Source of the DNA: Temperatibacter marinus
Lineage (GTDB): Bacteria; Pseudomonadota; Alphaproteobacteria; Sphingomonadales; Kordiimonadaceae
Assembly: GCF_031598375.1 (NCBI RefSeq)
Contig: NZ_CP123872.1
Coordinates: 434,001 to 498,000 of the forward strand
Length of the DNA: 64,000 nt
Direction: 5' to 3'
Shown: piece by piece, positions 1 to 64,000 of the stretch
Position numbering within the stretch: position 1 is the first letter of the stretch
Layout: each line of letters begins with the position of its first letter
Program-made: the position numbers and the translations under genes
Notes under the pieces: model-generated
What the model saw: only the letters and a program-made list of their open reading frames with translations
Database searches by the model: none
Told to the model about the DNA's origin: nothing

Positions 1-593
1 GCTGCAAGCATAGGGGTCATAAATATGCCCGGCGCAATGGTCATATTCCGAATTAAATCACGTGAAAGGTCGCGAGCAACAGGCAACGTCATGCCAATAA
101 TGCCACCTTTTGAAGCTGCATAGGCCACTTGCCCAATTTGACCTTCATAACCTGCAATTGATGCTGTTGAGATGAGAATGCCACGCTCGCCGTCAATAGG
201 ATCCGCTTTGCACAAGCGCTCTGCCACAAGACGAATACAGTTAAAGGAGCCTACAAGGTTCACATCAATAGCCGCTTTATACTTATCAAGCGGCATAGCA
301 CCGTCTCGGCCCACTGTTTTTCCCGCACCAATAATACCTGCACAATTCATCAAGACACGCGTTATGCCGTGGGCAGTTTCAGCCAAATCTAAACCAGATC
401 TAACACTCGCCTCATCTGCAACATTCACCTTAGCGAATTGGCCGCCAATTTTCTCTGCCTGTTTATGCCCAGCCTCTTCATTTAAGTCGAAAATTGTCAC
501 TTTTGCCCCTTGGGCGGCAAAATATTCTGCTGTTGCGCCTCCAAGCCCCGAAGCGCCTCCTGTAACAACGACACCGATATCTGCTAATTTCAT
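1..593 (-). CDS. SDR-family 3-hydroxyacyl-CoA dehydrogenase-like protein, 3' end outside window
   Basis: Reading leftward from an ATG at 593, the frame stays open for 197 codons and runs off the left edge, so the C-terminus is missing. The protein starts with the Rossmann signature TGGASGLG (residues 11-18), followed by an NCAG stretch, a catalytic serine region (STAS) and the YAASK active-site motif. This order is that of classical short-chain dehydrogenases. The short N-terminus and the LIRNMTIAPGIFMTPM segment resemble the HSD10/3-hydroxyacyl-CoA dehydrogenase type II group, which oxidises 3-hydroxyacyl-CoA with NAD in fatty-acid or branched-chain amino-acid breakdown. SDR membership is clear from the motifs; the substrate is inferred. 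It lies 21 bp downstream of the amidohydrolase gene on the same strand and may be co-transcribed. Confidence 0.85.
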   Translation of the reverse strand, partial: MKLADIGVVVTGGASGLGGATAEYFAAQGAKVTIFDLNEEAGHKQAEKIGGQFAKVNVADEASVRSGLDLAETAHGITRVLMNCAGIIGAGKTVGRDGAMPLDKYKAAIDVNLVGSFNCIRLVAERLCKADPIDGERGILISTASIAGYEGQIGQVAYAASKGGIIGMTLPVARDLSRDLIRNMTIAPGIFMTPMLA

Positions 594-614
594 ACTCTAC
601 TTCCTTTATAGACG

Positions 615-2027
615 TTACTCTTCCTTAGTTTCTTTTAAAGCAGCTTTCATTTCATTCACTTTTTGAATGATTTTCTCTTTAAGCGGTTCTGCCTTAATGG
701 TTTGAACTTCACGATCCTTCATTAATATTTGCCCATGCACAATCGTTGTGACGACATCAGACCCATTCACAGCATAGGCCAGATGCGACATAACATTATA
801 GAGCGGCTGCATCTCGAGAGTTGAGACATCAAGCTGGATCATATCTGCCCATTTCCCAACCTCTAAGCTTCCGACTTCTTGTCCCTTACCAATGGCGCGC
901 GCACCACTGTCTGTCGCCAATGATACAGCATCATAGGCTGGCATGGCTGTTGGGTCTCCGGTAGCTGTTTTGTGAATCAGAGCTGCGAGGTGTATTTCAC
1001 CCCACATATCAAGGTCATTATTCGAAGCCGCACCATCGGTCCCAAGGCCAACGTGCACACCGGCTTTCATCATTTCTGTCACGGGTGAAATGCCGGCGGC
1101 AAGTTTTAAATTAGATGTCGGGTTATGGATTGGACCGAACGGCTTACCGACCATTTCTTTAATTTCTTCTGCTGTCGGATAAACTACATGAGCCGCAATC
1201 ACTTGTTCTGGTACATCAAAATATCCCAAGTCTTTCACATGAGTCACAGGTGTTTTTCCGTATCTTTCCCCAATGGTTTTTGTCTCAGACGAATCTTCTG
1301 CCACATGGATAGAGATCGGAACTCCCAGTTCGCGTGCTGTCTCTGCAGCTTGTTTAAGGTGATTTGGAGCGACAGTATACGGGGCGTGAGGCGCTAGGGC
1401 TGGTGTTATGCGCTCATGTTTCCCTTTCCATCTTTTCACATAATCTACACCAGCTTGGTAGCTATCGTCCCACCCCTTAAAGCCCGGACTAGGAAAGTCT
1501 ATCATGGGAGCACTGATGATCGCTCTAAGGCCACATTCATCTACAACTTGAGCAATTGTGTCTGGATAAAAATACATATCCACAAATGTCGTGGTGCCCG
1601 ACTTGATCATCTCATAACAAGCGAGAGAAGAGCCAAGCCTGATAAATTCTGGATCTACATATTTGCCCTCCATCGGGAAAATATGCTGTGTAAGCCACTC
1701 CATGAGTTTCAAATCATCAGCAAGCCCGCGCATCAAAGTCATACTGGTATGGGTATGGCCATTGACGAGGCCTGGCATCAAAATTTTACCGTCACCTGAG
1801 AGTATCGTGTCTGCATGATAGTCACTGAGGATTTCTGCCGCTGTACCAATGGCAACGATCTTGGCGCCCTGAATAGCCACAGCGCCGTCCTCTATTAAAT
1901 TGCCCTTCTCCATTGTGACAACGTGATCCCCTTTAACAATGAGAGAAACTTGTATCTTATCCGCTGCATCAACCATCGTCGCTAATCCTGTCAAACATAT
2001 CGTGAGAAGTATGAATATCTGTTTCAT
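615..2027 (-). CDS. Exported amidohydrolase, MTA/SAH deaminase-like
   Basis: This 470-residue protein belongs to the metal-dependent amidohydrolase superfamily, closest in motif pattern to 5'-methylthioadenosine/S-adenosylhomocysteine deaminases and related chlorohydrolases. The metal ligands are visible: HTH in VNGHTHTSMTL (H91, H93), H241 in the IHVAED motif, H280, and D331 in GLGTDGAASNND. The usual product of the family is a deaminated nucleoside (inosine type) plus ammonia. Unusually, residues 1-21 form a typical Sec signal peptide (MKQIF, a hydrophobic stretch, then MVDAAD), so the enzyme probably works in the periplasm or outside. The substrate cannot be fixed from sequence; other aminopurines or guanine-like compounds are possible. 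Purine nucleoside phosphorylase, a phosphoribosyltransferase and an NCS2-like permease lie within 13 kb. Confidence 0.85.
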   Translation of the reverse strand: MKQIFILLTICLTGLATMVDAADKIQVSLIVKGDHVVTMEKGNLIEDGAVAIQGAKIVAIGTAAEILSDYHADTILSGDGKILMPGLVNGHTHTSMTLMRGLADDLKLMEWLTQHIFPMEGKYVDPEFIRLGSSLACYEMIKSGTTTFVDMYFYPDTIAQVVDECGLRAIISAPMIDFPSPGFKGWDDSYQAGVDYVKRWKGKHERITPALAPHAPYTVAPNHLKQAAETARELGVPISIHVAEDSSETKTIGERYGKTPVTHVKDLGYFDVPEQVIAAHVVYPTAEEIKEMVGKPFGPIHNPTSNLKLAAGISPVTEMMKAGVHVGLGTDGAASNNDLDMWGEIHLAALIHKTATGDPTAMPAYDAVSLATDSGARAIGKGQEVGSLEVGKWADMIQLDVSTLEMQPLYNVMSHLAYAVNGSDVVTTIVHGQILMKDREVQTIKAEPLKEKIIQKVNEMKAALKETKEE

Positions 2028-2126
2028 TTGAATCCCCTATCAAAACCTTATGGTTCTTATGCCTTTTTTTGTCAAAGATGTCATCCCTAATTGCAATCAT
2101 TCACGAGCTTGTATAAAGATATTTTT

Positions 2127-3182
2127 ATGAAGTTCTTAAAGTCAATTCTATCCCTTCCCTTTCATCTTGTGGCCTTGCTCACCGGAAGTAATTCTTTTAT
2201 TGCCAATCCAATTATCGGCTCGAGACTGCTAAACTATTGCGGTCTTCACATTCTAAGATATTGCCTTGCGCATTTTCTAACACAGTGCCGATGGTCTTTT
2301 TTGTTGTGGAAAATGCCAGCCTCAGACAGAAAAGCTTTTCATAAGGACGGCTTTCTTGTCCTTCAAAATTACCTCTCTGAGGATGAATTTAACGCCCTTG
2401 TTATAGAGACCACAGCCATAGAGGGCGAAGCACGAGAATTATCACAGGGTGACACCCATACACAGAGGATTTTGTTAGATCATGAGAGTTTAGAGAAGAG
2501 CCCTGCGCTTAAGAAATTCATATCTAATCGATCGTTCAACAATCTCCTGGATTACGGTGCGAGTTTTGCCCATCCAGCGTTGCTTTACTTGCAGCGGATA
2601 AGGAATGGTCTTTACGGCCAAACAACACACTCGTCTGATCCTCAAAAAAATATCCATTCAGATACTTTTCATCCTACCATGAAAGCTTGGTATTTCCTTG
2701 AAGATGTCGCCCCGGAAGACGGCCCATTCACCTATGTTGCAGGATCCCATCAATTCACATGGAAGCGGCTAAAGTGGGAGTATAAAAAGTCCATTACTGT
2801 TCAAAATCATCCTGATGGATATAGTGAAAAAGGTTCCATGCGCGCGGATATAGAGGACCTAAGAGAGATGGACCTACCTAACCCTCAAGCGCTACCTCTT
2901 CCTGCCAATAGTCTGGTCATTGCGAATACACATGGCTTTCACTGCCGGGGACAAGCCGTTGCTGGTCGAGGTCGATTTGAAATATGGGCCTATTGTCGAA
3001 TGAATCCTTTTATTCCGCTGCCTAAAATTATGGCGCGTTGGGGAGGCCGCTATCAAAGGCGCGTTATGCGCTGGTATTGGTCATACTTGGATAAAAAGAA
3101 TGAAAAGCGTGGTGTGCCCTCAACCTGGCATCTAATTGATCACAAACTGGTCACAAACAAAGAGTATGACGCAAAGAAATAA
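2127..3182 (+). CDS. Phytanoyl-CoA dioxygenase family protein
   Basis: A 351-residue Fe(II)/2-oxoglutarate oxygenase-like protein. The entry FHKDGFLVLQNYLSEDEF is typical of the phytanoyl-CoA dioxygenase (PhyH) family. HSDTFHP supplies the H-x-D metal ligands, and a distal His in the NTHGFHCRG region plus a following Arg are candidates for the third metal ligand and 2-oxoglutarate binding. The N-terminal 40 residues are hydrophobic and basic (KFLKSILSLPFHLVALLTG), suggesting membrane association. The start is set at the ATG at 2127; a TTG at 2091 is also in frame but has no better ribosome site. PhyH proteins hydroxylate many small molecules, so the substrate is unknown. It lies alone between a divergent amidohydrolase and glmU. 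Confidence 0.75.
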   Translation: MKFLKSILSLPFHLVALLTGSNSFIANPIIGSRLLNYCGLHILRYCLAHFLTQCRWSFLLWKMPASDRKAFHKDGFLVLQNYLSEDEFNALVIETTAIEGEARELSQGDTHTQRILLDHESLEKSPALKKFISNRSFNNLLDYGASFAHPALLYLQRIRNGLYGQTTHSSDPQKNIHSDTFHPTMKAWYFLEDVAPEDGPFTYVAGSHQFTWKRLKWEYKKSITVQNHPDGYSEKGSMRADIEDLREMDLPNPQALPLPANSLVIANTHGFHCRGQAVAGRGRFEIWAYCRMNPFIPLPKIMARWGGRYQRRVMRWYWSYLDKKNEKRGVPSTWHLIDHKLVTNKEYDAKK

Positions 3183-3226
3183 TCTGTTATATCTTTATTG
3201 ATAAGCATTTCAGGGACTTGGAACAT

Positions 3227-4579
3227 ATGAGCCATCAATTATCCGTCATTATTCTTGCTGCTGGCAAAGGCACACGTATGAAGTCTGACCTTCATAAAGT
3301 TCTTCACCCCATTGCAGGCAAACCAATGATCCATCATCTTGTTGAGGCAGTTCAAGACTTGGCTCCTGATGAGATAACTCTTGTTGTCGGGGCGCTGAAA
3401 GAACAAGTCATGGAAGCTGTTCCCATGGTAGCTTATGCAGAACAGAAAGAGCAACTGGGGACAGGTCATGCTGTTAAGATTGCTACAGACTCCTTCAAAA
3501 ACCAAGCTGCGGATGTTTTAATTTTGTACGGCGATGTCCCTTTTATTCCTGCGAGCATCATGCAAGACATGCTGGACAGTCGCAAACAATCCGGGGCTGT
3601 CGCCAGCGTTCTTGGCTTTACTCCGAAAGATGCTGCCCGGTACGGCCGCCTTAAACTGGATGCAGAGGGAGGGCTTGAGAGCATTGTTGAATATAAAGAT
3701 GCATCAGAGGCTGAGCGCAACATTCCTTTATGCAATTCTGGGATGATGGCTGTGGATGGGACATTACTGCCAACTTTACTCTCTAAACTTTCAAATGATA
3801 ATGCTTCCGGCGAATATTACCTTACAGATATTGTCGAAATTGGACGAAAAATGGGCAAAAAAATCAGTGTAACTCATGCCTGTGAAGAAGATGTGATGGG
3901 AGTGAATAGTCGATCCGACTTAGCCCAAGCTGAAGCTATATTTCAAACCAAGATGCGCACCAAAATGATGGACAATGGCATTACGATGATTGATCCAAAT
4001 AGTGTCTATTTTTCAGCGGATACAGTGATAGACCCAGATGTCGTCATTGAACCCAATGTATTCATTGGTCCTCAAGTTAAGATAATGAAAGGGGCTGTGA
4101 TTAAAGCTTTCAGTCATCTGGAAGGTGCCGTCATTGGGAAACGCGCTCAAATTGGTCCCTACGCCCGACTGAGGCCAGGAACAAAACTTCATGAAGATAC
4201 AAAAGTTGGAAATTTTGTTGAAACCAAGAAAGCTATCGTCGGCCCCGGCAGTAAGATCAATCATCTGAGCTATGTTGGAGACAGCCTCCTCGGTAAAAAA
4301 GTTAATGTCGGTGCGGGCACCATTACATGCAATTATGATGGATATAATAAATCTGTCACAGAAATGGGGGATGGCAGTTTTATTGGATCAAATACATCTC
4401 TGGTTGCCCCTGTTAAAGTTGGTGAGGGGGCCATTGTAGCTGCGGGCAGCACAATCACAAAAGATGTAACAGAGAATAGTCTTGCAAGTGAGCGTGCAAA
4501 GCAAACTGAAATTTCTGGTTTCGCCACCAAATTTAGAGCACGTGCTCTTGCAAAAAAAGAGAAAATGAAAAAGGGCTAA
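3227..4579 (+). CDS. glmU: Bifunctional UDP-GlcNAc pyrophosphorylase / glucosamine-1-phosphate acetyltransferase
   Basis: GlmU makes UDP-N-acetylglucosamine in two steps: the C-terminal domain acetylates glucosamine-1-phosphate and the N-terminal domain transfers UMP. The N-terminus carries the nucleotidyltransferase signature LAAGKGTRM (residues 10-18), and the C-terminal half is a left-handed beta-helix of hexapeptide repeats that includes NFVETKKA and GAGTITCNYDG, hallmarks of GlmU. The length (450 aa) is normal. The ATG at 3227 is preferred over an in-frame TTG at 3218 because AGGGAC sits at 3212-3217, about 9 bases upstream. glmS begins 3 bases after the stop, so the two form an operon feeding peptidoglycan, LPS and probably the polysaccharide made further along the window. 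Confidence 0.97.
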   Translation: MSHQLSVIILAAGKGTRMKSDLHKVLHPIAGKPMIHHLVEAVQDLAPDEITLVVGALKEQVMEAVPMVAYAEQKEQLGTGHAVKIATDSFKNQAADVLILYGDVPFIPASIMQDMLDSRKQSGAVASVLGFTPKDAARYGRLKLDAEGGLESIVEYKDASEAERNIPLCNSGMMAVDGTLLPTLLSKLSNDNASGEYYLTDIVEIGRKMGKKISVTHACEEDVMGVNSRSDLAQAEAIFQTKMRTKMMDNGITMIDPNSVYFSADTVIDPDVVIEPNVFIGPQVKIMKGAVIKAFSHLEGAVIGKRAQIGPYARLRPGTKLHEDTKVGNFVETKKAIVGPGSKINHLSYVGDSLLGKKVNVGAGTITCNYDGYNKSVTEMGDGSFIGSNTSLVAPVKVGEGAIVAAGSTITKDVTENSLASERAKQTEISGFATKFRARALAKKEKMKKG

Positions 4580-4582
4580 ACC

Positions 4583-6406
4583 ATGTGCGGCATAATTGGT
4601 ATTGCAGGACAAACAACAGTAGCAGATCGGCTTGTAGATGCCCTACAACGTCTAGAGTATCGTGGCTATGACAGTGCAGGCATTGCAACTTTTTCTAACG
4701 GGAGTCTTGATCGACGGCGGGCAGTAGGCAAACTATCTGCCTTAAGGAAACTGCTCTTCTCTGACCCCTTAGAAGGCACTTCTGGCATTGGCCACACTCG
4801 GTGGGCAACACATGGGACTGTAACAGCACAAAATGCCCATCCTCACATGACTGATACCGTAGCTCTGGTGCATAATGGTATTATAGAAAACTTCAAAGAT
4901 CTCAAAGAAGATTTGGTCTCAAATGGATATACTTTTGAGGGCGAGTCAGACACGGAGGTCGTTACTCAATTATTCACCTTTCATCTCAAGCAAACAGGCT
5001 CAGGTCAGGGCGCAATGAAAGCCACACTTGATGCGATTGAAGGCGCTTTTGCTCTCGCAATTCAAATCATAGATGAACCTGACGTCCTCTATTGCGCACG
5101 CAAAGGATCACCTCTTGTTGTCGGCATTGGTGAGGGTGAAAATTTTATCGGATCTGATGCTCTTGCGTTGTCTGGTCTCACCAATCGCGTCATTTATCTG
5201 GAAGAAGGGGATTGGGCTGTAATCTCCCCTGATACCATTCAGCTCTTTGATCACACGCATACGATGGTTTACAGACAGGAAAAGCAATCCCTCAATACAG
5301 GGGCGTTAGTGAGCAAAGGGAATTACAACCACTTCATGCTCAAAGAAATTCATGAGCAACCGATCGTTGTGGCTCAAACATTGGGAAAATACATTGATTA
5401 CAGCAAGCGTTCTATCGATTTAGGGGATCTCCCAATTGACCTAAGCCAAATTCCTCGTGTGACACTGATAGCTTGCGGTACAAGTTATTATGCTGCCATG
5501 GTTGCCAAATATTGGTTTGAAAAAATAGCTAAAGTCCCTGTTGACCTAGATATTGCTTCTGAATTTCGGTACAGAGATGCGGTCATGGCAGAGGGCGGCT
5601 TAACTCTATTAATTTCTCAATCAGGCGAGACTGCAGACACTTTAGCTGCACTAAGGCATGCTAAAGAAAAAGGGCAAATAATCGCAACGATCATCAATGT
5701 TGATGGATCCAGTATGGCTCGAGAAAGCGAAATGGTCTTCCATACGTATGCTGGACCCGAGATAGGAGTAGCTTCGACGAAAGCCTTCACATGCCAACTT
5801 TCTGTTCTAGCATGTTTGGTGCTTGCAACCGCAAAAGCAAAGCAGTCTCTTTCTCAAGAAGACGAGCAACAGTATGTAAAGGCTTTGGAAGAAGCCCCCT
5901 CCTTAATGTCAATGGCTCTCACAAAAGAAGACCAATTCAAAACCGTCGCGCGTGACCTTGCAAAAGCAAGAGATATTCTATTTTTAGGGCGCGGGGTGGA
6001 TTATCCTATCGCCCTTGAAGGCGCCTTAAAATTGAAAGAAATTAGCTATATTCATGCCGAGGGCTACGCAGCGGGCGAGATGAAACATGGGCCCATTGCT
6101 TTGATTGATGAAAATGTGCCTGTGATTGTTTTAGCCCCTTCGAGTGAAATCTACGAAAAAACGATCTCCAACATGCAAGAAGTATTGGCGCGGGGCGGTA
6201 AAATTGTCCTTATTTCTGATGATGCAGGCCTCCAAGGGTATCGAGACGATAGCCTTGCAACCATTGAGTTACCCAAAGCAAAATCCTTTATCTCACCCTT
6301 GCTTTATTCTATTCCGATCCAGTTGTTGGCTTACTATACAGCTATTGCTAAAGGCACAGATGTGGATCAGCCACGGAATTTAGCTAAATCCGTTACAGTT
6401 GAATAA
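4583..6406 (+). CDS. glmS: Glutamine-fructose-6-phosphate aminotransferase (isomerizing)
   Basis: GlmS converts fructose-6-phosphate and glutamine to glucosamine-6-phosphate, the entry step of amino-sugar synthesis. The 607-residue protein starts MCGIIGIAG, leaving Cys2 as the N-terminal glutaminase nucleophile after Met removal. The glutaminase domain (about 1-220) has GHTRWATHG and HNGIIEN. Two SIS sugar-isomerase domains follow (ACGTSYYA, SQSGETADTLAAL), and the protein ends in the conserved AKSVTVE tail. Length and motifs are standard. It follows glmU by 3 bp. No glmS ribozyme-like element could lie in so short a gap, so control must act on the glmU promoter or by other means. Confidence 0.97.
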   Translation: MCGIIGIAGQTTVADRLVDALQRLEYRGYDSAGIATFSNGSLDRRRAVGKLSALRKLLFSDPLEGTSGIGHTRWATHGTVTAQNAHPHMTDTVALVHNGIIENFKDLKEDLVSNGYTFEGESDTEVVTQLFTFHLKQTGSGQGAMKATLDAIEGAFALAIQIIDEPDVLYCARKGSPLVVGIGEGENFIGSDALALSGLTNRVIYLEEGDWAVISPDTIQLFDHTHTMVYRQEKQSLNTGALVSKGNYNHFMLKEIHEQPIVVAQTLGKYIDYSKRSIDLGDLPIDLSQIPRVTLIACGTSYYAAMVAKYWFEKIAKVPVDLDIASEFRYRDAVMAEGGLTLLISQSGETADTLAALRHAKEKGQIIATIINVDGSSMARESEMVFHTYAGPEIGVASTKAFTCQLSVLACLVLATAKAKQSLSQEDEQQYVKALEEAPSLMSMALTKEDQFKTVARDLAKARDILFLGRGVDYPIALEGALKLKEISYIHAEGYAAGEMKHGPIALIDENVPVIVLAPSSEIYEKTISNMQEVLARGGKIVLISDDAGLQGYRDDSLATIELPKAKSFISPLLYSIPIQLLAYYTAIAKGTDVDQPRNLAKSVTVE

Positions 6407-6605
6407 ATTTTCAAACTGTTGCAAAAATATTACAGACAGTTTCAAAAGATACAGATTCAAGGGCTCATGCTTCGCAATTCATTGCATTTGCACTGCAACA
6501 TAAATAGACACAGGTCATCAGTTTTTAGTGATGTATGGACCTATATGACGTCTGTGCTCTCGTATTCAAAAAGAAATCGCTTTTTCCTCTCAGGAGTTAT
6601 TAACT

Positions 6606-8783
6606 ATGAAGCATCTTAAAATGACAAGCAGTATTGCAGCTCTTATGACTGCCACTGCATTCACAACACCAATCCTTGCAGACGATGATCTTATTCTTGA
6701 AGAGATCGTTGTTACAGCCCAAAAACGCGAGCAAAGTCTTCAGGATGTTCCTGTCTCTGTTTCTGTGGTTAACGGCGAGCGCATGTCTAACCTTCTTGCT
6801 GGCGGCGCTGACATTCGTGCTCTTGCTAGCCGGGTTCCTGGCCTAAACGCAGAATCATCAAACGGTCGCGTCGCACCGCGTTTTTATATCCGTGGTCTTG
6901 GTAACACAGATTTTGATCTTGCTGCATCTCAGCCCGTTTCTGTAATCATGGACGGCGTTGTAATGGAAAACGTTGCTCTTAAATCCTTCCCACTTTTCGA
7001 TGTTCAGCGCGTTGAAGTTCTTCGTGGCCCACAAGGTACATTATTCGGCAAAAACACGCCGGCTGGTATCGTTAAGTTTGACACAAACAAGCCAACCCAA
7101 GATGAAGAAGGCTATGCAAGCTTCAACCTAGGTACTCTTGGAACAGTGGAGCTTGAAGGAGCATACGGCGGGTCTATCGATGAGAATTCTAGCTACCGTG
7201 TTTCTGCTCTGTATCAACGCCGCGGCGACTGGATCGACAATGGTTACACAGGCGAAGAAAATGCCATGGGCGGTTTCACTGAAACAGCTGCGCGTCTTCA
7301 GTTCTTGATCGAAGAAGGACCTGCAAGCCTTCATGTAAGTGTTCAAGGTCGTAAGAATAAAGGCACATCGTCAATTTTCCGTGCGAATATTGTTGGTGGT
7401 GGTAGTAATCAGTTGAATGAAAATTATGACCGTGACACTGTTTGGTTTGATGCTGGTGAAAACAACCCACAGGAATACGATGGTCTTGGTGCTTCTGCAA
7501 CAATCACTTATGATTTTGACACAGTAACTCTGACATCGATCACCTCTTACAACGAAGCTGATGGCTTCTCTCTTGGTGATATTGACGGTGGTTTCGGCGC
7601 ATCCTTCTTACCGGAAATGGGTCCAGGTTTCATTCCTTTCCCTTCTGCTACAATGGACAGAATGGACAAAACATCTCAGTTCACTCAAGAACTGCGTTTT
7701 GCTTCAGCAGCAGACGGCGATGTTCGCTGGCAGGCCGGTGCTTACTATTTCTCAAGTGATCTGAGTGTTACAACATTCCCAGGGTTCGTCCCTGAATCGA
7801 CTGTGCAACATGACAATTCAAGCTGGTCTTTGTTTGCACAGGTTGACGGCGATGTTGGCGAAAGCACTGTGATAACTGCTGGTGCTCGTTACACAGATGA
7901 CAAAAAAGAAATGGTTGCTAACCAGGTCTTTGGAACAGTCTACGAAACAGAAATCAGTGACGGTGAGTTGAGCTGGGATATTGCAGTTAACCACGAACTA
8001 AACGATGATGTTTCTGTCTATGGTCGCCTTGCTAAAGGCTTCCGCGCTGGATCAATTCAGGGCCGTAACGTTGCATTCCTAGATGCTGTTCCTTTCTCAG
8101 TTGCTAAGCCTGAAACAATTCTTTCTGGTGAAGTTGGCTTCAAATCTACCCTCGTAGAGAATAGACTTCGTTTAAATGGTGCCTTCTATAAATGGGAAAT
8201 GGAGAACCAGCAGATTTCAGCTGTCGGTGGCACAGCTGGTAACTCTATCCTTCTTATCAATGTTCCCCATACAAATGGTTATGGTGCTGAATTTGATCTT
8301 GAATGGCTTGTGAATGATAACTGGTTCGTTACTGCAGGGTTCGCCCTCACAGAAACAGAAATCGAATCTTCTGTTCTTGTTGGTACCTGTGCACAATGTA
8401 CAGTTCTTGACCCAGTGAAGGCGGGTGGTTTTGCTCAAGCACAAGGCAACCCTCTACCACAAGCACCTGATTGGTCTTTGAACTTCACAGCCCGTTACGG
8501 TGTTGAACTTGGCGAAGGTGAGTTCTTTGTCTTTACAGATTGGTTCTTCGAAGGCGAAAAGAACCTCTTCATTTACGAATCTGCTGAATATCGTACAAGT
8601 GGTGACTTAGAGGGTAATCTTCGCGTAGGTTATACATGGGATGATGGCGGATACGAAGCTGCATTCTATGTGAAAAACATCACAGACGAAGACAACCTAA
8701 AAGGTGGTGTTGACTTCAATAACAACACAGCGTTCGTTAACGATGCTCGTACCATCGGCTTCTCTTTCCGCGCTAACTTCTAA
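6606..8783 (+). CDS. TonB-dependent outer-membrane receptor
   Basis: A 725-residue outer-membrane transporter. Residues 1-25 are a signal peptide ending near PILADDD. The TonB box region reads EEIVVTAQKREQSLQDVP, followed by the plug domain with the RVEVLRGPQGTLFGKNTPAG signature, then a beta-barrel ending in an aromatic C-terminus (GFSFRANF), as required for outer-membrane insertion. The start is fixed by AGGAG at 6592-6596. The family takes up iron chelates, vitamins, sugars or nucleoside-like compounds with TonB/ExbBD energy; the substrate cannot be read from sequence. A 199-base leader separates it from glmS and a strong terminator follows, so it is a single-gene unit. The purine-like permease downstream makes a nucleoside or purine substrate possible. 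Confidence 0.93.
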   Translation: MKHLKMTSSIAALMTATAFTTPILADDDLILEEIVVTAQKREQSLQDVPVSVSVVNGERMSNLLAGGADIRALASRVPGLNAESSNGRVAPRFYIRGLGNTDFDLAASQPVSVIMDGVVMENVALKSFPLFDVQRVEVLRGPQGTLFGKNTPAGIVKFDTNKPTQDEEGYASFNLGTLGTVELEGAYGGSIDENSSYRVSALYQRRGDWIDNGYTGEENAMGGFTETAARLQFLIEEGPASLHVSVQGRKNKGTSSIFRANIVGGGSNQLNENYDRDTVWFDAGENNPQEYDGLGASATITYDFDTVTLTSITSYNEADGFSLGDIDGGFGASFLPEMGPGFIPFPSATMDRMDKTSQFTQELRFASAADGDVRWQAGAYYFSSDLSVTTFPGFVPESTVQHDNSSWSLFAQVDGDVGESTVITAGARYTDDKKEMVANQVFGTVYETEISDGELSWDIAVNHELNDDVSVYGRLAKGFRAGSIQGRNVAFLDAVPFSVAKPETILSGEVGFKSTLVENRLRLNGAFYKWEMENQQISAVGGTAGNSILLINVPHTNGYGAEFDLEWLVNDNWFVTAGFALTETEIESSVLVGTCAQCTVLDPVKAGGFAQAQGNPLPQAPDWSLNFTARYGVELGEGEFFVFTDWFFEGEKNLFIYESAEYRTSGDLEGNLRVGYTWDDGGYEAAFYVKNITDEDNLKGGVDFNNNTAFVNDARTIGFSFRANF

Positions 8784-8809
8784 GCGATTGAGGTAAGAAA
8801 ATTTATTAA

Positions 8810-8842
8810 GGGCCAGAGACATGTCTCTGGCCCTTTTTATTT
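8810..8842 (+). terminator. Rho-independent terminator after the TonB receptor
   Basis: A perfect 24-base palindrome, GGGCCAGAGACA and its complement, is followed directly by TTTTTATTT. It lies 26 bases after the receptor stop codon. Confidence 0.93.
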
Positions 8843-8920
8843 GCCTATCACTAGCGTTCTCGCTAGAGTGCCTCTTTCTAAATTGCATATAATGAGTGCA
8901 TATAACGGGGCGGGAAACTC

Positions 8921-10540
8921 ATGAGCGATAATCTCTCTAATACACTAACGACGGCTAAAAGCGGTTCACAACTATCCATGGACATCAATGCAGGCTTTGC
9001 CTTCTTCTTGGACTGTGTTGTTAATTTATTTGTGATGGCAGGCATCATGATAGGTGTCTTTAATTTTCCGGCGGAAATATTATTCGGCTATATTATTCCT
9101 GGCTGTATCATGGGCATTCTTATTGGTAACCTCGCCAATGTTTACTATGCTAAAAAGTTAGTAAAGAAGACGGGCGTTGATACCCTTACGGCTATTCCGC
9201 TGGGGATTGATCTGCCGACTATTCTTGGCATGTGTTTCTTTGTTTTGGGACCAACATTCCTTCTGAATAAAGCAGAACTGGGCGACCTTGAGGCAGGCAT
9301 GCTTGCTTGGAAAATTGGCCTCGGCGCAACAATTTGGATGGCCCTTATTAAGGCTGGCCTGTCATTCTTTGGCCGGTCCATGCAAAAGACCATTCCAACC
9401 ATGGCTCTTGTGGGCACAATGGCAGGAATTGCAACTATTTGGCTCGGCGCCAATGCCGTATATAACACCTTTTTACTGCCAGAAGTTGGCCTTTTAGCCC
9501 TGGGTATTATGGCTTATGCCCTGATCGCGGGTCATAAACTTCCCTTCAATTTACCGGGGGCAGTGATTGCAATCGTATTTGGAACATTGATCTATTACGT
9601 CTTAGCCGCTAATGACTATGGCAGTGGTTATGCTCTCTTACAAGCACCAGAAATTTCGCCCGTTCTCCCGACCATCACATTTGCAGGGTTTTCGACAGTG
9701 TTTGACCCTTTAACGCTTGGCTTTATGGGGATTATTTTCCCGTTTGCTCTTTTGATCGCCGCCAGCGCAGTGAATGTTGTTGCAGGTGCAAAAATCATCG
9801 GAGATGAATATGATCCCCGCACCATTGTACAAATTGATGCAGGCACCACCTTCTTGATGGCTCTTTTTGGCGGAACAGCGCAAACAACCCCTTACTTTGG
9901 GCACACGACCTATAAAAGAATGGGGGCCCGTACTAATTACTCTATGGGAACCGCCGCAGTTATTGCCCTTCTCGGCTTTGTTGGTCTCATTGCTTTTGCT
10001 TCAAAGATGATTCCCGTCTCAGTCCTCTCACCAATCCTTGTGGTGGTCGCATCTGATATTATGCGCCTTGCCTTTACAGGCGGCGATGTAAGACATGCCC
10101 CCGCGCTCTTATTTGCTCTCATCCCTGCAATTTTAAATTTTGCAAAAGTAAAAGTTGATGAATTGTTCGTAAAAGTTTCCAGTCAGGTCACGGCGGATGG
10201 TACGGCAATGACATCCGTTATAGGGGACCAGTGGTTGCAAGGTCACGCTCTTCTCGGTGCACTTGCTTCAGGATATGTTTTAACCTCTATGATCTGGGCT
10301 GCTCTTATCGTCTGGATTATTGATCGGAAACTGATCCATGCCGCCCTTGCTGCTTTTACAGCTTCTCTTCTCACTCTCTTTGGCGTAGTCCATTCAATTT
10401 CTTCTTCAAGTGGTATGTATCTGCCCTGGAATTTAACGGCCGCTGAGGGTGCCATTCACTTGCCTTATCAACTGGCGACTGGCTATGCGATTATCGGTAT
10501 ATTCTTGCTTATCCTTACGAGAGATAAGAGCCAAGCGTAA
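8921..10540 (+). CDS. NCS2-like purine/pyrimidine permease family protein
   Basis: A 539-residue polytopic inner-membrane protein with about 12-14 hydrophobic segments. The segments GNLANVYYAKKL, DTLTAIPLGIDLPTILGM and GGTAQTTPYFGHTTY resemble the substrate-binding half-helices of the NCS2/xanthine-uracil permease fold, though the protein is not a canonical UraA or AzgA. The likely role is proton-driven nucleobase uptake, which fits the purine nucleoside phosphorylase, phosphoribosyltransferase and phosphopentomutase genes just downstream. The start is supported by GGGGCGGG about 6 bases upstream. A short hairpin (8851-8866) and an AT-rich stretch (GCATATAAT) precede it, so it probably has its own promoter. 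Family placement is by pattern only, and the substrate is an inference. Confidence 0.72.
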   Translation: MSDNLSNTLTTAKSGSQLSMDINAGFAFFLDCVVNLFVMAGIMIGVFNFPAEILFGYIIPGCIMGILIGNLANVYYAKKLVKKTGVDTLTAIPLGIDLPTILGMCFFVLGPTFLLNKAELGDLEAGMLAWKIGLGATIWMALIKAGLSFFGRSMQKTIPTMALVGTMAGIATIWLGANAVYNTFLLPEVGLLALGIMAYALIAGHKLPFNLPGAVIAIVFGTLIYYVLAANDYGSGYALLQAPEISPVLPTITFAGFSTVFDPLTLGFMGIIFPFALLIAASAVNVVAGAKIIGDEYDPRTIVQIDAGTTFLMALFGGTAQTTPYFGHTTYKRMGARTNYSMGTAAVIALLGFVGLIAFASKMIPVSVLSPILVVVASDIMRLAFTGGDVRHAPALLFALIPAILNFAKVKVDELFVKVSSQVTADGTAMTSVIGDQWLQGHALLGALASGYVLTSMIWAALIVWIIDRKLIHAALAAFTASLLTLFGVVHSISSSSGMYLPWNLTAAEGAIHLPYQLATGYAIIGIFLLILTRDKSQA

Positions 10541-10567
10541 CGAAGACAAATCACTTTTATGAAGACT

Positions 10568-10603
10568 AAAAGGCGCCCTATCCGTAAAAGGAAGGCGCCT
10601 TTT
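10568..10603. terminator. Bidirectional Rho-independent terminator
   Basis: AAAAGGCGCC at 10568-10577 pairs with GGCGCCTTTT at 10594-10603, giving a U tract in either direction. It sits between the convergent permease and chemoreceptor genes and can serve both. Confidence 0.9.
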
Positions 10604-10634
10604 GGTTCTGCTTTTGTATATATGCGATTTCACA

Positions 10635-11864
10635 TTATTTAAATGTTTGAAGAAATTTCGTCGTTTCAATTTTCAAATTGTGTATTTGATCTTCCAATTG
10701 AACAGAAGAAGAATGTAATTCTTGTGCGCGACTTTTAGTTTGCTGAGCAGTGGCACTCACATGCCCGATATTTGCAGTTACGTCCTTCGTGCCTGTTGCC
10801 GCCTCTTGAATATTTCGACTAATTTCAGAAGTGGCCGCAGATTGTTCTTCTGTCGCTGCAGAAATGGCTGCCGCAATTTCCTTTAGAGAAGAGATACCGC
10901 GTCCAATCTTATCAACAGCCCTCACGGATTGGCTTGTATTATTTTGTATATCCGAGACTTGATGATTAATATCGCCGGTCGCGGAGGCCGTCTGCTGAGC
11001 CAAATTTTTCACTTCACTCGCCACCACTGCAAAGCCTTTGCCCGCTTCACCCGCACGAGCCGCTTCAATGGTCGCATTCAGTGCAAGTAAATTAGTTTGC
11101 TCGGCAATGTCTGAGATCAGCTTTATCACTGTCCCAATGGTTTCAGAAGACTGGCTCAGCGCCTTAATAGTCTGCTCTGTAGCAGCGGCCTCCTCAGAAG
11201 TCTTTTCAGTTTCATGAAGAGATGTCGTCACTTGGCGGGCGATCTCTTCCACAGAAGAGGTTAATTGTTCTGAGGCTGCTGCAACAGTTTGAACATTCAT
11301 GGTCGCCTGTTTTGACGCCGCCGCTACCGTTGTTGCAAGGCGCTGATTTTCATCTGCCCCCTCCATAAGTTCATCTGCACTTTTCCGTGTATGCTTGGCA
11401 GCTTGATCTATCTGGTCAACCAAGGCCATCACATAGGTTTCAAATTCAGTTGCAAGGCGTTTTAATTCATGTCTCTGCCCTTCCTCTTGTTTTTTTATAC
11501 TCTGTGTAGCTGCATTAATGATTTGAGCACCGCGCTTAAAATCGCCCTGCATCCCAGTTTCCAAGAAACGCCGATAATATCGTTTATCTAAGGCGGCTTC
11601 TAAGCTGGCGCTGGCTTCCCGAACATAAGCATCGGTAAGATCAAAAGCTTGATTTAATTGTGCCAATGTAGGGGATAGAGTATCAAAATGATCCCAGTGG
11701 ATAATCCGCGCACTCAAATCTCCTTTTGCAATCTTTCCTGAGAGATCACTAATTTGATCAAAAGTAGCCTGATAGTGAGCGTTTTGTTCTTTTAGATAAA
11801 CATTTTCCCTGCGAAGCATTGCAGTGGCTTCATCAGTTTTCTCTTTTTTTCTATTCCAAAACAT
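10635..11864 (-). CDS. Soluble methyl-accepting chemotaxis protein
   Basis: A 409-residue chemoreceptor without transmembrane segments. The C-terminal half is the MCP signalling domain, with the very conserved hairpin tip ([20 protein letters not shown], then [14 protein letters not shown]) that contacts CheA and CheW. The N-terminal half is coiled coil with a short segment ([13 protein letters not shown]) resembling a HAMP or HAMP-like linker. No CheR-docking pentapeptide is seen at the C-terminus. The start at 11864 (MFWNRKK) is chosen because its ATG overlaps the stop of the upstream PAS gene as TAATG, with AAAGGGAG a few bases before it; an ATG at 11891 would lie inside that gene. It probably receives redox input from the PAS partner, acting in the cytoplasm on flagellar control. 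Confidence 0.92.
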
Positions 11865-12403
11865 TAGACGCTCCCTTTCATCATGGACCAAACATATTCA
11901 TCATATGTGGCCCCAGATTCTTCGAGAGTCTGTTTCAAAAGCTTCTCCCCTGCCATCAAGGCTTCTTTTTGATTTTTATGAAGCGCTTCTTCAGCTACCA
12001 AACTTTCATAGAGTGGTATGATCCGAGCAAGAGCATGGGGCGTAGGTTTACGCCGGTTGGAATGATAGCCTATGTGCTGGGCATTTTCATTATAGCTTGG
12101 TGTAACATGGGCTAAAACCCAATAATATTTGCCGTCCAAAGCCATATTTTTTACATAGGCAAAAATCTCTTTGCCCGACTGAATGCGCTCCCACAATAGC
12201 TTAAAAACACAGCGAGGCATGTCTGGATGGCGAATTATATTATGCGGCTGTCCGATTGCCTGAGTGGTTTCAAGTTGCGCTAAACGACAAAACACATCAT
12301 TTGCATAGAGAAGGTTCCCCTTCAGATCAGTCTTTGAAACAATGATCTCATGATCATCGAATCGAGCCTCTTGATCCACAGGCTCAACAGAATATTTAAC
12401 CAT
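11864..12403 (-). CDS. Aer-like PAS sensor protein
   Basis: A 179-residue single PAS-domain protein. The segment [17 protein letters not shown] closely matches the FAD-binding helix of the aerotaxis receptor Aer (RHPDMP), and [14 protein letters not shown] matches the downstream PAS strands. In Aer the Arg, His and Asp of this motif bind FAD and read the redox state. Unlike Aer, no membrane segment or signalling domain is attached; the C-terminus is a short helix. The stop overlaps the start of the soluble chemoreceptor (TAATG), so the pair looks like a split Aer. The start at 12403 is supported by GAGAGG just upstream; an ATG at 12487 would add 28 residues. Confidence 0.85.
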
Positions 12404-12591
12404 CAGTACCTCTCTACCTCTCAAGCGCAACGACCCCTCGTCGCGCAATTCCCTTTTCTGAAAAGTGAAAATCAACTTCTCAGCCAATGGTATTTGACCC
12501 GAATTTAAGGTATAATAGAAGAGAGAGGAAGAAATTGACTGTTATCAAGAGTGTCAAATTTTCTCGACAACAGTCACCTTCAATACAGTAA

Positions 12592-13416
12592 CTATAACTT
12601 CGTAACAAAAACTTTTAAGAGTTTAGCAAGACGCTTGCCTGCAATTAAACCAAGTTCCATAACTTCTTCATGATTGAGAGGTTCGCCAGTGATGCCTGCT
12701 CCCATATTCGTCATTGTTGCAATGCCACACGCTTTCATGCCGTTCAGATGGGAAGCTGTTAAAATTTCAGGCACTGTGGACATTCCAACACAACCACCGC
12801 CTAAGACCTGAAAAGCTTTTATCTCTGCAGGGGTTTCAAAGTTTGGTCCCCGAACACCGACATATGTCCCTTCAAAAAGAGGCGTTTCAATTTCAGCCGC
12901 ACACTCTCGCAAGAGTTGACTATGTTCTTTATCCCATGCATTGGTCATATCGAAAAATCGCGGGCCAAACCGTTCGTCATTCATCCCAGCCATAGGATTT
13001 AATCCCGACATATTTATATGATCTGTCATCATCATCAAATTGCCTGGTGTTGCCTCTGGATTCAGGCTGCCCGACGCATTGGTAATCACAAGCAGCGGCA
13101 CACCCAAGGCCCACATGACCCGTGTAGGATAGGCAAGAGTTGTCTCATCATGCCCTTCATAACCATGCGACCGACCCTGCAGACAAACAATTTCTGTGCC
13201 GTTCAGTTTTCCAAAATGAAGACAGCCCGAGTGACCTTGCACCGTTGGCTTCGGAAAGCCAGGGATATCTGTATACTGAATGCGAATGGCCTCTTCTAAT
13301 TCTTCGGCTAGCTGATTTAGACCGCTGCCAAGAATAATCGCACATTTAGGAGAAAAATCGCCGATTTTACCTCTTAGAAACTCGGCACAGTCTTGCACTT
13401 GTTCATAAACGCCCAT
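12592..13416 (-). CDS. punA: Purine nucleoside phosphorylase (inosine/guanosine type)
   Basis: A 274-residue trimeric-type purine nucleoside phosphorylase, which splits inosine, guanosine or deoxy forms with phosphate into free base and (deoxy)ribose-1-phosphate. Landmarks are GSGLNQLAE (phosphate loop), GHSGCLHFG, CLQGRSHGYEGH, TNASGSLNP, GVRGPNFETPAEI and GMSTVPE, with TNMGAGI near the end where the base-contacting Asn lies in the family. The length is normal. It follows the phosphoribosyltransferase gene by 12 bp on the same strand, so the freed base can be salvaged to nucleotide. The ribose-1-phosphate can go to DeoB, encoded divergently next door. Confidence 0.93.
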   Translation of the reverse strand: MGVYEQVQDCAEFLRGKIGDFSPKCAIILGSGLNQLAEELEEAIRIQYTDIPGFPKPTVQGHSGCLHFGKLNGTEIVCLQGRSHGYEGHDETTLAYPTRVMWALGVPLLVITNASGSLNPEATPGNLMMMTDHINMSGLNPMAGMNDERFGPRFFDMTNAWDKEHSQLLRECAAEIETPLFEGTYVGVRGPNFETPAEIKAFQVLGGGCVGMSTVPEILTASHLNGMKACGIATMTNMGAGITGEPLNHEEVMELGLIAGKRLAKLLKVFVTKL

Positions 13417-13428
13417 AGTGATTTCCTT

Positions 13429-13986
13429 TTATATGTTAATCTCAGGCAGATCGATGCCCTTGCTTTCTTTAATTTCTTCACGACTACATCCAACAAGTTC
13501 ATGAGGGAAAACCAGCCAGTCGTCTGTCTCCTCAATATAAAAGTCAGGCGTAAGGGATGTCACATTTTTTGCTGGTTTGTAATAGCAAGTGGCGACTTTA
13601 ATCACTTCTGGAGTATTCTTACGGCATGTGTGACGCAGTTGTTGAATAAGGGCTTCTACTGAGCGTCCGCTATCAAAGACATCATCAACAATCAACAAAC
13701 TATCTTCACTATTGATGTTGTTAATAATATATTCAAGTCCGTGAACGTGGACTTCTTTTTGTTGTTGCATCCCTACGTAACTGCTTGTGCGGATAGAGAT
13801 ATGGTCTGTCTTCAATCCATAATATTCCATGACTTCTTGGACGGCGATTCCAGTGGGCGTTCCACCGCGCCACACACCAACGATGAATTTTGGCTTGAAC
13901 CCGGATTCAAGAATGTTAAGTCCAAGTTTGAATGACATATCTAACAGCTCTTGAGCGCTGATATAAACTTTTTGAATATCTGACAT
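13429..13986 (-). CDS. Purine phosphoribosyltransferase (COG2236-type, hypoxanthine/xanthine-guanine-like)
   Basis: A 185-residue type I phosphoribosyltransferase. The PRPP-binding signature LLIVDDVFDSGRSVEAL is clear, and an N-terminal WRGGTPTGIAVQE loop resembles Hpt/Gpt-type enzymes. FYIEETDDWLVFPHEL near the end matches the small COG2236 group of predicted hypoxanthine or xanthine phosphoribosyltransferases. The reaction would be purine base plus PRPP to nucleoside monophosphate. It is the first gene of a two-gene unit with punA (12-bp gap) and is divergent from deoB, with a shared 113-base promoter region. Base preference is unknown. Confidence 0.82.
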   Translation of the reverse strand: MSDIQKVYISAQELLDMSFKLGLNILESGFKPKFIVGVWRGGTPTGIAVQEVMEYYGLKTDHISIRTSSYVGMQQQKEVHVHGLEYIINNINSEDSLLIVDDVFDSGRSVEALIQQLRHTCRKNTPEVIKVATCYYKPAKNVTSLTPDFYIEETDDWLVFPHELVGCSREEIKESKGIDLPEINI

Positions 13987-14099
13987 GAAGAGTCCTCTAA
14001 TTATTTGAGGTTTTTTTAAATTATGAGTGTTGTTGCTTTTACTATAAGCGCGTATATTCGTCTACGAGTTTTATTAGGTAAAAGAGAGTGGAGTTTTAT

Positions 14100-15323
14100 A
14101 TGGCCCGTGCAATCATTCTGGTCTTAGACAGCCTAGGTATAGGATATACACCGGATGCTGTCACTTTTGGGGATAAAGGTGCCAATACGCTTGGGCATAT
14201 TGCTCAGTGGTGCGCTGAGGGTAATACAAGTGAGTTTTGGCCTGTGGGTCGACAGATGCACTTACCCAATCTTGCACAGCTGGGTCTAGGTAAAGCAGCA
14301 GAGCTTGTATCCGGCACGCTTCCAAAAGGATTGGAAACTTCAACGGTGATTGGGTCATACGCTGCGTGCGAGGAAATTTCAAAAGGAAAAGACACGCCTT
14401 CCGGTCACTGGGAAATGGCTGGTGTTCCCGTCCTCTTTGACTGGGGATATTTCCCTAAATCCTACCCTTCTTTTCCTCAGCAATTAACGGATCGTCTCAT
14501 TCAAGAAGCCAATTTACCAGGGATTCTTGGTAACAAACATGCAAGTGGAACCACAATCATTGCGGAATTGGGGGACGAACATATTGAAACAGGACAACCC
14601 ATCTTTTACACGTCAGCAGATAGTGTCTTACAAATTGCCGCTCATGAAGAGCATTTTGGTTTAGACCGACTGTATGACCTTTGTTATAAAGCGCGCCAAG
14701 CTGTCGATGACTTGGACTTGAATATTGGTCGTATTATCGCACGCCCCTTTCTTGGGGATTCTAGTGCTAACTATGCCCGCACTGGCAATCGTAAAGATAT
14801 TGCAACACCGCCTCACGAACCTACCCTGCTGGACCATCTTACTGAGGCCGGCCGTTCAGTTATTGCTGTGGGAAAAATTAGTGACATTTACGCAGGGTCA
14901 GGCATTTCAAAATCTATTAAAGCTTCAGGGCATGACGCTCTCTTTGAGCAAACACTCCGAGCTATGGATACAGCGCAAGACGGTGATTTAATTTTCACAA
15001 ATTTTGTGGAATTTGATCAAAGTTTTGGTCATAGAAGAAATCCTGGCGGCTATGCGGATTGCCTAGAACACTTTGATCGACGCATCGTTGAGGTCACCAC
15101 TAAAATGGCAGAGGATGATCTGTTAATCCTGACAGCTGATCACGGGTGTGACACAACGTGGGAAGGATCAGATCACACAAGAGAACATGTCCCCTTCCTT
15201 GCTTACAGACCAAACTTACCGGCCGAAAACATGGGCGTGAGAAAGAGCTTTGCTGATATTGGGCAAACAGTGGCCTCCTATCTTAACGTGAAACCTGTCG
15301 GTCACGGGACTAAGGCCCTTTAA
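14100..15323 (+). CDS. deoB: Phosphopentomutase
   Basis: DeoB interconverts (deoxy)ribose-1-phosphate and (deoxy)ribose-5-phosphate, linking nucleoside cleavage to the pentose phosphate pool. The 407-residue protein has the alkaline-phosphatase-superfamily metal motifs: LDSLGIG at the N-terminus, GKDTPSGHWE with the phosphorylated Thr, NFVEFDQSFGHRR and TADHGCDTTWEGSDHTREH. ATG 14100 is preferred to the GTG at 14088 because AGAGTGGAG lies 7 bases upstream. Two PAS_5 genes follow closely (12-bp and 45-bp gaps). The divergent hpt-like and punA genes complete a nucleoside catabolism set. Confidence 0.96.
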   Translation: MARAIILVLDSLGIGYTPDAVTFGDKGANTLGHIAQWCAEGNTSEFWPVGRQMHLPNLAQLGLGKAAELVSGTLPKGLETSTVIGSYAACEEISKGKDTPSGHWEMAGVPVLFDWGYFPKSYPSFPQQLTDRLIQEANLPGILGNKHASGTTIIAELGDEHIETGQPIFYTSADSVLQIAAHEEHFGLDRLYDLCYKARQAVDDLDLNIGRIIARPFLGDSSANYARTGNRKDIATPPHEPTLLDHLTEAGRSVIAVGKISDIYAGSGISKSIKASGHDALFEQTLRAMDTAQDGDLIFTNFVEFDQSFGHRRNPGGYADCLEHFDRRIVEVTTKMAEDDLLILTADHGCDTTWEGSDHTREHVPFLAYRPNLPAENMGVRKSFADIGQTVASYLNVKPVGHGTKAL

Positions 15324-15335
15324 TAAGGAAATAAT

Positions 15336-15944
15336 ATGGAGCAATTACACAAGGCCCCTTCAGATATTTTTGACAAAGTTATTGAGGCTTGGAAAAGTTG
15401 GCGCTCTTCTTCAGAAACTATTCCCACAAAAAAGGATATCAGACCGCAAGCTCTTCATCGGTATTTGCCGCATATCGTCTTAATGGATTATGAAGGAGAT
15501 GGCATAGCTCGCTATACGCTCATCGGCGAGCAAGTGAAAGAATTATACGCTCGTCAGATGGTGAACGAGAATACACATAACATTAAGCCTGCAACGCAAG
15601 AACAAATTCCTATTCATCGTCAGCTTGTCAAAGGCATCAATGACTATAGATGTGGGATTGTTACACACAGACGCCTCAATGATGAGCGTTCCATTCAATG
15701 GAACATGAAAATACTGAGCCTTCCTCTTGCAGGATCAGAAGGACGCAGTCACTTTATACTCGCGGTAAATTACATGCCTGACCGCCCTGAAGATAATTCT
15801 GCCTGGCAAAGTATGGTTAGTTTTGATGTTGAGAATACCATCATTACTGCAGTAAAGCGTTTAGACTTGGGTTTTGGTGTTTTCGACTTCCCCTCTGAAA
15901 ATGCGAAAAATATTCGCGATTTGGGTATAGAAAGAATTTGTTAA
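15336..15944 (+). CDS. PAS_5-domain protein, copy 1
   Basis: A 202-residue soluble protein of the alphaproteobacterial PAS_5 type. The core runs from about residue 10 (FDKVIEAWKSWR) through the typical HRYLPHIVLMD and YTLIGEQVKELY segments. No output domain follows. The C-terminal tail LDLGFGVFDFP is shared with the next gene, which shows that the two are tandem paralogs. It lies 12 bp after deoB and may be co-transcribed with it. Its function is unknown; family members often lie near motility or c-di-GMP genes, and here an EAL protein is encoded on the opposite strand just downstream. Confidence 0.8.
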   Translation: MEQLHKAPSDIFDKVIEAWKSWRSSSETIPTKKDIRPQALHRYLPHIVLMDYEGDGIARYTLIGEQVKELYARQMVNENTHNIKPATQEQIPIHRQLVKGINDYRCGIVTHRRLNDERSIQWNMKILSLPLAGSEGRSHFILAVNYMPDRPEDNSAWQSMVSFDVENTIITAVKRLDLGFGVFDFPSENAKNIRDLGIERIC

Positions 15945-15989
15945 GGTTTTCAGGATAGGCTTCTTTTCTAAGAGCTAGGGGAGAATACT

Positions 15990-16598
15990 ATGGAAGCGCT
16001 GGTCAAACCACCAGCAAATGTTTTTGACGTGCTGATTACAGCATGGTTAAAATGGCGAGATCATTCAAGTTCGCCTATTCCGTGCCGCCATGAAATTCAC
16101 CCGAAAGATATGACCTCTATCCTACCCTATGTGATGGTTTTAGATAACCTCAAGGAAAGTACTGCGAGCTACTCCCTTGTGGGCGAGCAAATGAAGATCA
16201 TTTACACGAACAATCTAAAGTCACGCAACATAATCTCCACGCGTGCCAATGTGATCACACAGAAGAAACTGCATAAATATTTGATCGAAAATATTCAATC
16301 AAAGCACTGCGGCACCTTGACGCGACGGTTGGCTCAAGACAGTCAAAATCGTGATTGGCATTATGATGTACTTACCCTGCCTCTCCTCAATAAGGATGGC
16401 AGTTATAGCTTGATCATTACTGTTGATATGGAACCTCTTGTTGAAGATAAAAAATCGGCGTGGATGCTTGTAGACTCCCTCACAATCGATCAAGCAATTC
16501 TACTTGAAATTGAACGCCTTGATCTGGGCGAAGGAGTCTTCGACTTTCCCTACGATTTAGCTGCAGGCGTAAAGAATTGTGGTGTGCGGACTATATAA
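15990..16598 (+). CDS. PAS_5-domain protein, copy 2
   Basis: Also 202 residues and clearly homologous along its whole length to the preceding protein (ANVFDVLITAWLKWRDHSSS, YSLVGEQMKIIY, LDLGEGVFDFPYD), but with many substitutions, so the duplication is old. It has a PAS_5 core and no attached effector. A GGGGAG ribosome site (15978-15983) supports the start. The 3' end faces the EAL-domain gene on the other strand, 31 bp away. The ligand and partner are unknown. Confidence 0.8.
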   Translation: MEALVKPPANVFDVLITAWLKWRDHSSSPIPCRHEIHPKDMTSILPYVMVLDNLKESTASYSLVGEQMKIIYTNNLKSRNIISTRANVITQKKLHKYLIENIQSKHCGTLTRRLAQDSQNRDWHYDVLTLPLLNKDGSYSLIITVDMEPLVEDKKSAWMLVDSLTIDQAILLEIERLDLGEGVFDFPYDLAAGVKNCGVRTI

Positions 16599-16629
16599 GT
16601 CCCATCTAACTCGCACAGTTTTCGCGTAC

Positions 16630-18222
16630 TTAATAATTTTCTAGAGCCTCAGAAACGGAAACTGGCTTACCGTATAACCACCCCTGTGCATATGTTACAC
16701 CGATATCCTGTAAGAATTGCTTTTGCTTCTCGTCTTCAACACATTCTCCGACGGTGGTAATATTCAATTTTGTACAGAGATCCGCCATGGAGCGAAGAAA
16801 AGAACGATTCTCCTCTTCTTCGATGCCTTTACGGATGTAAACACCATCAATTTTCACCACATCCACTTTAAGGGCTCTCAAATATTGTAAGCCAGCCGCG
16901 CCAGCGCCAAAATCATCAAGACAAACAATGTGCCCAAACTCCCTAATCCGCGATAAAATTTTATTGGTTGTCTCTAAATCATCAATCTGGCTTGATTCAG
17001 TTAATTCAAACGATAAATTCTTTCGAATATCGTCACAGTCTTCAAGAATTCTGAAAAAATGTCGCAGGAATATGGATGATTGAATTGATTTCCCAGAAAT
17101 ATTCACTGCCACAGAAATATTGTACCCTATACGTTTAAGCCGCTTAATAAGATGAATGACCTTCAAAGTCATCGCCAAATCAAACTCATGGATGACGCCC
17201 ATTTCTTCAGCAAAACACATGAAAAAATAAGGTGATCCATCATAAACACGGTGATCAAAGCGACATAGGGCTTCATAATGATGTAGTTTGCCAGTTTCAA
17301 TATGAACGATAGGCTGTAGGGCGATGTCAAAATACTCTTGTGTCACAATTGTTTTAAAAGCGCGTAGTTGCATCTTAGCTTTTTGCAATCGTTTTTCGTA
17401 ATCCCCTGACACCCCGGTCAAAGAATTCGATTTGCCCCCTCTGGAAGCCTGTTGCAAACTAAAAACGGCAGCTTTTACAGCCTCTTCTTCGCTGAGGCCA
17501 TCATCCCCTGTTATTGAGTCAATTCTTAAGAAATTAGTATTCGTCTTAAGGGCATTGTCAAAAGACTGCTGAATATCCGGCTTGTTTTCTACAGCCTTGA
17601 TTTCGCTAGAGACATCCACTTTGCGAGGATCGTCTCGATCCGTTGCCGCTTCTATCAAAAGCTTACTCAGCTTCAAAATCCGTTCATTAAGTGGGGGCTG
17701 ATCTTCATCGAAAAAGCCCGCTAACTTTAACAACGCTTGCCCTTCAGAGATGTTGAGCCCATCAGCATAATCGCTGACACGTTTAGAAAGAGAATTAAAA
17801 TGATCGGTCGTGAACTGCCGATCTGGGCGCGAGGCTGGCCTTTGACTGAGAGAGGGAAGGACGAGATCTCCCGCATAGGGTCTTAACATTAATTGGTAAT
17901 AAATCACACCGTCCTTGCGATGAGATGTCCCATAAAGATTAACCGCAATTTCTTTTTGATTTTCCTTCACGATCCGAAAAGGAGCAGGCCCTATTTTCCT
18001 CTGCTTATTCAATTTTCTCTTCAGCAGAGTGAACAAAGGAAGGTCATCAGGGTGCAAAGCATTCTGCAGAGAATCGCCTTTTTGCAGCATGCGGCCTAAT
18101 AAATCAGGATTAGACCAAGAAATTTCCTGGATAATATCCTCGGAGTCTATCTCGAGTATGACGTCTGCCATAGCCTTTAAAAATGATTTAAAGGCTCCTT
18201 CATCTATTGCAGAAAACTCCAT
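16630..18222 (-). CDS. PAS-EAL protein, probable cyclic-di-GMP phosphodiesterase
   Basis: A 530-residue cytoplasmic protein. Residues 11-125 look like a PAS fold, a variable linker follows, and residues 285-525 form an EAL domain. The catalytic set is nearly complete: EAL at 317-319 (YEALCRF), N374 (VNIS), E406 (FELTES), D436-D437 (LDDFGAG), K457 (VKIDG), E496 (GECVE in place of the usual AEGVE) and Q513 (AQGWLYGKP). This predicts active hydrolysis of c-di-GMP to pGpG and so control of the switch between motility and matrix. No GGDEF domain is present. It is a lone leftward gene. With capsule and RTX genes in the same window it is a plausible regulator of surface polysaccharide, but that link is inference. 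Confidence 0.9.
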   Translation of the reverse strand: MEFSAIDEGAFKSFLKAMADVILEIDSEDIIQEISWSNPDLLGRMLQKGDSLQNALHPDDLPLFTLLKRKLNKQRKIGPAPFRIVKENQKEIAVNLYGTSHRKDGVIYYQLMLRPYAGDLVLPSLSQRPASRPDRQFTTDHFNSLSKRVSDYADGLNISEGQALLKLAGFFDEDQPPLNERILKLSKLLIEAATDRDDPRKVDVSSEIKAVENKPDIQQSFDNALKTNTNFLRIDSITGDDGLSEEEAVKAAVFSLQQASRGGKSNSLTGVSGDYEKRLQKAKMQLRAFKTIVTQEYFDIALQPIVHIETGKLHHYEALCRFDHRVYDGSPYFFMCFAEEMGVIHEFDLAMTLKVIHLIKRLKRIGYNISVAVNISGKSIQSSIFLRHFFRILEDCDDIRKNLSFELTESSQIDDLETTNKILSRIREFGHIVCLDDFGAGAAGLQYLRALKVDVVKIDGVYIRKGIEEEENRSFLRSMADLCTKLNITTVGECVEDEKQKQFLQDIGVTYAQGWLYGKPVSVSEALENY

Positions 18223-18345
18223 AACTCCTCCTCATCTCATAGCTTCAGATCCTACAATAGGCTGATTTTAATCCAAATAGATAATAAAAATGCATATAAA
18301 TTAGTGCGATCCATAAAATTCCATTGGCTTTTTGCTCACAATAAG

Positions 18346-18361
18346 TTTACGTTCACGTCAA
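18346..18361 (+). promoter_or_regulatory. Inverted repeat, MerR/LiuR-like operator
   Basis: TTTACGT-TC-ACGTCAA is an imperfect palindrome (half-site TTKACGT, 2-base spacer) located 30 bases before the SDR start codon. Its form resembles operators of MerR-family regulators of acyl-CoA catabolism such as LiuR. No regulator gene is in the window. Confidence 0.45.
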
Positions 18362-18390
18362 CATAAGTCCATTATAAGGAGGAGAATATT

Positions 18391-19194
18391 ATGACAATCT
18401 CATTTGATTACACCGGTAAAAGTGTCATCGTATTTGGCGGAACAAGCGGGATTAATCTTGGCATCGCTGAATCTTTTGCAAAAGCCGGGGCTCGCGTTGC
18501 TGTCTGCAGTAGAAACCCAGACAAGGTAAATGCAGCTGTTGACCTGCTCAAAAGTCATGGCAGTGATTCATGTGGTTATAGTTTAGATGTGCGTAACATC
18601 GAAGATGTTCAAAATGCCTTTAAAGATTTTGCGTCAAAAGTGGGCGAGATCGACATTGTTATCTCTGGGGCAGCGGGTAACTTCCCTGCTCCTGCTTTGG
18701 GTATGTCTGCCAATGGTTTCAAGTCTGTGGTTGACATTGACCTTCTTGGCACATTCCATGTGATGCAAAGCTGTTTTCAATATGTAAAAAAACCTGGCGC
18801 GTCGGTTATCAATATTTCGGCTCCACAGGCTTTCATTCCCATGATGATGCAGTCTCATGTTTGCGCAGCAAAAGCGGGTGTCGATATGTTGACCAAAACA
18901 CTGGCACAAGAGTGGGGCGGCATGGGTGTTCGTATTAACAGCATTTCTCCAGGTCCGATTGACAAAACAGAGGGCATGGATCGTCTTGCTCCAACTGAGG
19001 CCATGAGAAAAGCAACAGTACAGAGCGTGCCTTTAGAGCGGATGGGTGAAAAAGATGATATTGCAAATGCTGCTTTATTCTTAAGCTCAGATGCGGCATC
19101 TTACATAAGTGGAATCGTTCTCCCTGTCGATGGTGGATGGGCAACAGCTGGGGCTGGTGCTCACATGATCGGCGCGATGATGAAAAATATGTAA
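18391..19194 (+). CDS. SDR oxidoreductase, 2,4-dienoyl-CoA reductase-like
   Basis: A 267-residue short-chain dehydrogenase fold. The glycine loop is GGTSGINLGIA (residues 16-26), followed by SGAAGNFPAPA (92-102), S143 and K161. The usual catalytic Tyr of YxxxK is absent: the motif reads VCAAK (157-161). Loss of this Tyr, together with the AAGNF segment and LAQEWGGMGVRINSISPGPI, is characteristic of the 2,4-dienoyl-CoA reductase branch of SDRs (DECR type), which uses other residues to reduce 2,4-dienoyl-CoA with NADPH. A role in unsaturated fatty-acid breakdown is therefore inferred. The start is firm: AAGGAGGAG at 18376-18384. The next gene follows by 16 bp. A MerR/LiuR-like inverted repeat precedes it. 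Confidence 0.8.
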   Translation: MTISFDYTGKSVIVFGGTSGINLGIAESFAKAGARVAVCSRNPDKVNAAVDLLKSHGSDSCGYSLDVRNIEDVQNAFKDFASKVGEIDIVISGAAGNFPAPALGMSANGFKSVVDIDLLGTFHVMQSCFQYVKKPGASVINISAPQAFIPMMMQSHVCAAKAGVDMLTKTLAQEWGGMGVRINSISPGPIDKTEGMDRLAPTEAMRKATVQSVPLERMGEKDDIANAALFLSSDAASYISGIVLPVDGGWATAGAGAHMIGAMMKNM

Positions 19195-19210
19195 ACTGCA
19201 GGGTTAAATT

Positions 19211-20677
19211 ATGACAGTCCAAAACGAGCCTTTATTGAAAGATATGTCTCTCTTAAAAAAAGCGGGATATATTAATGGTCAGTGGGTGAATGCGAAGAAT
19301 GGAAAGACGTTTGACGTTATTAATCCAGCGTCAGGAGATGTTATTGCTTCAGTAGCTGACCTTGGAAAAGATGAAGCAAAAACTGCTGTAATTGCAGCAG
19401 AAAATGCCTTTTTGGACTGGCGTAAAATCACAGCAAAACAGCGTGCCATTTTATTACGAAGGTGGAATGACCTTATCCTTGAAAACCAAGAAGACCTTGC
19501 TCGATTAATGACATTTGAGCAAGGCAAGGTCATCATGGAATCTCGCCTTGAGATTGCCTATGCCGCCTCCTTCATCGAGTGGTTCGCCGAAGAAGGTAAG
19601 CGAATGAATGGGGATATCATTCCAGCCGTCGCAAATGATCGACGTCAGCTTTCTATCAAGCAACCTATCGGCGTTGTAGGAGCTATTACGCCGTGGAATT
19701 TCCCCTCAGCAATGATTACCAGAAAATGCGCTCCTGCTTTTGCCGCTGGTTGTAGCTTTGTCTGCAAACCTGCTGCAGAAACTCCTCTGTCCGCCTTAGC
19801 CCTATGCGAACTTGCAGAAAGAGCTGGCCTGCCTCCGGGTTTGTTGAATGTGATCCCAAGCACGCAGGCTCAAGAAGTAGGGGATGTCTTAACCAAAGAC
19901 CCAATTGTCAAAAAATTCACTTTCACTGGCTCTACCCCGGTTGGCAAGCATTTGCTTGCCCAATGTGCCTCTACTGTGAAAAAGGCCTCAATGGAACTTG
20001 GGGGTAATGCTCCTGTCATTATTTTTGAGGATGCAGATTTAGAAAAGGCCGTTCTAGGTGCGCTCGGGTCAAAATATCGTAATGCTGGACAAACATGCAT
20101 CTGTGCGAACCGCATCTTAGTCCAAGAAAATATCTACAATGACTTCTTGAAAGCATTCACTGAAAAAGTGAGTGAATTCATCCTTGGAGATGGCCTTAAT
20201 GAGAATAACACAATGGGCCCTGTTATTTCAGAGCAAGCTGTGCATAAAATTCAAGCCCTCGTGGATGATGCAAAAGCAAAAGGGGCGACGATAGTAACCG
20301 GCGGCGCACAAACCCAAGGTCAATTCTTCAGTCCAACCATCATCGCTGATGTCACTGAAGATATGCGCCTTTTCAGCGAAGAAATTTTCGGCCCAGTCGC
20401 GCCTGTCTTTACATTCAAAACAGAAGAAGACGCTATTAAGATGGCTAATGACACACCTTTTGGCCTTGCTGCATATTTTTATAGTCGTGATATTGGCAGA
20501 GTTTGGCGTGTTTCTGAGGCTCTAGATTATGGCATGATTGGCGCGAATGAGGTTGGCATTACATCAGAAGTTATCCCATTTGGCGGCTGGAAAGAATCCG
20601 GCCTTGGCCGTGAAGGATCAGCATGCGGCATTGATGAATATCTTGAAATCAAGTATATATGCATGGGCGGTCTATAG
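19211..20677 (+). CDS. gabD: NAD(P)-dependent succinate-semialdehyde dehydrogenase
   Basis: A 488-residue aldehyde dehydrogenase. The catalytic Cys296 lies in GQTCICANR, with C298 two residues on, as in bacterial succinate-semialdehyde dehydrogenases. The general base is E262 in MELGGNAP. ITPWNFPSAMITRK (cofactor site), FTGSTPVGK and the terminal GREGSACGIDEYLEIKY are also standard. The reaction is succinate semialdehyde to succinate, feeding the TCA cycle; glutarate semialdehyde is another possible substrate. It lies 16 bp downstream of the dienoyl-CoA-reductase-like SDR and probably shares its transcript. No GABA transaminase is nearby. Confidence 0.87.
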   Translation: MTVQNEPLLKDMSLLKKAGYINGQWVNAKNGKTFDVINPASGDVIASVADLGKDEAKTAVIAAENAFLDWRKITAKQRAILLRRWNDLILENQEDLARLMTFEQGKVIMESRLEIAYAASFIEWFAEEGKRMNGDIIPAVANDRRQLSIKQPIGVVGAITPWNFPSAMITRKCAPAFAAGCSFVCKPAAETPLSALALCELAERAGLPPGLLNVIPSTQAQEVGDVLTKDPIVKKFTFTGSTPVGKHLLAQCASTVKKASMELGGNAPVIIFEDADLEKAVLGALGSKYRNAGQTCICANRILVQENIYNDFLKAFTEKVSEFILGDGLNENNTMGPVISEQAVHKIQALVDDAKAKGATIVTGGAQTQGQFFSPTIIADVTEDMRLFSEEIFGPVAPVFTFKTEEDAIKMANDTPFGLAAYFYSRDIGRVWRVSEALDYGMIGANEVGITSEVIPFGGWKESGLGREGSACGIDEYLEIKYICMGGL

Positions 20678-20719
20678 CCTCTGCACTCTCTCGACTTGTT
20701 TTTGAAAACCCAATTCAAA

Positions 20720-20748
20720 TTGACAGCGCTGTCATTCTTCACTAAGCT
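20720..20748 (+). promoter_or_regulatory. Promoter with LacI-type operator for the zwf operon
   Basis: TTGACA (20720-20725) and TAAGCT (20743-20748) are spaced by 17 bases. A perfect 14-base palindrome, TGACAGCGCTGTCA (20721-20734), overlaps the -35 box. A central CG in such a palindrome is typical of LacI/GalR-family operators, so repression of the sugar operon by a LacI-type regulator is inferred. Confidence 0.7.
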
Positions 20749-20831
20749 GCCTTCAAAATTAATAACAATTCAACAATCCGGCATAGCTCGGATGCGTCTG
20801 TCCATGGGAGTGGGCAACTAAGGGACTGAGT

Positions 20832-22301
20832 ATGAATAAAGCATTTGATCTCATAATTTTTGGTGGCATGGGGGACTTGTCTAAAAAGAAACTACTACCG
20901 GCACTTTATAGTGGCTGGCTTGCAGGTCATTTCCATCCGGACACACGAATATTCCTAACTTCTCGCCGAGCCCCGGATCAATCTATGAAGGAATGGCTGC
21001 AGGACATTTTTAGCCAGTACAAGCCTGCGCGGTCAGTTACTGAAGAGCGCCTTAATGGGTTTTGCGAGCATGTTGAATTCATTACTTTAGATTTAATGCA
21101 TGGCTGTGAAAATTGGCAAAAACTTCATGAACGCCTCACAATTGACGGGCAGGATAGAATTGTAACAAGCTTTTTGGCCATTCCTCCTTCCCTGTTTACG
21201 AGTGTATGTTCTCTTCTGGACAAGCATGGAATTAACACACCCAACTGCAGGGTGGTTCTAGAAAAGCCCCTCGGTCATGATTTAGAATCAGCCAAAAAGA
21301 TTAATGCTGAAGTCGCGCAATATTTCAGCGAAGAGCAAACATTCCGCATCGACCACTATTTAGGAAAAGAAGCTGTGCAAAACCTTCTGGCCCTGCGCTT
21401 TTCGAATATTATTTTTGAAAAACTTTGGGACAGCAGCACCATCGACCATGTTCAGATCACCATAGCAGAGGATATGGGCCTCAAGGGTAGAGATGCCTAT
21501 TATGATGATTCAGGTGCCCTCCGCGACATGGTTCAGAACCATCTCTTACAGCTTTTATGCCTTGTGGCCATGGAACCGCCTGCGCGCATGGACGGCGATA
21601 GTATTCGGGAAGAAAAGCTTAAAGTTCTCAAATCTCTTGAACCTATGACGAATGAATTGGTTAAAAAAACTGTTGTTCGCGGACAATATGTCGCGGGCGC
21701 TGTCAATGGTGAACCTGCGGGTGGCTATGCTGACGATCTAAACTTAAAATCATCAAGTTCCACAGAATCTTTCGTTGCCATAAGAGCTTCTATCCAGAAC
21801 TGGCGTTGGGCCAATGTGCCCTTCTATTTAAGAACTGGTAAACGTCTTGCCGATCGTTTTGCCGAGATTGTCATCCAGTTTAAAGATATTCCTCATCATG
21901 CTGATCCAGAATGGACAGGCGGGGCCCTTCAACCAAACCGGTTCATAATCCGCCTCCAGCCCGACGATAAACTCGTCATGTCAATGATGGTTAAAAACCA
22001 TTCTGTTGATGATGGGTCATTGAAAGAGGTTGAGCTTGACCTTGATGTGACGGATGACAAACGTGTTGGCCCTTATATGCGCCTGATCCTCGCTGCAACA
22101 CGCGGGGACCACAGTCTCTTTGTTCACAGAGAAGAAGTCGAATATGCTTGGCAATGGATTGATAGCATTATTGAGGCCTGGCAATCTGGCAAGGGTGGAA
22201 CACTATTCCCTTATCAAGCTGGGTCCTGGGGACCCTATGAAGCCCATGATTTAATCAACCGTGAAGGCCGTCAGTGGTTCCATGAAAGCAAAGTTCGTTA
22301 A
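20832..22301 (+). CDS. zwf: Glucose-6-phosphate 1-dehydrogenase
   Basis: Zwf oxidises glucose-6-phosphate to 6-phosphogluconolactone with NAD(P)+, the first step into the Entner-Doudoroff and pentose phosphate routes. The 489-residue protein has the N-terminal nucleotide loop FGGMGDLSKKKLLPALY and the active-site motif RIDHYLGKE (172-180) with D174 and H175. LEKPLGHD and the C-terminal VGPYMRLILAATRGD are also typical. It is the first gene of a six-gene rightward run zwf-pgl-edd-eda-pgi-galU. A promoter and LacI-like palindrome sit about 100 bases upstream. The stop codon is immediately followed by the pgl start. Confidence 0.97.
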   Translation: MNKAFDLIIFGGMGDLSKKKLLPALYSGWLAGHFHPDTRIFLTSRRAPDQSMKEWLQDIFSQYKPARSVTEERLNGFCEHVEFITLDLMHGCENWQKLHERLTIDGQDRIVTSFLAIPPSLFTSVCSLLDKHGINTPNCRVVLEKPLGHDLESAKKINAEVAQYFSEEQTFRIDHYLGKEAVQNLLALRFSNIIFEKLWDSSTIDHVQITIAEDMGLKGRDAYYDDSGALRDMVQNHLLQLLCLVAMEPPARMDGDSIREEKLKVLKSLEPMTNELVKKTVVRGQYVAGAVNGEPAGGYADDLNLKSSSSTESFVAIRASIQNWRWANVPFYLRTGKRLADRFAEIVIQFKDIPHHADPEWTGGALQPNRFIIRLQPDDKLVMSMMVKNHSVDDGSLKEVELDLDVTDDKRVGPYMRLILAATRGDHSLFVHREEVEYAWQWIDSIIEAWQSGKGGTLFPYQAGSWGPYEAHDLINREGRQWFHESKVR

Positions 22302-22302
22302 T

Positions 22303-23007
22303 ATGTATATCCTAAAAAAATACGAGACCCGAGAAGAAATGGTTGTCCAGCTCGCGCAGGATATGATCACAGTCCTTGAAGAAAGTGTCGATACAGATGG
22401 CCAAGCTAGTTGGGCTGTGTCTGGTGGAAATACACCAAAACCTCTCTTTCATGCCATGCGTGAAACTGATTTAGCTTGGGACGACATCACAGTTTCGCTT
22501 GTTGATGATCGCTGGGTGCCTGAAAGTCATCCTCGTAGTAATGCTGCTATGATCAAACAAGAGCTTCTGCAAGGAAAGGCAAAACAGGCCTCATTCCTCA
22601 CCCTATACCGTGAAGGGAAATCACCTTTCGACTGTGCTGATGATGTGAATAAAGAGTATGAACAACAGGCCATTCCCTTTTCAAGTATTTTGCTAGGCAT
22701 GGGACCAGATGGACACACCGCCTCACTCTTCCCTAAAGCAAAAGGCTTAGAGGAAGCCTTCCATATGGAGAAGGCCCCGACAATTTCACCTATAGAAGCC
22801 ATTCAATCTCCGGTAACAGGAGATGAAATCTTGCGCCTCTCTCTCAGTGCCAGAGCAATCAGCCAGTGCAATCATATACGGATGATGTTGACAGGCCCTG
22901 AAAAATTAGAAGCCCTTGAGCAAGCAACCGCGGAAGGCAGTGACTTGCCCATCGCACGATTGATGAGGGTTTTAAACCACCCTTTGACCATATATTATGC
23001 TGACTAA
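22303..23007 (+). CDS. pgl: 6-phosphogluconolactonase
   Basis: Pgl hydrolyses 6-phosphogluconolactone to 6-phosphogluconate. The 234-residue protein has the DevB/SOL-type motifs SGGNTPKPLFHAM, LVDDRWVPESHPRSN and LLGMGPDGHTASLFP. The start is placed at the ATG at 22303, one base after the zwf stop; a GTG at 22261 lies inside zwf and is less likely. The absence of a clear ribosome site and the one-base spacing point to translational coupling with zwf. It is the second enzyme of the Entner-Doudoroff operon. Confidence 0.93.
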   Translation: MYILKKYETREEMVVQLAQDMITVLEESVDTDGQASWAVSGGNTPKPLFHAMRETDLAWDDITVSLVDDRWVPESHPRSNAAMIKQELLQGKAKQASFLTLYREGKSPFDCADDVNKEYEQQAIPFSSILLGMGPDGHTASLFPKAKGLEEAFHMEKAPTISPIEAIQSPVTGDEILRLSLSARAISQCNHIRMMLTGPEKLEALEQATAEGSDLPIARLMRVLNHPLTIYYAD

Positions 23008-23019
23008 AAGAGTAGACCC

Positions 23020-24831
23020 ATGACAAATTTAGCCATTCAAGAAATTACTGCCAAAATTGAGGAACGCTCAAAAGCTAGTCGAGCCCTCTATCTCAACAGG
23101 ATTGAAACAATGAAGGATGGAGGCCGCAACAAGCCTAGTCTCTCTTGCGGTAATCTAGCGCATGCATTTGCTGCCTGTCCTGATTCTGAGAAGACGATGC
23201 TTCTTGACGGCAAAGTTGCCGATATCGCTATTGTGAGCTCCTATAACGATATGCTTTCTGCCCATCAGCCATACCACCTTATGTTAGACCAGACCAAAGA
23301 GGCTATCCTCAAAGCAGGCGGTGTTGCTCAAATGGCAGGTGGGGTTCCCGCAATGTGTGACGGCGTCACACAGGGTCAGAGCGGAATGGAAATGAGTCTC
23401 TTCAGTCGAGATGTGATCGCCTTGTCAACAGCTGTTGCTATGAGCCATAACGTTTTCGATGCGGGCTTACTCTTTGGTATTTGTGATAAAATCGTTCCCG
23501 GCTTGCTCATTGGGGCTTTGTCGTTTGGTCACTTGCCTTTTGCGTTTGTGCCTGCAGGGCCAATGCCTACAGGCATATCAAATAGTGAAAAACAGGCTGT
23601 GAGACAAAAATTCGCCACAGGGGAAGCCGACGAAAAAGAGCTTCTTATGAGCGAAGCGCGTGCCTATCATAGCCCTGGTACATGCACCTTTTACGGCACG
23701 GCAAACTCAAATCAAATGATGTTAGAGATGATGGGCTTGCAACTGCCTGGATCAAGCTTTGTCCAACCTACAAAGGCGTTAAGACGCGCACTCTCAGATG
23801 AAGTGGCCCGATTGATGGTGGAGAAAGCCCATGATCAGAATGCCCTTGGTCTTGGCGAAATCGTTGACGCAAGATCCATCGTGAATGGCATCATCGCCCT
23901 CCTCTCAACCGGCGGATCCACTAATCATACTCTTCATATTGTGGCTATTGCTGCGGCCGCTGGCTATAAAGTCACCTGGCAAGATTTTAGCGATATATCG
24001 GCAAACGTACCCCTTTTGTCACGGGTATACCCAAATGGAACCGCTGATGTGAATGGATTTCATGACGCTGGCGGTGTTCCCTATGTCATGAAACAACTCC
24101 TTGACGGTGGCTTTATGAATAGTGAGGCGCTCACGATTACAGGTGAGACAATCGGCAACAGCTGCTTTGAGCCTGTGTTAAACGAAAAGAAGGAACTTGC
24201 CTTTTCACCAGCGCCTAAAACGCCTGGGGATGTGACAATTGTCAGACCTCATGCTGACCCCTTCCAAGAAAACGGCGGGCTTGCCGTTCTCAAAGGAAAT
24301 ATAGGGGAATGTGTGATCAAAGTTTCTGCAGTAAAAGAAGAGCATCAAGTGATTGAGGCCCCTGCCGTGGTTTTCCATGATCAAGATGAAATGATCGCAG
24401 CTTATAAAGCTGGGGATCTCGAGAAGGATTTTGTTGCCGTCGTTCGCTTCCAAGGTCCAAAGGCTAACGGCATGCCTGAACTTCATAAACTTACACCTTC
24501 TCTGGGTGTTCTCCAAGATAAAGGCTTTAAAATTGCCCTCATCACTGATGGTCGGATGTCTGGCGCTTCTGGCAAAGTGCCTGCGGCTATTCACATTTCT
24601 CCTGAAGCTCTTTTAGGGGGACAGATTGGCCGGATCGAAAATGGTGATATTATTCGCCTTGATGCGAAAAACGGCACCCTTGAAGTCATGGCTGATTTAG
24701 AAAGTCGCCCACAGGCGACACCCCCTTCATTTAGTGACACATATGGACGTGATCTTTTTGCGCCGTTCCGCAATTTGGTCGGCGCAGCTGGCTATGGGGG
24801 CAGCATCTTTAATCCAAATGGCATAGAATAA
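23020..24831 (+). CDS. edd: Phosphogluconate dehydratase
   Basis: Edd dehydrates 6-phosphogluconate to 2-keto-3-deoxy-6-phosphogluconate using a [4Fe-4S] cluster. The protein is 603 residues, as expected. Family marks include [57 protein letters not shown] and [20 protein letters not shown]; conserved Cys in the second and third of these are cluster-ligand candidates. It lies between pgl and eda. This enzyme is specific to the Entner-Doudoroff pathway, so the organism ferments or oxidises glucose through it. Confidence 0.97.
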
Positions 24832-24854
24832 ATATAAAGATAGTGGAATAAATA

Positions 24855-25487
24855 ATGACATTTACTGTAGATGATATTTTCAATGCGGGCACCGTAATTC
24901 CTGTCCTGGCCTACCAATCCATTGAAGAGGCGTTGGTCACATCAGACACCCTCTATCAAGCTGGCATTCGTGTCTTTGAGATAACCCTGCGCCATGAAAC
25001 CGCCCTAGAAGGAATCAATGCTGTCGCAAAGGCGCTGCCGAAAGATGCGATGATCGGTGCAGGCACAATTATGAATGCTACCGACCTGAATAAAGCCCGC
25101 GATGCAGGCGCAGGCTTTGGCATCTCTCCGGGTTTGACACGGGATTTAGCCATTGCCATTCAAAACACTGGCCTGCCTTTTTTACCGGGCACTGCTACGC
25201 TAAGTGAGGCGATGATGGCCTCAGATCTTGGATTTAAAGCCCTTAAGTTTTTTCCTGCTTCAGTCAGCGGCGGAGCCCCCTATCTGAAGGCTGCAGGGGC
25301 TGTACTGCCTTCAATTCAATTCTGTCCTACAGGCGGTATCAACATGCAAAATAAAGAGGATTACCTTGCGTTATCTAATGTCCCTGTTGTGGGAGGAAGT
25401 TGGATTGTTGTACGCGGCGCTGACGGGGCAATCGATCAAGAACAAACTTATAAGAATGCGGTTGCTGTCGCAAAAAATAAATCTTAG
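24855..25487 (+). CDS. eda: KDPG/KHG aldolase
   Basis: Eda splits 2-keto-3-deoxy-6-phosphogluconate into pyruvate and glyceraldehyde-3-phosphate. The 210-residue class I aldolase has the family marks: a Glu in RVFEITLRHETA, IGAGTIMNATDLNKA, GISPGLTRDL, and the Schiff-base Lys in FKALKFFPAS. The phosphate-binding PTGGIN and GGSWIV follow. The length is normal. It is 23 bp downstream of edd and 15 bp upstream of pgi, clearly within the operon. Confidence 0.97.
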   Translation: MTFTVDDIFNAGTVIPVLAYQSIEEALVTSDTLYQAGIRVFEITLRHETALEGINAVAKALPKDAMIGAGTIMNATDLNKARDAGAGFGISPGLTRDLAIAIQNTGLPFLPGTATLSEAMMASDLGFKALKFFPASVSGGAPYLKAAGAVLPSIQFCPTGGINMQNKEDYLALSNVPVVGGSWIVVRGADGAIDQEQTYKNAVAVAKNKS

Positions 25488-25502
25488 GGACTATGTAAAA
25501 TT

Positions 25503-26780
25503 ATGACTATCGAATTCAATAGAGACGATTTACTGAAACAATTAGAGAAAGACGGCCTACTTGAAACTTTTCAGGGCCACTTAGAAAAAGCCGCTTCTTA
25601 TGCTGTAGAAATGATTAAGACACACAAACTAGGTTGGGTGCGTATCGCTGGTGAAGACTATGACATCGACCCGATGGACGAACGCGGCACATATATCCGC
25701 GACACCTATACAGATGTTGTTATTCTCGGCACAGGCGGGTCCTCTCTCGGGGCGAAAGCTGCAACAGCAATTGCGCCTATTATGGACAAAGAAGGGGTGG
25801 CTCTACATGTACCTGACAGCCTTTGCCCCTTCGAAATGGATGTCTTACTTAGAAAATTACCCGCTGAAACAACACATATTCTAGCGATTTCCAAATCTGG
25901 AACAACCGCGGAAACATTGTCACAAACCATCGTCATGATGAACTGGTTTGAAGAAAATGCGATCACAGATTTAAAAGACCGCTTTACCTTTGTCACAGAA
26001 CCAGGAGAGCGTGTTCTTCGTAAAGTGGCTGAAAAACTTGGGTCTGTCACCATGGATCACGAGACAGATATTGGCGGTCGCTTCAGTGTCCTTTCAAATG
26101 TAGGCATGTTGCCAGTGGCTGCGATGGGCCTCAACCCTCAATGCTATCGAAAGGGCGCAAAAGATGTCATTGCTTCAATCCTTGAAGATGCACAATCAAG
26201 TGCATCTGTCTTTGGTGCCGCCCTTTTACATACCCTCAATACAGAACGCGGAATAACACAGACAGTTCTAATGCCCTACGCAGAAAGCCTAAGAGATTTA
26301 ACACGCTGGTGGGGGCAACTTTGGGCGGAGAGTTTAGGGAAAGAAGGACAAGGCACGACACCCTTGGTCGCTGTAGGCCCTGTTGATCAGCATAGCCAAT
26401 TGCAACTCTATTTAGATGGTCCTAGAGACAAAATGTACACCTTCATCACTATCCCTTCCTTCAAACAGGGTCCTGTGATTAGTGGTCAAGCAGCCAAAGA
26501 AATGGGATTAGATTATATGGCCGATTGTACAATCGGTGATGTAGTCACTCTCCAATCAAAAGCGACCCAAAATACTCTTAAGAATAAAGGCGATATTGTC
26601 CGCGAGTTTAAAATAGATCGCTTGAACGAATATAATATTGGTGCAATATTCATGTCCTACATGCTAGAAACAGGTATCACAGCAGGCCTAATGGGAATTG
26701 ACGCCTATGACCAACCTGCTGTAGAAGAAGGCAAAATTTTAACTCGTCAATATTTAAACGAGCTAAAAGGGCAAAGCTAA
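25503..26780 (+). CDS. pgi: Glucose-6-phosphate isomerase
   Basis: Pgi interconverts glucose-6-phosphate and fructose-6-phosphate. In Entner-Doudoroff organisms it mainly returns fructose-6-phosphate and triose-derived carbon to G6P, and it supplies F6P for GlmS and mannose synthesis. The 425-residue protein is shorter than the 550-residue enterobacterial form but keeps the SIS-fold motifs: GTGGSSLGAKAATAI, ISKSGTTAETL, GGRFSVLSNVG, QLWAESLGKEGQG and GPVDQHSQLQL. The conserved lysine near the end lies in the VEEGK region. It is fifth in the zwf operon. Confidence 0.94.
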   Translation: MTIEFNRDDLLKQLEKDGLLETFQGHLEKAASYAVEMIKTHKLGWVRIAGEDYDIDPMDERGTYIRDTYTDVVILGTGGSSLGAKAATAIAPIMDKEGVALHVPDSLCPFEMDVLLRKLPAETTHILAISKSGTTAETLSQTIVMMNWFEENAITDLKDRFTFVTEPGERVLRKVAEKLGSVTMDHETDIGGRFSVLSNVGMLPVAAMGLNPQCYRKGAKDVIASILEDAQSSASVFGAALLHTLNTERGITQTVLMPYAESLRDLTRWWGQLWAESLGKEGQGTTPLVAVGPVDQHSQLQLYLDGPRDKMYTFITIPSFKQGPVISGQAAKEMGLDYMADCTIGDVVTLQSKATQNTLKNKGDIVREFKIDRLNEYNIGAIFMSYMLETGITAGLMGIDAYDQPAVEEGKILTRQYLNELKGQS

Positions 26781-26804
26781 CATAGTTGAATTTGGGAGGC
26801 CGCG

Positions 26805-27674
26805 GTGGCACATCAACCGATAAAGAAGATCATTCTGCCTGTTGCAGGTCTAGGCACACGTTTTTTACCTGCAACAAAGGCCATTCCAAAAGAAATGTTA
26901 CCGGTTGTTGACAAGCCCCTTATACAATATGCGGTTGAGGAAGCCATTGAAGCAGGCATTGAGCAAATAATTCTTGTGACAGGTCGCAACAAACAAGTGA
27001 TGGAAGATCATTTTGATCATGCTTATGAACTTGAAAAAATTCTTCAAGAACGGAGCAAGGAAGAAGGGTTGAAAGCATCGCGCTCAATGCTTCAGCCTGA
27101 AGGCAGAATTGTCTATGTACGGCAAATGCGCCCTAGGGGACTTGGACATGCTGTTTGGTGTGCACGCCATATCACCAACGGTGATCCCTTTGCTGTAGCT
27201 TTGCCTGATGACTTGATTAAAGCCCCAAAAGGCTGCCTAAAGCAAATGATCGATTCCTACAATACTGTTGGCGGTAACATCATTGCAGGTATGTCTGTCG
27301 CTAAAGAGGATACATCCAAATACGGCGTGATCACACCTGGCGCTGTCTCTGGTAAATTAACCGAAGTCTTGGGCCTCGTTGAAAAGCCACATCCTGAAGA
27401 TGCACCTTCAACGCAGGCCGTTATTGGTCGTTATATCCTGCAGCCTGAAGTTATGGATATCTTGAAGGATACTGAAGCCGGCGCTGGCAATGAAATCCAG
27501 CTGACTGATGCAATGGCCAAAATGATAGGGAGACAACCCTTCCATGCGCTCGAGTTTGACGGCAAGCGGTACGACTGTGGAAGTAAAGAAGGTTGGCTGA
27601 TGGCTAATATCAGCCTCGCTATGGAGGATCCCGATTTAGCAAGCTTCTTGGAACAAGAAATAAAACTAAAATGA
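26805..27674 (+). CDS. galU: UTP-glucose-1-phosphate uridylyltransferase
   Basis: GalU makes UDP-glucose from UTP and glucose-1-phosphate; UDP-glucose is a precursor for polysaccharides and, through GalE, UDP-galactose. The 289-residue protein has LPVAGLGTRFLPATKAIPKE, VDKPLIQYAVEEA, LGHAVWCA, ALPDD and LVEKP, all typical. It starts with GTG at 26805, supported by GGGAGG at 26794-26799. It closes the zwf-to-galU run, 24 bp after pgi, and so ties central carbon flow to the surface polysaccharide genes that follow. Confidence 0.96.
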   Translation: MAHQPIKKIILPVAGLGTRFLPATKAIPKEMLPVVDKPLIQYAVEEAIEAGIEQIILVTGRNKQVMEDHFDHAYELEKILQERSKEEGLKASRSMLQPEGRIVYVRQMRPRGLGHAVWCARHITNGDPFAVALPDDLIKAPKGCLKQMIDSYNTVGGNIIAGMSVAKEDTSKYGVITPGAVSGKLTEVLGLVEKPHPEDAPSTQAVIGRYILQPEVMDILKDTEAGAGNEIQLTDAMAKMIGRQPFHALEFDGKRYDCGSKEGWLMANISLAMEDPDLASFLEQEIKLK

Positions 27675-27756
27675 CAAATTAGATTTTTTCTATTGATTCT
27701 CTTGTCAAGAAAGACCAAATAGAGATCAAATTTAAATTGAAATCGCAGATTGACCC

Positions 27757-28656
27757 ATGAAAAATATAACCCACCTTAAAAAACTTGAGGCTGAGAGCAT
27801 TCACATTATGCGTGAAGTTGCTGCTCAAGCTGAAAATCCTGTCATGCTCTATAGTGTTGGAAAAGATAGTGCTGTCATGCTCCATTTGGCAGCGAAAGCA
27901 TTTTATCCGAGCAAGCCTCCTTTTCCTTTAATGCATGTGGACACTACGTGGAAATTCAAGGAAATGATTGAATTTCGCGACGCTATGGCCAAAAAGCTGG
28001 GAATGGAATTGATTGTTCATCAAAACCAAGAAGGCATTGATAAAGGTGTGGGTCCTTTTACGCATGGATCTGCTGTCCACACGGACATCATGAAAACGCA
28101 AGGCCTGAAGCAAGCTCTTGATAAATATAAATTCGACGCTGCCTTTGGCGGGGCTCGAAGGGATGAAGAAAAATCTAGAGCAAAAGAAAGAATTTTTTCT
28201 TTCCGCACAAAGAATCATCGCTGGGATGCAAAAAACCAGCGCCCTGAACTTTGGAATATTTACAATGCACGAAAAGCGCAAGGGGAAAGCATGCGTGTCT
28301 TCCCAATTTCAAATTGGACAGAGCTTGATATTTGGCAATATATTCATTTAGAGAATATAGATCTCCCTTCATTGTATTTCTCAGCCGAACGGCCCGTGGT
28401 AACCCGCGACGGTCAGATGTTTATGGTTGACGACGACAGAATGCCAGTTGAAGAAGGCGAAATAGAAATGAAACGCGTGCGCTTTCGTACGCTCGGCTGC
28501 TATCCTCTTACAGCTGCAGTAGAATCTGATGCAGATACTCTTCCTGCTATCATTCAAGAAATGCTTCTTACCACCACTTCAGAACGAGAAGGTCGCGTGA
28601 TCGACCATGACAGTGCTGCAAGTATGGAAAAGAAAAAAGAAGAGGGGTATTTCTAA
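27757..28656 (+). CDS. cysD: Sulfate adenylyltransferase subunit 2
   Basis: CysD is the catalytic ATP pyrophosphatase-type half of ATP sulfurylase and forms APS from ATP and sulfate together with CysN. The 299-residue protein has the N-type PP-loop in [47 protein letters not shown] and [15 protein letters not shown]. Its stop overlaps the cysNC start (TAATG). An 82-base AT-rich gap separates it from galU, so it may have its own promoter. No cysH, cysI or cysJ assimilatory genes are adjacent; instead sulfotransferase genes follow, which suggests PAPS supply for sulfation. Confidence 0.96.
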
Positions 28657-30560
28657 TGGCTCATCAATCTGATCTCATCTCATCCGATATTCTCGGCTAC
28701 TTAAAAGAACAGGAGGAAAAGTCTCTCCTTCGCTTTATCACCTGTGGCAGTGTTGATGATGGAAAATCAACCCTGATAGGTCGACTTCTGTACGACAGCA
28801 AACTTCTTTTTGAAGATCAAATTGCTGCCCTAGAGGCTGATAGCAAGAGAACTGGAACACAGGGTGAAAATATTGATTTCGCGCTACTGGTTGATGGCCT
28901 TGCCGCAGAACAGGAACAAGGCATCACTATTGATGTTGCCTATCGATTTTTCAGTACAGATAAGCGTAAATTCATCGTTGCAGATACACCGGGCCACGAA
29001 CAATATACCAGAAATATGGCTACTGGCGCCTCTACGGCAGATCTCGCGATCCTTCTCGTGGATGCTCGCCACGGCCTGATGACACAGACACGTCGTCATA
29101 GCTTTATAGCTTCTCTTCTTGGCATTAAACATATTGTTGTTGCTGTGAATAAAATGGATTTGGTTGAGTATGACCAACGAACATTCCAGAATATCGAAGC
29201 AGACTATAGAGACTTTGCGAAAGATCTTGGTTTTAAAGATATCGTCGTAACACCGATCAGCGCCTTAGAGGGCGACAACATCGTTTCGAGCAGTGAAAAA
29301 ACACCTTGGTATCAGGGTAAAAGTTTGATGGCTCATTTAGAGTCCGTCCAAGTTGAAGAAGATCTGCAAAATAACTCAATGCGAATGCCCGTACAGTGGG
29401 TCAACCGACCTAATCTTGATTTCCGAGGATTTTCTGGAACCCTTGCCTCAGGAACTGTGAAGCCGGGTGATCGCATTAAAGTGTTACCTTCCGCTGTTGA
29501 GAGCACTGTCAAATCAATCGTCACTTATGATGGCGATTTAGAGGAAGCTGTTGCTGGGGAAGCCGTGACCTTGACTTTAGAAGATGAGATTGACGCATCA
29601 AGCGGTGATGTCATTGTCACTGCTGACGATCCATCAGAAGTAACGGATCAAGTGAAGGCAAAGATTATCTGGATGTCTGACGAACATATGATTCCAGGTC
29701 GTCCGTATCTTTTTAAAACTGCCTCTAGAACCATTCCAGGTATTATCACCGGCCTTAAACATAAGGTGGACGTGAATACGATGGAAAAGCTTGCAGCCAC
29801 ATCCCTTGAACTCAATGAAATTGCCTCAGTCAAGCTCGCTTTTGATAATCGCGTTGTTTTTGATGCTTACACTGACAATCGTCAAATGGGTGCATTTATC
29901 ATCATTGATAAAATGACCAATGCCACTGTAGGGGCGGGCATGATTGATTACGCCTTAAGGCGCGCAAGTAATATACACTGGCAAGCCATGGAAATTGATA
30001 AGACCTCACGTGCGACACAGAAAATGCAAAAACCTGCTGTCTTATGGTTTACAGGCCTTTCTGGATCCGGCAAGTCCACAGTCGCTAATCTCGTGGATAA
30101 AGCACTGCACGCGAGGGGACGTCATACTTATGCCCTAGACGGTGATAATGTACGCCACGGACTGTGTCATGACCTTGGGTTTACGGATGTTGACCGTGTG
30201 GAAAATATTCGCCGTGTTGGTGAGGTGGCCAAACTCATGGCTGATGCCGGGCTTATTGTTACAACCAGTTTTATTTCTCCTTTTGCGGCTGAGCGCGCCA
30301 TGGTACGCCAAATGCTGGATGAGAATGAATTCATTGAAGTACATGTGAATACACCGATTGATGTCTGTGAAGAACGGGATGTAAAAGGGCTTTATAAAAA
30401 GGCACGAGCGGGAGAAATTAAAAACTTCACTGGCATCGACAGTCCTTATGAAGCGCCCAAATTCCCAGAACTCACATTGGATACTACCTCAATGAGTGCA
30501 GAAGCCTGTGCAGAGTTAGTCGTGGATTATCTGGAAGAAAAAGGCTACCTATCTTCCTGA
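28656..30560 (+). CDS. cysNC: Bifunctional sulfate adenylyltransferase GTPase subunit / APS kinase
   Basis: A 634-residue fusion. The CysN part (1 to about 445) is an EF-Tu-like GTPase with P-loop GSVDDGKST (31-39), [12 protein letters not shown] and NKMD, which drives APS formation. The CysC part (about 455-634) is APS kinase with P-loop [31 protein letters not shown] and [11 protein letters not shown], which phosphorylates APS to PAPS. Fusion of the two is known in many proteobacteria. Its start overlaps the cysD stop. A Rho-independent terminator follows. The PAPS formed is the sulfate donor for the sulfotransferases encoded at 31991, 32897, 38253 and 62060. Confidence 0.97.
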
Positions 30561-30585
30561 TTTTAATGTAAACTTATGATGAAGA

Positions 30586-30609
30586 GGCTCCTCTTTAGGA
30601 GCCTTTTCT
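30586..30609 (+). terminator. Rho-independent terminator after cysNC
   Basis: GGCTCCT (30586-30592) and AGGAGCC (30597-30603) form a 7-bp stem with a CTTT loop, followed by TTTTCT. It ends the cysD-cysNC transcript before glmM. Confidence 0.85.
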
Positions 30610-30638
30610 ATATCTATGGGAATGATTAGGCTGGGTTT

Positions 30639-31994
30639 ATGACACGACATTATTTTGGCACTGATGGTATTCGCGGCCGTGTATTCGACGGAAAAATTAC
30701 ACCTGAAATAGCCCTGAAAGTTGGCCTAGCGGCTGGGAATCTTCTCTCAAGAGGGGACCACCGACATAAGGTTATAATCGGCAAGGACACCCGCCGATCT
30801 TGCTATATGCTCGAAGCGAGTTTAGGGGCAGGATTTTCCGCCGCCGGCATGGATGTTCTATACACAGGACCCATGCCTACACCTGCCATTGCCCGTCTCG
30901 TTACAAGTTTAAAATGTGACGCAGGAGTTATGATCTCTGCAAGTCATAACCCCCACTATGATAATGGCCTGAAATTCTTTGGGCCTGATGGATATAAAAT
31001 TGCTGACACTCTAGAGACGGAAATTGAACGTCTTCTACAAAATGAAAGCGCCGAGCTCTATACAGGAGATCCCGCTACAATCGGCCATGTAGCACGTGAT
31101 GACGAAGTGAGAGGCCGCTATATTGAATATATCAAGGCAACAATACCCGATCATATATCTTTCGAAGGCCTAAAAATCGTCCTCGATTGTGCAAACGGTG
31201 CAGGCTATAAAGTTGCTCCGACCGCCTTAGAAGAATTAGGGGCTGAAGTGATTCCTTTAGGCGTTTCTCCTAATGGTTTAAATATTAACGACAAATGCGG
31301 CTCCACCTATCCGGAAGCCATGTGCCAGAAAGTAATTGATGAAAAAGCCCATATTGGCATTGCATTGGACGGGGATGCTGATCGCGTCATCATCTGCGAT
31401 GAAGAAGGCCGGATTATAGATGGGGATAAGATTATTGCTTATCTGGCGTCAAAATGGAAAGCAGCAGGGAAACTAAAATCTAATACGATTGTAACAACGG
31501 TCATGTCTAACAAAGCTTTAGAGCTCTATTTAAATGAAAATGGCCTCTGCTTGAAACGATCGAAAGTCGGTGACCGCAATGTTTTAAAAGACATGCTTGC
31601 GTTAGGTTCAAATATTGGCGGTGAGCAATCCGGTCATATTATCTTTACTGACCATGCAAAAACAGGGGATGGTCTTCTAGCCGGCATTCAAATTATTCAC
31701 CAGTTGCTTGAGAACAAGCAAACTTGCAGTGAAATATACGAGATTTTCACCCCGCTACCTCAACGGCTAACAAACATTAAATATGGCAATAAAAACCCCC
31801 TTCAAGAAAATAGGGTTCAGGAATTTATTAGCCTGACGGAAGAAGAGCTTGGGGCGCAAGGGCGTCTTCTCATAAGAGAATCTGGAACCGAGCCACTAAT
31901 AAGAATTTTAGTTGAAGCCGATACTGAGCACTCTGTACAGCAAACATCAGAAAAGTTAGCCTCCTTCATTCAAGAAGCAATTGACGATTTATGA
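30639..31994 (+). CDS. glmM: Phosphoglucosamine mutase
   Basis: GlmM converts glucosamine-6-phosphate to glucosamine-1-phosphate, the step between GlmS and GlmU. The 451-residue protein starts TRHYFGTDGIRGR and has the phosphoserine loop ISASHNPHYDNG (S102), the metal loop DGDADR and the phosphate-binding RESGTEPLIRILVE. These residues distinguish GlmM from the ManB-type mutase encoded at 46616. The start of the next sulfotransferase gene overlaps its stop (ATGA), so amino-sugar supply and sulfation are translationally linked here. Confidence 0.96.
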   Translation: MTRHYFGTDGIRGRVFDGKITPEIALKVGLAAGNLLSRGDHRHKVIIGKDTRRSCYMLEASLGAGFSAAGMDVLYTGPMPTPAIARLVTSLKCDAGVMISASHNPHYDNGLKFFGPDGYKIADTLETEIERLLQNESAELYTGDPATIGHVARDDEVRGRYIEYIKATIPDHISFEGLKIVLDCANGAGYKVAPTALEELGAEVIPLGVSPNGLNINDKCGSTYPEAMCQKVIDEKAHIGIALDGDADRVIICDEEGRIIDGDKIIAYLASKWKAAGKLKSNTIVTTVMSNKALELYLNENGLCLKRSKVGDRNVLKDMLALGSNIGGEQSGHIIFTDHAKTGDGLLAGIQIIHQLLENKQTCSEIYEIFTPLPQRLTNIKYGNKNPLQENRVQEFISLTEEELGAQGRLLIRESGTEPLIRILVEADTEHSVQQTSEKLASFIQEAIDDL

Positions 31995-32824
31995 CCAAAG
32001 ACACAAAAGAAGCCATCCCAAAACATGACGAAAGTGACCGTCCAATTTTCATCATTGGTCGACACAGGTCACGCTCAACGTTTGTACAGCGCATTCTAAA
32101 CAGTCATCCTGACACACAGATAAGCGGCGAACATGCTGGTATACTTAATCACTTGGCAGAAATGGCGTCAGCTTTCAGAGGGGATTATACGAAAGAGACC
32201 CCGCAGCACCGGAAAAGCGAAGAGTTTAATATGGCCTTCAACCCGCTATCCCTCTTGTTCGACAAAGAAGATTTAATAGCGACCACCCGCCAGTTTATCA
32301 CTCAGCTGTTTAAACCCAGTGCAGCCTGCCAGAGATGGGGATTTAAAGAAATCAGGTATCATGATCAAAAGAGTTTAACTTTTCTATTAGGCCTTTATCC
32401 CGCCTGCAAAATGCTATTTCTCAGGAGACCACTTCTAGAAATGTTTTTATCGGATATCAAAGTCTATTGGTCGAACTTTACCATTAAGGACGATATAGAA
32501 TTACGCCTACAAATTAAAGAATATATAGAGTTAAATCAGTTATGGGATCATGTGGAAGATCTACTGCTAGTCCAGCATCCGAAGAGTTGTACTCGCCTTG
32601 AAGTGAATAGTCTTCAATCCCCCCAATCTATTCACGACTTATATAAAATTTTGGACCTATCAACAGCAAAACTTGAAGAGGGCCTTATAGAAAAGCTATT
32701 GGCGAAAAAGATTGGAAGCGCAGACAGTCAATCGGCTCGACGCAAAGAGTTGTCTGATGCGCAGACTGAGAAAATTGAAAAAATATTCCTTCAAGAATAT
32801 GAAAAATTTACTGCTGATGAATAA
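31991..32824 (+). CDS. Sulfotransferase family protein
   Basis: A 277-residue soluble protein. The N-terminal PIFIIGRHRSRSTFVQRIL matches the 5'-phosphosulfate loop of PAPS-dependent sulfotransferases (GxxRSGTT-like). ISGEHAGIL and, further on, LFLRRPLLEMFLSDIK resemble the region around the 3'-phosphate site. The reaction would be transfer of sulfate from PAPS to a sugar hydroxyl or amine; the acceptor is unknown. It overlaps the glmM stop by 4 bases and lies 1.4 kb after cysNC. It is most similar in layout to the Sulfotransfer_3-type group, and the call rests on the P-loop and context. Confidence 0.75.
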   Translation: MTKDTKEAIPKHDESDRPIFIIGRHRSRSTFVQRILNSHPDTQISGEHAGILNHLAEMASAFRGDYTKETPQHRKSEEFNMAFNPLSLLFDKEDLIATTRQFITQLFKPSAACQRWGFKEIRYHDQKSLTFLLGLYPACKMLFLRRPLLEMFLSDIKVYWSNFTIKDDIELRLQIKEYIELNQLWDHVEDLLLVQHPKSCTRLEVNSLQSPQSIHDLYKILDLSTAKLEEGLIEKLLAKKIGSADSQSARRKELSDAQTEKIEKIFLQEYEKFTADE

Positions 32825-32896
32825 ATTTCTTGATCTTGCACCAGCATACCCTGCTCTATTGCTTATAAAATGATGATAAAATTGAAGAATAAAGTT

Positions 32897-33862
32897 ATGG
32901 CAAAAAAAACACTTCTATTACATATTGGCTATCCCAAATGTGGGAGTACCTCTATTCAGAACTTTTTATTTAAAAATAAAGATGAACTTATCAGCCGAGG
33001 CTATGGTCTTCTTGATCAAGAGATGGCGTTTTTTTCAAAAAATTCTACTGACCAACCACCTGTAAATTTTTTAAAAAACCTCAGAGAGTCTGATCTAGCC
33101 TCTGAGAAATTAACAAAGAATTTTGAAAGCTTATCAATTCAGGCCGATAAAAAAAATATTCACACAATCATTCTTTCAGCGGAAAATCTATCCGATGCGC
33201 GCTTCCCTGAACTTTTCCGCCCCATCTCCGAACTGTTCACGATTAAAGTTGTCTTATATTTTAGACGCCATGATGATTGGTTTCTTGCCGCTTGGAAACA
33301 GTGGTTTGTTAAATCAGGTCAGAGTCTCAAAGATTATTTTATGAAATATACCAAGAATAAAAAGTTACATATAAAAAATGTGCTAAAGAAGTGGATCGAT
33401 CTTGTTGGTATTGAAAATACAAGCGTGAATATTCTTAAGCCCGAAGCACTTCATAAAGGCGATTTGTTAGAAGATTTTTGCCATAAGTCAGGCATAGACT
33501 TCGACGGTTTAGAAAGAGTTAGCAATGCGAACAAATCAATTAATTACAGCCTACTTGAGTGTTTGTCTCAAACCCCCTTTATCTTCGATGGTCCGCATGA
33601 CAATACACTCTTTGAATTGATCGAAAACCTTCCTGATGCTGAGCAGTACGGTCCGAAAGGGTCCCCTCTCACCATACCACAGCGCCAAAAAATCATTGAC
33701 TGTCATCAAGAAGAAAACGAGTGGCTTGCAGAAAAATTTTTCCAGGGCCAATCTTTTGACAACTGGATGCATCCAAGTCAAAAGCCATATACACCTCTGG
33801 ATGAAAAAGAAGGCCAAAGATTACTCAATGGCCTTCTCTTGATGAAATTATTAGACAAATAA
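32897..33862 (+). CDS. Sulfotransferase-like protein
   Basis: A 321-residue protein beginning KKTLLLHIGYPKCGSTSIQ, in which HIGYPKCGST is the PAPS 5'-phosphosulfate loop variant common in bacterial polysaccharide sulfotransferases. TIILSAENL and the VVLYFRRHDDWFLAAW segment (Arg for the 3'-phosphate) follow in the usual order. The acceptor is unknown. The start at 32897 puts the loop at the usual distance from the N-terminus; in-frame ATGs at 32870 and 32873 would add eight or nine residues and neither has a clear ribosome site. It is organised like the gene at 38253, and the two look like distant paralogs. Confidence 0.75.
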   Translation: MAKKTLLLHIGYPKCGSTSIQNFLFKNKDELISRGYGLLDQEMAFFSKNSTDQPPVNFLKNLRESDLASEKLTKNFESLSIQADKKNIHTIILSAENLSDARFPELFRPISELFTIKVVLYFRRHDDWFLAAWKQWFVKSGQSLKDYFMKYTKNKKLHIKNVLKKWIDLVGIENTSVNILKPEALHKGDLLEDFCHKSGIDFDGLERVSNANKSINYSLLECLSQTPFIFDGPHDNTLFELIENLPDAEQYGPKGSPLTIPQRQKIIDCHQEENEWLAEKFFQGQSFDNWMHPSQKPYTPLDEKEGQRLLNGLLLMKLLDK

Positions 33863-33874
33863 TCTTCAGGTTTC

Positions 33875-35587
33875 CTAAATGCGTAGCAATACACCGGCAC
33901 TAACAGCAATCTGATAGAGAACCTGAGTAATATCCTTTGTCGCTTGAAGGTATTTTGTCTGAACTTTAGGCAAGATGATAATCTCATCGCCTGCGAGTAC
34001 ATCTGTCTTCCGGCTATCGACTTTTGCAATTTTCTCAAATGTACCATCCTGATGCAGAATAAGCACAATTGAGTTGCCGGACTTTTGGACAAAGCCACCA
34101 GCCAAGTTAATATAATCCAAAGGCGTGCGCTCACCGTTAAAGGCCATAGAGGTCGGGAACATCACATCCCCGTTAACATGAACAAGGTTGCTCACGGCTG
34201 GAATAACGATTTTATCATTGGCCTCGAGCAGAATCCGCTGTTGATCAGCGTTCTTCCCAAGGACAACTTGACCTTTCATCTCTATTTCTTTGGCTCTACT
34301 AACCCATTGCAAGATCATCGCCGCCTCTTGGTTCCTCAGGGCTGCTTCTTCCACAGTTCCAGAGCGCGCGGTTAGAACACTGCTCTCTAAGGCACGGAGC
34401 TGAGACATCAATCTTTCTTTTTGTCGCACTTTATTCGATTCACGGTACAACTGAATAGCGCCAGGCACTGCATGCGGTCCAAACTTAATCTTACGCATCA
34501 AGTCAGATAAGGTCGCTCCGTAAGGCAATATATGTTCCTGACTAGAAAGATGCTCCCCCTCTACTCTGATTGAAATGGTTCCAGGAAGTTTGTCAGACGT
34601 GAGTTCTAACACATCTCCTTTTGAAACAGACACCGATCCTAGCTCATCAAGGGCAAAATATTCGACTTCTTCTTTTTCACGGTTGTTCCTGTTAATTTTA
34701 ACATGGGTGGCTTTCGAAGTTGGGCGCGCATAGGCAAGAACATCGGCGACTTTAACCTTGTCACGATTGAACTCATAGATATATGGATTTTGCGCTAGTC
34801 CTCTGACCCCAATTTGTCCTTTAAGAGGTTTCACAAGCAAAGTATCACCGTCAAACATTTGAAATTGAGGCATCCGGCCTTGCAGAATAAAATCATATAG
34901 ATTTATCACCTGCTTGGTTTCCCCGTTTCGAACCAACTGAATGTCAATATAACTTCCACGCCGAGCATCAATTCCACCAGCTAAATCAAGAAATCTCAGA
35001 ACACTATCTGCTGAATGTCCAGAATAAAGCCCCGGCTTATTGACAAAGCCTGTCACAAAAATTTTCACAGGCTCCGCAGCCATTAAAGAGGCATAAATAC
35101 CCACATTACTTTTAAACGTTTTAGCCGCAGCTTTAGTAATATAGGCATTCAGGTCTTTATTCTTAATCCCTCTTACAAGAATGGGTCCGATTTTGGGCAG
35201 GAAGATATTCCCCTGGGCATCCACAGTTAGGTTAAGTTGAGATTCAAAACCGCCCCACATCTGCAGAATGATAGAATCTCCAGCTGATAGTGTATAATCA
35301 GGATTAAACCCAATAAATTTCTGCTCAGAGAAAGCCCCGTTAAACAGACGGTGCCCAAAAACATTCTGCCCTGTTTCTAAAGCTTTTGTGGTTTCAATTG
35401 GTTCTGGTTCACTAGAGCCAAGTGATGCTTTAAGCTTGGGCTTCTTTTTTTTCTGGGCGGCTTGAAACTGCTTAATATCTTCCTGACTAAACCCTGCTTG
35501 AGCTGAAACAGACTGCGCCATAACACCACATAGTTGGGCCAATCCAATCATCATAATCAATTTGAGTGAAAAGCTCATCTTACCCAT
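33875..35587 (-). CDS. kpsD: Polysaccharide export outer-membrane protein, KpsD/Wza-like
   Basis: A 570-residue exported protein with a signal peptide (KLIMMIGLAQLCGVMAQSVSA) and no lipobox cysteine. The poly-export domain has YTLSAGDSIILQMWGG, with the DAQGNIFLPKIGPI strand. It is followed by several SLBB-type repeats (VFVTG-like IFVTGFVNKPGLYS, VRGLAQNPYIYE, VHVNGDVMFPTS, NLAGGFVQKSGNS). Such proteins form the outer-membrane exit channel for capsule. Length and lack of a lipid anchor fit KpsD better than Wza. AAGGAG lies 7 bases before the start, and the gene overlaps the kpsE-like gene by 8 bases. It is last in the leftward kpsM-T-E-D set. Confidence 0.88.
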   Translation of the reverse strand: MGKMSFSLKLIMMIGLAQLCGVMAQSVSAQAGFSQEDIKQFQAAQKKKKPKLKASLGSSEPEPIETTKALETGQNVFGHRLFNGAFSEQKFIGFNPDYTLSAGDSIILQMWGGFESQLNLTVDAQGNIFLPKIGPILVRGIKNKDLNAYITKAAAKTFKSNVGIYASLMAAEPVKIFVTGFVNKPGLYSGHSADSVLRFLDLAGGIDARRGSYIDIQLVRNGETKQVINLYDFILQGRMPQFQMFDGDTLLVKPLKGQIGVRGLAQNPYIYEFNRDKVKVADVLAYARPTSKATHVKINRNNREKEEVEYFALDELGSVSVSKGDVLELTSDKLPGTISIRVEGEHLSSQEHILPYGATLSDLMRKIKFGPHAVPGAIQLYRESNKVRQKERLMSQLRALESSVLTARSGTVEEAALRNQEAAMILQWVSRAKEIEMKGQVVLGKNADQQRILLEANDKIVIPAVSNLVHVNGDVMFPTSMAFNGERTPLDYINLAGGFVQKSGNSIVLILHQDGTFEKIAKVDSRKTDVLAGDEIIILPKVQTKYLQATKDITQVLYQIAVSAGVLLRI

Positions 35588-36692
35588 CTCTTTGCTCCTT
35601 AATCGTCGCGATGACTATTGCAAACACACCGTACAATAAAGACAGAACGATTAATATGGTCATTAAATTATAGAAAATTCGCGGATAGGCCGCCTCATCC
35701 GGGGTTGTCGGATTTTGTACACGTACAACATGCTTGAGTTTTCGATATGCTTCGACACGCGTTTGTTCTAAAGCGGTAATCGTTGTCGAGTAAACTTGCG
35801 TCGCAAATTCAAGGCGAAGTTTAAGGGTTTGGAACAGAGAATTTTGTGCCCCGAGGGATCCTTGCCCTTCTGCAGTTGCAGACGCTTCAAGAATATTGAT
35901 CTGTTCTTCTATGGCATCAATCTTGGCCATTAAAGAAGCGACTTCCATGGTATTGTCTGATAGAAAACTTTGAGACACTTTAAGTTCTGCCCGTGCCTGC
36001 ACAACTTCGCTCCTCAATTCTGCAATCACTTTTAGCTGGGTGAGGCTTTCTTCTTCAGGACTAAGGGTAGAATTATTATTCTGAAAGTCCAAAATATCCT
36101 TTTTGGACTGTTCCAGTTTAGCCTCGGCACGGTCCACCTCTTTCGCCACAAAAGCGACCTCTTCATTCGCAATCTCTTGACCCACCTTGTTAATATATTT
36201 TTCGCCCTCGAGAATAAGAAGTTCCGTTAATTTGACTGAATATTGAGGGTCATATGCTTCAGCGCGCACAAACATGATACCTGATTGCGCATCCACATCG
36301 AGAGAGAGGTGATCTCTGAAATATGCTAAAAAGTCCTCATCTGAAGACCAAGGCTTTAGGCGCGATATAAAATCAACAGTATCCGATGTATAATGCGCCC
36401 GAAGGTTCAGCTTCTCCTCGACAATCATCAACATATCCTTTGATTGCATATAGGATTGTAAGAGGTATAGATCAGGCGATGCTTGCGAAACACCCATTGC
36501 CATCAAGGACAAATTAGGGATGCCTTCCATGGTCATACTCTTCCCAGACTTTACATAGACCTGCGCCTCTGGCACATAGCGGTGAGATGCATAGAGACCG
36601 TAGTAGATTAAACATACAAGCCAAATGAATACCACAAACCTATAATTTCCTAGGCTGCTAAAATATTTCTTTCCTAAATCGAAGTAGGTCAC
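35580..36692 (-). CDS. kpsE: Capsule export inner-membrane protein, KpsE/polysaccharide co-polymerase-like
   Basis: A 370-residue protein with a transmembrane helix near each end (about 16-34, FVVFIWLVCLIYYGLY, and 341-365, LMTILIVLSLLYGVFAIVI) and a long periplasmic coiled coil between them (about 170-280), the layout of KpsE/Wzz-type co-polymerases. The periplasmic coil is thought to bridge the inner-membrane ABC exporter and the outer-membrane KpsD channel. The start codon is GTG at 36692, supported by GGGGAG 8 bases upstream. It lies between the kpsT- and kpsD-like genes and overlaps the latter. Confidence 0.85.
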   Translation of the reverse strand: MTYFDLGKKYFSSLGNYRFVVFIWLVCLIYYGLYASHRYVPEAQVYVKSGKSMTMEGIPNLSLMAMGVSQASPDLYLLQSYMQSKDMLMIVEEKLNLRAHYTSDTVDFISRLKPWSSDEDFLAYFRDHLSLDVDAQSGIMFVRAEAYDPQYSVKLTELLILEGEKYINKVGQEIANEEVAFVAKEVDRAEAKLEQSKKDILDFQNNNSTLSPEEESLTQLKVIAELRSEVVQARAELKVSQSFLSDNTMEVASLMAKIDAIEEQINILEASATAEGQGSLGAQNSLFQTLKLRLEFATQVYSTTITALEQTRVEAYRKLKHVVRVQNPTTPDEAAYPRIFYNLMTILIVLSLLYGVFAIVIATIKEQRDG

Positions 36693-36714
36693 TCCAATTT
36701 CTCCCCTGACATCT

Positions 36715-37371
36715 TTAGACTACACCATGTATCATGGCTATATGCTCTCGTGCGTCTTCTGCTGAACTGTATAGACGCGACTGCTCATTATCAAGAACCA
36801 AGATTGCATCAATAAAATCTTTATTCATATTCACATTAGAGCTTGCAACAATAATCTGCTGAAGAGATTGTATTTTATCACGGAACAGTGTTTCAATTTC
36901 ATCATCCATCTGGTTTTTGGGATAAAGCTGATCATCAAAAAGAAAAACATCAAATGGCAAGCATATGGTAGCGGCCACAGACAGCAGCCGTTTTTGAAGC
37001 CCCGATATCTCATGAACCTTAAGCCCAAAGTCTATCTGCCCTCTCAAAAGGTGATCGACTTCCTCTCTATAAGCTGTAAAATCATTTTGACCTGCGATCC
37101 GAGCATAAAATCTTAAATTCTGCACCAAAGACATTGTTTTCTCATATTTCAGAGTGTTAGCGATCCAGGAAAGCTTTCCTTGTCTCTCAACCTTCCCCCG
37201 AGAAGGATATTCAGTGCCGCAGATGAGTTTAAGAACCGTCGATTTTCCGGTATGCTCTGCTCCTATAATCTGAAGGGACTGCTTTTCTGACAGGTGGAAA
37301 GATAGATTGTGTACGACAGGGGCCTTAGCTCCCTTCCCGTAGGATTTGCTAACCTTTATAAACTCAATCAT
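36715..37371 (-). CDS. kpsT: ABC polysaccharide exporter ATP-binding protein, KpsT-like, with degenerate catalytic motifs
   Basis: A 218-residue nucleotide-binding subunit placed between kpsM- and kpsE-like genes. The Walker A loop is intact (GAEHTGKS, residues 37-44). Other motifs are altered relative to KpsT: the signature reads ISGLQ (122-126) rather than SSGM, Walker B ends FLFDDQ with D147 where the catalytic Glu belongs, and the H-loop reads VASSN (175-179) with Ser where the switch His belongs. ATP binding is therefore likely, but fast hydrolysis is doubtful unless the enzyme pairs with another subunit. It begins 2 bp after the kpsM stop. Its role would be to power chain export through the ABC-2 permease. 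Confidence 0.85.
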   Translation of the reverse strand: MIEFIKVSKSYGKGAKAPVVHNLSFHLSEKQSLQIIGAEHTGKSTVLKLICGTEYPSRGKVERQGKLSWIANTLKYEKTMSLVQNLRFYARIAGQNDFTAYREEVDHLLRGQIDFGLKVHEISGLQKRLLSVAATICLPFDVFLFDDQLYPKNQMDDEIETLFRDKIQSLQQIIVASSNVNMNKDFIDAILVLDNEQSRLYSSAEDAREHIAMIHGVV

Positions 37372-37373
37372 AC

Positions 37374-38150
37374 CTATCTCACACTCTTATGTTTGAGGCG
37401 ATAAACCATCAGGGCCAGCGCAAGAAGAACCAACGTCGAATATGACCAATAGTAAGGGCTCGCAACAGGGGAGACATAATGATCGAACCAACTCTCTCGG
37501 ATAAGCTCCATAGGATGAACGAGGGGGTTCCATGCTAAATAAGACCGAAATGGTTCTGGAATAGATGTCATAGGGAAAAAAACAGCTGACAAAAGTAGTA
37601 ACGGCAAAGAGAGCATATTCGCAAAGAGCTCAACTTCTTTCGCACTTTCCTGAACCAGGCAAATAATCATCCCGAATGCTAACCCAAAAACTGCAAGGGA
37701 GAGGATATACAGAACAGTCGGCAGGATATCTTTTGGGATCGGATTAAGGTCTACAGTCCAAAAAAGCAGCATACTAATAAGAAGCCAACTTAAAATTCCT
37801 GTCACAATCACATTCACCAACGATGCCAAAAAATGATCAAACAAACCAATCTGATTAAAATCATTAAAACTTTTCGACGTCTTTAAAGTCTTTTGGCATT
37901 CCTTCATGGTATTATTGAAAAAATGTTTAAAGGGGAGAAAGGCTGCTAGAACAAATAAAGGAGGTTCTATAAAACCAAATTCACCGCGCCCTCTCAGTCC
38001 AAAAAGAATAACAAAAAGCAATATGAAGAACAGCGGCTCTAAAACGACCCATATTGTCCCAAATTTGAAGGCTGAATAATTCTTAGCCATATTTCGAAGA
38101 ATGATAGCAAAAATTATATCATATTGTTCTTTAATAATATTTCGCTTCAT
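37374..38150 (-). CDS. kpsM: ABC-2 type polysaccharide export permease, KpsM-like
   Basis: A 258-residue inner-membrane protein with about six transmembrane helices and the ABC-2 transporter layout: a cytoplasmic N-terminal stretch ending in RNMAKNYSAFKFGTIWVVLEP, then paired helices, and near the end AWNPLVHPMELIRESWF, a segment conserved in KpsM/Wzm permeases. It moves the lipid-linked or finished glycan across the inner membrane. GGAG precedes the ATG. It is the first gene of the leftward kpsM-T-E-D-like operon and is divergent from the sulfotransferase at 38253, sharing a 102-base promoter region. Confidence 0.92.
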   Translation of the reverse strand: MKRNIIKEQYDIIFAIILRNMAKNYSAFKFGTIWVVLEPLFFILLFVILFGLRGRGEFGFIEPPLFVLAAFLPFKHFFNNTMKECQKTLKTSKSFNDFNQIGLFDHFLASLVNVIVTGILSWLLISMLLFWTVDLNPIPKDILPTVLYILSLAVFGLAFGMIICLVQESAKEVELFANMLSLPLLLLSAVFFPMTSIPEPFRSYLAWNPLVHPMELIRESWFDHYVSPVASPYYWSYSTLVLLALALMVYRLKHKSVR

Positions 38151-38252
38151 AAAGTCTCCGACCTTGACCCTTCAGTCCGTTTCATTCTAAATAAACAATA
38201 AATTCAATGAAATAAACACTAATAATTTCTTCTTCGTAAGCAGACTGACTGT

Positions 38253-39230
38253 ATGAAAATCATAATCCACATTGGAACTCACAAAACTGGCACAACAGCC
38301 ATTCAAAATTTCTGCTATAAAAACAATATCTTACTTAACAATGAGGGTTTTTTTTATGCCGGACCTGTCACAAATAATCTCTTAACGCAGCATTCTGAGT
38401 TAGCGCAATTTCTTAGGGAAAATAATTCAGAAGTTCTCGAAAGTTTTTTTGTTCAGAACATCAGTTCTGCAAAAAAATTGAATTGTCATTCCCTGATCCT
38501 CTCTGCAGAAAATTTATGTCACATGGGGCCAACAGCCATTGAACGGCTGTATGACTACACAAAAGAGCATGAAGTCGTCATTAAAATATACGTAAGAAAT
38601 ATTTATGATTATGTGATGAGTGCCCTCAGTCAACGTGTGAAAGTCATGCATACCCTTATGGAGGGCCCAGAACCTATTTCCCCGATTATGAAGAGTATAA
38701 ATTATAGCATCATCCTTAATCGTTGGGAGAAAGTTTACGGAAAGACGGCGGTGCAGGTCGATAGTTTCGACCTTCATAAACATGATATGATAACTCATTT
38801 CCTAGAATCGCTAGATTTGGATACCTCCCCCTTAAATATTCCAAAGAAAAGGGAAGTTGCTGATCCCAAGCAAAATATCAATCCTGATATCACCACTCTC
38901 TCTTTCATGGCCCTCAGTGGTTTAATTCATAAGAAGAAAGACTTACGTACCTTCATGAAAAAATATGGGAAATCTTTTGGGCAAAGCGAGCGCCTTATCT
39001 CCCCCTTTCAAGTGAGGATCAGTGAGATGATTGTCAATAAAGCCAATCACACATACGATCATCCCAAGTTGAAGGCTTTTAAAGATATCTTGCTTAAGCG
39101 CCCGGAACATAATAATACTGACGAAAGAACACAAGAGTATCTGAGTAATATGGAGAAATTTATTTTCTCTTTAAGAATGAAGCGTCTCTCATTTTACGAG
39201 AAACTCAAACTCTTATTGGGAATAAACTAG
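38253..39230 (+). CDS. Sulfotransferase-like protein
   Basis: A 325-residue protein starting KIIIHIGTHKTGTTAIQNF. HIGTHKTGTTAIQ is a well-known PAPS 5'-phosphosulfate loop of bacterial glycan sulfotransferases. LILSAENLCH and VVIKIYVRNIYDYVMSAL (Arg and Ser of the 3'-phosphate site) follow as expected. It is divergent from the kpsM-like gene, so sulfation and export may be co-regulated. The acceptor is not predictable. A basic C-terminus (RMKRLSFYEKLKLLLG) may form an amphipathic helix at the membrane. Confidence 0.78.
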   Translation: MKIIIHIGTHKTGTTAIQNFCYKNNILLNNEGFFYAGPVTNNLLTQHSELAQFLRENNSEVLESFFVQNISSAKKLNCHSLILSAENLCHMGPTAIERLYDYTKEHEVVIKIYVRNIYDYVMSALSQRVKVMHTLMEGPEPISPIMKSINYSIILNRWEKVYGKTAVQVDSFDLHKHDMITHFLESLDLDTSPLNIPKKREVADPKQNINPDITTLSFMALSGLIHKKKDLRTFMKKYGKSFGQSERLISPFQVRISEMIVNKANHTYDHPKLKAFKDILLKRPEHNNTDERTQEYLSNMEKFIFSLRMKRLSFYEKLKLLLGIN

Positions 39231-39246
39231 GAGTGCAGCCAATCAG

Positions 39247-40155
39247 ATGACTTTGGACTTCAATCACCCCCCATATCAACTGCAGAATGATACAGAACAT
39301 GCAGGTGAAATTCCGCTCATTCTAAGTATTCCTCATAGTGGCACTATATATCCAGAGGATATGACCACAAGGTCCCATCTCAAGACACCTGAGCTTAGAT
39401 CCTCTGAAGATGCTTTTGTTGGAGATCTTCTTGAGGCTGCGAGGTCACTGCCAGTCACAATGATCGAAGCTTCTTATGCAAGAGCCTATGTTGATTTAAA
39501 CAGAAAACCAACAGAGCTAGACTTTGCCATGTTTGACGGCGGCCTTACACAACAGATCGAAAGATCGAAAAATGTCCAGGCTGGCCTTGGCGTCATCCCA
39601 AAAATTGTCGGCAAGGCCCAATCAATTTACATGTCAAAAATTCCAGCCAATGAGGCCTCAGAAAGGTTGAATGCTGTCTACTACCCCTATCATCAATGTC
39701 TGCAGACCGAAATCCAGCGGCTCTATAAAAAGTTTGGGTGCCTCTACATTTTGGATTGTCATTCTATGCCCTCAATTCCAAACCGACTGAATAGAAGACG
39801 GAAAAGCCTCTCTGATATTGTTCTCGGCGACATCTGGGGCAAAACTTCTGACAGAAATCTGCTCAAAGTCATTGAAACAAGTTTTATAAACCAAGGCTAC
39901 TCCGTCTCTAGAAATACACCCTATGCCGGAGGTTTTATCACTAGAAATTACTGTGAGCCGGAGCATCATATTTATACTTTACAGCTTGAGTTGTGTCGGG
40001 ACCTTTATATGGATGAAGAGACAATAGAAAAAAATGCTAACTTCCCTCATCTCAAGTCAGACCTTGGACAGCTCCTGCATCTTATTTACGATCATATTCA
40101 CCAAGAAATTAACCAACCCCTTCACAAAATAAACCACCCCATAGCCGCAGAATAA
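39247..40155 (+). CDS. N-formylglutamate amidohydrolase family protein
   Basis: A 302-residue hydrolase. ILSIPHSGTIYPEDM, SSEDAFVGDLLEAA, YARAYVDLNRKPTELD, LDCHSMPSIP and NTPYAGGFITRNY are marks of the N-formylglutamate amidohydrolase (FGase/HutG-type) family, which cleaves N-formyl-L-glutamate to formate and glutamate in one route of histidine breakdown. The Zn-type ligands are probably the His of PHSG and of DCHS. No other hut gene is nearby, and relatives act on other N-acylated amino acids, so the substrate here is open. It follows the sulfotransferase by 16 bp. Confidence 0.85.
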   Translation: MTLDFNHPPYQLQNDTEHAGEIPLILSIPHSGTIYPEDMTTRSHLKTPELRSSEDAFVGDLLEAARSLPVTMIEASYARAYVDLNRKPTELDFAMFDGGLTQQIERSKNVQAGLGVIPKIVGKAQSIYMSKIPANEASERLNAVYYPYHQCLQTEIQRLYKKFGCLYILDCHSMPSIPNRLNRRRKSLSDIVLGDIWGKTSDRNLLKVIETSFINQGYSVSRNTPYAGGFITRNYCEPEHHIYTLQLELCRDLYMDEETIEKNANFPHLKSDLGQLLHLIYDHIHQEINQPLHKINHPIAAE

Positions 40156-40180
40156 AAAAAAGGGCCACACGAAGTGGCCC
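40154..40180 (-). terminator. Rho-independent terminator of the sRNA
   Basis: On the minus strand GGGCCAC-TTCGT-GTGGCCC is followed by eight T. Upstream on the same strand lie the candidate sRNA and, further back, rmlD. On the plus strand no T tract follows, so it does not serve the amidohydrolase. Confidence 0.9.
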
Positions 40181-40243
40181 AGGCTCAGGGAGGAAACGCC
40201 CACGGAGGGCATTAAAGGCATGAAGTCTACAACTCATGCCTCT
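40154..40243 (-). ncRNA. Candidate alpha-r8 / MmgR-family trans-acting sRNA
   Basis: On the minus strand a transcript of about 90 bases can be outlined. It has a first hairpin of 8 bp (40216-40241), a second small hairpin GCCC/GGGC (40198-40210), an unpaired TTTCCTCCCT (40187-40196), and the terminator hairpin with eight U. The ten-base UUUCCUCCCU in a single-stranded stretch is the defining motif of the alphaproteobacterial alpha-r8 family, known from Sinorhizobium MmgR, which limits polyhydroxybutyrate accumulation. The CCUCCC core could pair with Shine-Dalgarno sequences of target mRNAs. A promoter sits just upstream. The family match is from memory of the motif; the size and structure agree with it. 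Confidence 0.72.
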
Positions 40244-40247
40244 TATT

Positions 40248-40275
40248 AATATAACTATGACTTGCAGTTAATCAA
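40248..40275 (-). promoter_or_regulatory. Sigma-70-like promoter of the candidate sRNA
   Basis: On the minus strand TTGATT (40275-40270) and TATATT (40253-40248) are spaced by 16 bases. This places the transcription start near 40243, exactly at the base of the first sRNA hairpin. Confidence 0.65.
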
Positions 40276-40424
40276 GATGGCTGCTCTATAAATCAAGAGA
40301 ATCAAAGAACTTTTCTTTCAAAGCACTGTAATTGCAAATAAAATTAATTCACTAAATTTACAATTCTGCAATGAACCCCTCTTCTGAAGGGAAAGATAAC
40401 ACGATGGCAGATCAAGGTAGGGCC

Positions 40425-41315
40425 TTAAGACTCAACAAGTTGATGAATGCATTTCTCTAAGGATTGTTCCCAATTGGGCAATCTGATGCCAAACGTGTCT
40501 TCTAATTTTTGACAGTTCAAGCAACTATTTTCTGGCCGTTTGGCAGGGGTCGGATAGTCCGCAGTTGTGATTGCGGAAACTTCAGGGATTTTATTGCTCG
40601 TCTTTTGAGAATACAATGCAAAAGTCTTGCAGGCAAGACCGAACCATGTGGTATCGCCCGTACCGGCAAGATGATAGAGGCCGCTATAGCTTGACTGCCA
40701 TCCGTTGTCAGTTATTTGTATTATAATTTTGAAAATAGCCTGCGCAATATCCAAAGCCGATGTAGGATTGCCTTTTTGATCAGCCACAATCCCCAGACTG
40801 TCTTTTATCTCAGCTAAGTTAAGCATGGTTTTTACAAAGTTTTTGCCAATCGCACTATAGACCCATGCTGTGCGTAGAATAATAACCTTGTCATGCGTGG
40901 CCAGTGCATCCTGCTCGCCTGCCAATTTTGAATGACCATAAATGCCTTGAGGGTTGGTTGGATCACTTTCTAAATAGCTGCCTTGCTTTTGCCCATCATA
41001 TACATAATCCGTGCTGACATGGATGAAAGGTATATCCAACACTTTAGCAGCCTCAGCCATTTGCCTGACTGCATGCTGGTTAACAGCATAGGCCTTCTTT
41101 TGATCTGTTTCCGCAGTATCAACCTGTGTATAGGCTGCCGCATTGACCAAAACGCTAGGCTTCTCTGCAAGGATTGCATCAAAAACCCCTTGCTCATCAA
41201 ATAGATCCACTTCTGGGCGGCCAATAGTATGACAGGCCAGACTAAAGTCAGGTGAAAGCTGATTTAAGGCTGAGGCCAGTTGACCTGTTTTTCCAACAAC
41301 TAACAGTTTAGTCAT
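40425..41315 (-). CDS. rmlD: dTDP-4-dehydrorhamnose reductase
   Basis: RmlD reduces dTDP-4-keto-rhamnose to dTDP-L-rhamnose, the last step of the pathway. The 296-residue protein has the NAD-binding loop [11 protein letters not shown], the [13 protein letters not shown] segment, [10 protein letters not shown] and the YGHSK active site, all typical. The ATG at 41315 overlaps the last 8 bases of rmlB; an in-frame upstream start at 41420 would lie far inside rmlB and is rejected. rmlA and rmlC, needed to make the substrate, are not in this window. Confidence 0.95.
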
Positions 41316-42360
41316 TTTTCTTAACAATTCCCTGGCGCTGACGAGAGACTTCCCTGAGAGGAGACCACCACCATTCATTGTCCAAGTACCATTGGATTGT
41401 CTTCTTAATACCCGTATCAAAATTACACGCGGCCTTCCAACCCAACTCTGTTTCTAATTTGGTTGCATCAATGGCATAGCGGGCGTCATGACCAGGACGA
41501 TCGGCTACAAATTCGATCAAATCTCTGCGCGGTGACTCCCCTGGAATTAATTCATCAAGAATATCACAGATGGTTGTTACGACTTCAAGGTTGGTGCGCT
41601 CATTGCGTCCGCCCACATTATATTTCTCACCCAAACGTCCTTTTGTCAGGATCAAATAGAGGGCCCTTGCATGATCATCAACATAAAGCCAATCTCTAAC
41701 ATTGGAGCCATCACCGTAAACCGGAAGCTTGCGCCCATCCATGGCATTCAAAATCACGAGAGGTATAAGTTTTTCAGGGAAATGATAAGGACCATAATTG
41801 TTTGAGCAATTGCTTATCACCACAGGTAAGCCATATGTTTCGCGCCATGCTAAGGCTAAGTGATCTGATGACGCTTTTGAAGCACTATACGGCGAAGAGG
41901 GGTCATAAGGTGTTTCTTCAGAAAAGAGGCCTTCTGCGCCTAGTTCACCGTAAACTTCGTCTGTGGAAACGTGAAGAAATCTAAACTGATCTTTCTTCTC
42001 ACCGGAAAGCGCATCGTAGTAGCTGCGAGCAGCCTCTAACAACTTAAAAGTTCCAACGATGTTGGTCATGATAAATTCTTCAGCACCAGTTATTGATTTA
42101 TCCACATGGCTTTCGGCCGCCAAGTGCATCACAGCATCAGGCTGATGCTGAGTAAAAATGCGGTTCAATTCTGCAAGGTCACAGATGTCCACTTTTTCGA
42201 AGATATAATTTTCATTATTCTCTATGACTTTGAGGCTGTCAGTATTACCGGCATAGGTCAATTTATCGACATTAATCACTGTCGCCTTGACCTCGCTCAC
42301 CAAATATCTACAAACCGCCGAACCAATAAATCCAGCGCCACCGGTTACAATAATTTTCAT
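41308..42360 (-). CDS. rmlB: dTDP-glucose 4,6-dehydratase
   Basis: RmlB converts dTDP-glucose to dTDP-4-keto-6-deoxyglucose, the common precursor of rhamnose and other deoxysugars. The 350-residue extended SDR has [41 protein letters not shown] with the catalytic Asp-Glu pair after Thr, [11 protein letters not shown] and [17 protein letters not shown]. It is the first gene of the rmlB-rmlD pair, which overlap by 8 bases. It supplies the sugar for the rhamnosyltransferase-like enzyme encoded at 59075. Confidence 0.96.
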
Positions 42361-42441
42361 TTATGCCTCGTCCTAAAAGTTACTTTGAATAAGCATAGGT
42401 AATAGCATATTCTCTATAAAATTAAACAAAATAAATCGAGA

Positions 42442-44010
42442 CTAAATCTTTAATTCTGGATGCCTCTCATGAAGCTTTCGGGTCATTTCTTCTCGGCGCT
42501 CGAATAGCTCATAATAGACCGCAACTCGGTCTTTTATAAGAGCAGATTGAAGACGGTGCCCGATCGCATCCCAGGCTGACTTTGAAACAGCATGGAGTTG
42601 CTCTGGACTATTTAACAAAGCCATCAAAAGCTGAGTCCATTCTTCTTGAGACCGGGCAATGAAACCGTCAGTGCCATGATTAACTGTTTCCTGATAGATG
42701 CAAGGGGAGCCAATGAAAACTGTCGACGCATTAGAACATTCTTGAAACTTTAAATCTGTTTTACATTGTTCTGTCGGGGTCCCTTCTAGGGGAGACAGAC
42801 AAATATGGCAGCGTCTCAATAAATCTTTATATTCTTGGTAACTTAGATAATTATAAAGAGTAATTTTTTCCTCATAACGTTTAAGCGCCTTGTGTAATCC
42901 TGCATTATTCACAACATGAAGATGAACATGCTCGTGAGCCATGGCAGCTTCAAGCGCAGGTATAATTAGAGAGTTTGCATTATCACGATGCAGAGCAGCA
43001 ACAACAATATGAAGCTTATCAAGGGGCTTTTCTGCATAATGCTGCCGCTGATGAAGTGCATTAGGCATGAGATAAACATAAGGATGATGCTCTGATATCA
43101 CATCTTTCAGTCTCTGAGTTGAAACCTGTACGGCATGTTGTGAGGTCATAGGGTGCCATGGATTTGCATGCCACATTTCTACAATCCCCTCGGGCAGCAA
43201 GCCCGGATGGTCATCCCATTCAGCAATGGTCATCCAATTGTTTGCGTAAATGCGCTGCATCATTCGGGTATAACGTTCTCTGTCGGGAGCCAATTGCCGC
43301 TGAATAATCATTAATTTATTCTCAACGCTGGTTCTTGGTATTACAGTGGGTTTAATATGGTTCTGAGCACTAATATTAGGGATGGAATTAATGGCATCTA
43401 CCCAAGGTTTATACCGTGCAGTCATCATCGATTTGGCATAGACCATTTGGTGAGCATGGATGAGGGGTCTGCTTGGCTGCTTTTGCGCGACAAGGATACA
43501 ATTTTCAAACTTCTGAGATAAAGCGGAATTTGCCTGGATTGTTTTTTGTCGATAAAGATGCACCCCCTGCTTCTCAAGGAATTTTTTCATGCCGTCTATA
43601 TTGACGAAATGTCTAAATCTCACATCAGTTGATAAGCGCATGAGCGGTTTTTTACTGGCGCCCGCCTTTGGCTCTATAAGAAATTCAAAAAGCAGCGTTG
43701 TCTCTGCCTTTATTAAGGTCAATAGCCCTCTTATGAGTTTTTGAATCTCAACGGTAAATTCAAAAAGATGGCTTAAGATAATTGTATCGTATGAGGACAA
43801 GTCCAATGCAGAAAGGACGGCTAATAGCTCATCTTTTGACAGAATATCCTGATCATTCACATAGGCCGCAATTGAGAGACTGTCATAGACTACGGTAGGA
43901 TTAAGCATCCGATAAAGAGACGCAATATCTTCTTCCTCGTGGCTAATTTCCAATACTTTTTCAGCAGTCACAGGTATTTTACTAGCGATATATTTTTTTC
44001 TTTTACTCAT
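42442..44010 (-). CDS. Glycosyltransferase with methyltransferase-like N-terminus
   Basis: A 522-residue protein in two parts. The C-terminal half (about 330-500) looks like a GT-B/GT4 C-lobe: LHIVVAALHRDN, an acceptor-side EAAMAHEHVHLHVV, YLSYQEYKDLLRRCHICLSPL and DGFIARSQEEWTQLL. The N-terminal 160 residues read like a SAM-methyltransferase fold with YDTIILSHLFEF in the position of the usual DxVxxSHVLEH, but the glycine-rich SAM loop is lost (VLEISHEEE where VLEIGCGxG is expected). The N-part is therefore probably non-catalytic. Sugar and acceptor are unknown. It is leftward, upstream of rmlB, and divergent from manC. Confidence 0.65.
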   Translation of the reverse strand: MSKRKKYIASKIPVTAEKVLEISHEEEDIASLYRMLNPTVVYDSLSIAAYVNDQDILSKDELLAVLSALDLSSYDTIILSHLFEFTVEIQKLIRGLLTLIKAETTLLFEFLIEPKAGASKKPLMRLSTDVRFRHFVNIDGMKKFLEKQGVHLYRQKTIQANSALSQKFENCILVAQKQPSRPLIHAHQMVYAKSMMTARYKPWVDAINSIPNISAQNHIKPTVIPRTSVENKLMIIQRQLAPDRERYTRMMQRIYANNWMTIAEWDDHPGLLPEGIVEMWHANPWHPMTSQHAVQVSTQRLKDVISEHHPYVYLMPNALHQRQHYAEKPLDKLHIVVAALHRDNANSLIIPALEAAMAHEHVHLHVVNNAGLHKALKRYEEKITLYNYLSYQEYKDLLRRCHICLSPLEGTPTEQCKTDLKFQECSNASTVFIGSPCIYQETVNHGTDGFIARSQEEWTQLLMALLNSPEQLHAVSKSAWDAIGHRLQSALIKDRVAVYYELFERREEMTRKLHERHPELKI

Positions 44011-44185
44011 TGAATACCGTTCGTTTCCTATTCTACTAATTAAAAACGCTACAATTTCAGTATTTCAGAATTGCATATCAATATTTCTATTTCACAAAGT
44101 GTTTTTATTATATATGGTTAGAGACCAATTATAATGAAACTGCCCAGAGCGAAAAACAACTTACAATAAACTATAAAGGATGCAA

Positions 44186-45604
44186 ATGTCCAAAATTTAT
44201 CCAGTGGTTTTATCGGGCGGCGCAGGCACGCGGCTATGGCCCATATCACGCTCAAAATATCCGAAACAATTTCTCAAAATCGGCCAAGACGAAAGTCTAT
44301 TTCAAGAATGCCTCGAACGGTTGAGAGCTTGTGACTTTTTAGAACAGGCCATCATAGTTTCTAATGAGGACCACCGATTTATCATCAGCCAACAGGCGGA
44401 AGAAATTAATTATCCCCTGCAAGATATTCTTTTAGAACCGCTTGCCAAAAATACAGCTGCTGCAATCGCCGCGGCTGTTGCACACGTTGAAACTCTCGAT
44501 CCCAACGCAAAGATAATAATTTTACCTTCTGATCACTATATACAAGACGCCCCTCTATTTGCAGAAACAGTCTCTAGAGCATCACAATATGCTGACACTG
44601 ATAACATCATTTGTTTTGGTATCACGCCAACATTTCCCAGCACAGGGTATGGCTATCTAAAGAAAGGCCCTCTGTTCAAAGATCGCCGTGAAGTCAATAC
44701 CGTAGATAGTTTTATTGAAAAGCCTAATCAGGAAACTGCTGAAACTTTTATGGAGACCAATGATTACTTATGGAACAGTGGCATGTTTCTTTTTTCTATT
44801 TCTACATTTACAAAGGAAATTGAAAAATATGCGCCTGAGACACTGTCCCTCTGTAAAGAGTCCGTAAAGCAGGCTACTGTGGATCTTGATTTTATCCGCT
44901 TAGATTCTGCCCCTTACGAGAAACTGTCCTCCATATCAATCGATTATGCTGTCATGGAAAAGACCTCAAATATTCTCTTGATCGAAGGGAGGTTTGAATG
45001 GTCTGATGTAGGCACCTATGGGTCTTTTATGAATAAGGTAGCTCACAAAGATATAAATAATAATTTCCGTGTTGGCGATATTTTCTCCGAAAGAACATCT
45101 GAGAGTATAATTTATTCTGAAAGGCAAATTGTAAATACGCTCGGCGTAAAAGATTTAATCATCGTTTCCACAGAAGATGTTCTTCTTGTTGCGGATAGAG
45201 CCGAGGAACAGAAGGTCGGCCAGATGATTAACGCAATGTCTGATACTAAAGAAACACAGTTCCACGTCAAAGTTTTCAGGCCTTGGGGGAATTATCATTC
45301 ACTTCATATGGATGACAATTACCAAGTAAAAAAAATTGAAGTTTATCCTGGTAAAAGATTGTCACTTCAAAAACATAATTTCAGAGCCGAACATTGGATC
45401 ATTCTGGAAGGCAGAGCAACAATCACCATTGACGATAAAACCTTCGATCTTACAGTGAATGAATCTACATTTATTCCATCACAATCCACCCATCGCTTAG
45501 AAAATAAAACGAATGACCCTGTCATCATGATTGAAGTGCAAACAGGCACTTATTTCGGTGAAGACGATATCATTCGCCTAGAAGATGATTTCGGAAGGTT
45601 ATAA
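44186..45604 (+). CDS. manC: Mannose-1-phosphate guanylyltransferase / mannose-6-phosphate isomerase
   Basis: A 472-residue bifunctional type II enzyme. The N-terminal nucleotidyltransferase has VVLSGGAGTRLWPISR, ILLEPLAKNTAAAIAAA, FGITPTFPSTGYGYL and FIEKPNQETAE. The C-terminal cupin has RPWGNYHSL and the QKHNFRAEHWIILEG metal-binding strand of phosphomannose isomerase. It makes GDP-mannose and can supply mannose-6-phosphate from fructose-6-phosphate. The ATG at 44186 is preferred because AAAGGA (44175-44180) lies 5 bases before it. It opens the manC-galE-manB-pyruvyl transferase run. Confidence 0.95.
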   Translation: MSKIYPVVLSGGAGTRLWPISRSKYPKQFLKIGQDESLFQECLERLRACDFLEQAIIVSNEDHRFIISQQAEEINYPLQDILLEPLAKNTAAAIAAAVAHVETLDPNAKIIILPSDHYIQDAPLFAETVSRASQYADTDNIICFGITPTFPSTGYGYLKKGPLFKDRREVNTVDSFIEKPNQETAETFMETNDYLWNSGMFLFSISTFTKEIEKYAPETLSLCKESVKQATVDLDFIRLDSAPYEKLSSISIDYAVMEKTSNILLIEGRFEWSDVGTYGSFMNKVAHKDINNNFRVGDIFSERTSESIIYSERQIVNTLGVKDLIIVSTEDVLLVADRAEEQKVGQMINAMSDTKETQFHVKVFRPWGNYHSLHMDDNYQVKKIEVYPGKRLSLQKHNFRAEHWIILEGRATITIDDKTFDLTVNESTFIPSQSTHRLENKTNDPVIMIEVQTGTYFGEDDIIRLEDDFGRL

Positions 45605-45605
45605 T

Positions 45606-46592
45606 ATGGCAATATTGGTAACAGGCGGTGCAGGCTATATCGGTTCTCATACACTCATCGAAGTATGCGATGCCGGGGAAGACGTTATCGTCGTAGATAA
45701 TTTATCCACAGGTTTTAAAGAGGCGATCGATAGCCGCGCAAAATTTTTGCAGGGCGACATTGGTGACCAAGCCTTCATGCAGCGTGTATTTGAGGATCAT
45801 TCAATCGAAGCTGTCATTCACTTTGCAGGGTCAGTCATCGTGCCAGAATCTGTTGAAAACCCTTTGTTATACTACCGTAACAATACTGAAAACACACGTC
45901 AAATGATTGAGCATTGTGTCACTCATCAGGTGAAGAAATTTATCTTCTCTTCTACAGCTGCCATCTACGGCATGCCAGAGGAATGTCCTGTTGATGAAAC
46001 ATATCAGAGAAATCCCATTTCCCCTTACGGCCACTCAAAATCCATGTCTGAATTAATGCTCGAGGATGCGTCAAAGGCCTATGATTTTAATTTTATCGCG
46101 TTGCGCTATTTCAATGTTGCTGGCGCCGATCCTATGGGCAGAACTGGCCAGTCTACAAAAAACGCTACTCATTTGATTAAAGTAGCCTGCGAAGCGGCAC
46201 TCGGTTACCGTGATGAACTGCTCATTTTTGGCAGTGATTATGACACTTCTGACGGAACTTGCATTAGAGATTACATACATGTCAGCGATCTTGCAGCAGC
46301 ACATCTTTGTGCCCTCTCCGCCCTGCGCAAAACAGCACAATCAGAAATTATTAATTGCGGCTACGGCACAGGATACTCAGTTCTTGAGGTACTTTCTACG
46401 GTGAAAAAAGTATCTGGTGTTGATTTTAACACACGCTTTACTGATCGGCGTGCTGGTGATAGTCCTCAAGTGGTCGCCAAATGCTCAAAAATTCACGAGC
46501 ATCTAGACTGGATTCCAAAGTATAATAACCTTTCTCTCATTGTAGAACATGCTATAGAGTGGGAAAGAAAAATCAGAAGTTCCGCCCCATAA
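45606..46592 (+). CDS. galE: UDP-glucose 4-epimerase
   Basis: GalE interconverts UDP-glucose and UDP-galactose. The 328-residue extended SDR has LVTGGAGYIGSHT at the N-terminus, VIHFAGSVIVPESV, FSSTAAIYG and the active-site YGHSK, with RYFNVAGADP, all standard. The ATG at 45606 follows the manC stop by one base and is preceded by GGAAGG within manC, so translation is coupled; the earlier in-frame start at 45585 is rejected. It would give galactose for the polysaccharide from UDP-glucose made by GalU. Confidence 0.93.
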   Translation: MAILVTGGAGYIGSHTLIEVCDAGEDVIVVDNLSTGFKEAIDSRAKFLQGDIGDQAFMQRVFEDHSIEAVIHFAGSVIVPESVENPLLYYRNNTENTRQMIEHCVTHQVKKFIFSSTAAIYGMPEECPVDETYQRNPISPYGHSKSMSELMLEDASKAYDFNFIALRYFNVAGADPMGRTGQSTKNATHLIKVACEAALGYRDELLIFGSDYDTSDGTCIRDYIHVSDLAAAHLCALSALRKTAQSEIINCGYGTGYSVLEVLSTVKKVSGVDFNTRFTDRRAGDSPQVVAKCSKIHEHLDWIPKYNNLSLIVEHAIEWERKIRSSAP

Positions 46593-46615
46593 TGTTGAGA
46601 TGAAAAGATACTGTT

Positions 46616-47980
46616 ATGAAACCAATCACTTGTTTTAAAGCTTACGATTTACGCGGCAAATTAGAAGAACAACTTGATAACGATGTAGCCTACAGAGTAG
46701 GTCGTGCTTTCGGTCAATATTTAGAGGCGAAGAAAATTGTTGTTGGGTGTGATGCTCGTTCTTCCAGTGAGCCTCTCAAAAAAGCCTTAATAGAGGGCCT
46801 TCTCGATTCAGGCACAGATGTGGTGGATATCGGGCAAACAGGAACTGAAGAAGTCTATTTCGCGACATCTTTCCTTGATTGTTGTGGGGGAATTGAAGTC
46901 ACTGCCTCCCATAATCCAATTGATTATAACGGGATGAAATTTGTTCGTGAAAACAGCAAGCCCATCTCGCTAGACTCCGGTCTAAAAGATATTAAAGAAA
47001 TGGCTGAACAAGAAAAGTGGCCAAGCGACAAAGAGAGAGGCTCTCTGAGCGAACAATCTGTCCTTGATGACTATGTGACACATTTACTTGGTTATATCGA
47101 CCATCAAAAGCTTTCACCGATGAAAATTGTTGTAGATTCTGGAAACGGAGTATCCGGTCATGTCATTGATGCCATAGAAGAGCGCTTTCAAAAAACCAAT
47201 GTTCCCATTGAGTTCGTCAAAATCAACCATGAGCCTGATTCTACTTTTCCAAATGGCATCCCCAATCCCATGATAGAAGACAATCGTACAATGACCATTC
47301 AGGCAGTTATTGATAGCGGCGCTGATATAGGCATAGCGTGGGATGGTGACTTTGACCGTTGTTTTTTCTATGATGAGCAAGGAACCTTTCTCGATGGCTA
47401 CTATATCGTTGGCCTTCTATCTGAAGCATTCCTTGCTAAATCGACTGAGTCTGCTGTCATTTTTGATCCGCGAACCTACTGGAACACATTAGACATCGCG
47501 GCCACAGCTGGCGGGGAAGCCGTCATGAGCAAATGCGGCCATAGCTTTATTAAAGAAAAAATGCGTGAGATTGACGCAGTGTACGGCGGAGAAATGAGCG
47601 CGCACCATTATTTTAGGGACTTTTATTATTGTGATAGTGGCATGATCCCCTGGCTTTTGATCATTGAACTTCTCTCGCAAAAGAAACAAGCATTCTCTAC
47701 AGTCTTAACAGACCGGATTGAGAAATTCCCGAGTTCTGGGGAAATTAACTTCAAAGTCAATGATCCCGACCAAATCATCCAAACTATTCTTGATCATGAA
47801 TACCATGAAGAATACAGTTTGAATGAATTAGATGGCATCGATCTCATCTTTAAGGAATGGCGTTTTAACTTGAGAAAATCCAATACTGAACCTGTCATTC
47901 GACTGAATATGGAAGCCAGAGGGGATCAAGATTTGCTTGAGGCTAAACTCAAGATGATCGTTGACTTGATTAAACAGTAA
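46616..47980 (+). CDS. manB: Phosphomannomutase / phosphoglucomutase
   Basis: This 454-residue hexose-phosphate mutase converts mannose-6-phosphate to mannose-1-phosphate and may also act on glucose. FKAYDLRGKLEEQLD at the N-terminus, the phosphoserine loop TASHNPIDYNGMK, the metal loop AWDGDFDRCFFYD, GGEMSAHHYF and the RKSNTEPVIRLNMEA phosphate clamp define the CpsG/ManB group rather than GlmM. It lies 23 bp after galE. Together with ManC it completes the GDP-mannose route. Confidence 0.95.
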   Translation: MKPITCFKAYDLRGKLEEQLDNDVAYRVGRAFGQYLEAKKIVVGCDARSSSEPLKKALIEGLLDSGTDVVDIGQTGTEEVYFATSFLDCCGGIEVTASHNPIDYNGMKFVRENSKPISLDSGLKDIKEMAEQEKWPSDKERGSLSEQSVLDDYVTHLLGYIDHQKLSPMKIVVDSGNGVSGHVIDAIEERFQKTNVPIEFVKINHEPDSTFPNGIPNPMIEDNRTMTIQAVIDSGADIGIAWDGDFDRCFFYDEQGTFLDGYYIVGLLSEAFLAKSTESAVIFDPRTYWNTLDIAATAGGEAVMSKCGHSFIKEKMREIDAVYGGEMSAHHYFRDFYYCDSGMIPWLLIIELLSQKKQAFSTVLTDRIEKFPSSGEINFKVNDPDQIIQTILDHEYHEEYSLNELDGIDLIFKEWRFNLRKSNTEPVIRLNMEARGDQDLLEAKLKMIVDLIKQ

Positions 47981-47981
47981 C

Positions 47982-49121
47982 ATGGCGGAGATAAAGAAGC
48001 ATCGGACAAAGATTTTACATATCGGTTGTCGCGCTTTCCCATGCGGGACAGCAGAGGCCTTTAGTTTCCAAGAGGTTATTCATCTCTCTGGGCAAAATCT
48101 TGGGAATTTCTTTATAGGGGAAGCTGTATGCCGTCACCTTCGGCACTATTATGCAGATGAAGTTGATATTAGCTACTATAGCATCGACGATTTAAAGGCC
48201 TGTTCCCTCCATGAGCTTGATAACAAATTTGATCATATTGTTATGGCAGCATCAAATTTACTAAGGCCGAATGCTTATTTTAATATTTATGAAAAACTAC
48301 TTTCAGCAACCACCTTACCCATAACTGTCATGGGGCTGGGTGCTCAAGCCGCTGAAATGTCTGATGAGATTGTGCTAACACCGACCACTGAACGGTTTGT
48401 AAAAATGGTTTCTGAGCGCAGCTATAAAATTGGTGTCCGAGGAGCTTATACAGCGTCAATCTTAGAAAAACTCTCCATTCACAACATTGAAATTACGGGT
48501 TGCCCTACTCTCTATGTGAACCGTGCAGAAGACTGTGATTTTAACATCCCAAAGGACAAACCTTTAAGGCTGGCGCTGAGCACCACACATGACAACCACG
48601 ACTACCGCCAGTATGATCAGGCTTTAGATCTATACAGAAAAATGTTTAAATACCTGCTGAACGCTCACTCATACCATATACTTCAGACGCATACCATTGA
48701 TGCTCAGCTTGCTGCGCACGCTACTCTTTCTCAAAACGATTTGATGGCTACCAAAAAATTATATGGATTAGACAGCTTAGAAGACGCCGACCAATTAGTT
48801 TCACTCTCCAAAGTCTTTTATACCTACCAACAGTGGTCAGACTTTCTCAAATGTCATATCGATCTTGCTTTTGGGACAAGGTTACATGGAAACTTAATGG
48901 CCATTACAAACGGCATTCCTGCTCTTTTTATTGCTCATGATACACGCTTACTGGAAATATGTGACTATTTCTCCCTTCCTCATCTCACATTAGAAGAGTT
49001 GAAGGACAAACCCCTGACAGACGCGCTTATTAGGCAAAATACTGATTTTACCGCTTTCAAAACAAAACTGGCGTCACAAAGGCCTCTCTTTGAAGACTTT
49101 TTGCAAAACTCCCTGAAGTAG
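47982..49121 (+). CDS. Polysaccharide pyruvyl transferase family protein
   Basis: A 379-residue protein of the PssK/CsaB-type pyruvyl transferase family, which adds a pyruvate ketal from phosphoenolpyruvate to sugars of exopolysaccharides or wall polymers. Marks are GQNLGNFFIGEAVCRHL, VMGLGAQAAE, IGVRGAYTASIL, ITGCPTLYVN and FGTRLHGNLMAITNGIPALFI, where the last His-containing stretch is the most conserved. It starts 1 bp after manB, the last of the manC operon. Pyruvylation adds negative charge, like sulfation, so the product is likely a strongly acidic polymer. Confidence 0.85.
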   Translation: MAEIKKHRTKILHIGCRAFPCGTAEAFSFQEVIHLSGQNLGNFFIGEAVCRHLRHYYADEVDISYYSIDDLKACSLHELDNKFDHIVMAASNLLRPNAYFNIYEKLLSATTLPITVMGLGAQAAEMSDEIVLTPTTERFVKMVSERSYKIGVRGAYTASILEKLSIHNIEITGCPTLYVNRAEDCDFNIPKDKPLRLALSTTHDNHDYRQYDQALDLYRKMFKYLLNAHSYHILQTHTIDAQLAAHATLSQNDLMATKKLYGLDSLEDADQLVSLSKVFYTYQQWSDFLKCHIDLAFGTRLHGNLMAITNGIPALFIAHDTRLLEICDYFSLPHLTLEELKDKPLTDALIRQNTDFTAFKTKLASQRPLFEDFLQNSLK

Positions 49122-49133
49122 CATATTCAGCAC

Positions 49134-49156
49134 AAAAAAAGGAGGCCGAAGCCTCC
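49134..49156 (-). terminator. Terminator of the large RTX gene
   Basis: On the minus strand GGAGGC-TTCG-GCCTCC is followed by seven T. It lies 25 bases beyond the RTX stop. The stem, tetraloop and T tract are identical to the terminator of the other RTX gene at 55360. Confidence 0.9.
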
Positions 49157-49180
49157 TCTCCCTAGATCTGTAGTCTTTTC

Positions 49181-52100
49181 TTAGGTATATATAATGTGGC
49201 CGTCAGCACTCATCGAGACTAGATCAAAGTCGTCGATCTGATTTAAGGAAAGATAATTCCCATCACCGAGGTCAATCACACTACTATTATCCCCAGAGAC
49301 TGCACTCAGTAAATCCGACACATTATTTATCGTATCGATTTGAGAAAAATCTAGAATATCCTCATCCTCGTTAAGACCAATTATATGATCGAATCCATTC
49401 CCTTCTGTGATGACAAAGATATCACTTGCATGATCTGCACCTGTACCAAGCATATAATGATCATCTCCAGCATCGAGGACGAATTCCACACTAGCGCCAC
49501 CGCTTGTAGAGAAACTATCATCTCCGTTTCCACCGGTAACCCTATGATCAGAACCTCCGGTAATGGTGATGATATCGCCGTCAGCGCCGCCATCAACCTC
49601 AGCAGATCCTGCTGAGATTAGGAAGGTATCATGCCCTGAATCTCCATCTAACGTGTCATTGCCACTTGAAGAAACAATCAAATCATCACCTTCTCCACCA
49701 GAAAGAAAGTCATTTCCAGTGCCGCCATTCAAGGTATCAGCACCGCCAACACCGTAAATCAGGTCATTGTCAGCATTTCCGTACACAAGATCATCTCCGG
49801 AACCAGCCCACAATTCATCATCACCAGAGCCGCCGAGAACGGTGTCATTGCCGGCAGCACCGTAAACAACATCATCTCCTCCTTGAGCCACAATATAATC
49901 GTTACCTGATGCAGCACCAATGGTGTCGTCACCCCCTCCGGCCCAAACTGTATCTTGACCAGACCCTGCCCAGAGAACATCTCCGACATCTGAATCGTCA
50001 GAGCGTACTTCGCTCAGTTCAATGTCACCGTCATTGTCATCGTCGTTCCAATATCCGCTGACAATAAGATCATCGCCTTTAACGCCAAAGACAAAGTCTT
50101 TGTCAGCATCCGCACCATCATCATTAAAGACCATTCCATCAGATCGGGCTCCTGATGCGAAGATAGTGTCATCTCCTGCGCCGCCACCGATTGTATCTCT
50201 ACCATGGCCCCCATTGATAAGATCAGCATCTTCATCAATACAGTTATCAGAGGCTGCAGCAGCGAAAATCACGTCATTTCCATCACCGCCGTCAACAGTA
50301 TCTTCTCCGTCACCGTGACGAATAGCATCATTACCAGCACCGCCAATAATAAGATCATGACCCTCGTTACCGCGCAATACATCCATGCCATCTTCGCCCA
50401 TAAGGGTATCATCCCCGTAACCACCTGTCAGGCTATCTCTACCTGAGCCACCAATGAGCATATTGGCAAGGGAATTACCGCCTAGATATTCACCGTCTGG
50501 ATCTGTAACGACTGTGCGGGTCTCATCGGCATCAATGACCATGTCAACATTATGGAAGATGGTTTCTTTGCCAGAGCCTGCATCCGGGTCGATCAATTTC
50601 ACGGAAAGCTCTTCCGAACTATCATCAACGAGGTTAGACGAGCTCTCAAAAGGATCATAATCAATAGTATCTAAACTACCGTCATTATCCGTATCCAACA
50701 CTGTAAAGATCCCGTAAGCCCCTTCGATGGTGTCTCCGTTAGACAGGCCATCATAGGTGTCACCGTTCACTGTCACTTGATCAATGGTATAATCAAGACC
50801 CAGATCCGTCGCCGTTTGAATATGTCCGGCATCCGTCCCATCAGTGTTATAAAAGGCAAGGTCATCACTTGAATAGGTCCAGCGCGTGTCTGCACCGTCA
50901 TCTGAGACCATAGTACCGGTTTCACTGTCTACGGCCTCTGACAGAACGAGGGCTTGATCCGCCTCACCAAAAGTGATCTTGCCATTGATAAATTCAATGG
51001 TTTCAATGCCTTTGATTTGATCATTCCCTTCACTGGTGATGAGGTCTGCACAGTTATCACCATCCGCCCCGCCTGATTTGATAATACTGGTCGATGTATC
51101 AAGGAAATCTTCTACTTTAAGCGTATCATCGCCTGCGCCGCCTGAGATCAAATCATCACCTGCACCGCCTGAGAGACTGTCGTCCCCGTTCCCAGCGATC
51201 AGCGTATCATTGTCTGCACCGCCGGAAAGACTGTCAGAATCAGCACCCCCAACAAGACTGTCAGCCCCTGCACCGCCGAAGAGACTATCGTCACCGTTCC
51301 CAGCGATCAGCGTATCATTGTCTGCACCGCCTGTAAGGCTGTCGTCGCCGTCGCCGCCGAAGAGACTGTCATCCCCATTACCACCAGAGAGGCTATCATC
51401 GCCAATATTACCTTCTAGGGTGTCCTCTAGACCTCCCCCAATAAGAGCACCGCCGTCTGGATCTGTTACTGTGCGGGCCTCATCGGCATCAATGACCATG
51501 TCAACATTATGGAAGATGGTTTCTTTGCCAGAGCTTGCATCCGGGTCGATCAATTTCACGGAAAGCTCTTCCGAACTATCATCAACGAGGTTAGACGAGC
51601 TCTCAAAAGGATCATAATCAATAGTATCTAAACTACCGTCATTATCCGTATCCAACACTGTAAAGATCCCGTAAGCCCCTTCGATGGTGTCTCCGTTAGA
51701 CAGGCCATCATAGGTGTCACCGTTCACTGTCACTTGATCAATGGTATAATCAAGACCCAGATCCGTCGCCGTTTGAATATGTCCGGCATCCGTCCCATCA
51801 GTGTTATAAAAGGCAAGGTCATCACTTGAATAGGTCCAGCGCGTGTCTGCACCGTCATCTGAGACCATAGTACCGGTTTCACTGTCTACGGCCTCTGATA
51901 GAACCAGAGCTTGATCCGCCTCACCAAAAGTGATCTTGCCATTGATAAATTCAATGGTTTCAATGCCTTTGATTTGATCATTCCCTTCACTGGTGATGAG
52001 GTCTGCACAGTTATCACCATCCGCCCCGCCTGATTTGATAATACTGGTCGATGTATCAAGGAAATCTTCTACTTTAAGCGTATCATCGCCTGCGCCGCCT

Positions 52101-54865
52101 GAGATCAAATCATCACCTGCACCGCCTGAGAGACTGTCGTCCCCGTTCCCAGCGATCAGCGTATCATTGTCTGCACCGCCGGAAAGACTGTCAGAATCAG
52201 CACCCCCAACAAGACTGTCAGCGCCTGCACCGCCGAAGAGACTATCGTCACCGTTCCCAGCGATCAGCGTATCATTGTCTGCACCGCCTGTAAGGCTGTC
52301 GTCGCCGTCGCCGCCGAAGAGACTGTCATCCCCATTACCACCAGAGAGGCTATCATCGCCAATATTACCTTCTAGGGTGTCCTCTAGACCTCCCCCAATA
52401 AGAGCACCGCCGTCTGGATCTGTTACTGTGCGGGCCTCATCGGCATCAATGACCATGTCAACATTATGGAAGATGGTTTCTTTGCCAGAGCTTGCATCCG
52501 GGTCGATCAATTTCACGGAAAGCTCTTCCGAACTATCATCAACGAGGTTAGACGAGCTCTCAAAAGGATCATAATCAATAGTATCTAAACTACCGTCATT
52601 ATCCGTATCCAACACTGTAAAGATCCCGTAAGCCCCTTCGATGGTGTCTCCGTTAGACAGGCCATCATAGGTGTCACCGTTCACTGTCACTTGATCAATG
52701 GTATAATCAAGACCCAGATCCGTCGCCGTTTGAATATGTCCGGCATCCGTCCCATCAGTGTTATAAAAGGCAAGGTCATCACTTGAATAGGTCCAGCGCG
52801 TGTCTGCACCGTCATCTGAGACCATAGTACCGGTTTCACTGTCTACGGCCTCTGATAGAACCAGAGCTTGATCCGCCTCACCAAAAGTGATCTTGCCATT
52901 TAAGAATTGGATAACTTCAACACTATGAATACTATCCCTCCCATCCTCTGTGATGATGTCCGCGCAATTATCTCCTGCTGATCCCCCTTTTCTCAGTATA
53001 TCACTCGCGTCATCCAGTATATCATTGATAAAGAGTGTATCTAAACCGTCCCCCCCAAAAACAGTATCATCACCGCAGCCTGCGAGGATGGAATCGTCAT
53101 CTGATCCCCCTGAAATATAATCATTATTGTTCCCACCAGAGAGTGTATTAGAGCCAGAGCTCTCAAATATATAATCTGTGCCAGAACCACCTTCTACTAG
53201 GTCATCACCCTGTCCAGAGCTGATCGTATCTTTTCCAGTCCCCCCATATAGAGTGTCATTTCCCGAACTGGCAGTAATTCTATCGTTACCAGCCTCACCA
53301 TAAATAAGATTATCCCCAGAATTCCCACTTACGGTGTCATTTCCCTCACCCCCATAAATAGTGTCATCATGAGAACCGCCATCAAGATAATCATCGCCGT
53401 TGCCTCCATAAATTAAGTCATTATTAGCCTGACCATATATGAAGTCGCTATTGGCGCCGCCGTAGAGGCTGTCATCCCCTTCTCCCCCATTCAGATAGTC
53501 TCGCCCTTCCTGACCAAAGGCCTCATCAACACCATCATCTCCGTCAAAACGATCATCCCCTAATCCGCCGATAAAGGTATCATCCCCTTCATTTCCGGCC
53601 GCAGTATCATCGCCGTTACCACCAAGGATATGATCGTCCCCACTGCCGCCAAGAAGGCTATCATCTCCGTTACCCCCAGAAAGTGTATCGTCTAAATTGC
53701 CGCCCGCTAAAGTATCGTCTCCGCTGCCGCCAATGAGGCTGTCTTCACCATTTCCCCCTGAAATAAGATCGTCCCCCCCGCGACCACCTAAAGTATCAGG
53801 GCCATTCCCGCCGTATAGGGTATCAGCCACATCAGTACCGCCGAGACTATCTCCGGCAGGATTAGAGACAGTGAAAGTGTGAATAGGGTGATTCACCACA
53901 TCAAAATTATGAAAAATTGTTTCTTTACCAGCCCCAGCATCAGCATCAAAAAATCTTATGGAAAGTTCATCTGACTCGTCTTCCAAAAGGTTGACAGCAT
54001 TCTCGTCAGCATCATAGTCAATAGTATCTAACGTACCGTCTTGATCAGCATCTATAACAGTGTATGTCCCATGGGAACCTGCTATGGTATCACCGTTTGA
54101 AAGACTGTCATAACTTATGCCGTTTACATTGATTTGATCTATCGAATATTTAAGGCCTAAATCATGCGCGGTTTGCAGGTTTCCAGCATCCGAGCCATCT
54201 GAATTGTAAAAAGCGAGATCATCTTCAGTATATGTCCAACGTAGGTCTTGCGCCGATTCTGAGATAAGATTCCCTGTTTCGCTGTCTATACAACTGGAAA
54301 CAACAAAGGCTTGATCGGCCTCTCCAAAATTAAGGGCCCCATTTGAAAACTCGATTGTTTCAATGTTAGAAATTTTATCTAGACCATAATCAGTATCAAG
54401 ATCAACACAGTTGTCTCCTGATGCTCCCCCCTTTTTGGTCAGAACACTATTTGAATCTAAGACATCTGCGACTGTAATGGTATCTTCACCATCGCCCCCG
54501 TCAATAAAATCGTCCCCATTACTTGCATAGATGAAATCGTAATTGGCCTCTGCATAAACAGTATCTGCGCCGTCGCCCCCATTTATGGTATCGCTTCCTT
54601 CACCGCCGAAAATATGATCATCGCCGGCATCACCAGATAACGTATCACTGCCACCGCCCCCTAGGAGTTCATCGTCATTATTTCCTCCGACAAGAGTATC
54701 GTCCCCATTGCCCCCGTTAAGTGTATCATTACCATCACCCCCTTCTAATAAATCCTGACCATCTAAGCCAGTTAAGCTATCATCCCCTCCATACCCACGG
54801 AGGTGATCATTCGATAAGCCACCTGTGATGTCATTATTGCCATTAGTACCGAACATACTCACCAT
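49181..54865 (-). CDS. Giant RTX calcium-binding repeat protein
   Basis: A 1894-residue acidic protein made mostly of RTX nonapeptides (GGxGxDxLx; for example GGNGDDTL and GGSGDDTL), which bind Ca2+ as a beta-roll after export. There is no Sec signal; the C-terminus (ILDFSQIDTINN to the end) has the aliphatic-rich, non-cleaved form of type I secretion signals. Four copies of an unnamed module of about 215 residues interrupt the RTX blocks, and copies 2-4 sit in an almost exact 957-bp tandem repeat. The C-terminal half matches the 1049-residue paralog encoded at 55411. No enzymatic domain was recognised. Likely role: adhesin, S-layer-like or matrix protein. No type I secretion genes are nearby. 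GGAG at 54877-54874 supports the start. Confidence 0.9.
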   Translation of the reverse strand: MVSMFGTNGNNDITGGLSNDHLRGYGGDDSLTGLDGQDLLEGGDGNDTLNGGNGDDTLVGGNNDDELLGGGGSDTLSGDAGDDHIFGGEGSDTINGGDGADTVYAEANYDFIYASNGDDFIDGGDGEDTITVADVLDSNSVLTKKGGASGDNCVDLDTDYGLDKISNIETIEFSNGALNFGEADQAFVVSSCIDSETGNLISESAQDLRWTYTEDDLAFYNSDGSDAGNLQTAHDLGLKYSIDQINVNGISYDSLSNGDTIAGSHGTYTVIDADQDGTLDTIDYDADENAVNLLEDESDELSIRFFDADAGAGKETIFHNFDVVNHPIHTFTVSNPAGDSLGGTDVADTLYGGNGPDTLGGRGGDDLISGGNGEDSLIGGSGDDTLAGGNLDDTLSGGNGDDSLLGGSGDDHILGGNGDDTAAGNEGDDTFIGGLGDDRFDGDDGVDEAFGQEGRDYLNGGEGDDSLYGGANSDFIYGQANNDLIYGGNGDDYLDGGSHDDTIYGGEGNDTVSGNSGDNLIYGEAGNDRITASSGNDTLYGGTGKDTISSGQGDDLVEGGSGTDYIFESSGSNTLSGGNNNDYISGGSDDDSILAGCGDDTVFGGDGLDTLFINDILDDASDILRKGGSAGDNCADIITEDGRDSIHSVEVIQFLNGKITFGEADQALVLSEAVDSETGTMVSDDGADTRWTYSSDDLAFYNTDGTDAGHIQTATDLGLDYTIDQVTVNGDTYDGLSNGDTIEGAYGIFTVLDTDNDGSLDTIDYDPFESSSNLVDDSSEELSVKLIDPDASSGKETIFHNVDMVIDADEARTVTDPDGGALIGGGLEDTLEGNIGDDSLSGGNGDDSLFGGDGDDSLTGGADNDTLIAGNGDDSLFGGAGADSLVGGADSDSLSGGADNDTLIAGNGDDSLSGGAGDDLISGGAGDDTLKVEDFLDTSTSIIKSGGADGDNCADLITSEGNDQIKGIETIEFINGKITFGEADQALVLSEAVDSETGTMVSDDGADTRWTYSSDDLAFYNTDGTDAGHIQTATDLGLDYTIDQVTVNGDTYDGLSNGDTIEGAYGIFTVLDTDNDGSLDTIDYDPFESSSNLVDDSSEELSVKLIDPDASSGKETIFHNVDMVIDADEARTVTDPDGGALIGGGLEDTLEGNIGDDSLSGGNGDDSLFGGDGDDSLTGGADNDTLIAGNGDDSLFGGAGADSLVGGADSDSLSGGADNDTLIAGNGDDSLSGGAGDDLISGGAGDDTLKVEDFLDTSTSIIKSGGADGDNCADLITSEGNDQIKGIETIEFINGKITFGEADQALVLSEAVDSETGTMVSDDGADTRWTYSSDDLAFYNTDGTDAGHIQTATDLGLDYTIDQVTVNGDTYDGLSNGDTIEGAYGIFTVLDTDNDGSLDTIDYDPFESSSNLVDDSSEELSVKLIDPDAGSGKETIFHNVDMVIDADETRTVVTDPDGEYLGGNSLANMLIGGSGRDSLTGGYGDDTLMGEDGMDVLRGNEGHDLIIGGAGNDAIRHGDGEDTVDGGDGNDVIFAAAASDNCIDEDADLINGGHGRDTIGGGAGDDTIFASGARSDGMVFNDDGADADKDFVFGVKGDDLIVSGYWNDDDNDGDIELSEVRSDDSDVGDVLWAGSGQDTVWAGGGDDTIGAASGNDYIVAQGGDDVVYGAAGNDTVLGGSGDDELWAGSGDDLVYGNADNDLIYGVGGADTLNGGTGNDFLSGGEGDDLIVSSSGNDTLDGDSGHDTFLISAGSAEVDGGADGDIITITGGSDHRVTGGNGDDSFSTSGGASVEFVLDAGDDHYMLGTGADHASDIFVITEGNGFDHIIGLNEDEDILDFSQIDTINNVSDLLSAVSGDNSSVIDLGDGNYLSLNQIDDFDLVSMSADGHIIYT
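50491..51131 (-). other. RTX-protein module, copy 4
   Basis: Encodes the segment from KVEDFLD through GDNCADL, FGEADQALVLSEAVDSETG and TWTYSS-like TRWTYSSDDLAFYN to TVVTDPDGE. It differs from copy 3 by few residues, including an extra Val near its end. Confidence 0.75.
50512..52900 (-). repeat. 957-bp tandem repeat, about 2.5 copies, inside the large RTX gene
   Basis: Sequence x matches sequence x+957 from about 50512 to 51943 with only a few base changes. The shared antisense stretch at 51036 and 51993 is identical over 582 bases. The period is 319 codons, so the reading frame is kept. Near identity indicates recent duplication or ongoing gene conversion. Confidence 0.95.
51448..52088 (-). 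other. RTX-protein module, copy 3
   Basis: The central, fully tandem copy, flanked on both sides by identical RTX blocks. It carries the conserved Cys in GGADGDNCADL. Confidence 0.75.
52405..53045 (-). other. RTX-protein module, copy 2
   Basis: The C-terminal part is identical to copies 3 and 4, while the first 48 codons (FINDILDDASDILRKGG, VEVIQFLNGK) diverge. The tandem repeat therefore ends inside this module, at about 52900. Confidence 0.75.
53834..54481 (-). other. RTX-protein module, copy 1 (divergent)
   Basis: Residues 129-344 of the large RTX protein: TVADVLDSNSVLTKKGG, GDNCVDLDTDYG, DLRWTYTEDDLAFYN and KETIFHNFDVV. It keeps the Cys of GDNC (C153) and has a second Cys (C192) that the other copies lack. 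Confidence 0.75.
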
Positions 54866-55410
54866 TTATTTTACTCCAAACCAGACTTACTCAATACGAA
54901 TTGGGTTTGAAGCAGACCTATTCATAGTCCCAATCTAACAAACCCATAACCCCCGCAGTAATGAGTATCTTTAGAGTTTCATTTATAAAAGTTCGATTTT
55001 TTTACCTATATTAGATAGTAATTTACCTATCTAAGGATAATTCTAGATATTCTGATGAGGTGTATATGCCGCCTATTCTTAACTTATATTGTGAGTCTCA
55101 ATCTATAGACAAGTCAAAGGGTAATGCTTTGGGATATATGACTTAGAGCTATCTAAAATGCTTAAATCTAAATCTAACCAGCAAGGCTGGGTATTTCTGG
55201 AAGGGCGCGTTAGTTAATCATTCATTTATAGTAAAAAAAATTCCCTGGGTCTGAACAGCCCTGTTTTTAAATGCTTTTTATGTTTAAAGCGTCGGTCTAT
55301 TTCTTGGGCGATTCGGCGGAATCTGCATAAACCATTCCGAACTGAATATCATTAAGTACAAAAAAAGGAGGCCGAAGCCTCCTAATTTTAAATCGTTTAT
55401 TCTAATGGTA
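54866..55410. other. 545-base intergenic region between the two RTX genes
   Basis: Holds the terminator of the upstream RTX gene (55360-55382) and the leader and presumed promoter of the large RTX gene. Two TTACCTAT direct repeats (55002-55009, 55023-55030; ATAGGTAA on the transcribed strand) are 21 bases apart, and a short hairpin CCAGC-AAG-GCTGG lies at 55177-55189. No open reading frame of note was found. Confidence 0.6.
55360..55382 (-). terminator. Terminator of the 1049-residue RTX gene
   Basis: On the minus strand GGAGGC-TTCG-GCCTCC is followed by seven T, 29 bases after the stop. The same core occurs at 49134. Confidence 0.9.
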
Positions 55411-58400
55411 TTAGAATGTGATCTGGTCGTTGATGCTCATTGAGATCAAGTCTGATTCATCGATATCGTTCAACAGTACATAGTTACCGTCGCCGAGATC
55501 AATCACAGCATTGTCGTTTCCAGATGTAGCGTCAAGAAGATCAGCAAGGCTGTTAATGCTATCGATTGAAGAGAAGTCTAGGACATCTTCATCAGCATTG
55601 AAGCCTGTAACTTCATCAACACCACTGTCTTCAATGAAGACAAATGTATCAACACCGTGATCACCTTTAGTTCCAAGTGTGTAGGTGTCGTTACCAGCAT
55701 CTGTTGTGAAGGTAGCTGTACCACCACCAGATGTTGTGAACGTATCGGCACCAGCGCCACCAGTTACTGTGTGGTCATCACCACCAGTGATGTTGATTGT
55801 ATCATCATTAGCACCGCCGTCGATGTCAGAAGTACCTGCAGATACATTGAATGTATCATCACCAGCACCACCATCAAGGTCGTCGTTACCGCTAGATGAA
55901 TTGATCTCATCATCACCTTCGCCACCAGAAACAACGTCATTTCCAGCACCACCGTCTAGAGTATCGTCACCGGCATCACCGTCGACAGTATCCATGCCTG
56001 CACCGCCGTCGATGTCATCATTCGCCGCGCCACCAGAAACATCATCGTTTCCTGTACCTGCGTCGATTGAGTCAGCACCTTCGCCGCCCCAGATTTCATC
56101 GATACCAGAACCACCAGTAATAGTGTCAGCACCTGTACCACCAACAATGGTATCATCGCCTGAACCACCATCGATTGTGTCAGCACCTGCACCACCGTCT
56201 AGGTCGTCGTTGCCAGCACCACCAAGGAGGGTGTCAGCGCCTTCGCCACCAGAAAGTGAATCACCACCGTCGTTACCTTCGATGTCGTCGTTACCAGCGC
56301 CGCCACTTACAGTGTCATCACCAGAACCGCCGAGGACTTCGTCGTTACCGTCGCCGCCCATGATATCGTCGTTACCGCCGTTACCTTCGATGTAATCATC
56401 ACATGATCCACCGTCGATTACGTCGCCACCAGCGTTACCGTAAAGCGAGTCAGCACCTTCTAGACCGTTGATAGTATCATTACCATCACCACCGATTACA
56501 GAGTCAGCGCCTGTACCAGCCCAGATCTCATCGTCACCGTCGCCACCATAAACTGTATCTGCACCAGCAGCAGCGTAAACTACATCGTTACCGCCTTGAG
56601 CATATACGAGGTCATCATTGGCACCAGCACCGATTGTATCATCGCCGCCACCAGCATAGACTGTGTCATCACCGTCACCGGCCCATAGTACATCACCAGC
56701 ATCTGTTGCGTTTGAGCGCACTTCAGATAGTTCAACGTCTTGCTCGCCGTTGTTATCATCATCGTTCCAGTAACCACCAACGAGTAGATCGTCACCTTCA
56801 GCGCCAAAGATAAAGTCTTTTTCACCGTCGTTGCCAGCATCTTGGAATTGGTCGCCATTAGCACCAGAAGCAAAGATAGTATCGTTACCATCACCACCAC
56901 CGATAGTGTCTTTACCGTCACCACCGTTGATAAGGTCAGCGTCTTCGTCAACACAGTTATCAGATGAAGCAGCAGCAAAGATCACATCATCGCCGTCACC
57001 GCCATCAACTGTATCAGCACCGTCACCGTGACGGATAGCATCGTTACCTGCACCACCATTAATAACGTCATCACCTTCGTTACCACGAAGAACGTCATTA
57101 CCAGCACCACCTGTCATTGTATCCGCAGCAGCACCACCTGTTAGAGTGTCATCGCCAGCATCACCAACAAGGCTATCTGCGCTATCGCCGCCTTCAAGTG
57201 CACCACCAGTTGAATCTAGAACAACTTGTGTCGTATCAGCGTCGATTAGAACATCAACATTGTGGAAGATTGTCGACTGAGCAGGATCCGCATCGTTATT
57301 AGAGAAACGAATTGAAAGTTCTTCAGTTTGGTCTGAAGACAAGTTCACTGCATCCGCATCTGTGTTGTACCAGATAGAATCAAGTGTACCATCTTTGTCA
57401 TCATCACGAACTGTGAATGTACCATGCTCACCGGCGATTGTATCACCACAAGAAAGACTATCGTATGTTGTACCGTTCACAATGACCTGATCGATGTTAT
57501 AAGAATAACCAAGATCGTCTGCTGTTGCTACATCATTACCGGCCTGACCATCAGTGTTAAAGAACGCAAGTTCTGAACCTGAGTAATCCCAAGCAATGTC
57601 AGCACCATCAGTAGATACATAATTACCTGTAGAATCGTCATAATCGCCATCTGTTTCAGCAACAAAATCCTGATTACCTTCACCGAAGTTGATTGTAACG
57701 TTTGTAAACTCAATGCTATCAACGTTACCAATTGTATCTGTACCTTCAGATGTGGTTAGGTCATAACAGTTAAAGTTACTAGCACCACCATTTGGTGTTA
57801 GATCGGCATTTGAATTGAATACGTCTGCAACTGTAAGCGTATCATCACCAGCGCCACCGTAGATTTCATCATCTCCAGCACCACCCATAAGGTCGTCATT
57901 ACCGTCACCACCGAGAATGGTATCATCACAACCACCACCAGAGATCGTATCGTTATTCCAACCACCGACAAGACTATCTGCACCAGCGCCGCCAGTGATA
58001 GAGTCATCACCGTTACCGCCTGAGATCGTATCATCGCCGCCCATACCTGACAGAACGTCATCATCATTGCCGCCGAAGATGTTATCTGCACATGCACTAC
58101 CAGTAATGGTGTCATTGTCGTCGTTACCATAGGCTGTGTCGCCGTCAGCACCACCAGAGAGAGTGATTGTATCATCACCTGCACCGCCGGCCGCAATGTT
58201 AGAGCCTGTACCAGCACCAGTAGTCAGACTATCGTCGCCTGCGCCACCGATAAGTGTATCGTCGCCGTCGCCGCCCATGATTGTATCATCATCTGTATTA
58301 CCAAGGAGCTGGTCATCGCCGGCACCGCCGTCAATGTAATCAGCACCAGAGCCACCATCTACAGTGTCATTATCTTTACCGCCGCGCACTGTATCAGCAC

Positions 58401-58560
58401 CTGCACCAGCTTCGATATTATCAGTTCCACTACCACCGATTAGGGTATCAGCACCCCCACCGCCAGATAGTACATCATTACCGCCGCTACCGTTTAGGGT
58501 ATCGTCGCCAGAACTACCGAGCAGGGTATCATTGCCACTTGTTCCAAATAAATCAGCCAT
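55411..58560 (-). CDS. RTX calcium-binding repeat protein
   Basis: A 1049-residue acidic protein, dominated by RTX nonapeptides ([16 protein letters not shown]). It begins [18 protein letters not shown] without a signal peptide and ends in a type I-like secretion tail ([20 protein letters not shown]). One copy of the unnamed module lies at 57187-57845. The C-terminal region around [11 protein letters not shown] and [20 protein letters not shown] matches the larger paralog. Glycine codons are mostly GGT/GGC and a perfect AGGAGG (58574-58569) precedes the start, both signs of high expression. Probably a Ca2+-dependent surface or matrix protein; no catalytic domain was seen. Confidence 0.9.
57187..57845 (-). 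other. RTX-protein module, copy in the smaller RTX protein
   Basis: [58 protein letters not shown] and [15 protein letters not shown] match the modules of the larger protein. The Cys after Asn is kept although the preceding GD is replaced. Confidence 0.75.
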
Positions 58561-59074
58561 CTATTTTTCCTCCTAAGAAAGCTATCTTAAATTTTTCTTG
58601 GGTGGAGTTAGATTGAGACACATGTCCAAACCAACAAACCCAACAGGTAGAAATTCAATAAATAAAGTTCATAAAAAAGCCGCAAGAATACGACGGAAAC
58701 CATCATATTCTATATAATACTATATTCAAGCGTATTTTCTCACTTTCAAATTTTTACCTCTACCTATTTGCTGAGGCACCCTGCAAACCAGGATTTATCA
58801 GCTAGTTTCATTGGCCTCAATCGACCACCTATAAACCGCAAACCTCTCGATTCATGACTTATTAGGTACACATGAGCCGATTTTGAAAAAAAAATCAACC
58901 ACTTTCTTTTAAAAAACATCATCTTTTTTTTAAAAAAATTAATTTGAGATAGCAATGTATTAAATTTGCCACATTGCACTGCATTATGAATGTAATTTGT
59001 TGGTAATATTGTAATTTTTCTTAAAATCTTAAATTAATATTTCAATATGTCAGAAAAATTGAATCATTATAGAC
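58561..59074. other. 514-base AT-rich intergenic region
   Basis: Upstream region of the smaller RTX gene and 3' flank of the 991-residue glycosyltransferase gene. TTACCT and TACCTAT lie at 58754-58759 and 58761-58767 and resemble the repeats before the other RTX gene. Poly-A and poly-T runs occur at 58880-58940. No clear terminator hairpin and no convincing gene; a 71-codon minus-strand frame at 58764-58979 looks like chance. Confidence 0.55.
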
Positions 59075-62050
59075 TTAGCTGGATATGCTTTTTGCTAAGC
59101 CTATTTTCAAGATGGCATCGACCACTGATTCATTCAGCCTTAACTGCTCATCAATAGCATCTTGACCAATGTTAAATCTATCTGCGATTGCATAACTATA
59201 CTCATTTCTGTCGTTTAAGAGAAGTTCTTTTGATTTTGTCTCATCAAAGATCTGGTATCCAAAATGATTAATCAGCAAATTTGCCTCTTCCAGCATACGC
59301 TCATACTGCTGTTCTGGGGTATAGTCATGACTATGATAAACACAGGCTTTATCAACATAAACCTTTTCATAGCCAGCAGTGATACAATCCATTGCCCATG
59401 CCTGATCTTCACCGTAAGAGATTTCTCTGAAAGGTATTGTCTCCCACATTTGTCGCCTGAGACAACTATTGTTATTGCTGAGAAAATGCAGGAATAACAA
59501 CCACCTCTGATCTTTTGCATGCCAAAGCTTCTCTACGGTCTTGGCGGAAAGATTAACGGGCAAATGCGCATAGAGGTCAAAATTCTTCTTAATTTCTACC
59601 TGAGTGAAAGGGTTACAGGCCTCATAAGCGATATGCCGACCAAAAGCACCGGCCGCATTTGGGTATCGCTCTAAGCCGGACACAAGGTTAAAAAGCCAGT
59701 CATCCGTGGCAGGCATGGCGTCTTGGGTTATATAGGCGATAAACTCCCCAGTCGTATGGGATGCTCCAAAATTACGCGTACCCCCATGATTAAAGTCTTC
59801 GTTGGGGATTTGCACGAGTTTGATACTAGGATAGGCCGAAATGATCTCTAGAGTTTCATCAGTGGAGCCACTATCAACAATACAAATTTCAAAATCCCAC
59901 GGGGCCACCTGCCCCACAACTTTGGCCAACACTTCATTAAACAAAGGCCCAGCATTATATGTTGGGATGACCACAGAGGCTTTTATGAAAGATTTCTTAT
60001 CTTGTGTACGAAGATGAAAACCATTCTCTTCTTGCAAAGCTCTATAGAAACTCTTCTCAATCCTCTCAGCGGCGCCTGTCCAGGAAAATGCAGAAACCCA
60101 TTCAAGTGCTTTTTCTGACTGTCGCATCGCTCGGGGACGGTCCTGCAGCAAACTTTCTAAATTTGTCGCAATGGATGCAGGAGACGCCTCTGTCAAAGTA
60201 ATACAGTCTTCAGGGAAAATTGCTTCCGTACTTTCGCCGCGTAATTCAACAAGCGGCAGCCCACAGGCCATCATTTCTTGAGGAATTAGAGAATAATTTG
60301 TACTTGAAAAAACGAGCCCAATATCACCAGCTCTAAATAAAGTCGCCATTTCATGTGGGGTCACAACACCGTGGACTGTTGCCCTGAATGGGAACTCTAT
60401 GGCCATGTGCGGATCACCGAATAAATCAACCTCAAACTCAACACCACGCTCAGAGAGCTTCTTGAGACCAAGAAGCAATAATTCTACAGCTCTGCGTTCA
60501 GTTGTCATTCTGGCATAAGCAATGATGCGTGGGACAGGGTTGGGTCTTTCCTTCTTCACAGAGGGATAAAAAGTCTCAAGATCAGCAGCGAGATTGAAAT
60601 AGGTTGCCTCACGACCATGGTCTTTCATCTTGGTCGCAAGCCAGGGGCTGGCGCACAAACAGTGAAAATCCTTTTTATAGGTTTCTTCCGCAATACGATA
60701 ATGAGATCCCATTGGAAAGAACAGAGGCTCATAATCTTGAACAAGATAAAAACGCTTCTTGAAATTCTGCGCGGATAGGACCGGCCACACAGACCAGCAG
60801 TCCGTGGCTACAATGATATCACCGGAAGCAGTCTCAATTCCCTCATCAATAAAATGAAGAGAACCAGAAAAATGCTGAAATTCTCTAACGAGTGTTTGAT
60901 ACGCCTGCTCTGAGTCCTTATGGAAGGACCGAGATGTAATCCAAAGGGATAACCGATGTCCCAGGCGTTCAAGAAAATGAACCATGCGGAACAAAGTCAT
61001 GTGACCACCACTGCCCTTTTTAAAATCAGGTAAGACAAAATGGATCGAAAGGGTTTCAGTGTAGCTCATGTCTGAAGGCTTGAGAGGCACTTGCTTGTCT
61101 TCATAGTCCGCATAAAGCTGCATCGCAGGGCCAAAGTCCATAGGGTGCAAGACCCTGCCCCCCTTCTCTGTCTCGGCTGTCTCCTTCAAGGGGGGCAGAA
61201 GAGCAGACTCGTCAAAATACACGTCCGGAATATACTTAGCCTCTTCAACGGTGAAAACAGGCCTTCTCTCCTGCATCCCGTGTAAAAGATAATGAGAGAG
61301 CACTGTCTTGTCGTAGATTGTTAAGTCTTGATTTTGCCTACGGTAAAGATCCACAGAAAAGTGCAGGCTTGGGTTAAAGGCCGAAGCTTCACCGTGCGCG
61401 ATATAATGCAGCAAAGGATGCGCCCCTTTGACATAGGAACTATAGTGCTCGAGATAATAGGCAGTATCGAACAATGCATTGGGATTATACGCTTGGTCGC
61501 GATGAGAGCAAACATAATGCTCTACGGCACACAGAGAGTCGTCCACATTATAAGATGCGCGATAATAAGCTTCGTCGAATAGACCCGACTGAGCAATGAT
61601 GTGCATATGGTGCCAAATTTGAGCTGCGTTTAAAGTTTCAGATGTCAGAGTGATTGCACTCGGCACACCACAATAATTAAGTGCCCGTCCCTTCGTCATA
61701 AAGTGCAGAAAAGCTGACAATCCACTGGTTTGTGCTTCAGGGTAGACTTGTAGATACTTGCGAGATGAAAAACCTGAACTGGTATCTACCTGATTGCCAG
61801 AGTTCTTTAAAACCCATGTGAGCACTTCTGGGCTGCTCATCTCAGATGTGAGGACTCCATTCTGATTTTTAATATAAGTAGAAGAAAAAATTGCGCATGG
61901 CTCACCCTTTCCTTCCAAATAAAGGTCAAGAAGTTCATCAGATGAATATTCCTCTCTAGAGTAGCCATATTTCTTTGAATACCATAGGGGGTCAAAGATC
62001 GGAAAGGCCTCTAATAATGTTCGGAGTTCATCATGCATTCCATCATCCAA
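59075..62050 (-). CDS. Double-domain glycosyltransferase (WsaF-like GT plus GT2 rhamnosyltransferase-like)
   Basis: A 991-residue protein in three parts. Residues 1 to about 300 hold repeats of the type FDxxYYxxxY...PLLHYIxxG (FDTAYYLEHY, PLLHYIAHGE, FSVDLYRRQN) found beside many glycan enzymes. About 345-690 is a GT-B glycosyltransferase resembling WsaF (HFVLPDFKKGSGGHMTLFR, YARMTTERRAVELLLLGL, FSSTNYSLIPQEMMACGLP). About 705-960 is a GT2 enzyme with VVIPTYNAGPLFNEVL, VDSGSTDETLEI and NHGGTRNFGA, the last typical of rhamnosyltransferases. It probably adds two consecutive sugars to the polysaccharide in the cytoplasm, and rmlBD in the window fits rhamnose as donor. It is last in the leftward operon, 9 bp after the sulfotransferase. 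Confidence 0.85.
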   Translation of the reverse strand: MDDGMHDELRTLLEAFPIFDPLWYSKKYGYSREEYSSDELLDLYLEGKGEPCAIFSSTYIKNQNGVLTSEMSSPEVLTWVLKNSGNQVDTSSGFSSRKYLQVYPEAQTSGLSAFLHFMTKGRALNYCGVPSAITLTSETLNAAQIWHHMHIIAQSGLFDEAYYRASYNVDDSLCAVEHYVCSHRDQAYNPNALFDTAYYLEHYSSYVKGAHPLLHYIAHGEASAFNPSLHFSVDLYRRQNQDLTIYDKTVLSHYLLHGMQERRPVFTVEEAKYIPDVYFDESALLPPLKETAETEKGGRVLHPMDFGPAMQLYADYEDKQVPLKPSDMSYTETLSIHFVLPDFKKGSGGHMTLFRMVHFLERLGHRLSLWITSRSFHKDSEQAYQTLVREFQHFSGSLHFIDEGIETASGDIIVATDCWSVWPVLSAQNFKKRFYLVQDYEPLFFPMGSHYRIAEETYKKDFHCLCASPWLATKMKDHGREATYFNLAADLETFYPSVKKERPNPVPRIIAYARMTTERRAVELLLLGLKKLSERGVEFEVDLFGDPHMAIEFPFRATVHGVVTPHEMATLFRAGDIGLVFSSTNYSLIPQEMMACGLPLVELRGESTEAIFPEDCITLTEASPASIATNLESLLQDRPRAMRQSEKALEWVSAFSWTGAAERIEKSFYRALQEENGFHLRTQDKKSFIKASVVIPTYNAGPLFNEVLAKVVGQVAPWDFEICIVDSGSTDETLEIISAYPSIKLVQIPNEDFNHGGTRNFGASHTTGEFIAYITQDAMPATDDWLFNLVSGLERYPNAAGAFGRHIAYEACNPFTQVEIKKNFDLYAHLPVNLSAKTVEKLWHAKDQRWLLFLHFLSNNNSCLRRQMWETIPFREISYGEDQAWAMDCITAGYEKVYVDKACVYHSHDYTPEQQYERMLEEANLLINHFGYQIFDETKSKELLLNDRNEYSYAIADRFNIGQDAIDEQLRLNESVVDAILKIGLAKSISS

Positions 62051-62059
62051 AGTGATTGA

Positions 62060-62830
62060 TTATTTTACAAAGTCTATTGCCTTATAAAGCTGGTTATCTA
62101 GATCTATAAAGGCGGCAATTTTATCTTTTGTCGCCTCTGAAGGATTTAACTCGCAAAGCATTTCATACCGTGTTTGTTTTCGTTGATCAGGATTGACATT
62201 AATTTTTCTGCTGGCAAATGGAAGAGTTGTCCCTACCTTCTCAGCAAACCGCTCTTCGAAAACATCAAGATGATCAATATCGCCGATAAGGTCGATATAG
62301 CGTGCGTTATCGACGGCCCGCTTCAAGAGGGTTTGGTTATAATCAACCTGATCTTTAAGAAGACGCTTCATCTCAGGTCTACTATCATAGCGTCGGCCAG
62401 CAAAGAAATAGGTATAGAAATTATCATAATGATTATCGATAAATCCCCTTTCGGGAAGGTCTGCTTTACAGAAATACTCATCAACCGATAAATTCTTCGC
62501 TAAATAAAGGCCTCTATGATCAGGACGATTTAGAACATCATCAGGCAACCCTTCAGCTTTCCTTTTTAAATACAAGTAAAAAGAAGAAAGTCGTTCGAGT
62601 GGATCTCTGAGAATTGTAAATATAACCTTAGGATCGCGGACAAAATCCAATTTTTCCCAGTCCAGGTGCCCAGAGTAGACTTTATAATTTTGTAGATCAG
62701 CGAAATTATAATTATCAAATTGCGCGTTCACACGAACCGGACATACATTCTCTCTTCCATACTGATTTATAAGGACTGAATGAATGGACTGACCCGCTGT
62801 TTTTGGGATATGCAGAAAAACTATATTCAT
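62060..62830 (-). CDS. Sulfotransferase family 2-like protein
   Basis: A 256-residue protein starting NIVFLHIPKTAGQSIHSVL, the 5'-phosphosulfate loop of the Sulfotransfer_2 group (relatives of heparan sulfate 2-O-sulfotransferases). FTILRDPLERLSSFYLYLK gives the Arg and Ser of the 3'-phosphate site. It would sulfate a glycan hydroxyl using PAPS. The ATG overlaps the acetyltransferase stop (TGATG), so translation is coupled. It lies within a glycosyltransferase operon, which strengthens the case that the polymer itself is the acceptor. Confidence 0.85.
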   Translation of the reverse strand: MNIVFLHIPKTAGQSIHSVLINQYGRENVCPVRVNAQFDNYNFADLQNYKVYSGHLDWEKLDFVRDPKVIFTILRDPLERLSSFYLYLKRKAEGLPDDVLNRPDHRGLYLAKNLSVDEYFCKADLPERGFIDNHYDNFYTYFFAGRRYDSRPEMKRLLKDQVDYNQTLLKRAVDNARYIDLIGDIDHLDVFEERFAEKVGTTLPFASRKINVNPDQRKQTRYEMLCELNPSEATKDKIAAFIDLDNQLYKAIDFVK

Positions 62831-63573
62831 CAGTCAGCAATCTCTTTTAATTTAACCACATCGGCCTCAAAAGGTTCAAGGTGTGGAATTTCCTTATCCA
62901 AATGATCAATGGCAGCATCAATATCATGGAACGGAATTCGCCCCATTTGCCAAGGGGCAAAGCGCCACCACTGCAACTCTTGTAATTTCTCAATCTGATC
63001 TTCAGAAAAACGGTATTTCTTAATGCGAGCAGGATTGCCTGCAACGACTGCATAGGGCGGCACATCTTTTGATACCACAGACCCTGCTGCAACAATAGCC
63101 CCGTCTCCAATAGTGACGCCAGCTCGAACCATAGCGCCATGTCCAATCCAGACATCATTTCCAATATGAGTGATTTGCAGCTTTGTAGACGGCACCTTTC
63201 CTACTAGATGTGATTTATACATCTGGTAATTTTCAGCATGGTTAAAGTCATCACCCAAGTTAAATAGCTTATCATTTAGATACTGAATTGGACTTGTACT
63301 TAACCACGTCGTTGGGTGGTCTTGGCGACCGATCTGCACCTGTTCTCCGATGGAACAATATCGCCCCATCTTCAGTCCACACGCATATCCAGAAACAGCA
63401 TAAGAAAAAGCACCCGCATGATAGAGTTGTTCCACTCTGAGCCATTTAAGACTCCCTGGGGCTTCAATTTCTGTATTCTCGGGTAAATGAACGCTCCCTG
63501 CGCCAAACAGAGTTTCAACGCCCTTAGCATGCATTGTTTTCTTGAGTTTCTCAGTCAGTAATATGTTTCGCAT
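62830..63573 (-). CDS. Hexapeptide-repeat acetyltransferase (CatB/Vat type)
   Basis: A 247-residue left-handed beta-helix acyltransferase. [59 protein letters not shown] and [11 protein letters not shown] are typical of the xenobiotic/CatB-like acetyltransferases, with His in GRQDHPT as the likely base. In a polysaccharide operon it probably O-acetylates a sugar with acetyl-CoA. It starts 3 bp after the glycosyltransferase at the window edge and overlaps the sulfotransferase start by one base. Confidence 0.9.
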
Positions 63574-63576
63574 TTT

Positions 63577-64000
63577 CTATGATCTTTCAATTCCATAATA
63601 ATCATGCATCAAGTCATGGCTACTTTGGTTCGCCAGATCTCTCAGCAATGCTCGATGCTCCAACATAGATAAGCGAGCAGTTTCAGAGGCCATTAGGAAA
63701 TTAACAACTTTCTCTGGGCTATGCATCCATTCAACAGGAAGAACATGGCCAAAGTTAGCTTTCCTAACTCTCTCTGCAGGTGCTCCAATATCGAAAACGA
63801 TGGGCGGGATGTTCATCTTAAAAGCGATGCTAAGTGTGTAGTTATAAGTTTCAGGCCAAATTGAAGGAAAGAATATATAATCTGGATTATATCTTCGCAA
63901 ATGCTCGACACATTCTTCTTCAGACTTATATTCCCCCGTCTCCACAAAATTATTGGCTGAAATCTTAGTCCCGCCAATGTAACCGATCAGTTGGAAATTA
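63577..64000 (-). CDS. Glycosyltransferase C-terminal part, 5' end outside window
   Basis: The frame is open from the right edge (the last base in the window is the third base of a codon) to a stop at 63577, giving 140 residues. FQLIGYIGGTKISANNF continues into YIFFPSIWPETYNYTLSIA and IVFDIGAPAERVRKANFG, a pattern of GT4-type C-lobes where the ExxxYTL segment binds the nucleotide sugar. The GTG at 63945 is internal and is not the start. It is the first visible gene of the leftward operon GT-acetyltransferase-sulfotransferase-GT. Confidence 0.82.
   Translation of the reverse strand, partial: NFQLIGYIGGTKISANNFVETGEYKSEEECVEHLRRYNPDYIFFPSIWPETYNYTLSIAFKMNIPPIVFDIGAPAERVRKANFGHVLPVEWMHSPEKVVNFLMASETARLSMLEHRALLRDLANQSSHDLMHDYYGIERS

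Follow-up and report, generated by a model that had tools for sequence, protein, structure and literature searches.

The alpha-r8 small RNAs (Rfam RF00519, suhB, described in Rfam as 'Makes More Granules Regulator') are present in nearly all Alphaproteobacteria, and functional studies of them are limited to two species. In Sinorhizobium meliloti, MmgR limits PHB and phasins, its direct target being not known (PMC8401924, PMC7143759). In Caulobacter crescentus, SisA represses many mRNAs, including those of TonB receptors, via a 10-mer common to SisA-D, and this repression of many mRNAs through an anti-Shine-Dalgarno 10-mer is the best-documented mechanism of the family (PMC12559287). The gene for N-formylglutamate amidohydrolase (FGase) is the usual neighbour of the single-copy alpha-r8 gene in most species and of sisA in Caulobacter (PMC12559287). 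After carbon starvation, SisA-D are sponged by another RNA, CrfA, which lowers SisA about five-fold (PMC12559287). A sponge of alpha-r8 is known in this one species: in the open-access literature searched, CrfA has been described from Caulobacter alone.

Here we analysed a stretch of 64,000 nucleotides from the genome of Temperatibacter marinus (the window), on the minus strand of which the initial annotation had proposed a member of this family. The features at this place are listed below in positions of the window; coordinates with the prefix C1 refer to the genome.

40154 to 40241, minus strand: alpha-r8 sRNA (RF00519 suhB/MmgR), about 88 nt as predicted, by Rfam score and fold
40248 to 40275, minus strand: predicted promoter of sigma70 type, with -35 TTGATT at 40275-40270, a 16-nt spacer and -10 TATATT at 40253-40248
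40216 to 40241, minus strand: 5' stem-loop of 8 bp in the predicted fold, lying beyond the Rfam model
40195 to 40213, minus strand: second stem-loop (GCCC..GGGC), from the predicted fold and the Rfam structure line
40187 to 40196, minus strand: 10-mer UUUCCUCCCU, a conserved anti-Shine-Dalgarno sequence and predicted seed for targets and sponge, core of the family according to PMC12559287
40154 to 40180, minus strand: intrinsic terminator GGGCCAC-UUCGU-GUGGCCC plus U8, its 7-pair stem at 40180-40162 followed by eight T
39247 to 40155, plus strand: FGase gene (PF05013, Pfam E 4.8e-63), convergent with the sRNA

The sole match to RF00519, or to any Rfam family, in the window was found by cmscan at 40147-40217 on the minus strand (53.7 bits, E 3e-8), above the RF00519 gathering score of 41 bits, which served as cut-off for alpha-r8 membership. 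No other place in the genome (3.18 Mb) gave an RF00519 match above this cut-off, and matches at E <= 0.01 were obtained in 59 of 60 related genomes. The assignment to the MmgR/alpha-r8 family made in the initial annotation is thus borne out by the covariance model; the promoter, the 8-bp 5' hairpin, the small second hairpin, the unpaired UUUCCUCCCU, the terminator with eight T and the length of about 90 bases that it had described were all recovered. The promoter, from which the sRNA is presumably transcribed, agrees with the consensus at 9 of 12 positions (consensus scan; sequence match only). In the predicted fold the 10-mer is single-stranded except for its first base and is preceded by a weak hairpin, and the fold of 40154-40241 as a whole (-37.3 kcal/mol, z -5.1) was equalled in stability by none of 200 shuffles. 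The 5' stem-loop is variable in sequence, yet its pairing is kept, with changes on both sides in three of the four counted pairs (17 same-family sequences). By Rfam score and predicted fold the feature is firmly identified as a new member of the known alpha-r8 family; taken by itself, it is an ordinary one.

The stop codon of the FGase gene shares 2 nt with the U-tract of the sRNA in a tail-to-tail arrangement, and a convergent FGase gene stands within 1.5 kb of the alpha-r8 sRNA in 14 of the 30 relatives' loci. The sRNA had also been described as lying downstream of rmlBD. Its position was given correctly, with rmlD and rmlB (40425-42360) upstream on the same strand, but this is not the informative context, which is the conserved, convergent FGase gene: rmlD beside the sRNA was absent from the other relatives' loci (30 examined), and the proximity of rmlBD is incidental. 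It should be mentioned that rmlB is adjoined by a gene for a 522-aa protein (42442-44010, minus strand) for which neither a Pfam match nor, by pattern search, a named relative was found. Further along the same strand, two very large repeat proteins of 1894 aa (49181-54865) and 1049 aa (55411-58560) are encoded, both rich in GGxGxDxLxGGxGDD-like calcium-binding repeats, the former with long, near-identical internal duplications.

With regard to function, the feature would be an Hfq-class trans-acting sRNA; Hfq is encoded in the genome (111.6 bits), and dependence on it is presumed. Its single-stranded UUUCCUCCCU would pair with AGGGAGGAAA-like Shine-Dalgarno sites, block ribosome binding and so repress the corresponding mRNAs. 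Candidate targets come from pattern searches of the genome, where GGGAGGAA-N1..8-ATG occurs at 14 sites versus 4 for the reversed control; the number is little informative, since motifs of this kind occur naturally as Shine-Dalgarno sequences. Eight of the GGGAGGAA sites precede ORFs of more than 100 codons, including two TonB-receptor genes and one for an AbgT transporter. TonB-dependent receptors and the AbgT transporter are the best target candidates in this genome; net pairing energies of the sRNA with individual candidate mRNAs are weak, the best reaching -9 to -10 kcal/mol. That the sRNA chiefly limits PHB storage via phasins, like MmgR of S. meliloti, would agree with the identical family and with the over-accumulation of PHB, PhaP1 and PhaP2 in the MmgR mutant (PMC8401924). 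We nevertheless consider this quite unlikely, as MmgR is without a known direct target and the mRNAs controlled by the Caulobacter members are numerous and unrelated. The PHB/polysaccharide balance is only one documented alpha-r8 output, that of S. meliloti, and repression through Shine-Dalgarno pairing, by analogy with Caulobacter SisA, appears better supported than a role in PHB storage.

The exact 10-mer occurs at 14 sites of the genome, each of which was inspected. Besides the sRNA, a sibling and the sponge locus considered below, most of them lie inside genes or at a start codon. The sibling, at C1:3004288-3004355 on the plus strand (L127:1001-1068, also L002), scores 27.1 bits with RF00519, below the cut-off, but a strong terminator is present, and both a hairpin and UUUCCUCCCU have been retained; it probably represents a second, diverged alpha-r8 RNA. 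Most of the remaining weak RF00519 matches in the genome look like chance terminators and were set aside. Variants of the motif were seen elsewhere: in family f5 it has diverged (CCUCUCCC), reading AUCCUCUCCC in place of UUUCCUCCCU in L032 and L036. In Phenylobacterium (L333, L334) and Caulobacter (L301, L305), a candidate alpha-r8-like hairpin RNA with its own terminator stands beside DUF1467, at the place occupied by the sponge in other genomes, with the motif altered to GUUUUCCCCGAU or GUCUUCCCCGAC; this may possibly be an unrecognised branch of alpha-r8.

A search for the complement of the 10-mer led to a second locus: one of the 14 exact sites has a longer match on the strand opposite to it.

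C1:2799507-2799663 (L097:957-1113), plus strand: candidate sponge RNA, unannotated, between proS and DUF1467-mce-rnj
40174 to 40196 of the window, minus strand: segment of the sRNA complementary to the core of the candidate sponge at 22 of 23 positions

The candidate RNA contains GUGGCCCACGCUCAGGGAGGAAAC, followed by a terminator GCTGGACGC..GCGTCCAGC-T6; its core in this genome reads GUGGCCCACGCUCAGGGAGGAAA. According to BLAST, nearly every genome of the same family has such a second core-bearing place besides the alpha-r8 gene, and the 24 same-family loci found in this way show a conserved layout, in which a promoter-like TGACA-N17-TAnnTT is followed by the core and by a AAAGCAAGGC..GCCTTGCTTTTTT terminator. 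The flanks are likewise conserved: proS, pointing away from the candidate, stands on one side in 22 of 24 loci, and on the other side come DUF1467 and methylmalonyl-CoA epimerase (mce), both in 23 of 24, and then RNase J (rnj). Of these genes, DUF1467 was identified with Pfam, and the names proS, mce and rnj are those we presume from the sequences. Starting from the DUF1467 gene, the core was located by its place in 5 further same-family genomes, so that it is found between proS and DUF1467 in 29 of 30 genomes of the family (only G001 is without it), in five of the six other families of the order (f2, f4, f6, f7, f8) and in about ten other genomes of the class. At the corresponding place no matching core was found in family f5, where the alpha-r8 motif has diverged, or in Caulobacter and Phenylobacterium. 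No Rfam family matches the candidate, and no RNA at this place was found in the open-access literature searched. These observations point to an undescribed, conserved, CrfA-like candidate sponge for alpha-r8.

On the sRNA, the 22 of 23 pairing involves the 10-mer, the linker and the terminator's 5' arm, and its net energy, with structure accounted for, is -32.5 kcal/mol against -5.6 +/- 3.3 for random stretches. Among relatives, the linker and arm of the sRNA are matched by the core as follows: GAGCCUGGGCC with GGCCCACGCUC, GAACUUGGGCC with GGCCCAAGUUC, AAACUCGGGCC with GGCCCGAGUUU, AGACUUGGGCC with CCCAAGUCU, and GAACUUUGGCCAC with GUGGUCAAAGUUC. Matched sRNA and core form on average 20.6 of 23 pairs versus 19.5 when permuted (p < 1/5000, none of 5000 permutations reaching the observed value), figures that overstate independence because the genomes are related. 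The co-variation holds at the level of 15 family-level groups, and also when only the 31 genomes that lack an other-strand terminator at the locus are considered. A C-C mismatch in the duplex, at 40182 of the sRNA strand, is kept in 20 genomes though G on the sponge side would allow pairing; six relatives (G002, G004, G006, G007, G009, G028) carry the pairing G at this position.

Since the core contains AGGGAGGA, and an ATG follows 5 nt further in the genome studied here, the plus-strand RNA could be read as a separate mRNA regulator or as a small-protein mRNA with AGGGAGG as its Shine-Dalgarno site. The ORF in question consists of 2 codons only, relatives have no conserved start or frame after the core, and no conserved ORF was detected in the candidate; the small-ORF reading was rejected. 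A Shine-Dalgarno site would moreover not account for a complementarity that extends to the sRNA's linker and terminator arm and co-varies with them, and we regard a messenger or separate regulator of this kind as very improbable.

The opposite strand has to be considered as well. In several genomes of the class, L146 and L288, a true alpha-r8 gene is situated at the same place on the other strand, and in L280 and L296 terminators are present on both strands; complementarity there can therefore reflect shared descent and not pairing. On these grounds the core might be what is left of an inverted alpha-r8 paralog after decay and give no acting RNA, with the alpha-r8 sRNA alone being functional. 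This we hold to be unlikely, for the core of about 20 nt is near-invariant in 29 of 30 genomes despite diverging flanks, and the sponge strand has kept its own promoter (TGACA-N16..18-TAnnnT in 23 of 24 loci) and intrinsic terminator (46 of 48 loci), both as read from the sequences. The alpha-r8 strand, for its part, is without a terminator in all but a few loci, and mostly so in the family to which the window belongs. Changes in the core also preserve wobble pairs: of 26 deviations from the exact complement that face a G or U, 24 retain a G-U pair, counted over related and hence not independent genomes.

We favour an explanation in which a second RNA, transcribed from the proS-DUF1467 locus, would control the alpha-r8 sRNA. 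Pairing of its core GUGGCCCACGCUCAGGGAGGAAA with the sRNA would extend over 10-mer, linker and 5' terminator arm and thereby mask the seed. Hfq binding of sRNAs normally depends on the 3' stem, and the same pairing would open this stem, here that of the terminator. The sRNA would then be titrated or destabilised and its decay favoured, as CrfA does to SisA-D in Caulobacter, presumably upon some inducing signal. The minimum-energy folds of the candidate, looked at for display of the core in a G/A-rich stem-loop, vary among relatives. Family membership, conservation, complementarity, co-variation and the conserved promoter-like element and terminator of the sponge were all obtained by computation. 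Taken as a whole, the explanation of an Hfq-class alpha-r8 sRNA repressing via Shine-Dalgarno pairing and controlled in turn by a proS-DUF1467 sponge appears likely to us.

That the sponge originated on the strand opposite to an alpha-r8 copy would fit the features seen in other genomes of the class. We suggest, tentatively and at somewhat less than even chances, an old, class-wide antagonism, in which a proS-DUF1467 sponge born on the opposite strand has co-evolved with alpha-r8, covers its seed and opens its terminator stem. If so, Caulobacter CrfA would be a second solution, independently placed, and the antisense strand of a duplicated sRNA gene could be a source of sponges against that same sRNA. 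The sRNA-sponge pair matters more than the sRNA alone: with a conserved partner whose genomic position is fixed, regulation of alpha-r8 becomes accessible to direct tests across many genera.

Compared with the systems described so far, the sRNA of the window has in common with MmgR (SmelC689, S. meliloti; RF00519) the 10-mer UUUCCUCCCU, the upstream hairpin, the intrinsic terminator and the match to the covariance model, whereas its 5' stem-loop is unrelated in sequence and its linker and terminator sequence (GAGCC-UGGGCCAC) is that of its own lineage. With SisA (CCNA_R0014, C. crescentus) it shares the FGase-adjacent position and the core pairing with Shine-Dalgarno sites; the linker and terminator arm of the Caulobacter members differ, and Caulobacter has four siblings, in contrast to one strong member and the one diverged sibling found here. 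Caulobacter crfA (CCNA_R0093) itself was not located by a search with the exact complement of the 10-mer. Like the candidate sponge, CrfA is a separate gene with an AG-rich segment complementary to the alpha-r8 10-mer; the pairing of the candidate, however, continues through the linker into the terminator arm, over about 23 nt, and its gene is found between proS and DUF1467, a place at which Caulobacter shows no comparable core. A more distant parallel is QrrX of Vibrio, a sponge of the Qrr sibling sRNAs: the RNAs are unrelated and the bacterial class is different, but in both cases a conserved sRNA family would be faced by a dedicated RNA antagonist.
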